Source: Desulfobacteraceae bacterium (GTDB lineage: Bacteria; Desulfobacterota; DSM-4660; Desulfatiglandales; Desulfatiglandaceae). From it: a stretch of DNA of 64,000 nucleotides. The position numbers and the translations under genes were made by a program. The stretch is from assembly GCA_030613055.1 (NCBI GenBank), contig JAUWMR010000003.1, positions 1 through 64,000 of the forward strand. Direction: 5' to 3'. Shown here piece after piece: positions 1 to 64,000 of this stretch. The notes beneath the pieces are model-generated. The model was given only the letters and a program-made list of their open reading frames with translations. It did no database searches and had not been told where the DNA came from. Numbering within the stretch: position 1 is the stretch's first letter; each line of letters begins with the position of its first letter.

Positions 1-85
1 TCCATGCCCGAAGCATATTTTCCCTGGAAAGTATCCGCTCCAGAAGGTGATCATTTGGGTCGGGCTGTTCAGTGACGTGCCTCAT
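1..85 (-). CDS. ltrA: Group II intron reverse transcriptase/maturase, N-terminal 28 codons
   Basis: Partial gene cut by the left edge. Translating the minus strand from the ATG at 85 gives MRHVTEQPDPNDHLLERILS followed by RENMLRAW. This matches the start of group II intron maturases, where a D-x-L(L/M)-E-R-(I/V)-L-x-R-x-N segment leads into RT domain 0. A strong ribosome site, GGAGGAG (91-97 on the complement), lies six bases upstream. The protein would catalyse reverse transcription and help splice the host intron. The catalytic YxDD region is outside the window, so activity cannot be judged. Confidence 0.72.
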   Translation of the reverse strand, partial: MRHVTEQPDPNDHLLERILSRENMLRAW

Positions 86-649
86 GTTCACTCCTCCATT
101 CGGATTCTTCATGTCATGAGAACTCATTGAGGCTCCTTCCCTGCTCTGTGTTCGGCCCTTCACCATGTCCCGGGCATTACCCCGGGTGTTCGGCTACTAT
201 GGCCTCTGCTGACTTCTGCCCAATCACGCCAGGGATTGCTCCGTGGCGCGCCATGCTTTCCTGGCTGTTTGCTACCTTATTCGCTCGCACAGGTCGGCAG
301 CCGCCCTGTGCGCCGAGGCTTGATATACCAGTGGCCTGACTGGTCGCTTATACAGCCAAGAAACGCACGGCTATGCCGGGCAGATCTCCCCGGATAAGAA
401 CGTGAACTTTCGCTAAACAATCCCGCTTTCAGCGGGACTCATGGATTTGCACTCAGGCTTCCTTCAGACCCTCCCTCACGAGAGCGCCCCCCGCCATGAG
501 GCGGGATCTAAGGACTTGCTTTTCGGCTAATACTTCTGCTAATATATCAATCCATTAGCAGGGTTCACGTATAGGGGACTTCCCTGCCTCGCCATAGCTT
601 TAGCGAAGGCGGGTCACCCCATAAGTTCACGCCCATGCCGGGCGTACAC
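1..649 (-). mobile_element. Group II intron, 5' portion (runs off the window)
   Basis: Read on the minus strand, the sequence from 649 leftwards begins GTGTACGCCCGGCATGGGCG, which has the GUGYG-type 5' end and the small GCCC/GGGC hairpin of a bacterial group II intron. About 560 nt of structured, non-coding sequence follows and then an intron-encoded reverse transcriptase starts at position 85. The 5' exon ends at 650 and is a stem-loop at 653-692, which fits class C introns that insert beside terminator or attC hairpins. The first 37 intron bases recur at 55408-55444. Domain assignment is by pattern only and the 3' end lies outside the window. Confidence 0.72.
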
Positions 650-652
650 AAG

Positions 653-755
653 GCTAATTCAGCCGACACAAAAAGTCGTGCGGCTGATTAGCAACGTTGT
701 TGCCGGACGCTTCGCGCCGGCAACAACGCGCTACGGATTCCACAGCGCGTTATGC
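653..755. other. attC-like nested stem-loops beside the intron 5' exon
   Basis: Three palindromes follow one another. GCTAATTCAGCCG (653-665) pairs with CGGCTGATTAGC (681-692), leaving one extrahelical T. CGTTGTTGCCGG (695-706) pairs with CCGGCAACAACG (717-728). AACGCGCT (725-732) pairs with AGCGCGTT (744-751), ending in GTTATGC (749-755), which resembles an R' core. A bulged stem next to a cassette-sized gene and a group II intron suggests an integron attC or its relic. The left core is not a clean RYYYAAC, so a plain terminator-like hairpin remains possible. Confidence 0.45.
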
Positions 756-777
756 ATAGCAGATTCGGTTAACAATT

Positions 778-1440
778 ATGTCTGAAGCATCTAAAAAACT
801 TCCTGATGAGAAGAGGATATACTGCAATAGATGTAAAAATTGGACCAATCACATTATAAAGGGTGAGCATTCTAAACAATTTTATGAAGAAGAGTATGGA
901 AGACTCATTTTTTGGGAGGAGGTTGTATATAGGCTTTGGATTTGTGCTGGTTGTGATCAAGGAACTATGGAATATTGCTTTACAATGGATAGTATGGTTG
1001 GCCAGAACAATGAACAAATATATGATTCAACGTATTATCCTCCACGAAAACAGCAACATATCCAGCTAAAAAAATTTCGTAAATTGCCTCAAAAACTTAC
1101 AGGTTTATATAAAGAATCAGTAGAGGCATACAATAATGAACTGTTAATTCTCTGTGCAGCAGGATTAAGAGCTTTAATCGAAGGTATTTGTGTCGATAAA
1201 AATATAGCTGGAAAAAATTTGCAATCAAGAATTGATGCAATGACATCTATCTTTCCAAAAAACATAGTTGAAAGTTTGCATAGCTTTCGCTTTATGGGAA
1301 ATGAAGCATTGCATGAATTAAATCCTCCTGAAAAGAAGAATTTAAACCTTGCTATTGAAGTAAGTGAGGATTTAATGAATTATATATATGAGTTAGATTA
1401 TAAAGCCAGCCAGCTAAAGGCAGATAAAAAACCCACATAA
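778..1440 (+). CDS. DUF4145 domain protein with N-terminal zinc-binding cysteines
   Basis: 220 aa, starting at the ATG at 778. Residues about 15-65 carry CNRC and CAGC pairs in a small zinc-ribbon-like region. The rest (about 95-215) resembles DUF4145: an LLILCAAGLRALIEGIC helix, then FRFMGNEALHEL, which recalls the R-x-x-GN-x-A-H helix common in this family. DUF4145 proteins are helical, HEPN-related and often found in defence or cassette regions; no activity can be assigned. The gene is AT-rich compared with its neighbours and follows attC-like hairpins directly, so acquisition as a gene cassette is plausible. Confidence 0.65.
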   Translation: MSEASKKLPDEKRIYCNRCKNWTNHIIKGEHSKQFYEEEYGRLIFWEEVVYRLWICAGCDQGTMEYCFTMDSMVGQNNEQIYDSTYYPPRKQQHIQLKKFRKLPQKLTGLYKESVEAYNNELLILCAAGLRALIEGICVDKNIAGKNLQSRIDAMTSIFPKNIVESLHSFRFMGNEALHELNPPEKKNLNLAIEVSEDLMNYIYELDYKASQLKADKKPT

Positions 1441-1916
1441 CATTTTATGGAATGGGGGTCGCCTATGAGAAAGTAAGTCAAGAAAAAACAGCTCTCTATT
1501 AGCAAGAAAATCACTTTTTTCTTGCTTACGGTCTCCGCTCGTTGGCATTGGGCAACGTAGTTCTTTTGAACCCCATTTTATCTATCTTAACGGATCTTTC
1601 TTTATCAGAAGGCTATTAAAAAGGTTTTTAGTGTGACATAGGTGTCAGGCCTACACAGTTGACAAAAACCAAACAGCATTACAGAAATCTAGGCCGGGTG
1701 TCGATTTGTTCCAAAATTTTCATGGATGTTGAAATAGGTGAAATGTGTAGGCCTGACACCTATTCAGTGCCTATTCAGTGCAAAAAGTCGGGACTAAAGC
1801 CATGGCTTTCTGCGGTCGGGGTGACAACGGGACGAAACACTGTAGTTTAGGGGTTTATAATAATGTTAACCATGTTGTTTATGCAACAGTAGGGTAAACA
1901 GAGCGGAGGATCATAC
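1441..1916. repeat. Intergenic region with a 19-bp perfect inverted repeat (1639-1657 / 1744-1762)
   Basis: TAGGTGTCAGGCCTACACA at 1639-1657 recurs exactly inverted at 1744-1762, bounding about 124 bp. A third partial copy, GACATAGGTGTCAGGC, lies at 2315-2330. Palindromic GTGTCAGGCCT units of this kind resemble REP-type elements mobilised by RAYT transposases, a relic of which is at 39617. A 63-codon reading frame across the element has no family resemblance and is not called. The remainder of the gap shows no gene. Confidence 0.55.
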
Positions 1917-2306
1917 ATGAGCGAAGACAGATACGAACGAGGATGGGAGAAACTAAAGGAAATTGATGGAGAAGCCGGGGAACGTGTAATTGAAAGTCTA
2001 AAAGATATCGCTCCAGACTTAGGACGTTACATCATCGAGTTTCCTTTTGGAGACGTATTCTCTCGTCCAGGTTTGGACTTGAAATCCAGAGAGATTGCTA
2101 CTATTGCAGCATTAACGGCTCTTGGCAATGCCCAACCTCAGTTAAAAATTCACATTCACGGAGCCTTGAATGTAGGCTGTACTCGTGAGGAAGTCATTGA
2201 AGTAATAATTCAAATGGCAGTTTATGCGGGTTTCCCAGCGGCTCTCAACGGAATGTTTGCAGCAAAAGATGTGTTTAAAGAACGAGACGAAAAGGAACTG
2301 CATTAA
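1917..2306 (+). CDS. Carboxymuconolactone decarboxylase family protein
   Basis: 129 aa. The family-defining core is visible: [20 protein letters not shown] (about residues 56-76), then H-x-H-x-A-L-N-V-G-C-T-x-E-E and the helix [19 protein letters not shown] (about 90-115), as in PcaC-like members. The AhpD-type CxxC redox motif is absent, so peroxidase-linked disulfide chemistry is unlikely. The start is supported by GCGGAGG upstream of the ATG. It stands alone between repeat-rich gaps, so its substrate is unknown. Confidence 0.85.
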
Positions 2307-2609
2307 ATGTGAGACATAGGTGTCAGGCTGAAGGTGTTTAGACTGAAGACTGAAGGGGAAAGAGAACCGAAAGGGTTCTTTTCAGGAATAAAGCAGTTAC
2401 AGAAATATAATAATAGGAACCCCATGTGTACCACATTCAGCCCTTTACTGACAGCCTTCAGCCTTCAGCCTAAATAACCTGTGTAGTTACGTTTAATCTT
2501 GATTCCATACAAATACACAGGTATCATGTTTTATGTGCTTATGCATTCTGGGTATTATGGATTGAATGAGTCCAATATAAAAAAATAGAACAAAATAATA
2601 GAAACGAAA
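2307..2609. repeat. Repeat-rich intergenic gap
   Basis: The gap holds a partial GACATAGGTGTCAGGC unit at 2315-2330 and an imperfect inverted pair built on CTGAAGGCTGAAGGCTG near 2326-2360 and 2440-2475. A similar AGGTTGAAGGCTGAAGGCT lies at about 59593. No coding signal is seen. Confidence 0.5.
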
Positions 2610-3017
2610 GTGATATCATTACAAGCGATCAGTTATACAATTTCTTCTATTTGTTCGGCGCACAGGGCCGTTCTGGCAGCGTACGTTTTTGGTTCTGTTG
2701 TAAAAGAAACTAACGGGAAACCCAGCGATATTGACATAGCTGTTTTCCTTGATGATAAACATCCTCAATCATTTTCAATTCTATCATTCATATCAGCACT
2801 TGAAAAAACCATTGGATGCCCTGTTGATGTGGTGATATTAAACCATGCGGGTGAAGTGCTCAAGTACGAAGTGCGACGATCAGGGAGACTGGTATTTGAA
2901 CGGTCATCTGAGGCCCACAAGAAATTTGAGATTTATAGCCGCAAAACATACGAAGATTTCTTATACCTTCATAATAGATATGTAAACAAGGTCCTTTACG
3001 AAGAAAAAAATGGTTAA
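2610..3017 (+). CDS. mntA: MntA-like nucleotidyltransferase antitoxin
   Basis: 135 aa with a GTG start. It has the minimal nucleotidyltransferase signature G-S-x10-D-x-D: Gly28-Ser29, then SDIDIAV with Asp40 and Asp42. It overlaps the following HepT gene by eight bases, the usual MNT-HEPN order. Characterised relatives inactivate HepT by adding AMP to a tyrosine near its active site. The catalytic aspartates are intact, so the enzyme side of the pair appears functional. Confidence 0.82.
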   Translation: MISLQAISYTISSICSAHRAVLAAYVFGSVVKETNGKPSDIDIAVFLDDKHPQSFSILSFISALEKTIGCPVDVVILNHAGEVLKYEVRRSGRLVFERSSEAHKKFEIYSRKTYEDFLYLHNRYVNKVLYEEKNG

Positions 3018-3450
3018 CCGGGTATTGATAGAGCGCATTCTTTCGGACATAAAATCTCAAGTTCAAGATCTATCTGATGCTGTCGATATAACTTGGGAAA
3101 TCTATAGGACGGACAAAAGATCCCGCCGTTTTGTGGAGAGAACATTACATATTCTTATCGAAGCCTGTATTGATGTAGCCCAGCACATTATTTCCGATGA
3201 AAAACTGAGGGAACCAGCGAGTTGTCGCGACACATTTACCGTTCTGGCGGAAAAAGATATACTTCGTTCCAGTGATTTGGAAAGGTTTGAAAACATGGCT
3301 TCCTTTCGCAATTTGCTGGTTTATTACTATGAACGCATTGACGATGAAACTGTGTACGGTATTTTTAAGCAAAATCTATCTGACTTTGATTTGTTCGTTG
3401 AGAGAATAGTAGAATATTTGGAGCGAATTGAAGGGAACGAAAAGGTTTGA
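3010..3450 (+). CDS. hepT: HepT-like HEPN protein with a substituted active-site motif
   Basis: 146 aa, all helical, of the DUF86/HepT type, overlapping the MntA-like gene. HepT toxins carry R-x4-H-x-Y. Here the segment is FRNLLVYYYERID: Arg100 is present, the histidine position is Tyr105, and Tyr107, the expected AMP acceptor, is kept. Loss of this histidine normally abolishes HEPN RNase activity, so this may be an inactive toxin or a variant with different chemistry. Downstream 3451-3755 holds no recognisable gene. Confidence 0.78.
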   Translation: MVNRVLIERILSDIKSQVQDLSDAVDITWEIYRTDKRSRRFVERTLHILIEACIDVAQHIISDEKLREPASCRDTFTVLAEKDILRSSDLERFENMASFRNLLVYYYERIDDETVYGIFKQNLSDFDLFVERIVEYLERIEGNEKV

Positions 3451-3755
3451 AATTTGTGTGATATGAATTCGCTTTTTATGGTAAGGACTATAGAGAAATT
3501 CCCCTTGTGAGTCAAAGGAAAAAGAAACCATAATATATGTGGCATCAGGCTAGGTTGCAGTTCTGAGGTTCTTCTGGAATATAGGTTGGAGTAATCTATA
3601 TGGAAATCTGGTGGAGTCGCGGTGGCTTTGGATGGAGGTCTGGCCTTGATATTCCAACGCTACGGATAACCTGCTGGAAAAGCTTGCAAAAGCATAGGTA
3701 AAAACCGAGGAAGCTCAAGAAACCTGGTATTCCACGGCTACCGTTAATTTCCTTC
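3451..3755. other. Intergenic gap without recognisable content
   Basis: About 300 bp between the HepT-like gene and the convergent TPR gene. I see no open frame with family resemblance, no clear terminator with a T-tract and no repeat shared with other parts of the window. Confidence 0.4.
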
Positions 3756-4415
3756 TTACTCTTCTGTGCTAGTTTCTATTATTTTTATTTTCTCCAACCC
3801 CGAGAGTGCATTGGGGTTGTGCCTTCGCACTTTCAGTACCTCCCTAAAGTACTGCGCAGCCTTTTCTTTCCTGTCCATCCGCAAGTTTGTCCATGCAAGT
3901 CCAAGTTTCATTTCAATATCGCTCGGATACCAATTGATGATTTTTTTGTACTGCTTTTCAGCTTCATCATAACTCATATCTGAAAAAAGAATATAGGCAA
4001 GTCTTCTATTGGCAAGATAGTTCTTTCTGTCGAATTTGAGGATTTCCAATGCAGTTTTTTTTGAATCCTTCCACTTTTTCGATGCCATAAGGGGCAGCAA
4101 CAATCCCAATTTTGGTTCGATAGCATCGGGGGCGATGAAATTTGCCTTTTTGTAGTATTCGATGGATAGCCCGTATACCCCGTTCAAATAGTTCAGCCAG
4201 CCTGCCCTGAGAACTGCAATGTAGTTCTTTGGTTCGACCCGCAGTATCTGGAGGACACTGTTGAGGGAAGCGGCATAGTTTCCTTGGGCTTCATAGATGA
4301 ATGATTTTTCAAAGTATTCACCTATGTTGGCTCTTTCACTGCCGGAAAGGGAAAATGGTATTCCCAGAAGTATGAGTAGTCCTACAATACTATATACTGG
4401 TATCTTTGATTTCAT
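3756..4415 (-). CDS. Secreted TPR protein (paralogue of the 11.8-kb gene)
   Basis: 219 aa from the ATG at 4415, chosen because MKSKIPVYSIVGLLILLGIP makes a good signal peptide; an upstream start would add 11 residues. Four or five 34-residue TPR units follow, for example GNYAASLNSVLQILRVEPKN and YDEAEKQYKKIINWYPSD. The sequence aligns end to end with the 217-aa protein at 11812 (shared IEPKLGLLLPLMA / VEPLMGLILPLMA), so the two arose by duplication. It is last in the minus-strand cluster, 95 bp after the transporter-peptidase gene. It is probably a periplasmic scaffold; its partner is unknown. Confidence 0.75.
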   Translation of the reverse strand: MKSKIPVYSIVGLLILLGIPFSLSGSERANIGEYFEKSFIYEAQGNYAASLNSVLQILRVEPKNYIAVLRAGWLNYLNGVYGLSIEYYKKANFIAPDAIEPKLGLLLPLMASKKWKDSKKTALEILKFDRKNYLANRRLAYILFSDMSYDEAEKQYKKIINWYPSDIEMKLGLAWTNLRMDRKEKAAQYFREVLKVRRHNPNALSGLEKIKIIETSTEE

Positions 4416-4543
4416 AATCCTAATCCCACAGAATGAATAGTGAACCATAACATCCCTGCCCTAACGTTTCATTCTATCGAAGGCCTCAACGTTATCCCCA
4501 ACCTGTCATCATCCGAATAAAAGAGTGCAAAAACGGCCCTTTC

Positions 4544-6772
4544 TTAAATGCTCTTAACATCACTTCGCCCTTTTTGTTCAAGTTCGAATAGCTTTTCATC
4601 GCCCGATTTTGCAGTGAGGGAAATAAATCCCCTATAGAGTTCGAAATTTGATATTACCTTAAATTTCCTATATCTGTTGGTCGAAAGAAGGCCCGACGAA
4701 TGAAGCACGGTTTCGACGGATACCCACTTTCCCGCCTTTACAAGATAGGACGATGAAGAAAGCTTTGCAAGAGATAAAACCGGCTCGGCGAGGTCAAATA
4801 AAACCCTTGCGGGAGTTGAGAGCATCAGTTCCCCCGGTAGATCTTCTTTCCAGCGGATACTCTCGGTCGTCATAGGAAGGCGGGGCACCCCCATGAAGAA
4901 CCAGTGAAGCCCTGTGTTCCGTGGACCTTCATAGTCAAGAAGTAGGAGCACTTTTCTGTTGATGAAGAATCGAATGCGTGCATTTCGTTCCCTGCACAAA
5001 AGGTATCGACTTCCTGAAAAATCAATATCCGTTTCCCATATTTCCTCCCATTTCTTATTCATACATCGGACTTTGAATGTCCATGATCGTCCGGTGGGGA
5101 AGGAAGCGGTGTCAAACATACTGCTTTCCGTTTGAAGCAGACCTATGCGGTCACCCTTATCAGGACAGCCGTGGGTATGGTATATGGCTTCTCCATTATG
5201 TGTACTTCGGTAATGCATCAGTTCGGATGGGATTGTGGGCGAGCCGATTTCATGGCTAGTCTGAACCTGAAAGTGAAGATGGGGGACAAGTGACCGACCA
5301 CTGTTTCCAACCTTCCCGATTATTTGGCCGTAACGTATGGCCTCTCCCTCACTGACGCCGATAGAGCCCTTCTTAAGGTGACAGAAAGCAGTATAGACGT
5401 TATCATAATGCCAGATGACAACGGCATTTCCCCAGTTGTCCTCAGCACTGATTTGGTCAATAGGATTGTCCTCGATATGATTTACCACAGTGACAACCTT
5501 GCCGTCCGCCGGAGCGAAAACAGGCATGTCAAAGGAATAGAAGTTTTCCAGAATCGAACCCCTTCTTTCGTATTTCATTCCTTTTTCGTCAATAATTTCG
5601 AAATCCCACGCATGCATCCAGAGGTACTTATGAGTATGATCACCGTTAAACCCCTGAGTAATACACCATTCGCCCGTTACCGGAAGGTCAAAGACCGGGA
5701 TTTCTCCGATTACAAACCTTGCCCTGGCGTTTTTTTCCCGTTTTAGGTTTTTTTCGGGGGTATCTTCAGGGATAATGACGGTCTTGAAACGAGACGCGGT
5801 ACCTCTGTGCTTGAGGGCATAAATGAAAAAACCCGTAGTAGCAACAAAAGGAAATGCGAGCGTGTGGAGTCCTAAAGGTTTGAGCAGAAACGTGAAAGCC
5901 GCAGCTGTCACTGCACACACCGCTCCTCCTGCGGCTGCAAGAAAGTAAGAATCGGGGCCGGGAACTGTCCAGATCCCACCAACCGCTATGGCTGTAAGCA
6001 CAAAGTTAAATCCCAAAAGCCCAAAGGTGAACTCCGCTGGATTGCCGTCGAGCAGGAAGTAGATGATACTTCCCGAAGCCAGACCGGATATGGCAAGAAA
6101 AAAGGCCTGTCTTGAAAAAACCAGCAGACCGACAGCCACGAGGATGCCTGAAAGGGTGCTTAGCTGGAAAAAGGCCGCACCAAGGGAATGCACGAACAAC
6201 TCAAGGTAAGACGGAAGCATTCCGGAAAGAAAGGCAGGCTCATAGGGTTTAAAGGCATAAATCAACCCGTGGAACTGTCTGCACCCGGCGATAGTCACCC
6301 ATGTCGTGAGTACGAATGGTGCACTCAATACGGGGACAAAGAGGTAACGCTCGAAGGCGGATCTCAGGGACGCGGCAATAAGGACGCCGAGCAAAGTAGC
6401 AATGAAGAGGATGAGGAAAAACGGGATATTCAACTTATAGGTGAGCCCGAGGAACAGACCGGTAAGTAGGCCATTGTATGCGAAGTAGCCCTTTTTTATG
6501 TGGTCTTCGGGAAAGCCGAATATGAGGGCCCACAGGTTTGACAGCAGGAGAGCGAAAAGGCCAGCAGCACCCTGTGCCGGAATAACGAAAGTAGCTGCAA
6601 AGAAAATTGCTCCAACATACCACTTTGTGGAAAAAAACACCTGGGAATAGCCCTGAGGGATACCTTCCAAAAGGACTGTGAGTTTCAAATGGAAAGAACT
6701 CTTATTGTCCCTTTCTCTTTCCTTTTCGCTGTGTGTTTTTATTTCATTCATCATGGTTCTATTTGCAGACAT
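4544..6772 (-). CDS. Urea transporter fused to an M23-type metallopeptidase
   Basis: 742 aa. Residues about 30-330 form a multi-span urea-transporter (UT) domain with YNGLLTGLFLG, APFVLTTW and FPFVATTGFFIYALK, echoing the two-fold repeat of UT channels. Residues about 365-560 form an M23 (LytM-like) domain with an H-x-W-D-F-type ligand pair near HAWDFEIID, then VVIWHYDNVYTAFCHL and the VPHLHFQVQ motif. A further 180 residues have no assignment. The ATG at 6772 overlaps the decarboxylase stop as TGATG, so the two are translationally coupled. The peptidase half should face the periplasm. A channel fused to a wall hydrolase is unusual, and whether urea is the substrate is unknown. Confidence 0.85.
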   Translation of the reverse strand: MSANRTMMNEIKTHSEKERERDNKSSFHLKLTVLLEGIPQGYSQVFFSTKWYVGAIFFAATFVIPAQGAAGLFALLLSNLWALIFGFPEDHIKKGYFAYNGLLTGLFLGLTYKLNIPFFLILFIATLLGVLIAASLRSAFERYLFVPVLSAPFVLTTWVTIAGCRQFHGLIYAFKPYEPAFLSGMLPSYLELFVHSLGAAFFQLSTLSGILVAVGLLVFSRQAFFLAISGLASGSIIYFLLDGNPAEFTFGLLGFNFVLTAIAVGGIWTVPGPDSYFLAAAGGAVCAVTAAAFTFLLKPLGLHTLAFPFVATTGFFIYALKHRGTASRFKTVIIPEDTPEKNLKREKNARARFVIGEIPVFDLPVTGEWCITQGFNGDHTHKYLWMHAWDFEIIDEKGMKYERRGSILENFYSFDMPVFAPADGKVVTVVNHIEDNPIDQISAEDNWGNAVVIWHYDNVYTAFCHLKKGSIGVSEGEAIRYGQIIGKVGNSGRSLVPHLHFQVQTSHEIGSPTIPSELMHYRSTHNGEAIYHTHGCPDKGDRIGLLQTESSMFDTASFPTGRSWTFKVRCMNKKWEEIWETDIDFSGSRYLLCRERNARIRFFINRKVLLLLDYEGPRNTGLHWFFMGVPRLPMTTESIRWKEDLPGELMLSTPARVLFDLAEPVLSLAKLSSSSYLVKAGKWVSVETVLHSSGLLSTNRYRKFKVISNFELYRGFISLTAKSGDEKLFELEQKGRSDVKSI

Positions 6773-8121
6773 CACTGTCTCAGACGGTCGGGCAGACGTT
6801 CGGGGCCTTTGACAGTATCAATGGTCTCCGCCTCACGTATGATATCCAGATCCCCGTTCTCTCCTATTAGCACGACCGCTGGACGCATTCTGATGAACTG
6901 CATCCATTGGGCTACGTTATAGGCCCCCACCGGATGTATGACGAGTACGTCTCCCAGGTCCATGGCCGGGAACCTGATGGAAGGCCGAATCACGTCAATG
7001 TTCATACATAGTGGCCCGTAGATAGCAGTCTCCTCGAACATGCCTCCCTTTTCTTCGGCCGGCACAACCTCATGCTTGTACCAGAAAGAGGTGAAGAGGA
7101 TATTCATGCCCGCATCCACAATTATGGTTCTGTTCCCGTTGGGAAGCCTTTTGTTCCCCACGACAGTGGAGAGGAGGTAGCCTGCCTCATCGATAAGGGC
7201 TCTTCCTGTCTCGAGTATAAGTAGTGGGAGTCTGTCTGGAGAAAAGCCTGCCTCAAGTATTGAGGAAGTGATGGCATCAGCGTATACTTCTATGGACGGG
7301 TTCATGTCTGTTCCAGGGGCATATTGTTCATGGAGAGTATTTATTGAGGCAAATCCTCCGCCCACGTCAATATATTCTACGGTAGTACCCAGATCTTTCT
7401 CTATAGCGCGTGAAAAGGCTGCAAGTTTGGCCGCTTCATTCTTGTAGGCGGACGCCTCGGTAACAAATGTGCCGATATGGGCATGCAGTCCCGTCAGCTT
7501 GAGTTTGCCACCGGACTGTATCCTTCGTGCCGCGTTCATTGCTTCGCCGTTGTCCAGGTTAAAGCCAAAGCGGTCCCAACTGGGATAGATGCCGGTGTCC
7601 ATGTTGACCCGTATTCCAACTTCAATGGGATGGTCCTGTTCTGCCCCGATTCTTTCAAGTGCATAGAGCTCATCGTAGTGATCTATATGGATGCGAACAC
7701 CTTCATGGACGACGGAGCGGAGGACGGGTTCAGGTTTATAAGGGCCGTTGTAAATAATTTTTTCACCGGAAATGTCGTTCCGTTTTGCCATTTCATATTC
7801 ATATTCGCTAACCACCTCGGCCCATGAACCTTCCTGATGAAATATCCTGCAAATGGCATCAAGGTAATTTGTCTTATACGACCAGGCGAACTGAACCTTA
7901 GGATAACGGACAGCAAAAGATCTAAGGGCATCCCTGTAACTTCTTCGAATGCTTTTTTCACTGAAAACAAAAAGGGGACTGCCGTACTGACGGACAAGAT
8001 CTCTTACGGGAATTCCGTCAATCTCCGCTTTTGCCCTCAGCTTTTTTGCCCGTCCAAATTTATCAGCCAGATCCGAAATATGCCTTATTATTGTTGGCCT
8101 TTCGTATTTTTTCTTGGCCAC
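6772..8121 (-). CDS. PLP-dependent decarboxylase, fold type III (LysA/diaminopimelate decarboxylase-like)
   Basis: 449 aa, GTG start with GAGGAGG five bases upstream. Alanine-racemase-type barrel then C-terminal beta domain. Visible motifs are FAWSYKTNY (PLP lysine), GLHAHIGTF, DVGGGF (phosphate binding), LETGRALID (E-x-G-R) and GPLCMNIDVI (catalytic cysteine loop), with GAYNVAQWMQF near the end. All catalytic positions of the family are kept. The partners are not lysine genes but a PqqD-like protein and an ATP-grasp ligase, so it probably decarboxylates a different amino acid or a conjugate. A 193-bp gap separates it from the ATP-grasp gene; I see no convincing precursor peptide there. Confidence 0.85.
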   Translation of the reverse strand: MAKKKYERPTIIRHISDLADKFGRAKKLRAKAEIDGIPVRDLVRQYGSPLFVFSEKSIRRSYRDALRSFAVRYPKVQFAWSYKTNYLDAICRIFHQEGSWAEVVSEYEYEMAKRNDISGEKIIYNGPYKPEPVLRSVVHEGVRIHIDHYDELYALERIGAEQDHPIEVGIRVNMDTGIYPSWDRFGFNLDNGEAMNAARRIQSGGKLKLTGLHAHIGTFVTEASAYKNEAAKLAAFSRAIEKDLGTTVEYIDVGGGFASINTLHEQYAPGTDMNPSIEVYADAITSSILEAGFSPDRLPLLILETGRALIDEAGYLLSTVVGNKRLPNGNRTIIVDAGMNILFTSFWYKHEVVPAEEKGGMFEETAIYGPLCMNIDVIRPSIRFPAMDLGDVLVIHPVGAYNVAQWMQFIRMRPAVVLIGENGDLDIIREAETIDTVKGPERLPDRLRQ

Positions 8122-8314
8122 ATTACCTCCTCGTTATGCTTCGCGTCCTCACTACGCTGCACTAAAAAAGATCGGGAGTCATAAGGTTTCACAATGCCAG
8201 TTTTTACCCGGGTTCTTGCAACCTGTAACTTCCCATTTAACTCCTCGCGATTTCAAGATCTTATTCCACCTACAAAGCGCTCCTTCCAGGGACTACAGTT
8301 CTACATAAAAACCT

Positions 8315-9382
8315 TCATTTGTTACTCACCACCCTGCGAAGGACTCCTGCCGTGGTAATTTCTTGATACTCTGAAAGGGGATAAATTTGGTCAACCGAGT
8401 TTCTTAGGAACATGATACCCACTTTGCAGGGAGCGAGTTCTTCGACCGGTTCGCCCAGCGCCAGCTTAACTGCAGCCCAGGGGAGGTTCTGGCCTGCGCC
8501 AACGGCAAGATAGCACCAGGCGGGAAACCTGGGGTTAAGCTCAATGAGACAAAAATTCCCGTCATCCTTTGATTTGATGATTTCAATTTCGCACGGCCCT
8601 CGCCATTTCAGTTTGCTGATGATATCACGGACAAAGTTGTTCATGGCGGCATCATCAATTGTGATGCCACCCCATGCCTTTCCTTTATCGGTAAGCTGCA
8701 TCTTTTTCATGGGCACAGCGCCGATAAGGCCTCCTTTTCCGTCGCCCAGAGCAACAACGTCATACTCCTCGCCTACAATAAATTCCTGCACGACAACGGG
8801 AAGACCCCATTTGGCACTGAGCTTGCGGAAGCAATCTTCGGCCTCCATGGAAGAGTAGGTCAAATGGGCTTCGTAGAATTGCCCTTTTACCATCAAAGGG
8901 AAACGGAATTCCTTATCCAGCTGAGATATGGCAGTCACATCGGCAATTGGTTTTCCCCGGGGAACGGTGATTCCTAGATCCCTGAGCCGGTCAAAATGAG
9001 CCTTGGATCTCAATTTCAGGCCTTCTTCAGGAGGAAGAAAAGTCTGTATTCCCATTGCCAGGAGTTCATGACTTATTTTGACATATGCGTGGAGCTCCGA
9101 ATCGAGACAGGGAACAATCACGTCAAGCGATGTCATTACATGAATTTCTCTTATTCTTTCTAAAAGGTTCTCAGCCCCTGCTGAAGGGTAAGGCATGAGA
9201 AATGCGTTATCACAAATACCCCTCATATAAATGCCCGGGTCAAGGGGGTCATAAGAGAGGCCGGTAATGATCCCGTCAAAATCTTCACTTTCCCTGATCG
9301 CACGGATTACAGAAACACCCGGACCCGGATTGTCGTTGGCGTTGAGGCCGCTGACCGCAATATTCAGCCGTTTCTTTTGCAT
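8315..9382 (-). CDS. ATP-grasp ligase (CarB/PylC-like)
   Basis: 355 aa. A Rossmann-like pre-ATP domain (about 5-110; LNIAVSGLNANDNPGPG, DVIVPCLDSE) precedes the ATP-grasp fold. FPLMVKGQF carries the nucleotide-binding lysine, VVVQEFIVGEEYDVVALG is the adenine-side strand, and CLIELNPRFPAW provides the metal-binding Glu and Asn. Such enzymes join a carboxylate to an amine through an acyl phosphate. Its ATG directly follows the PqqD-like stop codon, so the two are certainly co-translated. The substrate is unknown; a peptide or amino acid held by the PqqD-like partner is a reasonable inference. Confidence 0.85.
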   Translation of the reverse strand: MQKKRLNIAVSGLNANDNPGPGVSVIRAIRESEDFDGIITGLSYDPLDPGIYMRGICDNAFLMPYPSAGAENLLERIREIHVMTSLDVIVPCLDSELHAYVKISHELLAMGIQTFLPPEEGLKLRSKAHFDRLRDLGITVPRGKPIADVTAISQLDKEFRFPLMVKGQFYEAHLTYSSMEAEDCFRKLSAKWGLPVVVQEFIVGEEYDVVALGDGKGGLIGAVPMKKMQLTDKGKAWGGITIDDAAMNNFVRDIISKLKWRGPCEIEIIKSKDDGNFCLIELNPRFPAWCYLAVGAGQNLPWAAVKLALGEPVEELAPCKVGIMFLRNSVDQIYPLSEYQEITTAGVLRRVVSNK

Positions 9383-9664
9383 TTACGTTACCTCGTAGGA
9401 TTTCTCCTTTTCGATGATTCCCAGTTCAGAGAGGAAATGGAGGAACTGGTCCAGGTCATTTGACACAATCTCTTCGGAGGCTTCGTACTCTTCCGTCATT
9501 GCGGTCCTGATTTGTTTGCGTGCAAGACCTTCTATAAGCTTTTTCAAAATAAATGTGCCGGTTTGGTTGAGTGAGAAGGTATGCCCTGTTGTTGAATCAA
9601 AAAGAAAACCGTTGTCGCTCAAAGCCAGATGTGATAGTTTCCGTTTTGTCATCATCTCCCCCAC
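9383..9664 (-). CDS. PqqD-family protein (RRE-like winged helix)
   Basis: 93 aa, GTG start with AAGGGA eight bases upstream; ATG codons at 9655 or 9652 are alternatives. The PqqD pattern is clear: FLFDSTTGHTFSLNQTGTFI, then LIEGLARKQIRTAMTEEYEA and a C-terminal acidic helix ending LHFLSELGIIEKE. PqqD proteins bind peptide substrates for a modifying enzyme. Here the partner is an ATP-grasp ligase with no intervening bases, and no radical SAM enzyme or HprK-like kinase is nearby. This is the main reason to suspect a peptide- or carrier-linked pathway. Confidence 0.82.
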   Translation of the reverse strand: MGEMMTKRKLSHLALSDNGFLFDSTTGHTFSLNQTGTFILKKLIEGLARKQIRTAMTEEYEASEEIVSNDLDQFLHFLSELGIIEKEKSYEVT

Positions 9665-9745
9665 TTAGCATTTCCCTTTAGAACAATCAACTAACTGGAT
9701 TCCTCCACCCTTCAAATCAATTCCCTTTAAATCAATCTCCATTTT

Positions 9746-11356
9746 TCAGCGGTAAGAACTTATAGCGGAAAGACCGATAAGGGCCTGAGCGCTCTTCGGA
9801 TCGAGCCCCAAGGCCTTTTCAAAGGCCTTTTTGGCCTCATTCATTCTGTTCTGGTAGAGATAGGCCCATCCCAGCCCGTTAAACACTGCCGGATAGATCG
9901 GTTTTGGATGATAGCCCTTAAGCCGTTTTAAGATCATCACTGCCTCCATGTATCGGCCTGTGGATATATAGCTCCAGCCAAGGTTGTTGAGGGCGTGGCT
10001 CGGCCATGCGAAGACCCTCTCCTTTTTAGGGAGAAGATGGAGGTTAGCGGTATAGATCTTAATGGCCTCTTGAAAATTCCCTTTGAGGTAAGCCACGGCT
10101 CCCAAGGCTACCTTGGCCCGGATATTGCCGGGATCAATCCGTTGGGCCTCAATGAATGCAGATTTAGCTTCATTGAGGCGCCGCAGGTAAAGAAGCGCAA
10201 CACCTCGGCCCGTCAAGGATTGGGTCTTGGGGCACTTTTCCCGGTTGGAAAGCACAGTAAACTTTGACAAAGCAGTAGTAAGGCCACCCAAATAAACATG
10301 GCACCAAGCCTCCATGAGTAAGGCCTCACAATCGTTTTTGGCATAGGGTAGGTAGCCTTTGAGTTTGTGGAAAGCCCGCTTGTAGTCACCCCGTTGAAAA
10401 TAGGCACTGGCAAAGGTCTTACATAGGGTCTTCCAGTTTTTGGTCTTAGCCACAATTTGCTTCAGGTAAGGAGTGTCAGCGAAATATGGATCGAGCTCTA
10501 TAAGCTCTCTCAGGAGGCCCTCTGCTTCTGAGGTTTTTCCCAGTGCATAGGTAGCAAAAACGAGCCCGTATAGGAAGGGCCGACGGTCTTTAGCTGTTTT
10601 CATCCCCTTGCGGAAGAGATCCTGAGCCCCTCCCTTATCGTCCATGAAATAGAGGCACCAGGCGAGTTTCACAAGGACTGGTTCGATTTTTTTTCCCTTG
10701 AGGGACTCACGATAGAAAAGGGCCGCTTTTTTGTACTCCTCCTGGGTGTAGAAGACATCGCCCAGCGAGGCCTTGATGGGACCATGACCGATAAAGTCGT
10801 TTCGGAACCGAAGGGCTCTTTTAAGGTGAGCTTGGGCATTGGAGAGGTTGCGCCGGATAAAAGAGACGAGACCGAGACCGTAGTAACCATCTGAAATCAC
10901 GGATAATATAAATCTTCGATCCTCCTCCTTATACATCTCCCAGTCGTTTTGGTCTACATGCCCCTGGCCCCAGTTAATCTCCTTTTCAAACCACTTTTCC
11001 GAGGCTTTCAAATGCCTCCGTATGTATGCGAGCCAGGCGAATCCCTGAAGCGCACTAATGTCGTTTTTGTCCTTGGCATAAATGGCGGCAAACAGCCGTT
11101 CAGCCTCACCAAGATTCCCTTTCTTAATGGAGGTCCATCCAAGGAGGCTCATGTATTTCGTGTTTTCCAGATCTTCGCCGTGAGCGGTCAAGGCGTGTTC
11201 GTGCGCCTTGACGTACCTTTCCGCCCTAAAAAGGGTCAATGCCTCATTGAATTCATGTTCTGACCGAACTGAGTGCTTTGCCTGACGGGAGGCACACCCA
11301 TGGGGCAGCATAATCGCAAGGATTACGGAGAACCAAATACCCGTGACACTTTTCAT
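9746..11356 (-). CDS. Large TPR lipoprotein
   Basis: 536 aa from the ATG at 11356. MKSVTGIWFSVILAIMLPHG is followed by Cys, giving a lipoprotein signal; a start 24 codons upstream would bury it. The rest is about a dozen TPR or SEL1-like units such as YVKAHEHALTAHGEDLENTK, AVYLKGNFQEAIKIY-type repeats and a final MNEAKKAFEKALGLDPKSAQ. It is the first gene of the minus-strand cluster, 81 bp before the PqqD-like gene. It is probably an outer-membrane-anchored scaffold for the same system. Confidence 0.78.
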   Translation of the reverse strand: MKSVTGIWFSVILAIMLPHGCASRQAKHSVRSEHEFNEALTLFRAERYVKAHEHALTAHGEDLENTKYMSLLGWTSIKKGNLGEAERLFAAIYAKDKNDISALQGFAWLAYIRRHLKASEKWFEKEINWGQGHVDQNDWEMYKEEDRRFILSVISDGYYGLGLVSFIRRNLSNAQAHLKRALRFRNDFIGHGPIKASLGDVFYTQEEYKKAALFYRESLKGKKIEPVLVKLAWCLYFMDDKGGAQDLFRKGMKTAKDRRPFLYGLVFATYALGKTSEAEGLLRELIELDPYFADTPYLKQIVAKTKNWKTLCKTFASAYFQRGDYKRAFHKLKGYLPYAKNDCEALLMEAWCHVYLGGLTTALSKFTVLSNREKCPKTQSLTGRGVALLYLRRLNEAKSAFIEAQRIDPGNIRAKVALGAVAYLKGNFQEAIKIYTANLHLLPKKERVFAWPSHALNNLGWSYISTGRYMEAVMILKRLKGYHPKPIYPAVFNGLGWAYLYQNRMNEAKKAFEKALGLDPKSAQALIGLSAISSYR

Positions 11357-11428
11357 TGCAGTCCTATTAGAATGCATCGGGCAAATCTCCGATTGTAAAA
11401 GGTTTGCATCAAAAGCGCTTTTTGCCAT

Positions 11429-11811
11429 CTTTTCAACTAAGACAATTTTACTCTTTATAACACATTCTTATTGATCAGAAAACCGATTTTTGTAAGGAAA
11501 CCGCTTAACTTTCAACAAAATCTGGTGGAAAGAAGGAAAACCATGGGAGGCTTCTATTTTAGAATTGACAATTCAGAAGAACTTAAACATACTTAATGTC
11601 ATTACTGTCCAAGACAAAAAGCTACCCTATCTTGCCACCTTTCCATTCCTCAGCTATTGCTGGTGAAAGGCGGAGCAGCTTTTTTGAATGAGTTCTTTGC
11701 CCCTTTTTCAAGCATTGTGCGGGCGGAGGAGCAAAACAAATCAGTTCCATAGGCCGGGGTGTTTGCTGCATTCCGAATTCAGTTAAGGCAAGAACGTGAT
11801 AGGAGGTAGGC
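11429..11811. other. Divergent intergenic region of the TPR cluster
   Basis: About 380 bp between the divergent TPR genes. It should contain both promoters. I see no clear sigma-70 pair, strong palindrome or small gene. AGGAGG lies just before the ATG at 11812. Confidence 0.4.
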
Positions 11812-12465
11812 ATGGGAAAGCAACAACTTAAGATTCTGGTGTTTCTTTTTGTGCTTGCCTTGGCGCTCATGACAGGTGATTCCCTGGGGATTCAAGATGA
11901 GGTGGGCATAACCAAATCCTACCAAAAGGCCTTCGAGATCTCTTACAAAATGACATCGAGCGGGAAGTATAGTGAAGCCATAAAACCCCTCATGGCACTT
12001 CATGAGCAAGACCCTTCCGACTACACGGTAGCTCTCAGGTTGGGCTACTTGAATAACCTCAAAGGAGACCTCAAAGCGTCGATTTGCTTTTACAAACGCG
12101 CCGTCCAACTCAGGCCAAAGGCAGTAGAACCGCTGATGGGCCTTATTTTGCCCCTTATGGCGAAGATGGACTACAGAGCAGCAGTTGCCGTAGGGATTTC
12201 AGCACTCAAATTGGATCCGGGTAATTATACCTGTTTGAGCAAAGTAGCGTACAGCTATTACCTGTTGGACGAGTATAAAAACGCTGCAAAATTCTACAAG
12301 AAGGTTTTGGAATTCTACCCTACTGACATTACGATGCGTAATGGGCTCGGATGGTCCTATCTTGAATCAGGTGAAAAGGCCAAGGCAAAAAAGGAGTTCA
12401 CTAAAATCCTCCTCCTGAGTCCTTACAATCAGTCTGCACTTTTTGGCTTCCATAAGGCCAAGTAG
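11812..12465 (+). CDS. Secreted TPR protein (paralogue of the 3.8-kb gene)
   Basis: 217 aa with a signal peptide (MGKQQLKILVFLFVLALALM) and AGGAGG upstream. TPR units include GKYSEAIKPLMALHEQDPSD, LKASICFYKRAVQLRPKA and YKNAAKFYKKVLEFYPTDIT. It is homologous along its length to the protein at 3756-4415, so the two bracket the cluster. It is transcribed away from the cluster and towards the sensor kinase at 12629. A GC-rich stem-loop follows it. Confidence 0.78.
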   Translation: MGKQQLKILVFLFVLALALMTGDSLGIQDEVGITKSYQKAFEISYKMTSSGKYSEAIKPLMALHEQDPSDYTVALRLGYLNNLKGDLKASICFYKRAVQLRPKAVEPLMGLILPLMAKMDYRAAVAVGISALKLDPGNYTCLSKVAYSYYLLDEYKNAAKFYKKVLEFYPTDITMRNGLGWSYLESGEKAKAKKEFTKILLLSPYNQSALFGFHKAK

Positions 12466-12466
12466 G

Positions 12467-12490
12467 GCCCCTTTCCCATGAGCAAGGGGC
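12467..12490 (+). terminator. Stem-loop between the TPR gene and the sensor kinase
   Basis: GCCCCTT (12467-12473) pairs with AAGGGGC (12484-12490) around a 10-base loop, two bases after the TPR stop codon. No T-tract follows, so it is more likely an attenuating or RNA-stabilising hairpin than a full intrinsic terminator. Confidence 0.4.
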
Positions 12491-12628
12491 GTATAACCAA
12501 ACGCGGCCCGTCAGATGACCCCGTTTTTTGCAATCGCGATTTCTGCTCCCTCAGGTCAGGGGTAGGGTATCTATTTTTTGGCAATCACCGAAGCGCTGGG
12601 ATTTTTTTAGCCATTGGGAAAGACAGTC

Positions 12629-15600
12629 GTGTTTAAGTGGATACATTCCAAAATTGGAACCAAGTTATTGGTAACCATTTCCATTGTCTTGATTCTATCA
12701 ATGGCATCGCTGAATTATCTGGCGACCCATTCGGTAACGGAATTTGGAGAGTTTTCAGCTAACATAAACGAGACTAGTATCAGAAATAATACTAACGCTT
12801 TCCTTTCTCGTGTAACAAATGAGCAGACGAGAAAATATGAAGCCATCTTCAAGAGAATAGCTGATTCCTCCTCCATGTTGGCCAAATGGGCAGGCTTCCT
12901 TGTAGACAATATCCCTTTGTTCGACGATGCAGCTTGTGACCCGAACGATGAGCTTGTGCTATACCCACCAAACGGGATATATTCCAATAGACCATCCCAA
13001 AAAACCATGGTTCTTTATTGGGGTTCTCCAATCATATCGCCTGAAATCGCTGCGCAACTTAACACGTTTTCTTTCATGGATCCATTTCTAGCAGAGTCAA
13101 GAAAAGCAAATCCTGAAAGCGTGGCATCTTTCATTGTTACCAAGTCTGCTATTTGCCGTTACTATCCCAATATTCATTCAGTGACAAGACTCTCGCCGCC
13201 CACTGAGTACGATATGAGAAGCTCAAACTTTTACGCCATTGCAGGGCCGGAAAAAAACCCAAAACGTAAGACAGTATGGACAAGTATTTATCAAGACCCC
13301 TCAGGACAAGGATTGATGACGACAACGAGCACGCCTATCTATAGTAAAAGGGGGGAGTTCTTCGGTATAGCTGGGATCAGTGTTACGTTGGACAGCATCA
13401 TGAACGAGATTCTTGGCAACAAGGAACGAATTCAAGACAAAGCAATGGCGAGCACATTTTCCTTTCTTATCGATCATAAAGGGGTGATCATTGCAATGCC
13501 GCCTGAATACCTTCGGATGTTCGGGGTTGAAATAGATACATCCAAGCTGGTGAATGCCGGTGTTGTCCTTGAAAGCAGTCTATTGAGCTCTTCTAACGAA
13601 GAAGTCAGGAAGCTAGGCCGAAATATGATCAATAAGGTTCATGAGACTACGCGCATTGTCCTTGACGGGAGGCCCTATATAGTCTCCTCTCATTCCATGC
13701 CTCAGACCAAATGGTGGTTTGGGTTTGTAATACCGGAGTCAGTTATTTTTGCTTCTGTGCAAGAAACTCGCGAGGGGGTAAATTCAACAGTTGGGGAGAT
13801 GACTAAAAGATTCATCGTGGTCACGATTCTTTTTTTACTGGGTTCAATTTTCATTGTGGCTGTTTTCCTTATTAAAAGTGTTATCAGACCTTTGGGGGAC
13901 CTTTCCAAGGCAGCCTTGAGGGTCAAAGACGGAGATCTGACAACCAGACTTGATATTCACAGAAATGATGAAATAGGTACTCTCGCCAGTTCATTTAACA
14001 ATATGGTTTCGGCCCTGCGCGAAGGCAAAGAGCTGGAAAAAAAGTACGCTCTAACACTTGAGAAAAAAGTGGGGGAGAGAACGGGTGAGATAAGACGAAA
14101 AACTGAAGAACTGCAAGGAACTCTCCACCTCCTAAAACAGGAAATCGGTGAGAGGGAACTTGCGGAGACCGCGCTTCGCGAAAGCGAAGAGAAGTTCAAA
14201 TCCCTGGGGGAAAACGCGCCAGACATAATATACACATTAGCAGTTGATGGAATCTTCACTTATGTTAATTCCGTATGGGAGGAAATCCTTGGACATAAAA
14301 GAGAAGAGGTCGTAGGGAGGTATTTTATTGATTTCGTAAGAAAAGAACAATCCGAAGGGTATGTCCAGGATTTGCAGCGCGTCATAGGGAGGAAGGAAAC
14401 AATCAGAGATATATCGGTTACATTACTACACAAGGACGGTTCTCTCAGATTTTTTAACATGAGTGGAGCACCAAACTTCAACTCAGAAGGCATGGTAACC
14501 GGTATGGTAGGGCTTTTCAAGGACATTACCGAACAGCGCAAGCTGGAAGCCCATCTTAAACAGGCTCAAAAGCTGGAATCCATAGGGACCCTCACTAGCG
14601 GTGTAGCGCATAATTTTAGAAATATACTGGCCGCAGTTCTTGTGAATAACCAGCTTCTTCAAATGAAGTATAAGAATGATCCTCAGTTGCTGAGGATTAC
14701 CGAGACGATCATGGGCGCTGTAAATAGAGGCGTCCAATTGGTTGACGGGCTTATGCTTTTTTCCCATAAACAGGCCAAATATGAATTTTGCGTGGTAAAT
14801 CTGGCTGAAGTGATTCGAGAGACATACCAACTCATTAGCAGGTCCTTCGACAAAAGGATTTCTATTACTATGGATATTCCTCAATCACTTCCAGTGACGG
14901 GAGACCATTCGGCGCTTAGCCAGGTCATAATCAACCTATGCACCAATGCAAGGGATGCCATGCCTGAAGGGGGAGTGTTGCGTTTTGAGGCCAGAAAAGA
15001 AGATGGAAACGCCTTGGCCATCATTTCTGATACAGGGCATGGAATGGATAACGAAACCTTAGAACAATGCTTTGACCCGTTTTATACAACTAAAGAGGTT
15101 GGTAAGGGAACTGGTCTAGGGCTTTTCACAATCTATGGCATTGTCAAAGACCATGGAGGGAAACTCCATGTCTATTCAGAGCCGGGCAAGGGGACAACAT
15201 TCAAGCTCTATCTCCCCATGGCAACTATGGGGACAACCTATATACCGAAAGATGAACATGTGATCATCAAGGGAAAGGGTGAGAAACTCCTTTTTGTAGA
15301 TGATGAAGTTGAGATCCTTGAACCACTAAAAGAGCTACTGGAAGAATTGGATTACCGTGTGGCTTGTGTCTCCAGTGGGAAAGAGGCCATTGATAAGTAC
15401 AAATCGTGGAAGCCTGATGTGGTATTGTTGGACAGAAACATGCCGGAAATGGACGGAATAAATTGCGCAAAAAGGATTATTGAACATGATGGTGCGGCCA
15501 GGATTGTATTGGTTTCCGGCTACGATGAGTTTGGACCGCAAGGCATTGATACCGAGACAAGGGCGCTACTGAAAGGTTATATTGTAAAGCCTGTTCGTTT

Positions 15601-15643
15601 GAAGGCTTTGTTCAAGGTCTTTTCGAGGTTGTTCAATGCGTAG
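12629..15643 (+). CDS. Membrane hybrid histidine kinase (Cache-HAMP-PAS-HisKA-HATPase-REC)
   Basis: About 1004 aa from the GTG at 12629, with GGGAA eight bases upstream; a TTG five codons earlier is possible. Order: first membrane span, a roughly 350-residue periplasmic Cache-like sensor, second span, HAMP (IRPLGDLSKAALRVKDGDLT), coiled coil, PAS, HisKA with GVAHNFRNI (histidine encoded at 14609), HATPase (NLCTNARDAM, DTGHGM, GKGTGLGL) and a receiver with VVLLDRNMPEMDG (aspartate encoded at 15431). The receiver is attached, so output passes to an unseen phosphotransfer or regulator protein. It follows the TPR gene and may sense conditions for that cluster, but no DNA-binding partner is nearby. 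Confidence 0.88.
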   Translation: MFKWIHSKIGTKLLVTISIVLILSMASLNYLATHSVTEFGEFSANINETSIRNNTNAFLSRVTNEQTRKYEAIFKRIADSSSMLAKWAGFLVDNIPLFDDAACDPNDELVLYPPNGIYSNRPSQKTMVLYWGSPIISPEIAAQLNTFSFMDPFLAESRKANPESVASFIVTKSAICRYYPNIHSVTRLSPPTEYDMRSSNFYAIAGPEKNPKRKTVWTSIYQDPSGQGLMTTTSTPIYSKRGEFFGIAGISVTLDSIMNEILGNKERIQDKAMASTFSFLIDHKGVIIAMPPEYLRMFGVEIDTSKLVNAGVVLESSLLSSSNEEVRKLGRNMINKVHETTRIVLDGRPYIVSSHSMPQTKWWFGFVIPESVIFASVQETREGVNSTVGEMTKRFIVVTILFLLGSIFIVAVFLIKSVIRPLGDLSKAALRVKDGDLTTRLDIHRNDEIGTLASSFNNMVSALREGKELEKKYALTLEKKVGERTGEIRRKTEELQGTLHLLKQEIGERELAETALRESEEKFKSLGENAPDIIYTLAVDGIFTYVNSVWEEILGHKREEVVGRYFIDFVRKEQSEGYVQDLQRVIGRKETIRDISVTLLHKDGSLRFFNMSGAPNFNSEGMVTGMVGLFKDITEQRKLEAHLKQAQKLESIGTLTSGVAHNFRNILAAVLVNNQLLQMKYKNDPQLLRITETIMGAVNRGVQLVDGLMLFSHKQAKYEFCVVNLAEVIRETYQLISRSFDKRISITMDIPQSLPVTGDHSALSQVIINLCTNARDAMPEGGVLRFEARKEDGNALAIISDTGHGMDNETLEQCFDPFYTTKEVGKGTGLGLFTIYGIVKDHGGKLHVYSEPGKGTTFKLYLPMATMGTTYIPKDEHVIIKGKGEKLLFVDDEVEILEPLKELLEELDYRVACVSSGKEAIDKYKSWKPDVVLLDRNMPEMDGINCAKRIIEHDGAARIVLVSGYDEFGPQGIDTETRALLKGYIVKPVRLKALFKVFSRLFNA

Positions 15644-15706
15644 CGTCTCATCCTTTGATGCAATTTCTCCTAACCCTTGCCCAATCAGAAAACAAAAGGG
15701 TCCCAC

Positions 15707-18700
15707 CTATTTAATCTTTTTTTTAGGCCGTCCTCTTTTTCGAGGAACAACAACCCTGTCAAGTGAATTACTAAGTCCCTGTTGGGTTTGCGAGCGCCCT
15801 GGTTTATATCTATCCAAAAAATCGATCCAGTTTATTGTCATGGTGATGGCACCGAATGCCTCTTCCACTTTGCCTTTCAGGATATAGGGACGTGTTGCAT
15901 TCAGCATGTGGCAGTATCGGTTATATGGTTTTGGGAAGAAGACGGTTTCATAGATACCGGTGGGATCCTCAAAAGAGACAAACTTCATGGTTTCACCCTT
16001 TTGAGTACGCACGGTCTTGCCGGTGACCTGCCACCCGATGGTGGTAACCTGTTTTCCCACAAAAGCATTAAGGTCCCTGGCCCGGACATAATTAAGATTC
16101 TTCAGGGTGTCGCGGTAGAGATCAAGGGGATGGGACGAAAAGATAAAGCCTAAGGTCTCGGATTCGTGTTTGAGCATAAGGTCTTTCGGGTAGGGTTTCT
16201 GGTGAGGGATGCTCTGGCGCGGTAAAGCTGGTGTATGTACCTGATCAAACAGGGTGGGAGTCTTTTTATCCTCCTCCTTCCGATGGAAGAACGCAAGGGC
16301 CTGCCACATGAGTTCGGCTCTGTTAACTTTGGAGGCGACGCTGTCAAAGCAGCCTGCCTTGATCAGGATCCTGACATCCTGGAAATGAACACGGGACATG
16401 GTTCGATTCAGAAAATCCTCAAAAGAAACAAACGGGCCGTTCTTGGCCCGCTCATGGAGAATAACATCCAGTGCCTCCTGGGAGATGTCCTTCAACTGCA
16501 TGAGTCCTACACGGACTTCACTGTTTTTCCCCGTATACTTGATTTCACTTCGGTTGATATCAGGAGGCAGGATCGTAAGCCCCATACGTCTTGTTTCTGA
16601 TATATAGCCGAAAGTGGAATAATATCCCCCGCCGTTTGAAATAACCGAGGCCATGAACTCGGCAGGATAGTGAGCCCTCAAAAACGCGGACTTATAGGCC
16701 ACCATGGTATAGCTTGCCGAGTGGGGCTTGCAGAAGCTGTACCCGTCAAAACCCATCATCATCATCCAGACCTCTTCAATAACCTTCATATTTACGCCCC
16801 TGTCCGCCGCTCCTTTAACGAAGCGTGCGTAAAAATCCCTGAGCTTTTTTTCCTTGAGCTTTTTGGTGACCACCTTTCTGAGTGACTCGCCTTCTCCAGG
16901 ATCGAATCCTGCCAGGTGAATGGCCGCCTGGCTCAACTGTTCCTGAAAGACCATAACTCCTAAAGTTTCCTCAAGCATTGATTTTAAAAGAGGGTGGGGC
17001 GGCTCCCAGGGTTCCCCCTGCAGCCTGGATAACCAGGTATGTATGCTCCGGTTGGATGCGGGCCTGATGATGGAGGTGACCACTACATTGAGATGGAAGT
17101 GGTCCATGCGCAGGTATTCTTCAAAGGTGAACAGGGATCTGACCTTGGTGAGGACCTGCCTTGTGGCAGGGCTTTCAAAATAGAAAACGCCGAATGTATC
17201 ACCCTGATAGAACATTCTCACTGTCTGAGGGTCATCGATGGGATTAAGATTGGCATAATTGATCCGTCGACCGTAATTCTTTCCCACAAGATCCAGGGCA
17301 TCCCGGATAACGGCCAGGCTCCGGTTTCCCAGGATATCGATTTTTACCAACCCTGCATCTTCCACCGAGTCCTTTTCCCACTGGAGCACCTGGAGACCGT
17401 TAGCGGAGATTTCCACGGGACAATACCTGCGTATCTCATCAGGGGCTACCACAACACCACCGCAGTGAGTGGAAAGGTGGTTGAAATGGCCTTCAAGCCG
17501 GACAGCGGCGCTCAGGATCTCGTCCCATGGTTTTCCGAATTCTATTTCCCTCATCCTGGGATGACGCGACAGCTCTTTCCAGATTTTTTTAAGACGCCAC
17601 TTGAAACCGATTTTGGCGGTTACCCTGCCGATCTCCCTGTCTGTCAGCCCGAAGACCTTTGCCACCTCCCTGATGGCCGACCTGGCGGCAAAGGTATTGT
17701 GGTTCGCCACCATGGCGACCCGGCGGTTCCCGTATTTGGCAAAGACATAGTCGATGATCTGATCCCGCTCATCCCATGCAAAGTCCACGTCAATGTCCGG
17801 CGGGTCCATGCGACTGGGATTCAGAAACCGTTCAAAGAATAGATTATGCCTGACAGGATCCACATGTGTGATACCTAAGGCGTAGGAGACAATAGATGCG
17901 GCAGCGCTTCCCCTGCCGCATGAGCGCCGGGCCCTTTTTGCGATATCGGCCACTACCAGAAAATAATGCGCAAAATTCTTTTCCCTGATAATCCGCATCT
18001 CATGCTCCACACGCTCTCTGACCGGCTTTGTGATCTTCCCGTACCGCCTCCTGCACCCTTCCAGGGTCGCATAATAAAGACGATCAAAGGCATCTTTATC
18101 GTCCATTTTTTCAAAACATGGGAATATGAGGCGGTCAAAATCCCAGTCCGCGAGGCAGGCGTCAGCGATCTTCAGGGTGTTTTCAATGGCGACCGGTGCA
18201 TGCGGATACTGGTCTGCCATGGCCCGTGGGTTGTTAAGAAAATTGTGCTCCCGGCATGTGTCATCAGATGTGAGGCGGGAGAGCTTGCTGTTCAGAGACA
18301 CGGCCCTGAGGACTGAATGGAGCCGGAACTGGTCTTTTGTAACAAGATATACCCGGTTGGTGGCCACAGCCGGGATTCCGGTTTTGCGTGAAAAGGCATA
18401 GCACCGGGCCATCTGATAGCCGGGGGACATCTCTACAAAGAGGTCCTCTGTTGAATCCCGTTTAAGGGCCTTTAAGAGCCTCAAATCATCTGAAAAGATA
18501 ATAAGTCCCTCACGCCTTTCTCTGAGTGTAGCGATCAGATCAAAATCCTGATGGCACTGGCGGTCGGAGATGATCCGGGAAAGGTTAGCGTACCCGTCCT
18601 GGTTTTTGACTAACAGCACGGCACGGTGGCCATTGCATACGAGTTCACTTCCCACAATGGGTTTAATCCCCATTTCCCTTGCTGCCTGGACAAAAAAGAT

Positions 18701-18841
18701 AAGCCCATAGAGCCCGTTGGTATCGGTCAGGGCCAGCCTTTTCATGTCCAGGTCTTTAGCGGCCCGGCAGAGTTCATCGATAGTGCCGATGCCCCATCCT
18801 TTGGAATAATGGGAATGGACATTGAGATGGACAAAAGACAT
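15707..18841 (-). CDS. dnaE2: Error-prone DNA polymerase III alpha subunit (DnaE2/ImuC type)
   Basis: 1044 aa, close to the usual DnaE2 length. The N-terminal PHP domain begins FVHLNVHSHYS and LALTDTNGLYG. The palm contains GRGSAAASIVSYALG and PDIDVDFAWDERD with the catalytic aspartates. A fingers/HhH region and an OB-fold (VTTIGWQVTGKTVRTQKGE) follow. It is the third gene of a lexA, imuB-like, dnaE2 run on the minus strand. Known DnaE2 proteins perform translesion synthesis with ImuB during the SOS response. The gene ends in a lysine/arginine-rich tail (RKRGRPKKKIK). Confidence 0.88.
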   Translation of the reverse strand: MSFVHLNVHSHYSKGWGIGTIDELCRAAKDLDMKRLALTDTNGLYGLIFFVQAAREMGIKPIVGSELVCNGHRAVLLVKNQDGYANLSRIISDRQCHQDFDLIATLRERREGLIIFSDDLRLLKALKRDSTEDLFVEMSPGYQMARCYAFSRKTGIPAVATNRVYLVTKDQFRLHSVLRAVSLNSKLSRLTSDDTCREHNFLNNPRAMADQYPHAPVAIENTLKIADACLADWDFDRLIFPCFEKMDDKDAFDRLYYATLEGCRRRYGKITKPVRERVEHEMRIIREKNFAHYFLVVADIAKRARRSCGRGSAAASIVSYALGITHVDPVRHNLFFERFLNPSRMDPPDIDVDFAWDERDQIIDYVFAKYGNRRVAMVANHNTFAARSAIREVAKVFGLTDREIGRVTAKIGFKWRLKKIWKELSRHPRMREIEFGKPWDEILSAAVRLEGHFNHLSTHCGGVVVAPDEIRRYCPVEISANGLQVLQWEKDSVEDAGLVKIDILGNRSLAVIRDALDLVGKNYGRRINYANLNPIDDPQTVRMFYQGDTFGVFYFESPATRQVLTKVRSLFTFEEYLRMDHFHLNVVVTSIIRPASNRSIHTWLSRLQGEPWEPPHPLLKSMLEETLGVMVFQEQLSQAAIHLAGFDPGEGESLRKVVTKKLKEKKLRDFYARFVKGAADRGVNMKVIEEVWMMMMGFDGYSFCKPHSASYTMVAYKSAFLRAHYPAEFMASVISNGGGYYSTFGYISETRRMGLTILPPDINRSEIKYTGKNSEVRVGLMQLKDISQEALDVILHERAKNGPFVSFEDFLNRTMSRVHFQDVRILIKAGCFDSVASKVNRAELMWQALAFFHRKEEDKKTPTLFDQVHTPALPRQSIPHQKPYPKDLMLKHESETLGFIFSSHPLDLYRDTLKNLNYVRARDLNAFVGKQVTTIGWQVTGKTVRTQKGETMKFVSFEDPTGIYETVFFPKPYNRYCHMLNATRPYILKGKVEEAFGAITMTINWIDFLDRYKPGRSQTQQGLSNSLDRVVVPRKRGRPKKKIK

Positions 18842-18849
18842 GATAAATA

Positions 18850-18920
18850 CCTGGCTTAAGGCGCAGGGTGCAAGGTGAAGAAGGGGATAACACCAAGCTT
18901 TTCTGCCTTGTGCCTTGCGC
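18850..18920. repeat. AAGGCGCAAGG-type dispersed repeat, copy 1
   Basis: TTAAGGCGCAGGGTGCAAGG and the inverted TGCCTTGTGCCTTGCGCC flank this spacer. Similar pairs occur at about 20895-20935 and 50338-50410. The arms are inverted and could form a hairpin between imuB and dnaE2 in the mRNA. Confidence 0.5.
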
Positions 18921-18927
18921 CATATTC

Positions 18928-20091
18928 TTATGCTGCTCTGCCAAACCGGATTGCGTCCTCCCCATGCCGCTGCCTGATCCGATCCAGGGCCTGGATAACA
19001 AGAGACTGTTTTTCTGAATGAGGTGGTGGGGTATGGAAAAGCGCTAACTGAGAACTTTCAGGACAAAAATCCAGGAACCAGACCTTCATGAAGCGAAGCC
19101 GCACCCTGCGGTTGCAGGCCTTTAAAAACAGCTTCTCTAAGGGACCGTAGAGATCAAAGTCCCAAAAACTTGTATGGGGGAGTCTAATTTGCCGCTTAAT
19201 CTCCATCTGGTCGGAATATCGGATCGAAAGGCCTGCCTTTAGGGGAAAGAGTTTCCTTTCTCTCAGCCGGCAGGCGCACTTTTCCACCAACCCGTAAAGT
19301 GCCCTCAGAAGCATCCGGTCATCATTCTCATCCTCCGGAAATGTGATCTCTTCACTTATCATGGGCCGAACCGGGGCAGGGTAGACCGGCGTAAGGTCAA
19401 TGCCGATGGCCCTTTGATGGATCACAAATGCCTGTCTGCCGAAGATAAGTCTCAGTCTGCCCGTATCCAGGGCCGCTAATTCCCTGACCCGGCTAATGCT
19501 CAATTCGTGCAGAAGGATTTTCTTTCGGATACGGCCGATGCCGGGGACCACAGCCACCTTCAGGGGGGCCATAAAGGATGCCTCCCTGCCATGGTCCACA
19601 TCCATCACACCTTCGGAAGGAATGACCTGCGAGGCAATGCTGGACACCATCTTGTTACCTGCCACACCCACGGTTCCGGAAAGATATAGACGGCTTTTAA
19701 TCTCTTTTTTGAGATAAAAGGCCGTGTCTCTGGCCCTTCCCCAGAGGCGTTCGGTCCCCGTGACATCCAGGTAGATATGTCCCGGCCTGGAAGGTTCCCA
19801 CAGGGGCGTGTACTTAGCTGCTACCTCACCTAAGACCTTACTGGCCTTTTCCGTAAGCCCCGGATCTGGTGGCAGGATAGTAAGTCCCGGGCAGAATTTT
19901 TTGGCCTTTGAGAAAGACATGCCCTTGAAAATTCCCTCTTTTCGGGCCTCAGAAGATACGGACAGGATCAAAGCCCGTTCGGATTGGGGAGGGGCCACGA
20001 CCACGGGCCGACCCCTGAGCTCCGGCTGGCAGACCCGTGCCACTGCAATGGAAAAGGCAGGGATGTGTAAGTGAAGGATGTGGCGGTGCAA
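18928..20091 (-). CDS. imuB: ImuB-like, catalytically degenerate Y-family polymerase
   Basis: 387 aa. The fold of DinB/UmuC is clear (KGMSFSKAKKFCPGL, GVAGNKMVSSIAS, VVPGIGRIRKKIL as the helix-hairpin-helix). The active site is lost: the usual DxD of HxDMDxFF reads HLHIPAF, with His9 and Pro11 at the acidic positions, and the SIDE segment reads PGHIYLDV. ImuB proteins are known for this loss and act as an adaptor between the beta clamp and DnaE2. A clamp-binding motif of the QLxLF type (SQLALF) lies near residue 345. It is shorter than typical ImuB and no imuA is present. Confidence 0.78.
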   Translation of the reverse strand: MHRHILHLHIPAFSIAVARVCQPELRGRPVVVAPPQSERALILSVSSEARKEGIFKGMSFSKAKKFCPGLTILPPDPGLTEKASKVLGEVAAKYTPLWEPSRPGHIYLDVTGTERLWGRARDTAFYLKKEIKSRLYLSGTVGVAGNKMVSSIASQVIPSEGVMDVDHGREASFMAPLKVAVVPGIGRIRKKILLHELSISRVRELAALDTGRLRLIFGRQAFVIHQRAIGIDLTPVYPAPVRPMISEEITFPEDENDDRMLLRALYGLVEKCACRLRERKLFPLKAGLSIRYSDQMEIKRQIRLPHTSFWDFDLYGPLEKLFLKACNRRVRLRFMKVWFLDFCPESSQLALFHTPPPHSEKQSLVIQALDRIRQRHGEDAIRFGRAA

Positions 20092-20100
20092 AACTTAACT

Positions 20101-20216
20101 CCCAAGTTAAGTGCCTAAAGTGAGCTAAAGTGTCTAAAATTTGTATTACAAACAAGCCATTAAAGATTTTTTCACTTTTAACTTTAGATCACTTTAGGCA
20201 TTTTAGGCACTTTAGC
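20101..20216. repeat. CTAAAGTG-unit inverted repeat between lexA and imuB
   Basis: AAGTGCCTAAAGTGAGCTAA and its inverse (TTAGGCACTTTAGCTCACTT) lie on either side of an AT-rich loop. The same unit family occurs at 28405-28440, 36870-36985, 44948-44966 and 45930-45975. In the mRNA this spacer would fold into a hairpin between the lexA and imuB messages. Confidence 0.6.
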
Positions 20217-20822
20217 TCACTTATAATGCCTTATTACTCCAACCACCTTTCCTTCGATGCGAAGTTCCCCCTCCTTTACCCGGAAGGGCTTCATTCCCGT
20301 ATGGGCCGGTTGGAGTTTCACGTGATCGTTCCTTTTGTAATATTTTTTAACGGTCGCCTCATTGTTGATCAGGGCCACCACGGTCTCACCGTTTTCGGCC
20401 GTGGGTTGCTTCCTGACCACCACGAAATCCCCATCTAAGATCCCATCTTCCTGCATGGAATCCCCCTTCACCTCGAGCACAAAATGATCTCCATTCCCTA
20501 TCATGGATGGCGGGACCTCAATGGCCCTCACATCTTCTATTGCCTCGATGGGTTTCCCTGCAGCCACCCTGCCTAAGAGGGGGAACTCGAACCGCTTAGT
20601 TTCAATGGGACTGATTAACTCAATGGCCCGCTTCCGGTTCTTTTCTTTTGGGAGCCGGATATAGCCCTTCCGCTCCAGGATCTTGAGGTAGGTGGTGACC
20701 GTGTTGTAGGAATTAAATTTGAATTCGGTGCAGATCTCATCAAAACTGGGAGACCTTCCCCATTCCCCTGTGTACCGTGATACATATGCCAGGAAGTCCT
20801 TTTGCTTGTCGGTTAGTTTCAT
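20217..20822 (-). CDS. lexA: LexA repressor
   Basis: 201 aa from the ATG at 20822, chosen because GGAGGG precedes it; an upstream start adds 14 residues. The winged helix spans about 1-65 (LTDKQKDFLAYVSRYTGEWG, FNSYNTVTTYLKILERKGYI). The cleavage region RVAAGKP, catalytic serine in VKGDSMQEDGI and lysine in NNEATVKKYYK make a complete S24 self-cleaving domain. It heads a mutasome cassette, so autoregulated SOS control is expected. I could not identify a convincing palindromic operator upstream; CTGTAA repeats at about 20953-20973 are direct, not inverted. Confidence 0.92.
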   Translation of the reverse strand: MKLTDKQKDFLAYVSRYTGEWGRSPSFDEICTEFKFNSYNTVTTYLKILERKGYIRLPKEKNRKRAIELISPIETKRFEFPLLGRVAAGKPIEAIEDVRAIEVPPSMIGNGDHFVLEVKGDSMQEDGILDGDFVVVRKQPTAENGETVVALINNEATVKKYYKRNDHVKLQPAHTGMKPFRVKEGELRIEGKVVGVIRHYK

Positions 20823-21057
20823 GCTTATTCCCTCCGTTCCATGAAAAATATTAACCAGGCCCACGGTGAATACTACGGATGCTGGCTATCTTCTTTGCCT
20901 TGCGCCTTACGCCTAATGCCTTGCACCGACAACACTTACACCTTAACTTATACTGTAAATAATTCTGTAAGTCAATAAAAAAATGACGAGGGTTAAAATG
21001 AAATTGGATATAATTCTGAAGAAATTCTCGAAGATAGAAGGAGTAGATGTCAATATT

Positions 21058-22290
21058 TCATGAACGGTCCCTATTTCTAAAAACCACTGCGGCAAAACTG
21101 ACGGCAGAGCGGGTCGGTTGTTCATGCCAGGTTTGATAGTCGAGGATCTTGCCTGTTGAGGGGGGCAGTACTTCCAATAAACAGGCAATAGCTGAAATGC
21201 CGCAAACGTTAAATTGGTCTTCCCCCTTTATGGATTCGTCCCAGAACGCGTCCGCATTATGCTCTGAAACCGCCTTTAACAGGTTTTGGTCATGTGTTTC
21301 GGACTGGCCCTCAAGATAGGTGGCCGGCATATCGTGGCCGAACTTTGGCCCGATATGTGAAAAATCCACCCCTGCCACAATAATGGTTTCCCTGTCTTCC
21401 TCACCAATGATCTCTGTAAGGGTTTCCAGGAACGGTGCGGCTTTTTTGATATAGGCATCCCGTGTGTAATCAGACAGAGATGCCTTTATAGGGCCGCACA
21501 AAATCGGGATAATGGTGAAGGAATCCTGCGGCAGCAGGTGCTGCAGGAAGATAACCTGAAATTCAATAGAGTGTTCTGCCTTGTGGATAAAGTCATTTTT
21601 AGAAACGACGGAGCGACCGGCATCTGAAAGCTTTTGGACTGTGCTCTGGTCGTTTTTGACAACACCTAACGGTGTTTGGAAGTCCTTTTCCGTCAGACAG
21701 AACAGGTCCCCCGTCATCTGATGTCCCACGCCCAGCACGACGATCCTTGACGGAGATAAGTGTTTGACCCATTGATAGGCGCTTGCATAGACCCTGGCCC
21801 CCACTGAAAGATCAATGTGGGGTGCGATCAGGCCGATCACGCTTCTACCCGGTTCGAGAGCTAAAGGCCGATTTTGAAGAATTTTGTCCAGAATGTTTTT
21901 TAGTTCTCGGGCTTCACCCGGGTAGGACTGCCCGCAATGTGAACAGGGCCTTACCCTGGTTTCTGCAAATTGGGCAATGATCCTGTCTCTGGCCTGCCGG
22001 TAGTTTTCGCTGTCTAAAAAAAATGACGCGTCAAGATGGGCCAGGATGCCCTCCACCTCGTCAGTTCCGACCAGAACGCCCCCCTTTTGTCTCATAAGGG
22101 CCATCTGTATATCCCGTACGGTTTTTGTTCCGTCCAGAAGGGCCATAATCCCGTAAAGCGGCATTGGCACGGCCTTGCCCTCTTCAACCAGGCCAAGATG
22201 ATCCCTGATGAGAATAACCTGCTCATTACCATGCTGGATCGGAAAAAATTCCAGGTCCATTCTAACCTTGGGGTTGTTATGTGCCATCAT
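21058..22290 (-). CDS. amrB: AmmeMemoRadiSam system protein B (Memo-like)
   Basis: 410 aa. An N-terminal 110 residues of unassigned sequence is followed by a Memo domain: GLIAPHIDLSVGARVYASAY, VVLGVGHQM, HSIEFQVIFLQHLL and VAGVDFSHIGPKFG. The conserved histidines and DFSH segment of Memo are present. The companion AMMECR1 and radical SAM genes of the system are not in the window. A Cys pair (CSHCGQSYPG) near residue 117 suggests an extra zinc site. Confidence 0.85.
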   Translation of the reverse strand: MMAHNNPKVRMDLEFFPIQHGNEQVILIRDHLGLVEEGKAVPMPLYGIMALLDGTKTVRDIQMALMRQKGGVLVGTDEVEGILAHLDASFFLDSENYRQARDRIIAQFAETRVRPCSHCGQSYPGEARELKNILDKILQNRPLALEPGRSVIGLIAPHIDLSVGARVYASAYQWVKHLSPSRIVVLGVGHQMTGDLFCLTEKDFQTPLGVVKNDQSTVQKLSDAGRSVVSKNDFIHKAEHSIEFQVIFLQHLLPQDSFTIIPILCGPIKASLSDYTRDAYIKKAAPFLETLTEIIGEEDRETIIVAGVDFSHIGPKFGHDMPATYLEGQSETHDQNLLKAVSEHNADAFWDESIKGEDQFNVCGISAIACLLEVLPPSTGKILDYQTWHEQPTRSAVSFAAVVFRNRDRS

Positions 22291-22629
22291 TTTTTAATAA
22301 AATATCTTGTTGTACAAAACGAAGTTAAACCTGAACCATAAGAGTTTGCAGGTTCAGACCTGCTCTGAACCTCTTAGCCATTGAACCCTTGAACGGTTAC
22401 AATATTTAACACATACATCCTGATTCTGTCTACATCAACTGGCAATGAGACTAAAAACTTGACCTGTTATCAATTATCTTGTATCTTGTATTTAGACTGT
22501 GGAACAATGAAGCCCAAAACTTTGAACCGTGAACCCGTGAACAGTTACCAAATAAACTATAACTAAAAATCATCTATTGAGCTTTTTCGCTCAATCAGGG
22601 TTTTACTTTTTTAAAAGGAGGAGAGAGAT
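22291..22629. other. Intergenic region upstream of dodecin
   Basis: Low-complexity repeats of the GAACCCTTGAACGGTTAC type occur at about 22384-22400 and again, degenerate, near 22525-22550. No gene is seen. AAAAGGAGGAGAG precedes the dodecin ATG. Confidence 0.4.
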
Positions 22630-22839
22630 ATGGCAGGCAGCATATACAAAATTATCGAACTTGTGGGAACCAGTGATATATCCTGGGAAGAAGCGGCCAA
22701 AACTGCTGTGGAAACCGCAGGGGAGAGCCTCAAGGATTTGAGAATTGCCGAGGTCACCAAGCTGGATATGATTATAACAAACGGAAAGGTTACGGCCTAT
22801 AGGGCCAGGGTTAATGTCTCGTTCAAGTATCAGAAATAG
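22630..22839 (+). CDS. Dodecin, flavin-binding storage protein
   Basis: 69 aa, the normal dodecin length. The pattern SIYKIIELVGTSDISWEEAA, AGESLKDLRIAEVTKLDM and the final YRARVNVSFKYQK match the family, which forms a hollow dodecamer that binds and buffers flavins. Bacterial dodecins usually carry the flavin-stacking Trp seen here in SWEEA. A strong GGAGGAG ribosome site suggests high expression. It is monocistronic. Confidence 0.93.
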   Translation: MAGSIYKIIELVGTSDISWEEAAKTAVETAGESLKDLRIAEVTKLDMIITNGKVTAYRARVNVSFKYQK

Positions 22840-22875
22840 GGCTTAATAGATTTTTACACCGGCTGATCTTCGCCT

Positions 22876-23055
22876 TCACCCCTCTCCACGCGCGCCCTCT
22901 GAAGTAACATGGGCTTCAGAGGATATACTATCCGATTTTTGACTTTTTGCGATATTCGCTACCCTGCTTTTTAACTCAGCGACCGTTCTCTCAAACTGAC
23001 GTTGATCATCTTGTATAGTATCCCAGACATCATGGATGCTCAAAATCTTATCCAT
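22876..23055 (-). CDS. Small coiled-coil hypothetical protein
   Basis: 59 aa from the ATG at 23055, with AAGGGA eight bases upstream. It begins MDKILSIHDVWDTIQDDQRQ and continues as a charged amphipathic helix with heptad spacing (F-x2-T-V-x2-L-x2-R-V-x2-I). It ends in a Ser/Glu/Gly-rich tail. I do not recognise a family. It is convergent with dodecin. The remaining 265 bp to the DUF1302 gene holds no gene. Real-gene status rests on the ribosome site and the helical pattern. Confidence 0.42.
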   Translation of the reverse strand: MDKILSIHDVWDTIQDDQRQFERTVAELKSRVANIAKSQKSDSISSEAHVTSEGARGEG

Positions 23056-23320
23056 TGAATTTTCCCTTCATATTCTAACGAGATGTAAAATAATTATGCA
23101 AGAAGTATGCAAATATAACGGCTTGCCTGGATATATTTCAAATTGATAGAACTTTCAATTAGTTACAACTTCTGAAAAAATGCCGCCACAAACGAAATTT
23201 GCAAGTTAAACGTCAATTTTGTGTAAAAAAACCGTGTTCCGGTAAAAATTGCCACTCTTTGTTAAGAGGGGCCGGTTTTGCATTCCCTTGACGTCATAAT
23301 TCAGGCTGTCAGGAGCACGG

Positions 23321-24817
23321 CTAAAAACTGTATTTTATTTCGAGAAAAAGACGATCATTGCCTCCGATATTTTTGTTCCTTGTAAGATCGCCTGACTGAT
23401 AAAGCACCGCTCCACCGGTAATCTTTACTGAATCCGTCAAATCGTATTCCGCAGAAAATCGCTGGAACGCTCCATCCTGACCGGTGAGGCCAAAGGTGGA
23501 GGCAAGAAGAGTGAAGGTGAGCGTCTCATTCAAAAAGTCCTTCTCGATTCTTAAAGCAGATTGGAATTCGTCTTTGTTTGCCTCGTCTGGGGGCTGCTCT
23601 AATCTGTCGTTGAAGCTGTTTATATGTCTGTTTACCGCCTCGAAACTTATGGTCGTGTCTTTGAAACCGGAATATTCGATTCCGACCAATAGATCAGTCC
23701 TGGAATACGTCTGTCCCGGCGCATTGAAAAATTTCATGCCGTCAAAATAGGCTGCTTCCGCCTTTAAAAGCCAGTTTCCCGTCGCGACGTTGAAGGTGGA
23801 TCCACACATTTTCAGGCGCGCGTGCTTCATTTCAAATTGAGGGGGCGGTCCGTTTGAAACCAGTTCCATGTGGGGCAAGTCGTTATATATGTCGGCCCAA
23901 TAAAACGCAATATCCCAACCGCTAAAGACTCCACCCACGGCAACGGCGAACTCAGTGTCGTCTCCCCAGCTTTCCGGTTTGTCTTCTTGCGGGAGCGGGT
24001 TTTCAGCGGGATAGAAGTCACTGCCGTATTCAGGGCTTTTATTAAACCGTATTTCATGAAGCACGATACCGGTCAGGCTTAACTTCCCCATGTAATAATC
24101 CAGCCGGGTCATGGTAACGGGGAGGCGCAGGTCTTCAATGTCCGTCAGTCCGGGTTCGCGCATGTCAAGCGGGTTAAGGACGTCTGTAACACGTATGTTA
24201 TCCGACTTACCCCACACAACGATTTGCCTGCCCGCCTTTATATCAAGGCTGTCACACAAACTGCCAAGGACATATGCCTCGCGAAGTTCCAGCTCCTTTT
24301 CGTAATTGTCTAACACCGGTTCGGTAAATTCATCACGGCCTTTAATTTCATAGGCAAAATCGTACGAACCCTTACCGCTTATAAACGCCTGCCATGATTT
24401 TGAAAACTTCGCGCTCAAATCAAGCTGCATCTCCGGGCGCAGGCGGGATAACCCGCGCCAATCGGTTTTCCCTGGACCCGGCGAATCATGTGCTACATTA
24501 TAAGAGCTTCCGAGTTTTATGTAACCGTCTAAGCTGTACATTGAGTCTTTTTGTTCCTGTTCGGACAATCCGGACTTCGCGGCTTCATCTTCATCGTCAA
24601 AGCCTTCTAAAATATCATCAATTTCTCTTTTTTCGGAACCACCCGCCTCGTCCTCAAATCCCTGGATTATATTTTCAAAATCATCCTCAGATAAATTCGT
24701 ATCGTCAAAGCCGCTTATAATTTCATTGAGAGTTGCCTTGTCTTCAGCAAAAGACGGTGTAGGCATTAGGAAAAGCACTAAGAAGAGAGATAATATATAT
24801 CGTGTGTTATAACGCAT
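23321..24817 (-). CDS. DUF1302-type outer-membrane protein with acidic N-terminal repeats
   Basis: 498 aa with a signal peptide cleaved after PTPSFA. Residues about 95-498 are beta-rich (LDGYIKLGSSYNVAHDSPGP, VWGKSDNIRVTDVLNPLD, ending in LFLEIKYSF with a C-terminal Phe), typical of DUF1302 barrels. Before the barrel lie three short copies of an I-(I/L)-x-G-F-(D/E)-D motif: EIISGFDD, NIIQGFED, DILEGFDD. It is last in the order TetR, RND pump, LolA-like protein, DUF1302 and probably forms the outer-membrane end of that lipid or hydrophobic-compound export route. Confidence 0.8.
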   Translation of the reverse strand: MRYNTRYILSLFLVLFLMPTPSFAEDKATLNEIISGFDDTNLSEDDFENIIQGFEDEAGGSEKREIDDILEGFDDEDEAAKSGLSEQEQKDSMYSLDGYIKLGSSYNVAHDSPGPGKTDWRGLSRLRPEMQLDLSAKFSKSWQAFISGKGSYDFAYEIKGRDEFTEPVLDNYEKELELREAYVLGSLCDSLDIKAGRQIVVWGKSDNIRVTDVLNPLDMREPGLTDIEDLRLPVTMTRLDYYMGKLSLTGIVLHEIRFNKSPEYGSDFYPAENPLPQEDKPESWGDDTEFAVAVGGVFSGWDIAFYWADIYNDLPHMELVSNGPPPQFEMKHARLKMCGSTFNVATGNWLLKAEAAYFDGMKFFNAPGQTYSRTDLLVGIEYSGFKDTTISFEAVNRHINSFNDRLEQPPDEANKDEFQSALRIEKDFLNETLTFTLLASTFGLTGQDGAFQRFSAEYDLTDSVKITGGAVLYQSGDLTRNKNIGGNDRLFLEIKYSF

Positions 24818-25115
24818 AGCATGATCTTTGTGAAAGTACTTTAGTAATTTCTCAATAAGTTCAGGTAATCCCGCTTACAGCGGGACTGGATTCCCGCCTA
24901 CGCGGGAATGACAGACATGTCGTATTTTCCGTCATGCCCGCGTAGGCGGGCATCCAGAAAATCGACCCATAACAACAAACCCGGACTTATTAGAAAGATG
25001 CGTACTTTAGGCATAGAAGGTTGCCTTTTTAACGGGATTTTTATGCGTTGTTCCGGGTTTCAGTTTCCGACTTTGAAGTGTCCGCCATCCGGTATCCAGC
25101 ATCTGATTTCAAACC
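24818..25115. repeat. REP-like hairpin pair
   Basis: GATTCCCGCCTACGCGGGAA (near 24890-24909) and GCCCGCGTAGGCGGGC (near 24937-24953) are two back-to-back palindromes between the LolA-like and DUF1302 genes. They resemble RAYT-mobilised REP units and could uncouple expression of the last operon gene. No open frame is called. Confidence 0.6.
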
Positions 25116-25952
25116 CTACAACCCCTTTTCCATTCTACGTATGGTAAACAGATCGTAGCCCAAGTCCTGGTTGAACTTCACATTGGTCAGATTGAGGATG
25201 GTTTTGTGGTTCATTTTCTTACCTTTTTTCTTAGTTATATGCATTTCAGTACCTACCCATATGCCGTCGATGAGTTCGAGCTTTTTAACGTCCATATATT
25301 TCCGGTATCCCCCGTAATTTACCCAGTTTACTGCCCTGATGACAAAGTAGTTGCCCTGGCGAACAAAGAGGAGAGACTTTTCGTATCCTGTTTCATGAAT
25401 CACGTCTTTTGTGCGGGGAATTGACCAGATTACCCAGGTTTTAAAGCCCTTCACATCTATTTCCTTTTTCTTTTCATAAAATGTATAATCGTAGTCTTCA
25501 AGATTCCGGAATGTCATGTCCGAGTAATTGAGATCAGAACCCATGAAACTGCCACTCTTGTCACTTGATGCAATGCGTTTTGTCTTCCTGAGCGCCGGCA
25601 GGTAAAGCCACTGGTCGTCGTCCCTGTCCGGGTCATCATAGTCGTATGTGAGAAACCCGGTGTCTTTGACATCCGCCGGATGTACAAAAAACATAAGTTT
25701 AAGAACATCCTCGCCTTTGTCTTTACTGAAGGTGCGAATTTTTCTTATCCTCTTTTTTCCCGCTTTATCGATTAATGTCATCTCCATGTTTGATACCTGG
25801 TTGTCCCCGTCGTCCCGGGCGTCGACCTTTTCCATGATCGCTCGCGCCTCCGGGTCATCCGCGAATGCATAAGAAGCGATAAAAGATAATACTAATAAAA
25901 CAATAAAAACCGATGTAAGGTATCTTTTCTTTAAATTTTGTCGAGTAGCCAT
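25116..25952 (-). CDS. LolA-like outer-membrane lipoprotein-sorting protein
   Basis: 278 aa from the ATG at 25952, which has AGGAGG six bases upstream; an earlier start adds five residues. A signal peptide (LTSVFIVLLVLSFIASYAFA) precedes a LolA/LppX-like half-barrel with SNMEMTLIDKAGKKRIRKIR, WLYLPALRKTKRIASSDKSG and SFMGSDLNYSDM, the hallmark of the family that pairs with MMPL pumps. It lies 15 bp after the RND gene and should carry a hydrophobic cargo across the periplasm. Confidence 0.86.
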   Translation of the reverse strand: MATRQNLKKRYLTSVFIVLLVLSFIASYAFADDPEARAIMEKVDARDDGDNQVSNMEMTLIDKAGKKRIRKIRTFSKDKGEDVLKLMFFVHPADVKDTGFLTYDYDDPDRDDDQWLYLPALRKTKRIASSDKSGSFMGSDLNYSDMTFRNLEDYDYTFYEKKKEIDVKGFKTWVIWSIPRTKDVIHETGYEKSLLFVRQGNYFVIRAVNWVNYGGYRKYMDVKKLELIDGIWVGTEMHITKKKGKKMNHKTILNLTNVKFNQDLGYDLFTIRRMEKGL

Positions 25953-25967
25953 CTGTTTCCTCCTCAT

Positions 25968-28394
25968 TTACTGATTTGCTGCTTTTCCCGGCCTGTGCAC
26001 AATTATCATGAGGGCCGGGGCAATAAAGTAATCTGCAAGCAGCGCCATTATGATGGTCAAGCCGGTAAGCAGCCCAAAATGAAAAAGGTTATTCATGGTC
26101 GCAAACATAAAAATGAAAAAGCCGATGGACAGCACGCAGGATGTAACCAGCATTGCCCTGCCCGCAGTATTCAGGGTCTCCATGACTGCAAATTTCGCAT
26201 CTTTAGTTTCTTCAAAGTACCTCCGGAAGTTGTGCATAAAATGGATAGTATCATCAACGGCAAGGCCAATTGCGATGTTACCAACAAGCATGGTAAACAG
26301 GCTCATGGGTATGTCAAACCAGCCCACAATACCAAGCATAACAATAATCGGAGCAAGATTGGGCACCATACTGAGAAGACCGATGCGCAGGCGCCCTATG
26401 AGAATAATCATAAGAATCGTGATGACGATCAAGGCGTATATATAACTTCTTGTCATACTTTCAATTGCGTTGGTTACTGTCCTGAAGAGCAGGGCAGTCA
26501 TGCCTGTAGTCGTGATTTTTTCATCAGGATAATTTTGTTGAAAATGCTTGTTTATTACATCAAGGAAATTGCTGTAAGCAATAGCGTCCTTAAACGGCAG
26601 TTTTATCATGAGCCGGGCTTTACTGAACTGGCTGTCAGTGAAGTCTTCAATATCGTCCGACCCGCTGTTCTCAAAAAGCAAGAATTCCTGGGCAATCAGT
26701 TTTTTGTCTCCGGGGATGGTGTAAAATTTTTTCCGGTTTTCATTCAGCGCCCGGGTTGTCTCTTTCAAAATAGTGGTCAGTGACCAGGCCTTTCCGACAA
26801 ATATTTCACCAACTTTCAGTTTTTCAAAGTATGCGGCAGTTGTTTCCAGCCTGTTTAGTATATCCGGATCATACAGGCCATTTTCCTTTCCTGTATCTAT
26901 GATTATCTCAAGGCTGATGGAACCGCGAAGCTCTTTGTCAATCTTTTCTGTTGCGATACGAACAGAATTATCCTCAGGCAGCCATTTCAGTACGTCATGA
27001 GAAAAGCGGATTCTCGTTACCCCGATAATTGACAATGCTATGATGATGGCGGACACATATAGAATTTTGTATGGATGTCCGGTTGCAATGCTTCCCACTT
27101 TGGCAAGGAGCCTGTCCATCATTGTTTTATCAGGGTCGTTTTCTTTGCTTTTTTTTGTCTTGATCGGTATGACTGCAAGCAGCGCAGGTAAAAGCACAAT
27201 GGTATAGACCATGCCTAATAATACGCCGATGCCGGCAAAAATACCCAGGTCGGCAATTGGTGCCACGCTGGATGTCGAAAATGAGAACAGGCCCGCTGCG
27301 GTGGTGGCGGCTGTCATAAAGATGGCAAGACCTGAATGGCCGATAGAATAAGCAACAGCATTTTCCTTATTGCCGTTATTTCGAAGGTGATAGTAGAATA
27401 GTGCAAGGATATGAACTGAATAACTTACGCATACGGCAAGCATGAAAGAAGGCAGAATCTGTGTGGGCAGTTTTATTGGCGCGCCGAACGCCGCCATGAT
27501 GCTGACAGCGGAGATAAGTGAAAGGACTACGATCAAAAGAGGGAGCACAATGCCCGAGGTTCTTCGAAACATGATATAAAGAAAGATTGCAACGGTGATA
27601 AAAGCAAGTGATAAAAAGCTTCGTATGTCTTTCATCATTGATTTTTTTAAAAAGTGAGTCACGGCGGATGAGCCGGCAACATATACCTGAAAGCCAGGCT
27701 TTTCATATTTATCTGCAATTACGCGCACTGTGCTGACCGCTTCGCTGTTTTCCCTATTTGTGAGATATGGCCTTTCACTTGGCTTTTTTGAGCCAGCCGT
27801 ATCTTGCTTAATATCTTCTTCAAATCCTTCAAGCACATCTATGTCATCACCTGCAGATGAATAGGTCTGGAGTTTAATCAGGATGGCGACGAATTTCCCA
27901 TCCTCTGAGATCAAAGTGTTTTTATATATAGGGTTATCAAAAGCCCTGCGCGCTATTATTGCGATATCTTCCTGGGTTTCTGGCCAGTTTTCCAGCAGGT
28001 CTTCAACTATGAGTTCATCCCCTTCTCCCCTTGTATTCCTGGCATTAATAAGGCTTGTTATGTCTTCAATATACGGGACGTTTTCGTCCAAATCATCGTG
28101 CAGGGCCTTAAGCTTTTGAAGAAAATCTTTGCTAAATACTTTATGTGACTTGATTGCGACGACAATCAGTTCGTCCCTGCCGAACTGATCGCGAAATGCA
28201 TTGTAGTCTACAAGGGCAGCATCTGTTTCATGCAGGAATCCTTCTGTAGAGATATCAATGGTGAGCTTTGGAATTTGCGATATAATACCAGCCATTAACA
28301 AAAACATAATAAGGAGGGTCTTAAACCTGTTACGATACATCATTCGAGCTGATGACTCGAACCATGTTTCAATCCGCTTTCTTATATCTTTCAT
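25968..28394 (-). CDS. RND/MMPL-family exporter
   Basis: 808 aa with 12 predicted membrane spans in two halves, each with a large periplasmic loop (about 45-225 and 440-610). Segments such as VLSLISAVSIMAAFGAPIKL and MLVGNIAIGLAVDDTIHFMH match the sterol-sensing-like RND transporters (HpnN/MMPL). The GLAVDDTIHF segment carries the proton-relay Asp pair. It is co-transcribed with the LolA-like protein and DUF1302 barrel and lies downstream of a TetR repressor, so it is probably an inducible lipid or hydrophobic-compound exporter. Confidence 0.87.
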   Translation of the reverse strand: MKDIRKRIETWFESSARMMYRNRFKTLLIMFLLMAGIISQIPKLTIDISTEGFLHETDAALVDYNAFRDQFGRDELIVVAIKSHKVFSKDFLQKLKALHDDLDENVPYIEDITSLINARNTRGEGDELIVEDLLENWPETQEDIAIIARRAFDNPIYKNTLISEDGKFVAILIKLQTYSSAGDDIDVLEGFEEDIKQDTAGSKKPSERPYLTNRENSEAVSTVRVIADKYEKPGFQVYVAGSSAVTHFLKKSMMKDIRSFLSLAFITVAIFLYIMFRRTSGIVLPLLIVVLSLISAVSIMAAFGAPIKLPTQILPSFMLAVCVSYSVHILALFYYHLRNNGNKENAVAYSIGHSGLAIFMTAATTAAGLFSFSTSSVAPIADLGIFAGIGVLLGMVYTIVLLPALLAVIPIKTKKSKENDPDKTMMDRLLAKVGSIATGHPYKILYVSAIIIALSIIGVTRIRFSHDVLKWLPEDNSVRIATEKIDKELRGSISLEIIIDTGKENGLYDPDILNRLETTAAYFEKLKVGEIFVGKAWSLTTILKETTRALNENRKKFYTIPGDKKLIAQEFLLFENSGSDDIEDFTDSQFSKARLMIKLPFKDAIAYSNFLDVINKHFQQNYPDEKITTTGMTALLFRTVTNAIESMTRSYIYALIVITILMIILIGRLRIGLLSMVPNLAPIIVMLGIVGWFDIPMSLFTMLVGNIAIGLAVDDTIHFMHNFRRYFEETKDAKFAVMETLNTAGRAMLVTSCVLSIGFFIFMFATMNNLFHFGLLTGLTIIMALLADYFIAPALMIIVHRPGKAANQ

Positions 28395-28404
28395 AATAAT
28401 CCTT

Positions 28405-28445
28405 AGGGTGAAAAGTGACTAAAATGATCTAAAGTTGTGGAATTC
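28405..28445. repeat. CTAAAGTG-unit repeat, single arm
   Basis: GTGAAAAGTGACTAAAATGA followed by CTAAAGTTGTGGAATTCT; the last 18 bases are identical to 36889-36906, before DUF1538. It lies between the TetR gene and the RND gene. Confidence 0.5.
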
Positions 28446-28472
28446 TGTCAACATCCTCTGGGCATGGATTCT

Positions 28473-29105
28473 TTACTTTTTTACAGCTTTTAAAATCAGT
28501 TTTTCGATTTCGACAGCGACACTGCCGGAAACCCTTTTGTCCATTTTTTTAAGCGTTTCCGGAAAAGCATTATATTTTGACCTGATAGGATCGCTTGCCT
28601 TGTAAAACATAACACCCCCTATGACCATCGAGTGCACAATAAACGGAATCGTTTTTATGAAAACACCCTGGCTTTCCCCTTCCTCAAGAACGGTCGTAAG
28701 CGTTCCGATAACGTTGGCAAAAACCTGTGCAATCACTTCAGGAAGGTTTTCCCCGCCGGATGCCTGTTCCCACAACATAATGGGGGCCAGGTGAGGGTGT
28801 TGATCCATGGTACGCGCGATGGAGTTAACATAAATCCTTAGTTTTTCTTCGGGTGACTGTGCGCCCTGTAAGTTGCGTACGGAACGATCAAAGGCGCTAC
28901 CCATGATATCTCGAAGCACTTCTGCGTAAAGGGCCTTCTTGTCTCCGATGTGGTAGTAGATCGTGGCCTTGTTGACCCCCGCCTGCCTTGCGATTTCGTC
29001 AACACGCGCGCCGGCAAAACCAACATCGGAAAAAACATTTGCAGCAGCATCGAGTATGCGCCGTTTTGTCTCACCCCGCTTTTCCTTTAGAGTCTGTGGA
29101 TCCAT
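28473..29105 (-). CDS. TetR/AcrR-family repressor of the export operon
   Basis: 210 aa. The N-terminal HTH (RRILDAAANVFSDVGFAGAR, then NKATIYYHIGDKKALYAEV) is clear, and the C-terminal ligand domain is of the YcdC/RutR-like length. It is the first gene before the RND pump on the same strand. A 16-bp near-palindrome lies 44 bp upstream of its start, a likely autoregulatory operator. The ligand is unknown; a lipid-like effector fits the operon. Confidence 0.87.
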   Translation of the reverse strand: MDPQTLKEKRGETKRRILDAAANVFSDVGFAGARVDEIARQAGVNKATIYYHIGDKKALYAEVLRDIMGSAFDRSVRNLQGAQSPEEKLRIYVNSIARTMDQHPHLAPIMLWEQASGGENLPEVIAQVFANVIGTLTTVLEEGESQGVFIKTIPFIVHSMVIGGVMFYKASDPIRSKYNAFPETLKKMDKRVSGSVAVEIEKLILKAVKK

Positions 29106-29148
29106 ATATTTACTCCTTAGTTGAACTTACTTATCAACCTTATGGTTT

Positions 29149-29164
29149 AACCAACCGGTTAGTT
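29149..29164. promoter_or_regulatory. Probable TetR operator
   Basis: AACCAACCGGTTAGTT is a 16-bp palindrome with one mismatched pair, 44 bp upstream of the TetR start. A looser TGGTTTAACC/ATGGTTAA frame surrounds it. Its position fits autorepression of the TetR-RND-LolA-DUF1302 unit. Confidence 0.6.
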
Positions 29165-29411
29165 ATACCAAATGGTTAATATCTGAATCTTAATTTGTCA
29201 AGGTTTTTTTCAAATTTAACACAATTTTAATCAATGGCCCAATTTCCGTACAACACCACGAGATATCAGCATTTATTGTAAAAATCATGCTGTCATCCGG
29301 GGCTAATAGGAAAAAATAAATCCTGCTGAAGAAAAACCCTTATCGTATTGCCACGCTTGACAGTTGCTCTGTGTTCTGGCACAAGTATTATCGTGATTTT
29401 GATTATCTTAA

Positions 29412-29741
29412 CGAAAAAACGGTGGGCCAAATTTCATCATAGTAAGCAGGGGTTCATACCATTGCTGGAGAGACAGGGCGGGCGTTTTTAAGGAAATTTA
29501 CAGGGTCCTGAAAACAGGCGGGATTGCATTAATAGGTGGAGGATTTGGGCGAGATCTCACCGACAAACAATTAGATAAGATGATTACCATGCGGGATCGT
29601 TCTCTTAAAGATGACGCTACATTTTACCGTTTGCCCGACAAATTGGAAGGATACGTAAAAGAAGCGGGAATACCGTATTTCCGTATCATCAATGAAAAAA
29701 ATGGACTATGGGTCGAAATAAAGAAAAAGAATGAATTTTAG
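29412..29741 (+). pseudogene. Class I SAM methyltransferase remnant (C-terminal part)
   Basis: An open frame without a plausible start encodes IIVSRGSYHCWRDRAGVF, then KEIYRVLKTGGIALIGGG and a tail ending WVEIKKKNEF. This is the motif IV-to-end portion of a Methyltransf_11-type enzyme (usual KEIYRVLKPGGxxLIGGG). The SAM-binding GxGxG half is missing and a TAA lies directly upstream at 29409. It ends 17 bp before the TerB gene. The remaining 29165-29411 shows no intact gene. Confidence 0.6.
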
Positions 29742-29758
29742 ATAAGGAGATGTTATTG

Positions 29759-30205
29759 ATGGCAGATGAAGATATCGTTACATACCTGGCAAATATAGTT
29801 TTAGCTTCAAGGGCTGACCGGAAAGTCAATCCCCTCGAAGAAAAGGCCATGGAATACATGTGTCAGGGGATCGGGGCGAGACACGGTGATCTGGACAAGG
29901 CCATAAAGGCTGTTGAGGCCGGTAATCACAAACCTACTCCTGTTGGTCGTTTCTCAGACAAGGTGCGGAATCTTGAAGATATGATCTATATCTCCGTTTC
30001 GGATGGCCAGCTTCCCGCGTCACAAAAAAAGATCATACTGTCTTTTGGGAAGGAAATCAACGTCAACCAGGAACAGATCAACGGAATATTAGACGAATCA
30101 AAACGCCGCATCAAGCTTCAAAGAGGTGAAATGATGTGCGTTTCCTGCGGAAAAAAAATTCCGCCCACATCTAAATATTGTCCCTTTTGTGGGGGCAGGT
30201 GCTGA
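29759..30205 (+). CDS. TerB-like protein with C-terminal zinc ribbon
   Basis: 148 aa from the ATG at 29759; AAGGAG sits ten bases upstream and overlaps an earlier in-frame ATG at 29750. Residues about 5-110 form a TerB-like helical domain (VLASRADRKVNPLEEKAMEY, a second acidic SVSDGQLPASQKKII). The end carries CVSCGKKIPPTSKYCPFCGG, a two-CxxC zinc ribbon. It is 73 bp upstream of the UPF0182 gene and may be co-transcribed. TerB domains bind metal and associate with membranes; its exact role is unknown. Confidence 0.72.
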   Translation: MADEDIVTYLANIVLASRADRKVNPLEEKAMEYMCQGIGARHGDLDKAIKAVEAGNHKPTPVGRFSDKVRNLEDMIYISVSDGQLPASQKKIILSFGKEINVNQEQINGILDESKRRIKLQRGEMMCVSCGKKIPPTSKYCPFCGGRC

Positions 30206-30278
30206 TATACAGCCGTGCAAAAGGAGCTGTATCTTTAAAACTTATTTCAATCCTATATAGTTTTGTGGAGATAAAATT

Positions 30279-33131
30279 ATGAATTTAAAGAAAAAGCTGT
30301 TAATCGGGTTTGGATGTCTAATTGTTTTTTTACTCTGGACAGTGGCTTCTGTGTATCCGGATTGGCTGTGGTTCGGAAACCTGGGGTTTTCTTCGGTTTT
30401 CTGGACCATGCTTTTGACCAAATTCGGTTTTGGTGCCGTGATCTGGATTTTCTTGATCTTTATTCTAACGGCAAACGTTTATCTTGCCAAACGCCTGAAC
30501 CCGGGCACAGGCACGGAAACAGGCTTTCAAGACGATACGGGATTTTTTTCGCAGCTTGGTCTTTCAGCAAAGACCTTAAATATCCTTATCATGGCCTTTG
30601 TACTGCTTGCCAGTTTTATAATCGCCACAAAGGGTTCGCTTAAATGGGATATGGTCCTGCGCTACCTGTACCAGGAGCCTTTCGGTATTACGGATCCGAT
30701 CTTTGGCAGGGATATTGGTTTTTATGTGTTTTCACTTCCCCTCTATATTTTTATCCGGGATGGATTGTTAATTCTTGTTCTGTTCGCGGGCGTGCTAACC
30801 ATCGTCTGGTACCTGAAAGATGGTCTTCTTCAGATACTCCAGGAATTCGGCCAGGCAGAAGAAAAACCGATATCAATGCCGAAAATCAGCATTGCGCCGA
30901 TGGCAAAAAAACACCTTGTTTTTTTGGGAGGCATCGTCGTCCTGCTTATTGCCTGGGGTTTTTATCTGAAAATGTACGGGCTGTTGTATTCAACTCAGGG
31001 ACCGGCCTTCGGTGCAAGCTATACGGATGTCTATATTAAGGTGCTTGCATACAGGGTCCTGGCCATTATGTCCCTGATCTGGGCCGTTATCATCTTTGTC
31101 GATGTCTTTAAACCTGGCAAGAAATTAGTCTGGGTAAGTGGCATAGTCTGGTTAGGTGCTGTCCTGGTGCTTGGGACCGGCGTTCCCCTTATAGTACAAA
31201 AAATTGTGGTAAAGCCCAATGAATTAGCCAAGGAAACGCCTTACATCGCTTATAATATTGATTTTACCAGAGAGGCCTATAATCTTAATAAGGTAAAGGA
31301 AGTTAATTTTGAGGTTAAAGACGAACTGAGCGCCGAGGACATAAAACGGGAAAATGTAACCATACAGAATATCAGGATATGGGATGAACGTCCCTTGCTG
31401 CAAACCTACAGGCAGATTCAGTCCATACGGCTCTATTATGATTTTAACAACGTTGATGTAGATCGTTATTTTATCAATAACCAGTATCGTCAGGTCATGT
31501 TGGCCGCCAGGGAATTTGTGTTCAATAAACTTCCATCCCAGGCAAAGACCTGGGTCAACAGACGTCTGACATATACCCATGGCTACGGGTTAGCCGTTAG
31601 CCCTGTAAATGAAGTGACCGACGAAGGACTTCCCCATTTACTGGTAAAAGACGTGCCCCCTTCCTTCCATACCGATCTTAAGATAAAGCGTCCGGAGATC
31701 TATTATGGCGAAAAGACCGAAGAGTATGTCCTGGTAAAGACAAAGACAAAGGAGTTTGATTATCCAAAAGGGGACAAAAACGTCTATACCATATATCAGG
31801 GAATGGGAGGAGTCCACATCAAGTCTTTTGTGAGGAGACTCCTGTTTGCCCTCCAGTTCACAGATCCCCAGATACTGTTTACCACGTATTTAACTCCGGA
31901 AAGCCGGATAATGTATAATCGCAGGGTCGACAGGCGCGCGGGATCCATTGCCCCGTTCTTAGACTATGACGGAGATCCTTACTTAGTTGTCTCGGAAGGG
32001 AAGCTCTACTGGATACTGGATGCCTACACCACCTCAAGTATGTATCCGTACTCGCGTCCATCCGACAATCATTTCAATAAAAAAGGACTGAATTACATCA
32101 GGAACTCGGTCAAGGTTACCATAGATGCCTATAACGGGGAAGTATGCTTTTACATGATGGATTGCAAGGACCCGATTGTTAAGACATACGCGAACATATT
32201 CCCCAAGCTGTTTAAACCGTTTAGCGAAATGCCAGATGATTTAAAAAAGCACATCCGGTATCCCAAAGACCTTTTCCGTATCCAGGTGGGGGCCTATACG
32301 ACATACCATATGCAGGACCCCCAGGTCTTTTACAACCAGGAAGACCTCTGGCAGATTCCGGATGAGATATATGGTGAAAGCAGGCAGGAAATGGAACCCT
32401 ATTATATTATCATAAAACTGCCCGAAGCGGATAAGGAGGAGTTCCTTCTGATGCTCCCCTTCACCCCTTCCAAGAAGGATAATATGATCGGCTGGCTTGC
32501 CGCCAGAAGTGATCTTCAGGATTATGGAAATCTGCTCATCTATAAACTACCCAAGGAAAAACTGGTTTACGGACCAATGCAGATTGAAGCGAGAATCGAT
32601 CAACAAACGGAAATTTCCCGGGAATTGAGCCTGTGGGGCCAGAGAGGTTCAAGGGTCATTCGTGGAAATCTCCTGGCGATCCCAATCAGTGATACCTTTA
32701 TTTATGTAGAACCGGTTTACCTCGAGGCAATACAGGAAGAAGCAGAAGTGCCGAAAACACAAACGCCGCAATCGGGACTTTTTGGAAAATCCAGGACCGG
32801 ACAGTCGTCTGTATCTTCGGGCCAGGACAGATCAAAGGCCGCGTCTTTACCGGAACTAAAAAGGGTGATTGTAGCTTTCGGCAATCGGGTGGTCATGGCG
32901 AAAGATCTTGAGAAGGCATTGAGCCGTGTGCTGGAGAAGAAAATATCACAAAAAGGGCTGATACCCTCCTCTATTCCTCGAACGCAGGATGTTTCTAATT
33001 TAGGCGCGCTGGCCCTGGAACACTACAACAAGGCCAAAGCCTACCTGCGCCAGGGAAACTGGGCCGCATATGGAAGGGAATTAGATAACCTGGAAAAAGT
33101 TTTAGGGCAGATGTCAGATGTAGAAAAGTAA
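30279..33131 (+). CDS. UPF0182 family membrane protein
   Basis: 950 aa, the usual size. Seven membrane spans occupy about residues 5-300, starting SVYPDWLWFGNLGFSSVFWT. A large extracytoplasmic part follows with family segments ERPLLQTYRQIQSIRLYYDF, TYTHGYGLAVSPVNEVTDEG and ITPESRIMYNRRV-like (LTPESRIMYNRRVDRRAGSI). The last 120 residues hold a linker and a helical hairpin. The family is widespread but its function is not established. It sits between TerB and a cyclic-nucleotide-binding gene on the same strand. Confidence 0.92.
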   Translation: MNLKKKLLIGFGCLIVFLLWTVASVYPDWLWFGNLGFSSVFWTMLLTKFGFGAVIWIFLIFILTANVYLAKRLNPGTGTETGFQDDTGFFSQLGLSAKTLNILIMAFVLLASFIIATKGSLKWDMVLRYLYQEPFGITDPIFGRDIGFYVFSLPLYIFIRDGLLILVLFAGVLTIVWYLKDGLLQILQEFGQAEEKPISMPKISIAPMAKKHLVFLGGIVVLLIAWGFYLKMYGLLYSTQGPAFGASYTDVYIKVLAYRVLAIMSLIWAVIIFVDVFKPGKKLVWVSGIVWLGAVLVLGTGVPLIVQKIVVKPNELAKETPYIAYNIDFTREAYNLNKVKEVNFEVKDELSAEDIKRENVTIQNIRIWDERPLLQTYRQIQSIRLYYDFNNVDVDRYFINNQYRQVMLAAREFVFNKLPSQAKTWVNRRLTYTHGYGLAVSPVNEVTDEGLPHLLVKDVPPSFHTDLKIKRPEIYYGEKTEEYVLVKTKTKEFDYPKGDKNVYTIYQGMGGVHIKSFVRRLLFALQFTDPQILFTTYLTPESRIMYNRRVDRRAGSIAPFLDYDGDPYLVVSEGKLYWILDAYTTSSMYPYSRPSDNHFNKKGLNYIRNSVKVTIDAYNGEVCFYMMDCKDPIVKTYANIFPKLFKPFSEMPDDLKKHIRYPKDLFRIQVGAYTTYHMQDPQVFYNQEDLWQIPDEIYGESRQEMEPYYIIIKLPEADKEEFLLMLPFTPSKKDNMIGWLAARSDLQDYGNLLIYKLPKEKLVYGPMQIEARIDQQTEISRELSLWGQRGSRVIRGNLLAIPISDTFIYVEPVYLEAIQEEAEVPKTQTPQSGLFGKSRTGQSSVSSGQDRSKAASLPELKRVIVAFGNRVVMAKDLEKALSRVLEKKISQKGLIPSSIPRTQDVSNLGALALEHYNKAKAYLRQGNWAAYGRELDNLEKVLGQMSDVEK

Positions 33132-33204
33132 TAAAGAGAGCGTTCATCTATCTGCCATCAGCTCCTTTTTGAGAGCTATACCTCCTTTATAAGAAGGTAT
33201 TAAG

Positions 33205-33684
33205 ATGAAAGCAGACGAAGTTACAAAAACCCTCAGAAAGTGCCAGCTCTTTAGTGATTTGTCAGACAAAGAGTTGGGGTCAATCGCAAAATTGGGCAGT
33301 ATCGAAGAATACAAGGCGGGAGACATAATTTACGAACAAGGCAACCTCGGGACGAAATTATATATTTTGTCCGAAGGAAAGGTCTCACTTTATAGAAATT
33401 TCGATTTAGGGGATACCCGCACGGCAAGTACTACTGTATATGTATCGAGAGAGCGCCCGCAAAGAAGGCTTTTGGGTGGCTGGTGCACCCTTGTAGGTGA
33501 TCAACATATCCAAATGTGCTCTGCGAGATGCGACAAACCGACTAAGGTTATCGCCATCGGCTGTTCGGACCTTAAAAAAGTTATGTCAAAAAACTCAAAG
33601 ATTCGCATAAAAATATTGGAGAAGCTTGTCTTAATTCTCAGGGATCGGATAGAGAGTTCTTATGTAGCTATGGAAACCTTGTAG
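33205..33684 (+). CDS. Cyclic-nucleotide-binding domain protein
   Basis: 159 aa containing a single CAP_ED domain: LFSDLSDKELGSIAKLGSIE, YKAGDIIYEQGNLGTKLYIL and a GWCTLVGDQHIQMCSARCDK segment at the phosphate-cassette position. No HTH follows, so it is not a transcription factor on its own. The usual R in the phosphate cassette is not obvious, so ligand binding is uncertain. It is 73 bp after UPF0182 and may be co-transcribed. Confidence 0.8.
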   Translation: MKADEVTKTLRKCQLFSDLSDKELGSIAKLGSIEEYKAGDIIYEQGNLGTKLYILSEGKVSLYRNFDLGDTRTASTTVYVSRERPQRRLLGGWCTLVGDQHIQMCSARCDKPTKVIAIGCSDLKKVMSKNSKIRIKILEKLVLILRDRIESSYVAMETL

Positions 33685-33712
33685 GTATCAGTTCATACTC
33701 CAACTTCTTTTT

Positions 33713-34948
33713 CTATAAATGTATAGTATGTCTCCTTTCAGCTATCCTTTTGATTGCCCTTGCGGTTATTTCCATTTCTTCAAGCGTATTGAAATACCCC
33801 ATACTGACCCGAACTGTGCCCTCGGGAAATGTTTTGAGTGTCCTGTGCGCGATAGGGGCGCAATGAAGGCCCACCCTGACAAGGATATCATATTCGGTGT
33901 TCAGGATATTCCCTGCTTCAGAGGGATAGATATCTTCTTCCATTACATCGAGATTAACGGCCCCGCACCCGCCGTAGTCATAGCGTGATCCGGGGGGCAA
34001 GATACTGTCGAATGTAAGGGATATGGTAGAGGTTTGGCTGTCCGCCTTCAGCGGGCCGTAGACAGTCACGCCAGTCACATGACGAAGTTCTGAAAGCAAT
34101 GCCGCGGTCAGTTTTTTTTCATGTTCCCGGATTTTGTCAACCCCCTGCTTCAGGACAAAACCAACCCCTGCCTCTAACCCGGCAATGCCAACGTTATTCT
34201 GGGTCCCGCTTTCAAGCGCATCAGGCAGGAAGTCCGGCTGGTGTTCTTTTTCTGAAATACTGCCGGTGCCTCCTCTTTTTAGTGGCCGCACATTCAGGCC
34301 CTCGCGGATATACAGGCCGCCTGTTCCCTGTGGCCCTAAAAGCCCTTTGTGCCCGGTAAATGCCAAAAAATCAATGCCATCGGCTTTAACGTCTATGGGA
34401 TAACAGCCTGCTGTTTGTGCCGCGTCAAGCAACAAGGGTATATCTCCCGTTATCTGTTTCACAGCCCTTACATCCTGAATGGTTCCGCAGACATTGGAGG
34501 CATGGTTTAACACCATTAAGGCGGTATTCTTTCGGATTAACGAAGCCAGGTTGTCAATATCCAGGAAGCCTTTACCGTCGCAGGCAGCGATGGATAAACT
34601 GATGAAAGATTTTCCCTCCAGGTAACGCAGCGGGCGCAGGACCGAATTATGTTCCATGGATGTAGTTATAACGTGATCCCCTTCCTTTAAAAAACCATAC
34701 AGGACGGTGTTAATGGCCTCTGTAACGTTTATCGCAAAGACAATACGTTCGGGTTCGGAAACACCGAAGAGAGTTGCAAGGCCCTTTCTTGCGTTTTTTA
34801 CAATATGTCCTGCCTCAACCCCTTTATAATGCCCGGCCCTGCCCGGGTTGGCACCTACCTCTTTCATGAAGTACACCATTGCATCGATGACCTCGGGGGG
34901 TTTTGGAAAAGAGGTTGCAGCGTTATCAAGATATATTGAGCGTTTCAT
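33713..34948 (-). CDS. Cysteine desulfurase-family PLP enzyme (TIGR01977 type)
   Basis: 411 aa. Class V aminotransferase fold with IYLDNAATSFPKPPEVIDAM at the N-terminus, HSVLRPLRYLE-type region, LLLDAAQTAGCYPIDV, the PLP lysine in FTGHKGLLGPQGTGGLYI, and a cysteine in VGLHCAPIAHRTLKTFPEGT. This set matches the stand-alone SufS/CsdA-like family without a SufE or scaffold gene nearby. It should release sulfur from cysteine or a related selenium or sulfur donor. Monocistronic, convergent with the CNMP gene. Confidence 0.88.
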   Translation of the reverse strand: MKRSIYLDNAATSFPKPPEVIDAMVYFMKEVGANPGRAGHYKGVEAGHIVKNARKGLATLFGVSEPERIVFAINVTEAINTVLYGFLKEGDHVITTSMEHNSVLRPLRYLEGKSFISLSIAACDGKGFLDIDNLASLIRKNTALMVLNHASNVCGTIQDVRAVKQITGDIPLLLDAAQTAGCYPIDVKADGIDFLAFTGHKGLLGPQGTGGLYIREGLNVRPLKRGGTGSISEKEHQPDFLPDALESGTQNNVGIAGLEAGVGFVLKQGVDKIREHEKKLTAALLSELRHVTGVTVYGPLKADSQTSTISLTFDSILPPGSRYDYGGCGAVNLDVMEEDIYPSEAGNILNTEYDILVRVGLHCAPIAHRTLKTFPEGTVRVSMGYFNTLEEMEITARAIKRIAERRHTIHL

Positions 34949-35314
34949 AGATAAATGCGCTTTGGATTCTTTGAATGAAGCCTGCTCAGGTATTTATTAG
35001 ACAGGATAACAGGACAGTCCCGACCTCATGGTCTCATTAAGACAAATCTGCAAGGTCCGCCGAATCAATGCCGTACTTTCAGCAACGATCCTTTTCATGA
35101 TTATAGCGACCTAACGTAAACGGTTTGTCAAAAACGTACACGAAGAGCTCCATGTTGTCAAGTGACAGGTATTCGGAAACAGCGGAAATCCATGAACTAT
35201 TACCCCTATTGTAATAGTACACTGGCTTAATCGCCAACCTATTGTATGAGCGGTTTTAGTCGCGACATCGGAAATTGATGCCATTTAAAAATCGTGGCTT
35301 AAGCGGCTCCTTCA

Positions 35315-35345
35315 GGGGGCGGTGAACTGTCGCCCCTATTTTTTG
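35315..35345 (+). terminator. Intrinsic terminator hairpin in a gene-poor gap (34949-35370)
   Basis: GGGGGCG pairs with CGCCCC around GTGAACTGT and is followed by TATTTTTTG. It is the best terminator on the plus strand here although no intact gene precedes it. The rest of 34949-35370 shows no gene. Confidence 0.6.
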
Positions 35346-35370
35346 ACCTGTTACGTCGAGATGTCAATAA

Positions 35371-35592
35371 GTCAAATTAGTTCGCCTCGCTAAAGACATC
35401 GTTGAAGTGTCATTAGATAAAGTGTCCATGTTTCCATATGAAACAAAGTCATCTATGCAAATGGATTTCGAGAGGGCTAAAAAAACAGAATTAGAGATAT
35501 TTACAGGGTATGTTGTCAAAACCAGTGACGAATTAGGAATAAAGGCCCCACTGCATCAAACGGTTTATTCCCGGCTGAAAGCGGACAAATGA
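35371..35592 (+). pseudogene. panE: 2-dehydropantoate 2-reductase C-terminal fragment
   Basis: The frame encodes KLVRLAKDIVEVSLDKVSM, then KSSMQMDFERAKKTELEIF and TGYVVKTSDELGIKAPLHQT, ending YSRLKADK. This is the ApbA_C helical end of ketopantoate reductase, where KxSMxQDxxxGxxTEIxxxxG and PTPxxxxxYxxLK are diagnostic. The NADP-binding two thirds is absent and a TAA lies directly upstream. A remnant of a lost gene. Confidence 0.68.
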
Positions 35593-35642
35593 AGCCCGCA
35601 GGGCCGCATCAGGTAAGGGGGCTCGCGAGATGCCGCAAGTTA

Positions 35643-36785
35643 TTAAGCTGGCACGCTTTTCCTTGTATAGGTATAAGCTTTAGGAACCATGGAGTAGAAC
35701 ATCTGCCCGTGGGTATTATCATTTAGTGCACCCCCTTCCTCAAGCGCTTTCACAACTGTTTCAATCTGACTTTCCGAGATAATCATCTCACTAATCTCAC
35801 GAGCCGGAGATATTTTATTGGATTCTGATTTCTCTGTGCTTCGGTATTTTAGTTTGCTTGTTGTTGCCCCTCCCGCGCCGGCATCCATGGCCGCCCTTAT
35901 TAAATCCGCGGTGCGTCCCTCATTGCAAATCAGGATGAAATTCACAAGATCATTTAAATATTTTCTTTTTTTAAAAGCTGATGGATATTTAGAGAATTCA
36001 CGCCGACGCCATCTAGTGCCTCCCTTTATTTCATCGATTACTGAAACTATTTGTTCAATGCTTGCTGCCTGACGGCTCAACCCCACATAAGCTTTCACAT
36101 CGACCAATCCCATCTTTATGGGATAAAGATAAATAAAACCCTTCCCCGGCTGATCTAAGGCCCCAATATCTATCATCATTTCCATCACATTTTCAGCATT
36201 ATGAGACGTTGTCACCAGATTCACAATTTCCTTTTCGGCCGGGATAGCGACTCTCCAGAGCCCGATCTTGTCTCTCAGACCAGTTCCAATACCTAATGTA
36301 ATCGCCGGAACTCCGCTGCCCGTTTCCAATCCAACCTTCGCCAAAAGGTCGCTATCTCCTCTCTGTGCAATGCAGCATATGCCGGTCAAATCACTATATA
36401 ATCCTCTCTTTTTAAATTCGATATCGACATTCAGGATTTTATTCTCCTGGCATTGTTCATGTGCCTTAATCAATGTAACATCTTTACTAAAAACCGAACC
36501 TCTTCCAGGCATATTTAGCCCGCCTTTTTCAATTATACAATTTATAATGGTCTGCTCCATTTCCGAGGAGACCAAAAATGTAATGATGGTGATGGGATCA
36601 TGCAGGATGGATTTACCAGCTCCAAGCATTTTTAACAGGCCTTTCCTCTCCCGTAGTAGGTCCCTTCGCCCTGCTATCGAATTGCTGTATTCTATGCCTA
36701 TGGATTCCAGTTCTTCAAGGATGGCTGATGCTATTTCCTTATCAGAAACAATCGTAATCTCAATGACCTTTTTATTAATGTCCAT
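35643..36785 (-). CDS. Triple PII-like domain protein
   Basis: 380 aa with three GlnB-like ferredoxin folds: about 5-110 (ITIVSDKEIASAILEELESI, IIEKGGLNMPGRGSVF), 130-230 (AITLGIGTGLRDKIGLWRVA, MIDIGALDQPGKGFIYLYP) and 285-375 (LIRAAMDAGAGGATTSKLKY, ALEEGGALNDNTHGQMFY). Each repeat ends in a G(A/G)L...G strand typical of PII. Canonical PII T-loop uridylylation sequence is not seen. It lies 190 bp after the DUF1538 gene on the same strand, an association seen for other PII-like/DUF1538 pairs, so it probably regulates that transporter. Confidence 0.75.
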   Translation of the reverse strand: MDINKKVIEITIVSDKEIASAILEELESIGIEYSNSIAGRRDLLRERKGLLKMLGAGKSILHDPITIITFLVSSEMEQTIINCIIEKGGLNMPGRGSVFSKDVTLIKAHEQCQENKILNVDIEFKKRGLYSDLTGICCIAQRGDSDLLAKVGLETGSGVPAITLGIGTGLRDKIGLWRVAIPAEKEIVNLVTTSHNAENVMEMMIDIGALDQPGKGFIYLYPIKMGLVDVKAYVGLSRQAASIEQIVSVIDEIKGGTRWRRREFSKYPSAFKKRKYLNDLVNFILICNEGRTADLIRAAMDAGAGGATTSKLKYRSTEKSESNKISPAREISEMIISESQIETVVKALEEGGALNDNTHGQMFYSMVPKAYTYTRKSVPA

Positions 36786-36864
36786 TAAAATGAATCATCC
36801 TGTATATGTTAATAGTACCTTAGCGATAAAATTCTGCGCAAAACATGCAGAAAATCGCAGAATT

Positions 36865-36985
36865 GAAAAAGTGTGAAGTGCCTAAAGTGTCTAAAGTTGT
36901 GGAATTCTATTTATTTTTAAAACAGACGGAGCGAAGCGACACCTTAACTTTAGGCACTTCAAACTTTAGTTCACTTTAGGCACTT
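36865..36985. repeat. CTAAAGTG-unit inverted repeat before the PII-like gene
   Basis: AAGTGCCTAAAGTGTCTAAA is followed 60 bp later by the inverse TTTAGTTCACTTTAGGCACT, and the DUF1538 coding end overlaps the right arm. Shares CTAAAGTTGTGGAATTCT with 28428-28445. Confidence 0.6.
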
Positions 36986-39072
36986 TCCTGCCGTATAGCC
37001 TTTCTCCTCTTGTTTACATAAAGTCCAACTGTCAACACTGCCAGTATTGGACACACCGATGCCATGGACAATATGCCAAAACCCTCTACCACGTTCACCT
37101 GTTTGCCTATCCCCAATCCAATGGCAAGCACTAAAGGTACAGTGATCGGTCCTGTTGTCACCCCTGCACTATCCCATGCTATATTCACAAATTCCTCGGT
37201 GGATATTTTCGTAATAATGAGGAGTAAAAGGTATGGCGGGATTAGCAGATATACCAAAGGCACATTCCAGATAATTTTTACCACACCGAGAAGCATGCCA
37301 AGGCCCACGCCGGAAGCCACAGCCTGTATTAAAAGCGATTTTTTAAATGTTCCTACAGTTAATTCCTCTACTTTTAAACCCAGCGCATTTAATGCAGGTT
37401 CAGCTAAAGTTGCACCATAACCCATGATAAAAGCAAATAATAATACCACCCAAAAACCCAACATTCCTTTCTCCCCTCCAAATAACGGCCCTTTTGTAGG
37501 CGTATGGATGTATTCCTTGTTTGAAGGGTCGTAGGAACTCTGATCAAAAGGAATTGGCACATATTCATTCTTAATATTGGCATAGAAAAATTTTTCTTTT
37601 TCTCCATTTGGCTTTGTGGCGGTCAGGACAATCTCCTCATTAAAATTGATAATGGTCTGCCTTTCATTAATTAAATGAATTTTTGTAAAAGAAGAAGGGA
37701 CATTGGTGCCCACGCTATTGCCGAGTTTTGATAACCCGAGCTCAATACCAATACTAAACAGGCCCATGCCAACAACAGCCAGTATAATTCCCAGTATTAT
37801 TTCATCTGGTTTTGGAAGCTTTTCACGTAACACTAAAAACAAGACCAGAAAAAAGAAAATGGTAAGCGGTATGATCGCTTGAACAGCCGCTTTGCCATTG
37901 CGCAACAAAACATCAACCGGACTGGTTATTATCTTTTTACCACCGGAATAGTTTTTTACTGCCTCTTTAATGGCGTTGGGCTTGTAAAAAACAGCAAGCC
38001 TTTGTGATTCAGTGCCTTTTTGAACAGCCCAATTTTTTAAAAGTTCAATATCTTCTTTTCCAAAAACGGATTTTCTTAAACCTGGATCTTTTTTCAGTTT
38101 GCCAATGAATTCGATCATTTTTTCATGGTTGCCGTCAAAAAGAGCAATCTGACTAATTGGTTGTGCGTTTTGCAATGCATATCCAATCATTTCATTTTTA
38201 TTATTAAACAAATTCAATCTCTTGGATTGATTTTCCTTGGCGAAAAATTTGGTCTCTTCCATGGGCTGAGGGACTCTGTCGAGATAAAAAGCGCCTAAAG
38301 ATAGTACTGCTAAAATCGGGAATAACGATGCAAGCGTTACTACGCCCAAACCCGAAGATTGCGAAGTTCCGCCGGATACAATTCTACAGATACCGATGCC
38401 CAGCGCCAGGACCAAGGGAACCGTTACAGGCCCTGTTGTGACAGCGCCGCAGTCCCACGCCAGGCCTGTTAAGAATTTCATATTGGGCTGAAAAAGCGAC
38501 CATAAAGAAAAAGCTGAAAGTATGCCAACCAAAATATAAATAAAAGGCTTTAATGACCAGCCATATAAAAATCTGAGCATACCGAACAACACAGCGATGC
38601 CAACACCCACGCCTACTGAATACACAAGATAATTGGAATATTTATTTAGAAACACAAAAAGCAAGGGCGCGTCCCAGGCCTTTACAGATGTACCGGCAGC
38701 TTTTAATATACCAATAGCGGGTTCGGCAAAAGTTGCGCCTATGCCTAAAATAAAAGCAAAGGTTAATGTAATGGGCAGTATGGTTTTTCGAGGCAGTTTA
38801 ATTCCTATGATCTCGCCTAAAGGCATTAAGCCTAAAAAGAGCCCTTCTATAAAAAGGGCCAACCCGAGAACTACCACAGCAATTCCTGTTGCAACGATCG
38901 CAGCTTCACTAATAGCAATGTTTAAAACAATAGTTTGAAAACAAATTAAATAAATGACAATAAGCGCTACGGATTTAATCTGCGCTATTATACGCTTTTT
39001 TATATAAGGAACTAATAATCCAATTTTTTGGTTAACGCTGATATTTACTATTGATTTCTGTTTAGTAGCCAT
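36976..39072 (-). CDS. DUF1538 membrane protein, internally duplicated
   Basis: 698 aa. Two homologous multi-span halves of about 240 residues are separated by a soluble stretch (about 265-410). Paired motifs are GIGATFAEPAIGIL / GYGATLAEPALNAL and AWDCGAVTTGPVTVPLVLAL / AWDSAGVTTGPITVPLVLAI, which suggests an inverted or tandem transporter repeat. DUF1538 members are predicted permeases of unknown substrate. The PII-like gene follows it, so nitrogen- or nucleotide-linked regulation of transport is inferred. Confidence 0.87.
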   Translation of the reverse strand: MATKQKSIVNISVNQKIGLLVPYIKKRIIAQIKSVALIVIYLICFQTIVLNIAISEAAIVATGIAVVVLGLALFIEGLFLGLMPLGEIIGIKLPRKTILPITLTFAFILGIGATFAEPAIGILKAAGTSVKAWDAPLLFVFLNKYSNYLVYSVGVGVGIAVLFGMLRFLYGWSLKPFIYILVGILSAFSLWSLFQPNMKFLTGLAWDCGAVTTGPVTVPLVLALGIGICRIVSGGTSQSSGLGVVTLASLFPILAVLSLGAFYLDRVPQPMEETKFFAKENQSKRLNLFNNKNEMIGYALQNAQPISQIALFDGNHEKMIEFIGKLKKDPGLRKSVFGKEDIELLKNWAVQKGTESQRLAVFYKPNAIKEAVKNYSGGKKIITSPVDVLLRNGKAAVQAIIPLTIFFFLVLFLVLREKLPKPDEIILGIILAVVGMGLFSIGIELGLSKLGNSVGTNVPSSFTKIHLINERQTIINFNEEIVLTATKPNGEKEKFFYANIKNEYVPIPFDQSSYDPSNKEYIHTPTKGPLFGGEKGMLGFWVVLLFAFIMGYGATLAEPALNALGLKVEELTVGTFKKSLLIQAVASGVGLGMLLGVVKIIWNVPLVYLLIPPYLLLLIITKISTEEFVNIAWDSAGVTTGPITVPLVLAIGLGIGKQVNVVEGFGILSMASVCPILAVLTVGLYVNKRRKAIRQESA

Positions 39073-39616
39073 TATTTATCTGTTCCCATCTGTTATGTAA
39101 TCAAAATACGTTTATCAGAATTATAAATCAGGTATGATGCCGGGACCATCAGGAATCACTGAACAAACATCATTTCTCAAGCTTTTCCAGAACGCCTTTA
39201 TCCTTGCCGCGTAGGGCGAGATGATTCTGGTTCTGGGCAATAGAAGAGGGACTTCCGTTTCAAACGGATTCTTCGGGACAAGTCTGTATCCGGCCGCTTT
39301 CATATCATTTGATATTTCTTGTGCCTTCCTGTCGTCTCTTGAACCATTTAACTTCCTCGTTATGTTTTGGAATACTTATTTAAATTTACAATATTATTGT
39401 GCTAATAATCAGTAATGTTTTTATGTGCACAAATCACAATGTTATTCCTTCATATATTTTCAATATTTTTTTGCAGTATATCATTTTAAATCTCATATTG
39501 CCAATAAGTTATATAAAAAATGATATTGTAGAAAAACTGATTCCTGGTATGCATTCCAAAGATATTTTTTCGATAATAAGTCTGACGTTTCTAAATGACA
39601 TTTAACACTACCAGGC

Positions 39617-39890
39617 TATAGGAAATCGAAAATAGATTCGCTTGGGGCCTTACATCACATATATTGTTAGGGGAATCGAACGCAGCAAAATATTTAAGGA
39701 TAGAACAGACCGTAGTAATTTTTTGAATCGACTCGGAGGAATCAGCCATGAAGCAAAAACCAGCTGTTTTGCCTGGGCCTTGACCTCAAACCATTTTAAT
39801 ATGCTGCTAAAGACCGTTCAAGTTCCCATTGCCACAGTGATGAGACGGCTGTTGACCGGGTATGCTGTCACCTATAATATTAAACTATAA
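39617..39890 (+). pseudogene. REP-associated Y1 transposase (RAYT) relic, frameshifted and truncated
   Basis: KSKIDSLGALHHI is encoded in one frame (39623-39661), then IVRGIERSKIFKDRTDRSNF continues one base later after an extra T at 39662. The helix CFAWALTSNHFNMLLKT keeps the H-x-N variant of the HUH motif (usual NHFHLLL) and the protein stops at TYNIKL, before the catalytic tyrosine. It is therefore inactive. Such transposases mobilise REP hairpins like those in this window. The rest of 39073-39616 holds no convincing gene. Confidence 0.75.
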
Positions 39891-39962
39891 AACTAAAGGG
39901 CGTCCTCATTTTCACATTTCCTGATTATTTCTAAGTAAATAAAGAATATTATTGAAAATTTC

Positions 39963-39989
39963 TTGACATTACTCGTGTTTTTTTATAAT
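39963..39989 (+). promoter_or_regulatory. Consensus sigma-70 promoter of the outer-membrane protein
   Basis: TTGACA (39963-39968) and TATAAT (39984-39989) are both perfect, separated by 15 bases, which is slightly short. A leader of about 145 nt follows before the 40140 start. Confidence 0.65.
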
Positions 39990-40041
39990 GGAATTTATAC
40001 GCACTTTTTAAGTGTGCCTTAACCAAAATCGGAGGTGTTCT

Positions 40042-40050
40042 ATGGCTTGA
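40042..40050 (+). other. Two-codon mini-ORF in the leader of the outer-membrane protein
   Basis: ATGGCTTGA, a Met-Ala-stop frame, is preceded by CGGAGG at 40030-40035. It lies within the 5' leader and might bind ribosomes without making a protein. Confidence 0.3.
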
Positions 40051-40139
40051 AAATCCAGCCTTTATTTCAAGAAAAAAAATTAATGCATTTTAAAACAGGA
40101 GGTCTAATCATATTAGCCCTCAGAAAGGAGAAATGAGTC

Positions 40140-40799
40140 ATGCTGAAAAAAATAATCGTTATGTTTGTGTTCGTTATTCCGTTCATTCTGTCTTCTTCAA
40201 GTCTTTTTGCTGAAGACGCAAAATTTGGTGTAGGTGTTCGGGTTGGAATGAAAACATTTACAGGGGACGATATTATCATTGATGGTGAAAGTAACGATAT
40301 TGATTTTGATTCCTCGCTTGTTGTAGGAGGCAGTGCCACCTGTTTCTTAACTGATTACTTTTCGCTGGAACTGAGTGCTGACTATATGACCAAGAGCGAT
40401 ATGGATGTTACAGCAGGGGGGGAAACTATAAATATGGGTGAGCTTACATCAGTTCCATTGTTGCTCACGGCTCGGTTTCATATGCCGATTATGGATGGAG
40501 TTATTAGTCCCTATATTGGAGGTGGCGGAGGTGTGTTCTTCAATAGCTTCGATATTAACACAACTACCGTGCCTCCGGGCGCTAACATGGAAGTTGACAC
40601 CAGTTGGGGGGGGCATGTTGGCGGTGGCGTGGAAATATTTTTAGGCAAAGAAAAAAGAGCCTCCTTAAATCTGGATGCAAAGTACATCTGGACTGCAGCA
40701 GATTTTACTTTTAGCACACCAGGAGGGATTCCGGACACAAACTGCATAGATTTAAGCGGGTTTTATGGGGTTATTGGTGTGAAATTTTTCCTTAATTGA
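40140..40799 (+). CDS. OmpW-like outer-membrane beta-barrel protein
   Basis: 219 aa with a signal peptide (MLKKIIVMFVFVIPFILSSS ... LFAEDA) and AAAGGAG before the ATG. It has alternating hydrophobic strands (FGVGVRVGMKTFTGDDII, SLELSADYMTKSDMDVT, VISPYIGGGGGVFFNSFD, HVGGGVEIFLGKEKRASLNL) and ends in GVIGVKFFLN, a typical barrel end. It fits the eight-stranded OmpW/OmpA-barrel group. A consensus promoter suggests strong expression. Confidence 0.78.
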   Translation: MLKKIIVMFVFVIPFILSSSSLFAEDAKFGVGVRVGMKTFTGDDIIIDGESNDIDFDSSLVVGGSATCFLTDYFSLELSADYMTKSDMDVTAGGETINMGELTSVPLLLTARFHMPIMDGVISPYIGGGGGVFFNSFDINTTTVPPGANMEVDTSWGGHVGGGVEIFLGKEKRASLNLDAKYIWTAADFTFSTPGGIPDTNCIDLSGFYGVIGVKFFLN

Positions 40800-40887
40800 T
40801 TTATTGAGGTCTAAATTTTTAATTTAACCCCTCTTCGGGAGGAAAATTGTCGGTTGAAGATTGAGTTACCCGTTAAAAGGCAGGTAA

Positions 40888-40922
40888 AAAAAAGGTTGGC
40901 CTATTTTTTGGCTAACCTTTTG
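40888..40922 (-). terminator. Bidirectional terminator for the tRNA operon
   Basis: AAAAGGTTGGCC and GGCTAACCTTTT form a stem around TATTTTTT, with A- and T-tracts on both sides, directly after the tRNA-Glu 3' end on the minus strand. Confidence 0.7.
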
Positions 40923-40930
40923 ATTTTATA

Positions 40931-41006
40931 TGGTAGTCCCAACGGGACTCGAACCCGTGTCGCCGGCGTGAGAGGCCGGTATCCTAGACCGCTAGACGAT
41001 GGGACC
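40931..41006 (-). tRNA. tRNA-Glu (CTC)
   Basis: 76 nt including the encoded CCA. The minus strand starts GGTCCCATCGTCTAGCGG; the anticodon arm is CCGGC-CTCTCAC-GCCGG with anticodon CTC; the T arm contains GGTTCGAGTCC. The acceptor stem has a terminal G-U pair. Confidence 0.93.
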
Positions 41007-41009
41007 ATA

Positions 41010-41083
41010 TGGCTGGGGGACGAGGATTCGAACCTCGGTTAACGGGGCCAGAACCCGTCGTATTACCCCTATACGATCCCCCA
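41010..41083 (-). tRNA. tRNA-Gln (CTG)
   Basis: 74 nt including CCA. The minus strand starts TGGGGGATCGTATAGGGG; the anticodon arm is ACGGG-TTCTGGC-CCCGT with anticodon CTG; the T arm contains GGTTCGAATCC. Three bases separate it from tRNA-Glu, so they share a transcript. Confidence 0.93.
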
Positions 41084-41094
41084 GTCGGTGTTTT

Positions 41095-41122
41095 AATTTA
41101 GTGAATTCCCTGAAAAAGTCAA
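41095..41122 (-). promoter_or_regulatory. tRNA operon promoter
   Basis: On the minus strand TTGACT (41117-41122) and TAAATT (41095-41100) are spaced by 16 bases and end 11 bases before the tRNA-Gln 5' end. Confidence 0.6.
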
Positions 41123-41291
41123 GTGAAATAAACGCGTTCATTAGCCGCAGACACACGTGCTATTTATCAGGCCCAGGGGATATTCCTATTTCACGGTGTA
41201 CATTTGAACACTGAGATTCCTGAAATGTTTCGTGTTAAACGTTGCTATTGAATCAGCTCCCGCCTTTTGAGATAATACAGCGATGTACGCA

Positions 41292-42281
41292 TTATTTTTT
41301 TACGACCTTCCAGCAGCGAACCATATGTCCTTCACCGGCATCATAAAAATCGATCTCCTGGTTACGGCACTGCTCCTCAACCAGAGTACATCTGCCCTGG
41401 AACTTGCATCCTGGAGGCGGGTCTAACGCGCTGGGTACATCGCCTTTCAAGGACTGCATCCTTAGCTTCTGTCCAGGTTCCGGCACAGGTACTGATGAAA
41501 GGAGCGCAAGCGTATAGGGATGGAGGGGGTTTTCAAAAAGTTCGGCAGTCCTTGAGTACTCCATGATGTGACCCAGGTACATGACAGCAACTTGATCACT
41601 TAAATACCCTACTACATTGAGATCGTGAGAGATAAAAAGATAGCTGAGGCCAAGCTCGTCCTGAAGGTCTTTTAAAAGATTGATGATCTGGGCCTGTATA
41701 GACACATCCAAGGCTGAGATGGGCTCATCACAGATGATTAAAGAAGGCTCAACGCTCAGCGCCCGCGCGATGCCGATGCGCTGGCGCTGCCCCCCGCTGA
41801 ATTCGTGGGGATAACGATCCGCGCTTCCATAGGACATCCCGACCATGTTAAGGAGTCTATCAATCCGTTCCTTGCGTTTTTTTCCCGGAACTCCTGAAAT
41901 TCGAAGGCCCTCCTCAATGGATTGCCCGGCAGTCATCCGGGGATTCAGAGAACCGTAAGGGTCCTGAAATACAATCTGCATCTCCTTTCTGAGCGGCTTT
42001 ATATCCTTTTCCGATGATTTGCTAATATCGCGACCCCGATAAGCGATTTGCCCCGCGTCTGCTTCCAAGAGTTTAAGAATGAGCCTGGCTACCGTGGATT
42101 TTCCGCACCCGCTTTCACCCACAAGACCAAGCGTCTTCGCCTGTTCAATCTCAAAAGCCACGCCGTCAACGGCCTTAATCCACCCGCCTATCCTCTGAAA
42201 AAATCCCCTTCGAACCGGAAAGTATTTTTTCAGGCCATTTACCTTGAGCACGCTATTATTAGATGAAATGGTTTGTTCCAT
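41292..42281 (-). CDS. dppF: Peptide ABC transporter ATPase, DppF/OppF type
   Basis: 329 aa. Walker [19 protein letters not shown], signature HEFSGGQRQRIGIARAL, Walker B LIICDEPISALDV and the switch histidine in LFISHDLNVV are intact. The C-terminal oligopeptide-ABC extension with GCKFQGRCTLVEEQC supplies the cysteines of the known Fe-S or zinc cluster. Starts 16 bp after the dppD stop; last gene of the transporter operon. Confidence 0.93.
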   Translation of the reverse strand: MEQTISSNNSVLKVNGLKKYFPVRRGFFQRIGGWIKAVDGVAFEIEQAKTLGLVGESGCGKSTVARLILKLLEADAGQIAYRGRDISKSSEKDIKPLRKEMQIVFQDPYGSLNPRMTAGQSIEEGLRISGVPGKKRKERIDRLLNMVGMSYGSADRYPHEFSGGQRQRIGIARALSVEPSLIICDEPISALDVSIQAQIINLLKDLQDELGLSYLFISHDLNVVGYLSDQVAVMYLGHIMEYSRTAELFENPLHPYTLALLSSVPVPEPGQKLRMQSLKGDVPSALDPPPGCKFQGRCTLVEEQCRNQEIDFYDAGEGHMVRCWKVVKK

Positions 42282-42297
42282 AATTAGGGGTCGTCTC

Positions 42298-43287
42298 TCA
42301 CCGTTCTATTTTTTCATCATGAAAAAGAACCGGGCAGCGGCTCAGGTGGCCGTCGCCATAATCGCACATTTCCGGAAATTGGGTTCCACAACTATTGATT
42401 GCGAAATCACACCGAGGATGAAAAGGGCATCCATTCGGTTTATAGGCCGGGTCGGGCACGTTGCCCGGGATGCTGTGAAGCCTTGTTCCCCGTTTGGAGC
42501 GAACCGGAAGGGATGCCAGCAGTCCTTGAGTATAAGGGTGTTGTGAATCTTCAAAGACCTGAGACGTAGTTCCCTGTTCCGCGATAATACCCGCGTACAT
42601 GACGTAGACACGATCGGCGATATTCGCCACAACGCCTAAATCGTGGGTAATGTACAGGACCGACATGGAGCGTTTTTCCTGAAGCGACCTGAAAAGCTGC
42701 ATGATCTGGGCCTGTATGGTCACGTCAAGGGCGGTGGTAGGTTCGTCCGCTATAATGAGATCCGGATTGCATGCAAGGGCCATTGCAATCATCACCCTCT
42801 GCCTCTGCCCGCCGCTTAGTTGATGAGGGTAGTCTTTGAGCCGCTCTTCAGGCGAGGGAATTCCTACATCTTTTATGAGCTGAATACAACGTATGCGTAA
42901 CTCCTCGGGGGTAATCTGTTCATGGATCTTTATAGCCTCCCCAATCTGGTCGCCTATGGTGAAAACAGGATTGAGGGATGCCAGGGGTTCCTGGAAGACC
43001 ATTGAAATACGATTCCCACGAATCTCCTGCAGCTCTTCTTCACCAAGGGTTAAAAGATCTCGCCCTTCAAACAGGATGCTGCCTCCGGCGATTTCACCGG
43101 GCGGCGTCGGTATAAGCCCGAGAATGGAGAGGGCCGAAACTGTCTTCCCGCAACCTGATTCGCCTACGAGACAGACCGTCTCTCCGGGACGGATTTCATA
43201 GCTGACCCCGTCCACGGCCCGGGCGATATTTTCATTGCCGTGGAAATAGACCCTGAGATCTTCGATGGATAGCAGACTGTTGGTCAT
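42298..43287 (-). CDS. dppD: Peptide ABC transporter ATPase, DppD/OppD type
   Basis: 329 aa from the ATG at 43287 ([20 protein letters not shown]). A longer frame back to 43326 would be translated from the inverted repeat and is rejected. Walker A is [18 protein letters not shown], the signature is [17 protein letters not shown], Walker B is [13 protein letters not shown], and the C-terminal extension has [17 protein letters not shown]. It pairs with DppF to energise uptake. Confidence 0.93.
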
Positions 43288-43298
43288 GAAAAACCTAA

Positions 43299-43784
43299 TC
43301 ACGAAAACACGAAAGTACGAAAACACGAAAAATAAAAAATGAGCAGAGAGAAAATGTCAGTTCGAAACTCATTTAGTTAAATAAAATCAAACTAAGAAAG
43401 AGTATTAAGATATATCATAAATCAATTTACTATTCTTTTTACTTCCAGAGTAGGCTTGGCAAAATTTATCAAAAGACCTACTTTCAAACTGGTAGCCTTC
43501 AGATAAGATCTAAGTTGTGCAAGATGAATATCTGCGAAGTCCTTTACCGCCTTTAATTCAACAATGATTTCGTCTTCAACAACCAAATCAAGCCGATGAG
43601 TGCCCACTTCAACACCAAAATATTCAATTTTAATCTTTTTTTGTGATTCAAAAAAACCTGGACCCAGCTCCTTGTGTACCCTGATTGCCGCTCCAATTAT
43701 TTCCTTGCTCAGATTTTCAAAACGGTGCATTCCTTTGGACCCTGTCATTTTAGTGCTTTCGTCCTTTCGTGTTTTCGTGATCAA
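43299..43784. mobile_element. Inverted-repeat-bounded GxxExxY cassette within the dpp operon
   Basis: TCACGAAAACACGAAAGTAC (from 43299) and its inverse, read on the minus strand from 43784 as TTGATCACGAAAACACGAAA, share ATCACGAAAACACGAAAG and then diverge slightly ((T/G)ACGAAA(A/G)CAC). They enclose about 450 bp holding one gene, between dppC and dppD. The right arm supplies the dppC stop codon TGA, and the left arm begins 12 bp upstream of the dppD start. This looks like an insertion of a defined unit; no transposase is inside. Confidence 0.65.
43422..43748 (-). CDS. GxxExxY-family nuclease-like protein, internally shortened
   Basis: 108 aa from the ATG at 43748; a TTG start at 43784 lies in the inverted repeat. 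The family core is visible: LSKEIIGAAIRVHKELGPGF, RLDLVVEDEIIVELKAVKDF (the D...ExK of a PD-(D/E)xK-like fold) and LAQLRSYLKATSLKVGLLIN. The stretch that normally follows GPGxxES, the YxxAL helix and about 15 residues, is missing in frame. So the namesake tyrosine is lost although the D/ExK residues remain. The family's role is not established. Confidence 0.75.
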   Translation of the reverse strand: MTGSKGMHRFENLSKEIIGAAIRVHKELGPGFFESQKKIKIEYFGVEVGTHRLDLVVEDEIIVELKAVKDFADIHLAQLRSYLKATSLKVGLLINFAKPTLEVKRIVN

Positions 43785-44959
43785 TGTCTTTCTTTCAGCT
43801 TTGGGTTAAGCGTATCCCTCAACCCTTCCCCGAACAGGTTAAAGCAAAGGACAACGATCAAGATGGCAATACCAGGTATGAAAGTAAGCCAGGGCGCATC
43901 AAATATAAAACGTTTGCCATCCGAGAGGATATTTCCCCATGTGGCATGCGGAGGCGGCACCCCGAAGCCTAAAAAACTCAGGCCCGCTTCCGTCAGGATG
44001 GCAGTTGCGATACCGATTGTCGCTGATACCAGCACCGGCGCAATAGCGTTCGGCATCATATGACGAAAGATTATCCGGAAATTGCCAACCCCAAGGGCCC
44101 GTGCGGCGGTCACGAAATCCTGCTCTCTCAAGGACAGAAATTCGGCACGGACAAAACGTGTCGTGCCCATCCAGCTCGTTAGCCCGATGATGATCATGAT
44201 ATTGTAGATGCTCGCGGGGAGAAGCGCCACCACGGTAAGTATCAGGAAAAAGCTCGGAAAACAGAGCATGATGTCAACAATTCGCATGATCAGGGTGTCG
44301 ATGGAAATTGTGTCCTTTTTCAGGATGCCATACCACTTTGACATACCTCGCATTTCCATTTTGTTCATTGAACGGAATAATAAAAGAACAGATGCCAGAA
44401 ACACTATTAGAAATGCCGATCCGGAAAAAAACTCGCCCATCGCAATAAATATGCCTGCTGCAAACAGGAGGCATACCATAAGGATATGATCCAGACGAAT
44501 ATGATTCTGCCCGAAGTAGCCCGCAATCCCGCCCATAAATATTCCCACAAAGACCGATATCCCGACCGCTACGAACCCTACGGTCAGGGACACCCATGCA
44601 CCCTGGAGCATTCTGGCGAAAACGTCCCGGCCCAGATCGTCTGTTCCCATAACATACACTCCGACAGTTGGGATCTCATGGGGCATCAATGTATCTATTT
44701 TTGGCTGAGAAAAAGGGGAGCGCAGCTTTTCCTGGAGCCGGACTAAGGCGGGATCAAAAACAGGATCATGACCTGAAGTGAGAAAGAGGCCGGCAAGCGC
44801 GGTAATGAAAAAAAGGACGAAGATGACAAGTCCCGCAATGGCAAGCCTGTTCTGTTTAAACAAATGCCAGAATTCCTTAAGCCTTGTTCGTCTCGGTGCA
44901 AGAAACTCATGATTGGTTGTTTGATAATCATTTATCTCTATTTTTTCAACTTTAGTCAT
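43781..44959 (-). CDS. dppC: Peptide ABC transporter permease, DppC type
   Basis: 392 aa, longer than usual because of an inserted membrane/linker stretch (about 165-230: ILMVCLLFAAGIFIAMGEFF, FLIVFLASVLLLF). The EAA-loop region TAARALGVGNFRIIFRHMMP and the final GLSFLGFGVPPPHATWGNIL are typical. The last codons and the stop lie at the inverted-repeat junction. Gap to dppB is 10 bp. Confidence 0.9.
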   Translation of the reverse strand: MTKVEKIEINDYQTTNHEFLAPRRTRLKEFWHLFKQNRLAIAGLVIFVLFFITALAGLFLTSGHDPVFDPALVRLQEKLRSPFSQPKIDTLMPHEIPTVGVYVMGTDDLGRDVFARMLQGAWVSLTVGFVAVGISVFVGIFMGGIAGYFGQNHIRLDHILMVCLLFAAGIFIAMGEFFSGSAFLIVFLASVLLLFRSMNKMEMRGMSKWYGILKKDTISIDTLIMRIVDIMLCFPSFFLILTVVALLPASIYNIMIIIGLTSWMGTTRFVRAEFLSLREQDFVTAARALGVGNFRIIFRHMMPNAIAPVLVSATIGIATAILTEAGLSFLGFGVPPPHATWGNILSDGKRFIFDAPWLTFIPGIAILIVVLCFNLFGEGLRDTLNPKLKERH

Positions 44960-44969
44960 TTTAGCTCAC

Positions 44970-45929
44970 TTACAGTCTTATCCTCGGGTCAACCACTAAA
45001 TAAAGAAGATCAGAAATAAAGGTGCCGGCAAGAACCAGCACTGCGGAAACAAAATTGACCGTAAGGATAACGGGATAATCCCGTGCGAGAATTGCCTCAT
45101 AGGCCATTCGCCCCATGCCCGGCCATGAAAAAATGGATTCGATAATCACGGAACCGCCTATCAGACCGGGCAAAATCAGCCCGAACATAGTCACAAAGGG
45201 CAGCAGGGCATTTCTTAGGGCGTGCTTGTAATGCACCTGGTCCGGGGGCAGTCCCTTTGCCCTGGCAGTACGCACATAATCCTGTCCTTCCACCTCAAGC
45301 ATCTGACTGCGCACATATCTGGACAGGACTGCTATCCCACCTGTAGCTCCCAGTATAGACGGAATCAGGAGATGCCACACACGGTCCATAGCTACCCTGA
45401 TCCAGGAGGAAGCACCCAATCCAAATGTCTCCATGCCTATAACCGGCACGTGAAAATGGGTAACTACAAATATGATCAGTATATAGGCGAAAAAGAAACC
45501 AGGGATGGATATCAAAAGATAGGCTAAGAACGTGGTGCTCCGATCATAAAACCCTCCCCTGAAAATGGCCGAGCGGATTCCTATGGGAAAGGAGAGGGTC
45601 CAGGTCAGGATTGTTCCCACGATAAAGAGGGGGAGACTGTTAAGAAAACGCTCCCAGATCTTTTTAAGCACCGATTGGTTATCTTTCCAGGAAACGGTTT
45701 TCCCAGTGAAAAGATCACGATAAAAATAAAGGTACTGGGTGTGGAGGGGCTTATCTAAATGAAACTCCAGCCGGAATCGTTCCACCATCTCCGGCGTGAA
45801 CTTGGGATTCATGGGATCCACCTGGCTCGGCTTTCCCGGAGCCAGGTGGATGATTAAAAAAGAGACCACCGAGACAAAGAACAGGGTGATAATCTTTTGT
45901 ATAATGCTTCTTCCGATAAATGATAACAT
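44970..45929 (-). CDS. dppB: Peptide ABC transporter permease, DppB type
   Basis: 319 aa. N-terminal motif LIIHLAPGKPSQVDPMNPKF, the EAA loop RTARAKGLPPDQVHYKHALR, and the C-terminal LLYLVVDPRIRL are characteristic. Six spans. It is preceded by a CTAAAGTG-unit repeat that separates it from dppA. Confidence 0.92.
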   Translation of the reverse strand: MLSFIGRSIIQKIITLFFVSVVSFLIIHLAPGKPSQVDPMNPKFTPEMVERFRLEFHLDKPLHTQYLYFYRDLFTGKTVSWKDNQSVLKKIWERFLNSLPLFIVGTILTWTLSFPIGIRSAIFRGGFYDRSTTFLAYLLISIPGFFFAYILIIFVVTHFHVPVIGMETFGLGASSWIRVAMDRVWHLLIPSILGATGGIAVLSRYVRSQMLEVEGQDYVRTARAKGLPPDQVHYKHALRNALLPFVTMFGLILPGLIGGSVIIESIFSWPGMGRMAYEAILARDYPVILTVNFVSAVLVLAGTFISDLLYLVVDPRIRL

Positions 45930-45975
45930 AGTAAAAGTGCCTAAAGTGCCTAAAGTGTCTAAAGTGAACTAAAGT
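45930..45975. repeat. CTAAAGTG-unit tandem repeat between dppA and dppB
   Basis: AAAGTGCCTAAAGTGCCTAA continues as four near-tandem 9-10-bp units ending at a GAACTAAAG. A short inverse (CATTTTAGCTCACTT) lies at 44957-44971, at the other end of dppB. Confidence 0.6.
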
Positions 45976-46060
45976 TGGAAAAGGATTAGATGGTATTTAC
46001 ACTTCTCGCCTTCAGAATCGACCATTACGAATTCCCCATTCCCCAAGCCGCATTCAAGCC

Positions 46061-48196
46061 CTATCCATCTGCACTGAAATCAGGGGCATCCCGCAGTTTT
46101 ATCCACTTGTTGAAGTAAAAATTGTAATTACCGGTCTTTGTGGGCGTTATCTTTTTATAGACCACATTTCCCTTATCATCCGTTTCCCTTATCACAATCC
46201 GCTTGTCTAAAACCGCCGTCCATTTGGAAACGTACAAAAAGGTGTACGGCTGTTCCCGCGCGATGATTTCATGAAGTATGTGGCAGTATTTCACCTGTTT
46301 TTCACGATCGTATTCCTGCCTGATCTTGATGATAAGTTCATCGGCTTCTTTATTCTTGAAGCCCACAAAGTTGAGCTGGTGAGGACGCGTCTGGCTCGAA
46401 TGCCAAATCTGGTACAGATCGGGTTCAATGCCCATACTCCAGCCCAGGATCAGGGCATCGAAATCCGCCTTGTCCACCCGCTCCTGGAGAAACACGGACC
46501 ACTCAAGGAGGTCGGTGCGCACATCAATACCGATCTGTCGCCAGGCGTCCTGAGCAATGGCCAGGATCGCCTTGCGCAGGTCATTGCCGCTGTTAGTAAT
46601 AAGTGTGAACTGGAGTTTTTTCCCATCCTTTTGGAGCCACCCCTCTTTATTAGGCTTCCATCCCGCTTTTGCCAAAAGTCTTAAAGCACCCGCAGGATCA
46701 TAGGGAACCGGTTTAATTCCGTGATTATAATAATCCGTCTGTTTGACAAAAGGACCGGTGATCTTTTCACCCTGGCTGTAAAGCACATAGTCAATGATTT
46801 TGTCCACATCAATGGCCATGCCTAATGCCTTGCGAACCTCAGGGTTATCAAACGGCGCCCTGCGCATGTTGTATCCGATATAGGTATAGCCGAAAGAGGC
46901 GCCGGAGAAACACTGGAACCTGGGATCCGTTTTCAAACGGTTTACCTGGTGTGGCTGGACACCATAACTGTCAATGGTTCCGGCGTAAAACTCCATTTCC
47001 TGCGTCAACAGATCGGGTATTATGCGAAACATATACCGCTTATAGTTAGGAGGTCCCTCCCAGTAACCATCAAACCACTTCAGTGTAATGTACTGATCCG
47101 ACTTCCAATCCTGAAAAACAAAAGGCCCGCACCCTACAGGATGCCTGTTAAAGGTACTCTGGCGCATTCCGAACTTATCCGGATCTTTTCCTAACCGGCC
47201 GGCTTCTTTCTTGAGCGCTTCATGGTTCAGGATATGCTCCGGGAGGATCCCCATTCCCCAGGTACCGATTGCGGGAGAATAAAGCCGCTTGTAAACTATC
47301 CTAACAGTCAGTGGGTCAATGACCTCTACGGTCTTTACCGGTTCATAGTCCGCAATCCTCGGGGAAAGGTTTTTGGGATTCATGATCGCGTCAAAGGTGA
47401 ACTTGACATCATTCGCGTCAAACACATGACCATCATGAAATCTCACGTTGGGCCGGAGATGAAAAACAAGCACAGGGTTGTTTTCGGTGGCAGGGACGAG
47501 TTCTCCGGCATATTCGGCCAGTCTGACGCCGGACACGTCTGGTTCCGTGCTGATATATTGCTCTCCTCTGAAAGAAGCAAAATAGTTGGCTCCCAAAATC
47601 TTTGTAAGATGCCTGAAAAGATCCTGGTCCACACTGGTCAGCCGAAGCTTGATTCTTGCAGGTGCCTTGATGTTTATCTTTATTCGTCTTTTTTCTTTGA
47701 GCTCGCCCGGAATCTTTTCGCTCCTGAAGACCTCAAATTCGCGTGGAGGAATTGCGGATACCTCCATGATATTTCTCAGGGCGTCTTTCAGACCCGGATC
47801 TGGGAGATCATTTTCATGCTTTGCCCGAATGAGAAGATCAACAATCTCTTCTCCCGGCATCTTTCCCCGCCCCGGTATTGACGCGGCATCATTAACGTAG
47901 AAATAAGCCTCCTCATAGACATCCCAGGAGGAGGCGAGGCGTCCTCTGAAATACAGATTTTCATCACGGTCAATAAGGCCTTCAAAGACCATACCCTCGA
48001 TCTGGCTGCTGGCCGTATCAGCCGTGAGGATCGGATTTAAGAGGCTGGCATCACCTATAGAGGCGGCAATAAATTCATTGAGGCGATCAGGATTGCCCCG
48101 GGTCTGCTGTTCATAGGTAGGCACCCACAGATATGATTGCAGCAGGAAGACCAGGACCAGCAGGGGAGCAAGTATGAGAATCCGTTTAACAGTCAT
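46061..48196 (-). CDS. dppA: Peptide ABC transporter substrate-binding protein (family 5)
   Basis: 711 aa, larger than the usual 500-600. Signal-anchor segment LILAPLLVLVFLLQSYLWVP, then SBP_bac_5 motifs: FIAASIGDASLLNPILTADT, FHLRPNVRFHDGHVFDANDV with KFTFDAIMNPKN, VRKALGMAIDVDKIIDYVLY. An extra about 120 residues near 110-210 is not assigned. It is first in dppABC-(cassette)-DF and lies downstream of hyuAB, so the ligand may be a hydantoin-, pyroglutamate- or peptide-like compound. Confidence 0.9.
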   Translation of the reverse strand: MTVKRILILAPLLVLVFLLQSYLWVPTYEQQTRGNPDRLNEFIAASIGDASLLNPILTADTASSQIEGMVFEGLIDRDENLYFRGRLASSWDVYEEAYFYVNDAASIPGRGKMPGEEIVDLLIRAKHENDLPDPGLKDALRNIMEVSAIPPREFEVFRSEKIPGELKEKRRIKINIKAPARIKLRLTSVDQDLFRHLTKILGANYFASFRGEQYISTEPDVSGVRLAEYAGELVPATENNPVLVFHLRPNVRFHDGHVFDANDVKFTFDAIMNPKNLSPRIADYEPVKTVEVIDPLTVRIVYKRLYSPAIGTWGMGILPEHILNHEALKKEAGRLGKDPDKFGMRQSTFNRHPVGCGPFVFQDWKSDQYITLKWFDGYWEGPPNYKRYMFRIIPDLLTQEMEFYAGTIDSYGVQPHQVNRLKTDPRFQCFSGASFGYTYIGYNMRRAPFDNPEVRKALGMAIDVDKIIDYVLYSQGEKITGPFVKQTDYYNHGIKPVPYDPAGALRLLAKAGWKPNKEGWLQKDGKKLQFTLITNSGNDLRKAILAIAQDAWRQIGIDVRTDLLEWSVFLQERVDKADFDALILGWSMGIEPDLYQIWHSSQTRPHQLNFVGFKNKEADELIIKIRQEYDREKQVKYCHILHEIIAREQPYTFLYVSKWTAVLDKRIVIRETDDKGNVVYKKITPTKTGNYNFYFNKWIKLRDAPDFSADG

Positions 48197-48559
48197 AAGA
48201 AATATTCAGGACCCCAAAAGAGTCCATTCAATCAGGTTTATGTGTGTCTGAACTTATTTGCAGTTATACTCAGGTGGTTAGGCTGGAGACGGAATCACAT
48301 ATAAGGACTAAGTGCTGATACCTTCTACCTTCTGTCTAAACAGCTTCAACCTGACTACGTGAGCAGTCACTTGCAGTTTGCGTTTAAGCGTTATAACCAG
48401 ATGTTTTTACAGGATAATTAATGCTGAGACATAACCATAGGCAATAAGAATTTGGGAGTCAAGGAAAAAGGCAGGTTGAAATTATGTTAGAGGCTAAAGG
48501 CAAAATCTTTTTAGCCTTTAAGTTGTAGAGACTCCGATACATTTGATTTGAAGGAGAGG
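48197..48559. other. Intergenic region between hyuB and dppA
   Basis: About 360 bp. GAGGCTAAAGGCAAAATCTT followed by TTTAGCCTTTAAG (about 48490-48523) forms a weak hairpin that could end the hyu message. No gene is seen. Confidence 0.4.
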
Positions 48560-50284
48560 TTATGCCTTTTTCAAAGAGGCCCGCAACTTATCGCTGGCAT
48601 TCATATCAACCTTCATGGTTTCCGGATTAATCACAACACCATGGTCTTTTTCGGCGCTTTCCAGGCTGACATACCCGTCAGACACATCGTTTTCAATCAA
48701 TTCCGGATCACGTTCCAGCGGATCTCCGTACCCGCCGCCGCCGGCCGCGTCCATGGTAATCACATCACCGGGTTTTAGCTGGGTCAGACCATATGGATTT
48801 CCAGATTCTCCGTTGATAAGAAACTGTGCCTTTGCCCCATCCTTGCCACCGAACAACCCCTCCGGGGGATAGCGGTATCTGCCTGACTGTATTCCCAGGT
48901 TCACCGGCGGGATTGGTGCGTATTCATCATCCGGGATTCTGAATACAACGCGTCTGCCAAGGCCCCCCTTCATCTTGCCGGGCCCGCCTGAATCGGTGAG
49001 CAAACCCCTTTTCTCAACAATAAGCGGGGTATCGCTCTCGAATATCTCTACCGGCGTATTTGCCCCGTTGGCAGGGAATATGTAATCATAATAGCCGTCA
49101 TTGATTGCGCTTGCACCCATGCCTCCGCCCCTGATTATCACCGAATGCCACGGTTTTGCGTCGCTCCCCTTTCCGTAAAACACATTCATGGTCGCGGGTG
49201 TGCCGCCTGATCCGGCAAGGATCCTGTCGGGCAATGCCTCCGCAAGTGCCCTGTAGATAATTTCGGTCATAAAATGCCCGATCTGCATTCGGGCGGCAAC
49301 GGCAGCAGGAAACTTGCAGTTTACCACACTTCCCTCGGGAGCCTTCATGGATATGGGAACCGTACAACCATCGTTGTTGGGAATGTCCGGTTCAAACATG
49401 CTCTTCATAGCCATGAACACATAGGCATACGTAAAATTAAACACTACATTGCCGCCCCAGTCCACCTGTGGAGAAGATCCATCAAGGTCAACAGTAATGC
49501 TGTTCCCTTTTACCTTGACCGCCACCTTGATAACGATATCGTCCTTACCCTCCATCTGTTCCACGATACCTTCTGCATGATAAATGCCGTCAGCCAATTT
49601 TTCAATCGCGTCCCGCATGCTTTTTTCCGTGCGCCCGATTATCTCGTCCGCGAGATCATCCAAGCCGTCCATTTTATACTCATCTAACATCTGGCATATC
49701 TTCTGTGAACAGACATGGTTTGCTGCGATCTGGGAACGAATATCCCCAATGACTTCATCCGGGGTACGGACATTCCACCGGATCATTTCTATAACAGCCT
49801 CATTGAGCACGTCACCATCATAGAGTTTCACAAACGGTATAAACAGGCCGTCCTCATATACGTCGTGGTTATCCGATGATACGCGGCCGCCGATGTCTGA
49901 ATGATGAAAGACACAGGCAGTAAAACCAACCAGGCTGTCCTTGTAATATATGGGACTCATCACACAGACATCATTAAGGTGCCCTGCTAAGGCCCATGGA
50001 TCGTTGGTGATAAATACATCACCGGGCCCAAAACTACCGGCCGGAAGTTTTTTAACGAGGTTCTTGATCCCAAGGGCCATGGCTCCGGACTGGCCGGGCG
50101 TGGCAAAGGAGCCCTGGGCCAGCTCTCTTCCGTGCCGGTCCGTAAACATGCAGGTGTAGTCGTGGGCGTCCCTCAAAAGACTTGAAAATGCCGTGCGCGC
50201 AACCGTGGTGTCAGCCTCATCCACGACGGAGATCAGTCTCCGCCAGAGTATCTCCAATGTCACGGGATCGAATTTTTGTCCCAT
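48560..50284 (-). CDS. hyuB: Hydantoinase B / oxoprolinase subunit
   Basis: 574 aa. Family segments: DPVTLEILWRRLISVVDEAD, MFTDRHGRELAQGSFATPGQ, NDPWALAGHLNDVCVMSPIY, HHSDIGGRVSSDNHDVYEDG, and the Gly-rich GDVITMDAAGGGGYGDPLER tail. HyuB works with HyuA in ATP-dependent ring opening of hydantoins, 5-oxoproline or in acetone-carboxylase-like reactions. The exact substrate cannot be read from sequence. HyuA lies upstream across a 268-bp spacer containing repeats. Confidence 0.92.
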   Translation of the reverse strand: MGQKFDPVTLEILWRRLISVVDEADTTVARTAFSSLLRDAHDYTCMFTDRHGRELAQGSFATPGQSGAMALGIKNLVKKLPAGSFGPGDVFITNDPWALAGHLNDVCVMSPIYYKDSLVGFTACVFHHSDIGGRVSSDNHDVYEDGLFIPFVKLYDGDVLNEAVIEMIRWNVRTPDEVIGDIRSQIAANHVCSQKICQMLDEYKMDGLDDLADEIIGRTEKSMRDAIEKLADGIYHAEGIVEQMEGKDDIVIKVAVKVKGNSITVDLDGSSPQVDWGGNVVFNFTYAYVFMAMKSMFEPDIPNNDGCTVPISMKAPEGSVVNCKFPAAVAARMQIGHFMTEIIYRALAEALPDRILAGSGGTPATMNVFYGKGSDAKPWHSVIIRGGGMGASAINDGYYDYIFPANGANTPVEIFESDTPLIVEKRGLLTDSGGPGKMKGGLGRRVVFRIPDDEYAPIPPVNLGIQSGRYRYPPEGLFGGKDGAKAQFLINGESGNPYGLTQLKPGDVITMDAAGGGGYGDPLERDPELIENDVSDGYVSLESAEKDHGVVINPETMKVDMNASDKLRASLKKA

Positions 50285-50337
50285 TTTTTTCTCCTTTGCT
50301 TTCTTTTGACAGGATAAATAGGAATATTAATATTTGG

Positions 50338-50410
50338 ACGTAAGACGTAAGGCGCAAGGCATAAGGCAAAACAACTACGCGTATCTCGCCTTGCGCCTTG
50401 TGCCTTATAC
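50338..50410. repeat. AAGGCGCAAGG-type inverted repeat in the hyuA-hyuB spacer
   Basis: GTAAGGCGCAAGGCATAAGG and, inverted, CGCCTTGCGCCTTGTGCCTT enclose about 20 bp. Same family as 18850-18920 and 20895-20935. Confidence 0.55.
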
Positions 50411-50420
50411 CTATTATAAC

Positions 50421-50554
50421 TGACGGTCTCGTAAAAAGTCTTTATCTGTCTTTTTTTGTCATTCCCGCGGAGGCGGGAATCCAGTAATTTCAGCCAGTTT
50501 TGGACTCCCGCCTTCGCGGGAGTGACGGTAAATTGGACTTTTTACGAGCCTGTC
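50421..50554. mobile_element. 134-bp MITE-like element at the end of hyuA
   Basis: TGACGGTCTCGTAAAAAGTC at the left and TGACAGGCTCGTAAAAAGTC (inverted) at the right are 20-bp terminal repeats with two mismatches. Inside are two palindromes, CATTCCCGCGGAGGCGGGAA and CTCCCGCCTTCGCGGGAG. The right end provides the TGA stop of hyuA. The left part of another copy is at 63891-64000. Non-autonomous. Confidence 0.7.
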
Positions 50555-52640
50555 ATAGTTCAATCCACAAAAACCCAAAGTCGTCCACAGAAATAGAGGC
50601 GTCTTCGCCAACAATCACGGTGGATTCCCTCTCTTCAATGATTGCCGGGCCGTCAAATCTTGCATCCGGGAAAAGCCTGTAACGGTCGTAAACCGTGTAG
50701 GGAATAAAGTCCTTCGCAATCCCGGAGTATGCAAGGCGCTGGCCCTTTACGGCGTCCTCAATTGAGCCTTCCTTTTTTTCCATTTTGGGTAGTTTTAACA
50801 GGCGTTCAGGCAGGCTGGCCCTGACCTTAAAATTGATAAACTCAACCGGAGAATCGAGATATGTCCTGCCGTATAATTTTTCATATATCTTATCAAAGCG
50901 TCCTCTCACGTCCTCTTTTTTTACCTTTGTGAAATCGCTTTCGGCAATAGGGACATTGGTCTCGGAGCCCTGTCCCACAAAACGGACATCCACCGATCTT
51001 TCAAACTTTATATTTTCTGTTTTGCCGGATTTTTCAAGCGTCCTGGCACCTTCTGCCTCCATATCTCTAAAAATTTTTTCAATTTCAATAAAATCAGCAT
51101 TATTGAGAGAGACCTTATGACTTCTTACCAGGTCAAATGCCCTGGGGGCCGTGAAAAAACCCAGGGCAGAACCCACACCGGCATTGGGCGGAACGATTAA
51201 TCTGGGCGCGCCCAATTTCTTGGCCAGGCCATAGGCATGAACCGGACCAGCACCACCAAAGGCAGCGACAGTCACGACCTTTGGATTTCCGCCCTTTTCA
51301 GCTATATGCGTCTTTGCCGCAGCGGCCATGGTCTCGTTAATGAGATCATGGATACCCCAAATGGCCTGTATGAAAGAGACCCCTAAAGGCCTTGCGATCT
51401 GTTCCTCAACACCACGCCTGGCAGCCTCCTTGTCAAGCTTCATCTCCCCGCCCAAGAAGTAGTTTTCGTCCAGATAACCTAAAAGGAGGTCCGCATCGGT
51501 CACTCCTGGTCCCGTACCGCCTCTGCCGTAACATATAGGACCGGGATCGGCGCCCGAACTCTCCGGTCCAACCTGGAGGGTTCCCATCTTGCTCACTTTA
51601 GCAATGCTGCCGCCACCGGCCCCGATCTCCATCAGGTCAACCACAGGCACCTGAATTGTAAGGCCGCTTCCCTTCATAAATCTCTGAACGCGACCAACCT
51701 CGAAGGTGGGAACTACACCCGCAACGCCCCCCTGGATCAGACAGGACTTAGCGGTTGTGCCACCCATATCGAAACAGAACATCTCCGGGATATCAAAGAG
51801 CCTGCCATAATACTGGCCGGAGATAACGGCCGCTGTCGGCCCTGATTCAATGATCCTGACCGGAAATTCCGCGGCCGTCTCAACAGATGTTATGCCGCCG
51901 CTTGAGAGCATGATGAAGAGCTTGCCCTTAAATCCCATGGACTCCAGCCTGCTGGAAAGCTTTTTGAGGTATCTTCCTGTCAGGGGTTTTACATAGGCGT
52001 TGGTTACTGTGGTGCTGGTCCGCTCATATTCTCTTATCTGTGGCAGGACATCGTAAGAAATTGACACTGGAATGTCCGGCGCCTTCTCCCTTAGGATTTC
52101 CTTGATCATCAACTCATGGTCCGGGTTCTCAAAAGAGTTGAGGAGACACACTGAAATGGACTCAACGCCCGTATTCAGTAATTCACGGACAGCGTCCTTT
52201 GCTTCATCGGGGTCAAGTGCCTTAATGACCGTTCCATCGCTTCTGACTCTCTCATCGACCTCTAAACGAAGCCTCCTGGGAATAAGTGGTTTTGGAAATT
52301 CCGCGAAAATATCATAGGGCGCGTAACGAATCTCCCGGCCAAGTTCCAGCACGTCCCTGAATCCCTTTGTGGTTATAAGCCCTGTCTTGGCCCCTTTTCT
52401 CTCAATGATCGAATTAATGACCAGCGTGGTGCCGTGGATCACCTCATCCAGCTTTCCCACAATATCAGGGGTCTTTTCCTCTAACTCCCGTATGCCCTGC
52501 TCCACGGCGTCCGATGGATCGCCGGGCGTGGTCAGGCATTTGTTAATCCGCATCTCACCTGTCTGGTCATTTAGCAGGACAAAATCCGTAAAGGTGCCTC
52601 CAATGTCGCACCCTAAGCGGTAGAATTTATTATCAGACAT
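50553..52640 (-). CDS. hyuA: Hydantoinase A / oxoprolinase subunit
   Basis: 695 aa. Actin-like ATPase start RLGCDIGGTFTDFVLLND, then VIHGTTLVINSIIERKGAKT, YERTSTTVTNAYVKPLTGRY, FDMGGTTAKSCLIQGG, GAGGGSIAKVSKMGTLQVGP and AAFGGAGPVHAYGLAKKLGA. Forms the ATP-using half of the HyuAB complex. The C-terminus (DDFGFLWIEL) ends exactly at the MITE junction and may have been altered by it. Confidence 0.93.
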   Translation of the reverse strand: MSDNKFYRLGCDIGGTFTDFVLLNDQTGEMRINKCLTTPGDPSDAVEQGIRELEEKTPDIVGKLDEVIHGTTLVINSIIERKGAKTGLITTKGFRDVLELGREIRYAPYDIFAEFPKPLIPRRLRLEVDERVRSDGTVIKALDPDEAKDAVRELLNTGVESISVCLLNSFENPDHELMIKEILREKAPDIPVSISYDVLPQIREYERTSTTVTNAYVKPLTGRYLKKLSSRLESMGFKGKLFIMLSSGGITSVETAAEFPVRIIESGPTAAVISGQYYGRLFDIPEMFCFDMGGTTAKSCLIQGGVAGVVPTFEVGRVQRFMKGSGLTIQVPVVDLMEIGAGGGSIAKVSKMGTLQVGPESSGADPGPICYGRGGTGPGVTDADLLLGYLDENYFLGGEMKLDKEAARRGVEEQIARPLGVSFIQAIWGIHDLINETMAAAAKTHIAEKGGNPKVVTVAAFGGAGPVHAYGLAKKLGAPRLIVPPNAGVGSALGFFTAPRAFDLVRSHKVSLNNADFIEIEKIFRDMEAEGARTLEKSGKTENIKFERSVDVRFVGQGSETNVPIAESDFTKVKKEDVRGRFDKIYEKLYGRTYLDSPVEFINFKVRASLPERLLKLPKMEKKEGSIEDAVKGQRLAYSGIAKDFIPYTVYDRYRLFPDARFDGPAIIEERESTVIVGEDASISVDDFGFLWIEL

Positions 52641-52843
52641 TTACGCCTCCTGATTTTGGAGTGATTAGTGTGTTTCAGCCCTTGCCAGCTCAGCGAACCC
52701 CCTTTCTCTTTTCCCTGTGTAGGAGCAGGAATCCGGCACCCAGGCAAGGGTTTCATCTATATTACCATCACCATCCAGGTATTTGTCAACAGAGGTCGCG
52801 GCCAAAGCCGCTCCCACAGCAGGTTGGCGATTAAACCGGCGAA

Positions 52844-53281
52844 CTACTGCTTTTTAAACTCTTCCCATTTATAATCAATCAACTCCGTCAGAACCCCGTT
52901 CAGCTTTTTGGGATGTATAAATGCGAATTCACAATCACCGAAAGGCCTCGCGACTTCACCGTTTTGGGCCGGTATGAACGGATAGTCTTTTGCCTTTAAC
53001 TCATCAATTGCCTCTCGCGTGTTATTCACATTAAAACTAATGAGCATGACGCCCTCACCGTTTTTTTCGATGTATTTAGCCACGTCGCCGTCAGGTGAAG
53101 TGGATTCCATAAGCTCGAATCCTACTTCGCCTATCCAGTATCTCGCAACGTTGATCTTTTCAGGTTCATCAACATAGGAGTCATCCGGCCCTGATTTTCC
53201 CAACATGGGCTCCCAGACTTTTTTGGCAGCCTCCAGGTCTTTAACGGCAATACATATATGATCTATCTTGTTTAGTTTCAT
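52844..53281 (-). CDS. VOC-family protein resembling methylmalonyl-CoA epimerase
   Basis: 145 aa with two beta-alpha-beta-beta-beta modules. N-terminal HICIAVKDLEAAKKVWEPML and C-terminal FIHPKKLNGVLTELID give the first His and last Glu metal ligands. The segment usually written GEGLHHI reads GEGVMLISFNV, so a His ligand is missing. ELMESTSPDGDVAKYIEKNG matches epimerases strongly. Either activity is altered or another substrate is used. It lies 200 bp upstream of hyuA in the same direction. Confidence 0.8.
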   Translation of the reverse strand: MKLNKIDHICIAVKDLEAAKKVWEPMLGKSGPDDSYVDEPEKINVARYWIGEVGFELMESTSPDGDVAKYIEKNGEGVMLISFNVNNTREAIDELKAKDYPFIPAQNGEVARPFGDCEFAFIHPKKLNGVLTELIDYKWEEFKKQ

Positions 53282-53496
53282 CCTTCTAACCCCTTCGAAT
53301 TGAAGATTTTCGATTGATGATCTTTGATTATCGATTAACGATTAAAAAAATACTTCTAAATCATCAAGCATCAAGCCTGAATATCAATACTCTTATCCTG
53401 ATCGGTGAAGGCCTTACCGATGTACGGTAGAATCATCAGGTGTAAGGAATACGGCAAAGACCTCACGTCATTCCCCCTGGGTTTGATGCATTTCGC

Positions 53497-54099
53497 TCAA
53501 GTGGAATTGCCTTTTTTAAAGGCATCTACCATAAGATCAAATGTATCTTCCAAGTTGTCGAACAGTGAGTAAGACATATCTTTCACAAGCCACCTGGTCA
53601 CTATATGCTCCATTGTTCCAATGAAAATAGTCCTGGCAAAATAAGGGTTTAAATCAGGTTTCATTTCTCCTGAGGCCCGGCCTTCCTCAAAAATGTCAAT
53701 TAAAGAAGAATAAAGGATTTTGACGTTTGAATATACTTCCGTCTCCATGAAATTGGCATTGGTCTTAAGGAAGAGGTACACGATCTTGGCATCTAATGGC
53801 GCTTCTTCAATCCGGCGCAAATACCACCACAAATATTTCCGCAGCTTATTAAAGGCCCCTTTAATACCGAATAATTGCTCCTTCAAATCTTCGATCAACT
53901 CTGATACCCAGAGGTCCGGGATAGTAAGCAGCAGGTCTTCTTTGCCCTGGAAATATTCATAAAGGGCTGCCTCGGATAACCCTGCCTGTTTTGAGATATC
54001 AATGACAGTCGTCTTCTGATATCCCTGCTCGGCAAATAGCTTTTTGGCGGATTCAATAATGCGGTCTCTGGTATTGCCCTTAATAACTTTATTGGTCAT
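53497..54099 (-). CDS. TetR-family transcriptional regulator
   Basis: 200 aa. HTH at the N-terminus: RDRIIESAKKLFAEQGYQKT, then SEAALYEYFQGKEDLL. The C-terminal domain resembles the TetR_C group with FEEGRASGEMKPDLNPYFAR. Two copies of a 15-bp palindrome lie 12 and 160 bp upstream of its start. Its position at the head of the VOC/hyuAB/dpp block suggests control of that block, but the regulon is inferred only. Confidence 0.86.
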   Translation of the reverse strand: MTNKVIKGNTRDRIIESAKKLFAEQGYQKTTVIDISKQAGLSEAALYEYFQGKEDLLLTIPDLWVSELIEDLKEQLFGIKGAFNKLRKYLWWYLRRIEEAPLDAKIVYLFLKTNANFMETEVYSNVKILYSSLIDIFEEGRASGEMKPDLNPYFARTIFIGTMEHIVTRWLVKDMSYSLFDNLEDTFDLMVDAFKKGNST

Positions 54100-54110
54100 T
54101 CCAGCGTTAC

Positions 54111-54125
54111 CCTAATAACATTAGA
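54111..54125. promoter_or_regulatory. TetR operator copy 1
   Basis: CCTAATAACATTAGA, a 6+3+6 palindrome with one terminal mismatch, 12 bp upstream of the TetR start codon. A perfect copy lies 148 bp further upstream. Confidence 0.65.
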
Positions 54126-54258
54126 AAAATATCAATATCGCAATGCAATTTTTCTATAATTGGCTGATTTTTCACAGATCCCTAATACTTAATAAACCTA
54201 TAAACTTATTGAATAAACACAGCTTATCATATTTTATATCTCCTCGCCAATAAGAAAG

Positions 54259-54273
54259 CCTAATAACATTAGG
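54259..54273. promoter_or_regulatory. TetR operator copy 2
   Basis: CCTAATAACATTAGG is a perfect 15-bp palindrome. With the copy at 54111 it gives a two-site arrangement typical of TetR-type autoregulation. Confidence 0.65.
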
Positions 54274-54377
54274 TTTTCAGTATGTCAAGAGAAAAATATG
54301 ACGGCTACCCTACCTGCCTGAGCGATTTACCTGTCTGCCGTCCAGGACGGAACAGGCAGGCGCAGACAGGGCGGCAT

Positions 54378-54515
54378 ATCCAGTATCCATTTTACATATG
54401 CTTCCTCCGTCCGAATTGCCTAATGATGATAACGCATTACTTCTCGTACCTGATCCAGTATTTTCACGGATTTTGGACGAAATTTCTGCTTTGCATGCTC
54501 CCTCGTATATGCCAT
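54378..54515 (-). pseudogene. intI: Integron integrase (IntI) remnant, N-terminal end
   Basis: From the ATG at 54515 (GAGG upstream) the minus strand reads MAYTREHAKQKFRPKSVKIL, then DQVREVMRYHH, an in-frame TAG (54420-54422), and AIRTEEAYVKWI. This matches the SAM-like N-terminal domain of integron/phage-type tyrosine recombinases, whose usual form is LDQVREVxRxxHYSxRTExAYxxWI. After about 54378 homology ends in a palindromic repeat (54320-54375). The catalytic domain is absent, so the gene is dead. It is divergent from the cassettes, as expected for intI. Confidence 0.72.
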
Positions 54516-54725
54516 AATAACCTCAACTAATACTGTATTAAATTGCATAATTACGATATTATACAAACTTTAAGAAAATATTTTTAGAGTAATTCCTGGC
54601 TGTGCATTTCAATGGTTCCACCGGGCCTCGGCAATACTTACATCTATCAGGATAGATCTCCAAATTCGTTTTCTGGAAACGTATATAGTGTTAATATACA
54701 GAATTTTATCTTTTTAATACAATAC

Positions 54726-54732
54726 GTTGGGC
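54726..54732 (+). other. GTTGGGC recombination core (attI/cassette junction candidate)
   Basis: A perfect GTTRRRY core lies 29 bp before the first cassette gene and 211 bp from the integrase remnant start, the position expected for an attI x attC junction. The 54516-54725 stretch between holds no gene. Confidence 0.5.
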
Positions 54733-54760
54733 GAAAAAATATCGCAAAGGAAAATAAAAA

Positions 54761-54988
54761 GTGAAAGTAAAGTTTTCTCGCCATGCAAAACGAAGAGCAA
54801 AGCTCTATGAAATACCGGAATCAACAATTGAGAAAATATTAGCAGATTCGGAATTAAGCGATGGTGTGCATGAGTTAATCAGAGATATTGCCGGTTTTAA
54901 ATATCCAATAAAAATTGTTATTTCAGTTGAAAATGATATTATGACCGTAATTACAATCTATCCTTTGAAGAAAGGAAAAAGTCAATGA
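54761..54988 (+). CDS. DUF4258 protein (possible toxin)
   Basis: 75 aa with a GTG start; AAAGG lies 10 bases upstream. The pattern KFSRHAKRRAKLYEIPESTI ... YPIKIVISVENDIMTVITIYP matches DUF4258, a RelE-like compact fold found in toxin-type loci and in integron cassettes. The last codon overlaps the next start as ATGA. AT-rich compared with flanking housekeeping genes. Toxicity is not shown by sequence alone. Confidence 0.8.
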   Translation: MKVKFSRHAKRRAKLYEIPESTIEKILADSELSDGVHELIRDIAGFKYPIKIVISVENDIMTVITIYPLKKGKSQ

Positions 54989-55218
54989 AAGTACATTATG
55001 ATGAAGAAGTAGATGCCTTGTACCTCAAGCTTGGTGATCAAAAACCAGATGGGGTTATTGAAATTGCAGAAGGTGTAAATATTGATACCACAACTGATGG
55101 AAAACTTACCGGCATTGAAATACTCGCAGCATCCAAAAAAATCAATATTGACACTATCTTGTCCTATACTCTTGAATTAGATCAAGGTATATTGAAAAAA
55201 AATCGCCTAATCGAGTAG
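54985..55218 (+). CDS. DUF2283 protein (probable partner of DUF4258)
   Basis: 77 aa: MKVHYDEEVDALYLKLGDQK, VIEIAEGVNIDTTTDGKLTG, IEILAASKKI. This is a full-length DUF2283 domain, commonly paired with DUF4258 in a two-gene unit thought to be antitoxin-like. The four-base overlap with the preceding gene supports translational coupling. The pair fits one integron cassette. Confidence 0.85.
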   Translation: MKVHYDEEVDALYLKLGDQKPDGVIEIAEGVNIDTTTDGKLTGIEILAASKKINIDTILSYTLELDQGILKKNRLIE

Positions 55219-55407
55219 CCGGGGGTTTTTCTCCTCCAGCCCCCACAACACCCCCGCTAAAACGGGATCTACGACCCGCATGTGGATACACCTATCTGTA
55301 GAACTGTTGTTTATCATATGACCTCCTGGTGTTGTGTGCTCTTACGGGAATGAAGCCCATAAAACTTTTAACACAACATGTCATATGACACAAATATGGG
55401 CGGACAG

Positions 55408-55444
55408 GTCACCCTATAAGTTCACGCCCATGCCGGGCGTACAC
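55408..55444 (-). mobile_element. Group II intron 5'-end fragment next to attC
   Basis: On the minus strand from 55444 the sequence starts GTGTACGCCCGGCATGGGCG and continues for 37 bases with one mismatch to the intron at 612-649. Identity stops after GGTGACC. The 5' exon ends in CTT at 55445-55447, three bases from the attC core, as in the first copy. The remaining 55219-55407 shows no reverse transcriptase and no clear domain V. Confidence 0.68.
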
Positions 55445-55449
55445 AAGCC

Positions 55450-55550
55450 GCTCAACCGGACTGCCTTTTCTTTGCTTCTTTCTTTTTGCCTTGGGTTTTA
55501 GCCTGTTTTGCTCTTTTATAGAGCTTTTTATGTATGGCAGCCGGTTAGCT
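55450..55550 (+). other. attC recombination site (101 bp)
   Basis: R'' GCTCAAC (55450-55456, RYYYAAC) with L'' CGGACTGCC, and L' GGCAGCCG with R' GTTAGCT (55544-55550). The outer arms GCTCAACCGGACTGCC and GGCAGCCGGTTAGC pair with extrahelical bases in the left arm, the asymmetry that marks attC bottom-strand recognition. The loop of about 70 nt is long but within attC size. Defines the end of the DUF4258/DUF2283 cassette at 54727-55544. Confidence 0.65.
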
Positions 55551-55605
55551 CTGCGTTCGGCGCAATGAATGTGAGACGTTTCTACATTGCGCGTGAGGAG
55601 TTGTC

Positions 55606-56763
55606 ATGGTTCGAATCTGGAGATCAGAAACAGATTATCCACTGATGACGCGTTTGCTCGGCATCTTCCTTATTTTGGGCATCATGGGTTGCGAGCCCAT
55701 AAGCTCGGACGCAAGAGAAGGAGTACCCCAGCCCGTTTACACTGTCGGTTATCAAGTCCTCGATCTCAAATACCCAAAAGACCGGCAGGAGCAGGAGCTT
55801 ACTGTAGCCGTCTGGTATCCGACCGCAGCACAGCCGAAGTCGTACAACTACGGGGGACCAACAAGCGGCAACATTGCTGTCGATGCAGCCCCCCTTGCCA
55901 AAATGGGACCATATCCACTGCTGGTCTTCTCGCACGGATACGGGGGTGGCGGTCTTGGCTCTGTATTCTTCACCGAACACCTTTCAGCCAAAGGATGGAT
56001 TGTCGTTGCTCCAGATCATCACGACAGGCATTCGGCTGTACGAATACGGACCGGCCAAAAGAAGGAGTTCGACCGCTTGGGGTTGCTGCGACACGCCAAG
56101 GAGATAGCATCCTCGTCTCCAAGAGACCGAGGGAAATACCTGTACCGGTTGGATGAGATGAAGCTTACGTTAGATCGCATGCTGAACCACCCATCATTCG
56201 GTAAGCTCATCAATAGAGACCGCATTGCTGTGGGGGGACATTCCTTCGGAGGATTTACCGCATTGGGGCTCTGCGGGACCATCAAGGAGCGGTATGATCC
56301 CCGCATCAAGGCCGTGTTGCTCTTTTCGACTGGAGCCGGGGGTTATCTGTTCAGGGAAGCTGAGCTTGCCGCTGTGCGGATTCCCTCAATGCTGTTCATG
56401 GGAGAACGGGAGAAAGACCGACTGCGTGGCAGCAAGACGATGTCGGAGATTGCGGGCAAGATTCACAGGAACCTGTCGCCTCCGAAGTACTTCCTGGAAA
56501 TCAAGGAATTAAGCCATTTCTCGTTCAACAATCGCTTTGTGAACAACCGCAGGACGAGGCTGTTGAGCGGTACCGAGGAGCAGTTCGAGGTTATCCGACG
56601 GTACTCGATAGCGTTCCTTGAAAAGCACGTCGCAGGAAAGAAGGACTCCGATCACGTGCTCGAACGCAGCGACCGGATGCTGACACGCTATGCCAGGGAA
56701 CCAAGCCCGGGTCCGTCAAGACGAGACCTTGGGACCTCAGGTCAGACAAAGCGGCGCGAGTAA
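55606..56763 (+). CDS. Alpha/beta hydrolase lipoprotein (dienelactone hydrolase/PAF-acetylhydrolase-like)
   Basis: 385 aa; an internal ATG 13 codons in gives the better signal peptide, MTRLLGIFLILGIMG before Cys, so it is a lipoprotein. The catalytic serine is in IAVGGHSFGGFTALGLCG, the strand before it in PYPLLVFSHGYGGG (oxyanion side), and ELSHFSFNN supplies a His. RYPKDRQEQELTVAVWYPTA-like start matches COG4188. It lies directly after an attC site and before a palindromic element, and its GC content is higher than the preceding cassette. Confidence 0.8.
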   Translation: MVRIWRSETDYPLMTRLLGIFLILGIMGCEPISSDAREGVPQPVYTVGYQVLDLKYPKDRQEQELTVAVWYPTAAQPKSYNYGGPTSGNIAVDAAPLAKMGPYPLLVFSHGYGGGGLGSVFFTEHLSAKGWIVVAPDHHDRHSAVRIRTGQKKEFDRLGLLRHAKEIASSSPRDRGKYLYRLDEMKLTLDRMLNHPSFGKLINRDRIAVGGHSFGGFTALGLCGTIKERYDPRIKAVLLFSTGAGGYLFREAELAAVRIPSMLFMGEREKDRLRGSKTMSEIAGKIHRNLSPPKYFLEIKELSHFSFNNRFVNNRRTRLLSGTEEQFEVIRRYSIAFLEKHVAGKKDSDHVLERSDRMLTRYAREPSPGPSRRDLGTSGQTKRRE

Positions 56764-56764
56764 C

Positions 56765-56945
56765 GGGGTCGGGGCTAGACATGAGACAAAATGTAAAGTA
56801 AAGGGAATAGGCATTTTATATGCCAAGACAGCCAAGACTTGATACTTATCTGCCTCTGGCAGGCACCCGGGGCCTTATATCATGTTATGGGCCGGGGCAT
56901 AGATGGAATAAAGATATTTAGTGTCTCATGTCTAGCCCCGACCCC
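56765..56945. mobile_element. 181-bp element with 24-bp perfect terminal inverted repeats
   Basis: GGGGTCGGGGCTAGACATGA at 56765 continues to 56788 and is found exactly inverted at 56922-56945. The interior is AT-richer and has no gene. It abuts the hydrolase stop codon by one base. A non-autonomous transposable unit is likely; no transposase with matching ends is in the window. Confidence 0.7.
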
Positions 56946-57023
56946 ATTCCCAGGCATGACAAGGGTGAGCAAAGTAGACATCTACTTTCAGGCTCTTTGA
57001 TATCTTTTTGTAAAAGTTTTGTA

Positions 57024-57090
57024 AAAGGGTCAAATCCTCGTTTGACTTATGTTTATAATATAGATAAGTCAACAGAAGATTTGACCCTTT
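57024..57090. repeat. Palindromic repeat with 13-bp perfect arms
   Basis: AAAGGGTCAAATC (57024-57036) and GATTTGACCCTTT (57078-57090) enclose a second imperfect GACTTAT/ATAAGTC stem. A 67-bp cruciform-like REP unit. The rest of 56946-57215 has no gene. Confidence 0.65.
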
Positions 57091-57215
57091 AGTTTAAGTA
57101 TTTAACAAATAGAATCTTACAATTCGCTGCAGCGGATGTTACTTCACGGATTCGCCACTCCGTAAAACCGCTGAGCTCAAACAGTTGAGCTTTCTGGCTA
57201 TGGGGAAAAGTTATT

Positions 57216-58139
57216 ATGTTGAATTTTTTACCATCGTCTGTGACAGGAGTAATTTTACTCCTGTTGTTTAGCCTCAACACAATATTGTGTTGTACCATTT
57301 TATTCCTATTTGTCTTTATAAAATTAATCATCCCTCATACGTGGATAAGACATCAATTTTCGCGGCTACTGATTTTCATTGCGACAGTATGGATTGAAGG
57401 CAATAGTTTTATTTTACGGATTACTCAGAAGATCAAATGGGATGTTCAGGGAATTGAACACCTCACTTCCAAGAGATCCTACTTAGTGGTCAGCAATCAC
57501 CGTTCCTGGACAGATATCTTCGTGCTTCAACATATCTTTAAACATCGTATCCCCTTTCTCAAGTTTTTCTTAAAAAAAGAGCTGATTTGGGTTCCCATTC
57601 TGGGAGTGGCATGGTGGGCATTAGATTTTCCATTTTTAAAACGATATTCCCGTCAATTTCTGGAAAAGCATCCTGAACTTCGGGGTAAAGATATGGAAAC
57701 GACTCGAAAAAATTGTGAAAAATTTAAAAAATATCCGGTTTCCGTAATGAATTTTTTAGAGGGAACCCGATTTGATTTTCAAAAACATAAAAAGCAAAAC
57801 TCCCCTTACCGTCACCTCCTGCTGCCAAAAGCAGGCGGAGTTGCCTTAGTTTTTTCTAGTATGGGAGATTATTTATCAAACATAATAGACGTTACTATCG
57901 TTTATCCGGAAAATGAACCTCCTGTGCATTTTTGGGATTTATTGGCGGGAAATATCCCCTGCATAACTGTACGGGTGAAGATATTGCCCATTCCTGCAAA
58001 TATCGTTGGTATGAATTATGAGGAAGACGAAGCTTTTCGAGAAAAAATCCAACAATGGGTCAATCAACTTTGGCAAGAAAAGGATCACCGGATTGAGACT
58101 ATTATGACAGAATATGTTGCTTCCACGACAAAGCATTGA
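57216..58139 (+). CDS. 1-acyl-sn-glycerol-3-phosphate acyltransferase family (YihG-like)
   Basis: 307 aa. Two N-terminal membrane spans, then the PlsC motifs VVSNHRSWTDIFVLQ (HxxxxD), MNFLEGTRFDFQKH (EGTR) and LLLPKAGGVALVF. The length and the arrangement fit YihG/LCLAT1-like lysophospholipid acyltransferases. It adds an acyl chain to a lysophospholipid at the inner membrane. Monocistronic. Confidence 0.88.
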   Translation: MLNFLPSSVTGVILLLLFSLNTILCCTILFLFVFIKLIIPHTWIRHQFSRLLIFIATVWIEGNSFILRITQKIKWDVQGIEHLTSKRSYLVVSNHRSWTDIFVLQHIFKHRIPFLKFFLKKELIWVPILGVAWWALDFPFLKRYSRQFLEKHPELRGKDMETTRKNCEKFKKYPVSVMNFLEGTRFDFQKHKKQNSPYRHLLLPKAGGVALVFSSMGDYLSNIIDVTIVYPENEPPVHFWDLLAGNIPCITVRVKILPIPANIVGMNYEEDEAFREKIQQWVNQLWQEKDHRIETIMTEYVASTTKH

Positions 58140-58249
58140 AGCTTAATAAAACGCTGAACACCGAACTTTTCGTATGCAGGAGGCGTCCAAAAAGTCGGGT
58201 TAGCTTTGCGTTCTGGGGTTCTCATTGATCAGTAGACATTGCTGTAAAA

Positions 58250-59551
58250 TCAATAATAATCGAGCGGGCTTTTTTGATGGCGTAAACCAAAGTGGAAGTA
58301 GAGGTTGCTCAATAGGATATCCCAATAACCCTTTCTGGACTGGAAGGCCACTCTCTTGAAAATTGAAGGCAGGGAATAAAAACTGCGATAGGTGTTCCAT
58401 ACCCCCTGTTCAAGCTCATCAGGCTCCATATTTGCGGGTTCAAACACACAGGTTTCTCCACGAAAAAATGACTGGTCCTCGGTTAAAAGGCGCCCTTCCT
58501 CTTTGAGCCGATCCCACCGTTTAGTCCCTAAACGCGGGCAAAGCACACTGAAAAATGCCATGGGAACCTTGTTATTAACACAAAAAGAAACGGTCTCCTC
58601 GAAAAGGGCGCTGGTATCACTGTCGAAACCGAAGATGAAATTCAGGGAATAAAAGATCTCGTATTCATCAAGAACCCGAAACGCATCCGCGTAATGCTCT
58701 ACCTTATTTTGTTTTTTATTTGTTTCTTTCAGGCTCTCAGGGCTTATGGATTCCACACCCATATTGATATGAAAACAACCGGAGCGTTTTGCCAGATTTA
58801 CAAATTCTCTGTCACGCGATGCTTCAACCGTCCAAAGGCAGGTCCATTTGATGCCAAGAGGAATCAGCTTTTCCATAAGTTCTTTTGTATACCTGCGATT
58901 GGCTGAAAAATTATCATCCACAAATTGAATATTTTTAACTTCACTCTGCTTGATCTCCTCTATAACCTCATCAATCGGCCTGAATCTGAATCTTGAGCCA
59001 TATAATTCAGCGACCTCACAAAAATCGCACCGAAACGGGCATCCCCTGGATGTCTGAACAGGATAAAACTTTGCCTTATATCTTTTAAGCGGCAGAGTAT
59101 TATACCTGGGAAAAGGAAGTCCTTTAAGGTCGTGAAAGTCATCCGCCTGATAACGGGTTTTTAATGTCCCCTTTTCAACATCTTCTATTACCTCAGGGAA
59201 CATGTCTTCACCCTCACCGATCACAACCGCATCGCAATGTTTCAGCGTTTCTTCAGGCCTGAAAGAAACGTGCCATCCCCCCATGACCACCTTCGTGCCC
59301 TTTTCCCGATAAATACGGGCAATTTCATAGGCCCTTTTGGAGGCATGAGAAAAGGTTGTAATTGCTACAAGATCGTATTTTTCATTAAAATCAATGTTTT
59401 GAAGGCGTTCATCCGTAACCCTGACCTCATGATGACCGGGTACAAGAGCGGCCAGATAAGGGAGCGTCATGCCAATGACCCATCTGGTCCTGGTTTGATA
59501 AAGAGTGCCATCGGGATTATATCCGGTGGGCTGAATAATATGGATTTTCAC
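58250..59551 (-). CDS. B12-binding radical SAM protein
   Basis: 433 aa. B12-binding-like Rossmann domain (about 1-140; VAITTFSHASKRAYEIARIY, VVMGGWHVSFRPEETLKHCD), then the radical SAM core with SRGCPFRCDFCEVAELYG (CxxxCxxC) and VDDNFSANRRYTKELMEKL. The C-terminal 140 residues resemble the DUF4070 tail. Related enzymes methylate or cyclise unactivated carbons (HpnP/BchE group). No B12-axial DxHxxG is seen. The substrate is unknown; it lies near a lipid acyltransferase and NadE. Confidence 0.87.
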   Translation of the reverse strand: MKIHIIQPTGYNPDGTLYQTRTRWVIGMTLPYLAALVPGHHEVRVTDERLQNIDFNEKYDLVAITTFSHASKRAYEIARIYREKGTKVVMGGWHVSFRPEETLKHCDAVVIGEGEDMFPEVIEDVEKGTLKTRYQADDFHDLKGLPFPRYNTLPLKRYKAKFYPVQTSRGCPFRCDFCEVAELYGSRFRFRPIDEVIEEIKQSEVKNIQFVDDNFSANRRYTKELMEKLIPLGIKWTCLWTVEASRDREFVNLAKRSGCFHINMGVESISPESLKETNKKQNKVEHYADAFRVLDEYEIFYSLNFIFGFDSDTSALFEETVSFCVNNKVPMAFFSVLCPRLGTKRWDRLKEEGRLLTEDQSFFRGETCVFEPANMEPDELEQGVWNTYRSFYSLPSIFKRVAFQSRKGYWDILLSNLYFHFGLRHQKSPLDYY

Positions 59552-59616
59552 AATTAGCTCCTATTCTTTGCGAAATGTAACTCAGGTATTTAGGTTGAAG
59601 GCTGAAGGCTTATATC

Positions 59617-61335
59617 CTATGGAATGGCGTTTTTCAGATAGCGGTTTGTTATTGGGAAACGTCGATCCCTGCCAAATGCCTTGTGTGTAATTTTTACGCC
59701 CGGCGGGGCCTGCCGTCTCTTGTATTCATTAAGATCGACCTTGCGAACAATGTCACGAACAATCTCCGGATCAAACCCTGAATTGATGATTTCATCGGGC
59801 GACTTGTCCTCCTCAACATAAGCCTCCAATATCCCGTCAAGTATGGAATAAGGCGGTAAGGTATCTTCATCTTTTTGATCCGGCCGCAATTCTGCGGAAG
59901 GTGGTCTTTTAATAACACTTTTTGGAATGACTTCGCTGCCCCACAATTCGTTAATATATTCCGATAGTTCAAAAACCATGGTTTTGGGAATGTCTTTTAT
60001 TGCTGCAAATCCGCCTGCCATATCTCCATAAAGGGTGCAGTATCCTACGGCAGTCTCGCTTTTATTTCCGGTTGTGAGTACCATCCAGCCAAACCGGTTG
60101 GACAGGGCCATTAATATGTTCCCACGTACGCGGGCCTGAATATTTTCATGAGTGATGCCGTGCTCTTTGGTATCCAAAACATCTTTGATTGAATCAAGAT
60201 AAGCTTTATAAATGCCGTGAATTGGGACAGCATAGGATTGAACACCCAGATTCCTGGCAAGTAACTCCGCGTCAGAGAGTGTTTCACTTGAGGTGTATTG
60301 AGAGGGCATGGTTACGCCAACCACGTTTTCAGGTCCCAGCGCACCTACCGCAATGGCAGCCGTTAGAGCCGAATCAATTCCGCCACTTAATCCGATCACG
60401 ACCTTTTTAAACCCGTTTTTCCTGACATAGTCTTTTGTACCCAAAACGAGGCCGTGATATATTTCCTCCAGCCTGCCGTATTCGCCGGCTACGGTTCCGG
60501 GAAATTCATTCTTGTGATAGCGTTTATATGAATCAAGTGAGACGAAAATTATTTTTGGGTTATTTATTTTGGCCTTCTCTCGGGAATCTTTTTCGCGATC
60601 GATATGCACATCTGTTATTAAAAATTCTTCTCGAAAGCGTTTTGCCCGGGAAATCAGGCTTCCCTGAGGCGTCATAATAAAACTACCCCCGTCAAAAACC
60701 AGTTCGTCCTGACCGCCGACAAGATTATTAAAACAGACAGTCGCATCTGTTTTTCGGGCGAAATGCTCCACAACCTTCTGGCGGGTTTCAACCTTTCCAG
60801 CATGAAAAGGAGATGCTGAAATGTTCAGAATTATATCAACATCACTGTTTTGGGCAGATTGTTCCACAACGCCCCCTTCGATCCATATATCCTCACATAT
60901 GGACATGGCAAAGATAACTTGATTCAACTCAAAGACAAAGAATCCTGAACCTTCTTGAAAATAGCGTTTTTCATCAAAAACACCATAGTTGGGAAGCTCA
61001 ACTTTATGATAGCTTTCCACCAGCCTTTGGTTTTGCATGATAGCGGCCGCATTGTAGACATTGCTATCAGAAGAGTCAGCATAACCGACGATAACGATTA
61101 TGTCTCTTGCATGTTGTTTAAGATCCTCAATGGCTTTGAGGTTATCCTGCAAGAAACCCCGCTTTAAAAGAAGGTCTTCAGGAGGATATCCGCATATGGA
61201 AAGTTCAGGAAACAGGACAATATCCGTGTCCTGATTACGTGCTTGTTCGATTATGCCAATAATTTTTTTTAAATTACCGGAAAAATCACCGACTGTCGTG
61301 TTAATCTGGGCCTGAGCGATTCTTATGATAGCCAT
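59617..61335 (-). CDS. nadE: Glutamine-dependent NAD+ synthetase
   Basis: 572 aa. Nitrilase-type glutaminase (Glu in LFPELSICGYPPEDL, Lys in SYHKVELPNYGVFDEKRYF, Cys in AMSICEDIWIEGG) followed by the synthetase with GLSGGIDSALTAAI (PP-loop), TGNKSETAVGYCTLYGDMAG and PPSAELRPDQKDEDTL. Both active sites are complete. Catalyses the last step of NAD formation using glutamine as nitrogen source. Confidence 0.95.
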   Translation of the reverse strand: MAIIRIAQAQINTTVGDFSGNLKKIIGIIEQARNQDTDIVLFPELSICGYPPEDLLLKRGFLQDNLKAIEDLKQHARDIIVIVGYADSSDSNVYNAAAIMQNQRLVESYHKVELPNYGVFDEKRYFQEGSGFFVFELNQVIFAMSICEDIWIEGGVVEQSAQNSDVDIILNISASPFHAGKVETRQKVVEHFARKTDATVCFNNLVGGQDELVFDGGSFIMTPQGSLISRAKRFREEFLITDVHIDREKDSREKAKINNPKIIFVSLDSYKRYHKNEFPGTVAGEYGRLEEIYHGLVLGTKDYVRKNGFKKVVIGLSGGIDSALTAAIAVGALGPENVVGVTMPSQYTSSETLSDAELLARNLGVQSYAVPIHGIYKAYLDSIKDVLDTKEHGITHENIQARVRGNILMALSNRFGWMVLTTGNKSETAVGYCTLYGDMAGGFAAIKDIPKTMVFELSEYINELWGSEVIPKSVIKRPPSAELRPDQKDEDTLPPYSILDGILEAYVEEDKSPDEIINSGFDPEIVRDIVRKVDLNEYKRRQAPPGVKITHKAFGRDRRFPITNRYLKNAIP

Positions 61336-61759
61336 CTGCCTCCTCCCTGGGGTATTCCTTCCCGTATCCTAATCCCGGGTTTGAGCATTATTACAACTCT
61401 GTCCTTTTAAATACATTAAAATTTTATCCTTTTCACACAGATATGGACGTTAAAAAAAACATTTATCCAATACCCTGATAATATCAATTTGATATGATCT
61501 GGCAATAGAGAATTTGCATGTGGTTCTGGATAAGTGATTGTCAGGGAATTCCTGGTAGTGTACTGGACAAAAAAACGGTGTATTAACTCAGAACGTTCAT
61601 GGCAGGTATTTTGAAAAGGAAGCCGGCATGGAGCAGGAATTAAAGCCATACCCTGCTGGCACGCATCTCCCCTTTCATTTTCAAGTCAACGTTTTGATGT
61701 TGGAAGGCAACTGCGGCTTTTGCCGGCAAGGGCCAAAAGCCGCAGTTTTCAATATCAAA
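61336..61759. terminator. Intergenic region with a long stem-loop (61709-61747)
   Basis: AACTGCGGCTTTTG (61709-61722) pairs perfectly with CAAAAGCCGCAGTT (61734-61747), followed by TTTTC on the plus strand. It lies 12 bp after the DUF992 stop codon and probably terminates or stabilises that message. No gene is seen elsewhere in the gap. Confidence 0.55.
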
Positions 61760-62272
61760 TTATTTTCTGCGTTTGACGGCTGGCTCAATGTAAAGATAAC
61801 CCAATCCGGCCGCTGCCCCGAAGCCCTGGTTTGCTTCCAGGGCTAATGGCTGCAAGGAGAAATTCTTCTCGCCACCGCCAACAAGCACTGCCGCACCGAC
61901 ACCCACACCGACGGTGGCAGATGCCTTAGCGCCAACATATTTTCCGGCCATGGCATATGAGCCGGTTTTGTAATCGGATGACACACCGATAACGGTGAAG
62001 GCTATTGTTTCCCTGGACTTGAAGTTCAGATTTACACCCAGGCCTATCCCTGTCTCGCCTACATATCTCTCTTTTCCACCATGGCCGTCATCAAATATGC
62101 ATTTGACATCAACCGAAGAGGTGATGATGAGATTGTAACCTGACCCGGGAATAGCATCACAGACAAGAACGCCAAGCCTGATCCCTGGCTCTCCGGCCAT
62201 AACCAATCCGGAGGTGCCTAATACTACGCTGAACACACCAATGACGAAAATAATGAGAAATAGACGCTTCAT
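61760..62272 (-). CDS. DUF992 secreted protein
   Basis: 170 aa with a signal peptide (LFLIIFVIGVFSVVLGTSGL). Then LGVLVCDAIPGSGYNLIITS, VKCIFDDGHGGKERYVGETG, YVGAKASATVGVGVGAAVLV and NFSLQPLALEANQGFGAAAG match DUF992, a glycine-rich periplasmic or outer-membrane beta fold. The family is mostly alphaproteobacterial, so transfer is possible. Its function is unknown. The stem-loop after it suggests a single-gene transcript; 62273-62625 is otherwise empty. Confidence 0.8.
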   Translation of the reverse strand: MKRLFLIIFVIGVFSVVLGTSGLVMAGEPGIRLGVLVCDAIPGSGYNLIITSSVDVKCIFDDGHGGKERYVGETGIGLGVNLNFKSRETIAFTVIGVSSDYKTGSYAMAGKYVGAKASATVGVGVGAAVLVGGGEKNFSLQPLALEANQGFGAAAGLGYLYIEPAVKRRK

Positions 62273-62625
62273 AATTAACTCCTTTCTAAATTAATGTTGA
62301 AATTTTATACTGGTGTCATCTTTTCACACCAAGCTACCAGTAAACCTGTATCCCTCAAAACATGAGCCGCACATAACTATATGATTCATGGCCCTAATTT
62401 AATGCAAAATGAAGCTTATTAGAATTAACCGCCATTGTCAAGAGCATACAAAAAATGTTGCAGGGCCTCGATTAAAGGCACAGTTTTTATTTTACCAGCC
62501 TTTTGTCCACATTTCGTCATCAGTGAAAAGCACGTCCTGCAGCATGATTTTTCACCCCCATAAATATCTCAAATTTAGCGCAAAAATGCCGGATACACAA
62601 CCTTTATTTTTTCGGTTTGCAGCCG

Positions 62626-63102
62626 TTAACGGAGCAGCCATCTTAGCGCTTTTACCCACCATGTCCATCTGTTTCCGGAAGGATTGCCTCCCAGATTCCT
62701 TTCCGCCTTATCTAAAGAATCTTCTATCAACGCGTCATGCAGCGGACGGAATATGAGTGGCCAGCTCAAAAGGGCAAAACCACTGGTTTTCATTTCCAAG
62801 ACATGTTGCAGAACGGCACCTGACCCGGACGGCTCGACCCAAAAGCTGTGATAACCGTTAAAACCTTTAGGGCCCGTAAACTGGAAACGTATGCTCTTAT
62901 TGGGATCATAAGACTGGATAAAGTACCGAATAGGGCCATGACCTCCTTTTGAACCAAATTCCAGGCCTTTACTAAATTTCATCGGCGGCCATTTATGGTT
63001 TGGCCAAAGCTGATCGTCATTGGATGCAAGTGTACCTATGAGAGCGCCTACGACAGTGGCCGGGGAGGAAATCCAGCGTTCATGAATGTTTCTAACCTGC
63101 AT
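62626..63102 (-). CDS. SRPBCC-like hypothetical protein
   Basis: 158 aa from the ATG at 63102 (MQVRNIHERWISSPATVVGA; GAGGA upstream). Strand-rich pattern with a hydrophobic cavity-like core: SKGGHGPIRYFIQSYDPNKS, FTGPKGFNGYHSFWVEPSGS, VLQHVLEMKTSGFALLSWPL. START/polyketide-cyclase-like proteins have this arrangement. The start lies 10 bp after the enoyl-CoA isomerase stop, so the two form an operon, and it may bind an acyl or lipid product. Assignment is tentative. Confidence 0.6.
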   Translation of the reverse strand: MQVRNIHERWISSPATVVGALIGTLASNDDQLWPNHKWPPMKFSKGLEFGSKGGHGPIRYFIQSYDPNKSIRFQFTGPKGFNGYHSFWVEPSGSGAVLQHVLEMKTSGFALLSWPLIFRPLHDALIEDSLDKAERNLGGNPSGNRWTWWVKALRWLLR

Positions 63103-63112
63103 ATAGTCTTCC

Positions 63113-63853
63113 TCAGAATTTTTCCGCCGCTTTTGTAAGCAGTTCCTGAACCGGTTGGCTGAACCAGCAATCAAGAAAAATTTCATTCTTTACCTTATTG
63201 TTTTTTTCGTATGCCAAACGGATCGCCTCGACACGGTTGGACTTAATCGCCGCAAATGCCTGTTGGGGAAGGGTGGCCAGTTCTGAGATCTTTTCCAAAG
63301 CCCGGTTTTCAACCTTGCCATGTGGGAGGATTTCATCAATTAGTCCTATTTCCAGGGCCTTATCCGGTTCTATGAATTCACCTGAGTAAACCATTTCGGT
63401 TGCAGCCCGGTCACCTGCAATTTGCCGCAACATCAGGTCACACAAGTATGGTACAGGGACGCCTAATTTAACCTCATTCAGCCCCATAAGCTTTCTGCCA
63501 GAGGCCAAGAAACGATAATCACAGCTCAGGCTAAAAATAGTTCCTCCGGCAATAGCGTGACCGGTTATGGCACAGGCAGTGGGGATGGGCAGTGTATAAA
63601 TTTCAAAAACCACTTGATTAAAGCTATAAAAAAAGTCGGTCATCCCTGGTCGATCCAGTTTCCTTAATTCCGGTAAATCAAAGCCGATGCTGAAAAATTT
63701 TCCCCCGCCAGCTAAAATCATACCTCTAAATTCATCCTTGATCTGGTTGACCGCTGCAGAGAGACCCTCAACAAGGGCGGGGCTGATGGCATTGGTTACC
63801 TCGTTTTCCAACCGCAAAATTGCTACGTTCTCGCGATCCTCTATTTTTATCAT
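63113..63853 (-). CDS. Enoyl-CoA hydratase/isomerase family, Delta3,Delta2-isomerase-like
   Basis: 246 aa from the ATG at 63853, with GGAGG four bases upstream; an upstream start adds 22 residues. Oxyanion-hole segments ILAGGGKFFSIGFDLPEL and GHAIAGGTIFSLSCDYRFLA, then LMGLNEVKLGVPVPYLC with the single catalytic Glu at the isomerase (ECI1) position. The hydratase-type first glutamate is not evident. It should move a double bond in unsaturated fatty acyl-CoA. Operon with the SRPBCC-like gene. Confidence 0.85.
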   Translation of the reverse strand: MIKIEDRENVAILRLENEVTNAISPALVEGLSAAVNQIKDEFRGMILAGGGKFFSIGFDLPELRKLDRPGMTDFFYSFNQVVFEIYTLPIPTACAITGHAIAGGTIFSLSCDYRFLASGRKLMGLNEVKLGVPVPYLCDLMLRQIAGDRAATEMVYSGEFIEPDKALEIGLIDEILPHGKVENRALEKISELATLPQQAFAAIKSNRVEAIRLAYEKNNKVKNEIFLDCWFSQPVQELLTKAAEKF

Positions 63854-63890
63854 GAAAACCTCCTCATATGCGTTATAGAAGAAATAATGT

Positions 63891-64000
63891 TGACAGTCTC
63901 GTAAAAAGTCAGAAAGCACCTGTTTTCGTCATTCCCGCGAAGGCGGGAATCCTGGAAAATCAACCACTTATGGACTCCCGCCTTCGCGGGAGTGACGTCC
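63891..64000. mobile_element. MITE-like element, second copy, cut by the window end
   Basis: TGACAGTCTCGTAAAAAGTC and the internal palindromes CATTCCCGCGAAGGCGGGAA and CTCCCGCCTTCGCGGGAG match the element at 50421-50554. The right terminal repeat lies beyond 64000. Confidence 0.65.

Follow-up and report, generated by a model that had tools for sequence, protein, structure and literature searches.

Two copies of an intron 5′ end at attC-like hairpins

In a 64,000-nt stretch of Desulfobacteraceae DNA (the window; positions 1–64,000 of contig C19 in a 4.26-Mb draft genome of 97 contigs), a short block next to an attC-like hairpin repeats the 5′ end of a group II intron lying at the left edge of the same stretch. 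A preliminary description had taken this block for a second intron copy whose 3′ remainder was missing, which raises the question of what was inserted here and how it came to its present form.

Alignment within the window showed that positions 55407–55447 and 612–652, both on the minus strand, are identical at 40 of 41 bases (E 1.7e-15), in agreement with the similarity noticed before. When the whole 4.26-Mb genome was scanned with a 31-base core of the block, allowing up to three mismatches, only these two places were retrieved, while a reversed control pattern gave no matches in the same scan. As had also been claimed, the two copies have equal relative orientation to the hairpins that they adjoin, which belong to two different attC sites; no copy was found in this genome away from hairpins or introns. 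Small palindromic repeats are abundant in the genome, and one could suspect a chance match or a generic dispersed repeat behind the block. Given the E-value and the occurrence in two genomic places only, both of them attC sites, the probability of this is practically negligible, and the block was rejected as a generic repeat.

The intron at the left edge is truncated by the contig end. The first 141 bases of C19 are the exact reverse complement of the first 141 bases of contig C73, and the overlap lies inside the reverse transcriptase (RT) gene, as expected where a repeat or variant interrupts an assembly graph. This break hides the full intron from the window. Joining C19 and C73 yields an intron of 1,941 nt, a full length known only across two contigs. 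Group II domain I–IV models of Rfam (RF01998 and RF02001) match the minus strand of the window at 155–250 and 399–485, and domains V–VI are recognized on C73 by RF00029 with 44.3 bits (cut-off 40; L032 1364–1433). The RT of 446 amino acids is uninterrupted and contains RVT_1 and GIIM domains; its best solved match is the GsI-IIC RT (E 1e-140). These domains and this match place the predicted protein in the IIC class. It is the only close RT in the genome, and provides an autonomous partner for shorter copies. A second group II RT, 49% identical to that on C73, is encoded at C49:29152–30372 (L148), with a matching intron-like 5′ end upstream. More decayed fragments of same-family introns were seen at G000:C68:40655–40993 (L034), also adjoining an attC-like hairpin, and at C88:37530.

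The inserted element retains both intron ends

The sequence beyond the 5′ block was compared with the 3′ part of the full intron and of other family members. Positions 55204–55275 match two short elements of contig C95 at their 3′ ends (92%, E 7.7e-23) and likewise the 3′ end of the full intron on C73 (CGGCTACTCGAT). Alignment reveals, in the direction of the 3′ end, the 3′ strand of domain V (ACATGCGGG), a palindromic repeat, domain VI and the terminal CTACTCGAT. The element is therefore 235 nt long and has both intron ends (Table 1). The 3′ remainder reported as missing is present, and its cut falls within R″, precisely at the 3′ splice position; the loss instead concerns the middle, most of domains I–V being gone. 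A domain V remnant, which had been suggested as something to look for between 55219 and 55407, indeed exists, though disrupted by the palindrome.

That the block is a bare 5′ fragment, whose 3′ side was lost or never copied, was suggested by the fact that inside the window the left-edge intron matches only the first 41 bases. The match of a precise 3′ end already refutes this reading, which is scarcely tenable, and since the element is not a 5′-end fragment, there is no need for the unusual target-primed event that had been invoked. At this locus (L003), a search with RF00029 gave no match at E 1, so that the catalytic domain V is not intact, and no RT match was found between the two ends. Lacking a working domain V and an RT, the 235-nt product should be able neither to splice nor to move by itself.

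Table 1. Features of the locus and of the left-edge intron (window coordinates)
Feature	Position	Strand	Basis
Left-edge intron, 5′ third and start of the RT gene; continues into C73	1–650	-	141-bp exact overlap
Region of the attC-like hairpin occupied by the left-edge intron; R″ GCATA^AA after joining C73	651–760	+	reconstruction
DUF2283 gene of the interrupted cassette; stop codon TAG inside the intron 3′ end	54985–55218	+	
First five bases of attC R″ (GCCTA); intron 3′ exon; end of the DUF2283 frame	55205–55209	+	reconstruction
Whole element, internally deleted RT-less group IIC-attC intron relic, 235 nt, 5′ GTGTACG... to ...CTACTCGAT 3′	55210–55444	-	both ends matched
Domain VI and intact intron 3′ end	55210–55252	-	alignment; RF00029 on the full intron
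Copy of a dispersed palindrome (TCGTAGATCCCGTTTTAGCGGG) within domain V	55252–55276	-	alignment
Domain V 3′-strand remnant (..ACATGCGGG..), running into the palindromic repeat	about 55262–55283	-	alignment with C73 and G036 C29
Nested start of a repeated DUF1670 (PF07900) gene, with its leader, ribosome-binding-like site, ATG and ~10 initial codons	55284–55404	-	sequence match
5′ end of domain I (intron part 55409–55444) and 3 bases of 5′ exon (CTT)	55407–55447	-	40/41 against the left-edge intron
Rest of attC: R″ end (AA, 55445–55446), L″ (AACCGGACTGCC), long loop, L′ (GGCAGCCGGTT), R′ (GTTCGGC, 55555–55561)	55445–55561	+	reconstruction and fold
Uninterrupted attC-like site after the acyltransferase cassette (R″-like GCTTAAT ... 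R′-like GTTCTGG)	58141–58215	+	boxes by eye

The element splits the R″ box of an attC site

Excision of 55210–55444 in silico joins ATCGCCTA to AAGCCGCTCAACCGGACTGCC and restores an R″ box, GCCTA^AA, that agrees with the attC R″ consensus and is split by the element between its fifth and sixth bases. The boundaries given previously had to be corrected: the block does lie near attC, but the 5′ G of the intron is at 55444, and GCTCAAC, which had been designated R″, belongs to the L″ arm. As judged by the restored box and the fold, the insertion is within R″, in the bottom strand and antiparallel to the cassette gene. In the reconstructed bottom strand the R and L boxes pair with one bulged base, with a z of only -0.86, i.e., an energy unexceptional for the composition. 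Ten other filled sites that we reconstructed have comparable R″ boxes, most of them fitting RYYYA^A. Since a home-made attC scan (R″/R′ consensus plus pairing) gave no more hits than shuffled sequence, the attC assignments rest on reconstructed empty sites and folding. No empty copy of the attC was found among the relatives searched; when the cassette was looked for in empty or intron-filled form, the sole result was a DUF4258/DUF2283 pair, 81% identical, that lacks this attC.

In published cases, IIC-attC introns enter R″ of the bottom strand at TTGT/T, in opposite orientation to the cassettes (PMC7923331). The exon bases of our element are GCTT/T, with the IBS3 T present and GCTT at IBS1 in place of the consensus TTGT. 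The idea that independent attC-linked copies reflect site-specific homing is borne out: the element represents a second, independent insertion from this intron lineage, at a precise position within an attC. Homing to attC is thus confirmed, but it is already-known behavior of group IIC-attC introns.

An integron integrase (IntI; TIGR02249, 362 bits, cut-off 265) is encoded on a different contig, C86, and the locus may accordingly be an attC array without a neighboring integrase. With its R″ split by the element, the attC is probably a weakened integrase substrate. The stop codon of the DUF2283 gene is supplied by the inserted intron end (CTA joined to ATCGAGTAG, 55205–55218); without the intron, the frame would continue through attC.

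A nested gene start and a palindromic repeat in the interior

The segment between the domain I start and the domain V remnant is foreign to the intron. Positions 55284–55404 are 93–94% identical over 120 bp to leader and start copies of DUF1670 genes in two other genomes, where the matched gene belongs to a tandem pair of DUF1670 genes, and partial copies of the fragment were found on contigs C40, C4 and C27 of the same genome. A short reading frame across the element (MINNSSTDR...) might be taken for a real gene; we rejected this, since the frame is the DUF1670 start fused by deletion to the intron. L143 283–1850 holds DUF1670 genes in tandem, with a leader that is structured and conserved; in the genome under study this leader occurs by itself at scattered places (C40:17972, C4:5698 and C27:4291). 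Because its copies are scattered and highly similar, the DUF1670 unit looks like an uncharacterized mobile unit.

The palindrome inside domain V has a counterpart in a relative (G036 C29), where the same palindrome occupies the same place in an otherwise complete domain V; this explains how domain V of our element was broken. The palindrome recurs after GCATG(CGGG) of domain V, after GGCATG at the intron start, and after GGCAAG/AGCAAG in domain I. More generally, a palindromic repeat of ~22–27 nt (TCGNAGATCCCG...CGGGG) is repeatedly lodged after GGCATG/GCATG in introns of this genome and of relatives (e.g., L033, L071, L074, L105 and L191), at sites in domain I, in domain V and, in two different genomes, in the interior of the RT gene. 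It may have a target preference like that of IS200/IS605-type palindromes, with counts biased by the search pattern.

Short RT-less elements in relatives

Elements of this kind were sought in the same genome and in relatives, those with named records being Desulfobacteraceae and other Deltaproteobacteria drafts. At least 15 elements, ours included, have both intron ends and no intact RT gene; they range from 79 to 1071 nt and come from ten genomes, in a sample biased by searching with sequences that contain these features. Three are from the genome under study (235, 193 and 220 nt), and those from relatives measure 80, 83, 79, 161, 191, 261, 457, 458, 543, 638, 726 and 1071 nt. One further candidate, of 418 nt in L093, matched too weakly at its 5′ end and was left out. 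Intermediate degrees of shrinkage are represented among the relatives. Much of the ribozyme and a remnant of the RT survive in the 638-nt form, whereas the 79–83-nt forms retain no more than 16 start bases, a single palindrome and domain VI. Only 1 of 85 genomes of the order matched a strict 80-nt-class pattern, the other members having been found by looser means. As judged by their junctions, the small classes would have arisen by deletion between two palindromes.

Two pairs share a deletion at different attC sites. The 193- and 220-nt elements on C95 (G000:C95:27860–29040, L033) have one common deletion and, apart from one 27-nt domain I palindrome, are identical at 191 of 193 positions, yet they occupy two attC sites, separated by 0.9 kb, whose flanking sequences are unrelated. 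The 457- and 458-nt elements of genome G085 (L112 423–880 and L113, on C74 and C150) are identical at 414 of 456 positions. They differ in domain VI type, with 20/32 identical there versus 394/425 elsewhere (Fisher p 2e-5, the cut chosen after looking), a mosaic indicative of recombination between the copies. G085, an incomplete draft, yielded no intact RT of this family.

Origin of the 235-nt element

We consider it likely that an intron retrotransposed precisely into attC and that, once in place, it was altered by an insertion into it and by the deletion of internal sequence. This intron, of the group IIC-attC type and of one lineage with the left-edge copy, would have reverse-spliced into the bottom strand of attC between bases five and six of R″, as the boundaries are precise at both ends and R″ is restored, and reverse transcription and repair would have left a complete copy, since both termini are present. 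Later, a DUF1670-bearing element would have entered the domain I loop and the palindromic repeat domain V; a deletion would then have fused what is left of domain V to the DUF1670 leader, removing most of domain I, domains II–IV and the RT gene. The loss of the middle is thus attributed to the nested DUF1670-element fragment and the deletion. The composite structure itself is directly observed, and it is the order of insertions and deletion that we infer. None of the relatives has this attC with a full intron or with an intron and a complete DUF1670 element, and the composite may contain an assembly chimera.

An alternative is that the short RT-less form itself inserted here as a non-autonomous mini-intron, moved in trans by the RT of full-length introns; the ends that reverse splicing requires are kept, and the full-length introns would perhaps also provide ribozyme parts. 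The C95 and G085 pairs, with common deletions in different attC sites, are what one would expect of such movement, and ORF-less introns moved in trans are known in Thermosynechococcus elongatus (PMC2882425). However, domain V is broken or absent in the short forms, ours included, the interior of our element is unique to its locus, no intact RT of the family was found in the incomplete G085 draft, and the differing domain VI types of the G085 copies suggest recombination between them. Gene conversion between introns accounts for the shared deletions equally well as mobilization in trans. We therefore regard the alternative as unlikely for this element and assign the mobility of short forms a low probability; the broader proposition that Desulfobacterota integrons host RT-less group IIC-attC mini-introns (~80–540 nt, with both ends and domain VI and a broken domain V) spreading between attC sites in trans appears doubtful.

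Short copies could also be made in one step at insertion, if, while cDNA was being made from the primed target, the RT skipped from one internal palindromic hairpin to another. The deletion junctions of the 79–83-nt and 193-nt elements do coincide with the palindrome at three recurrent intron positions, and both ends are precise, but DNA-level slippage or recombination between the same repeats yields an identical product, the 638-, 726- and 1071-nt elements show piecemeal decay, and the interior of our element is a DUF1670 fragment rather than a hairpin-to-hairpin junction. Such a one-step origin is quite improbable, and precise retrotransposition followed by decay in place is the reading that we retain.

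Comparison with known introns

The locus resembles group IIC-attC introns such as S.ma.I2, Ge.s.I1 and UHB.F1 (PMC4424553, PMC7923331) in its insertion in the bottom strand of R″, opposite to the cassettes, and the full copy shares with them the IIC-type RT and the logic of a hairpin before the site. It differs in having no RT, a disrupted domain V, a foreign interior and a 5′ exon ending in CTT rather than the published TTGT. The truncated UHB.F1 has lost its 5′ end, whereas our element keeps both ends. Like the ORF-less introns of T. elongatus (TeI3 family, PMC2882425), the attC elements are internally deleted copies beside full-length RT-bearing relatives; those introns, however, have a complete ribozyme with a domain IV deletion and move in trans, while the attC elements lose most of domains I–V. 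The 79–83-nt elements of relatives look like group III introns of Euglena chloroplasts (PMC4424553), which are about 80–120 nt long with a domain I-like start, domain VI and no domain V. Group III introns reside in genes, while the attC elements sit in attC sites and are known from sequence alone. If mini-introns did spread in trans, they would be an analogue of group III introns or MITEs.

The locus preserves the dead remains of a group IIC-attC intron, a family already known; as a relic it is ordinary, though instructive. Searches for RT genes or domain V miss such copies, with the mild consequence that too few attC-targeting introns are counted in integrons, and each split R″ flags a cassette whose recombination site was hit.
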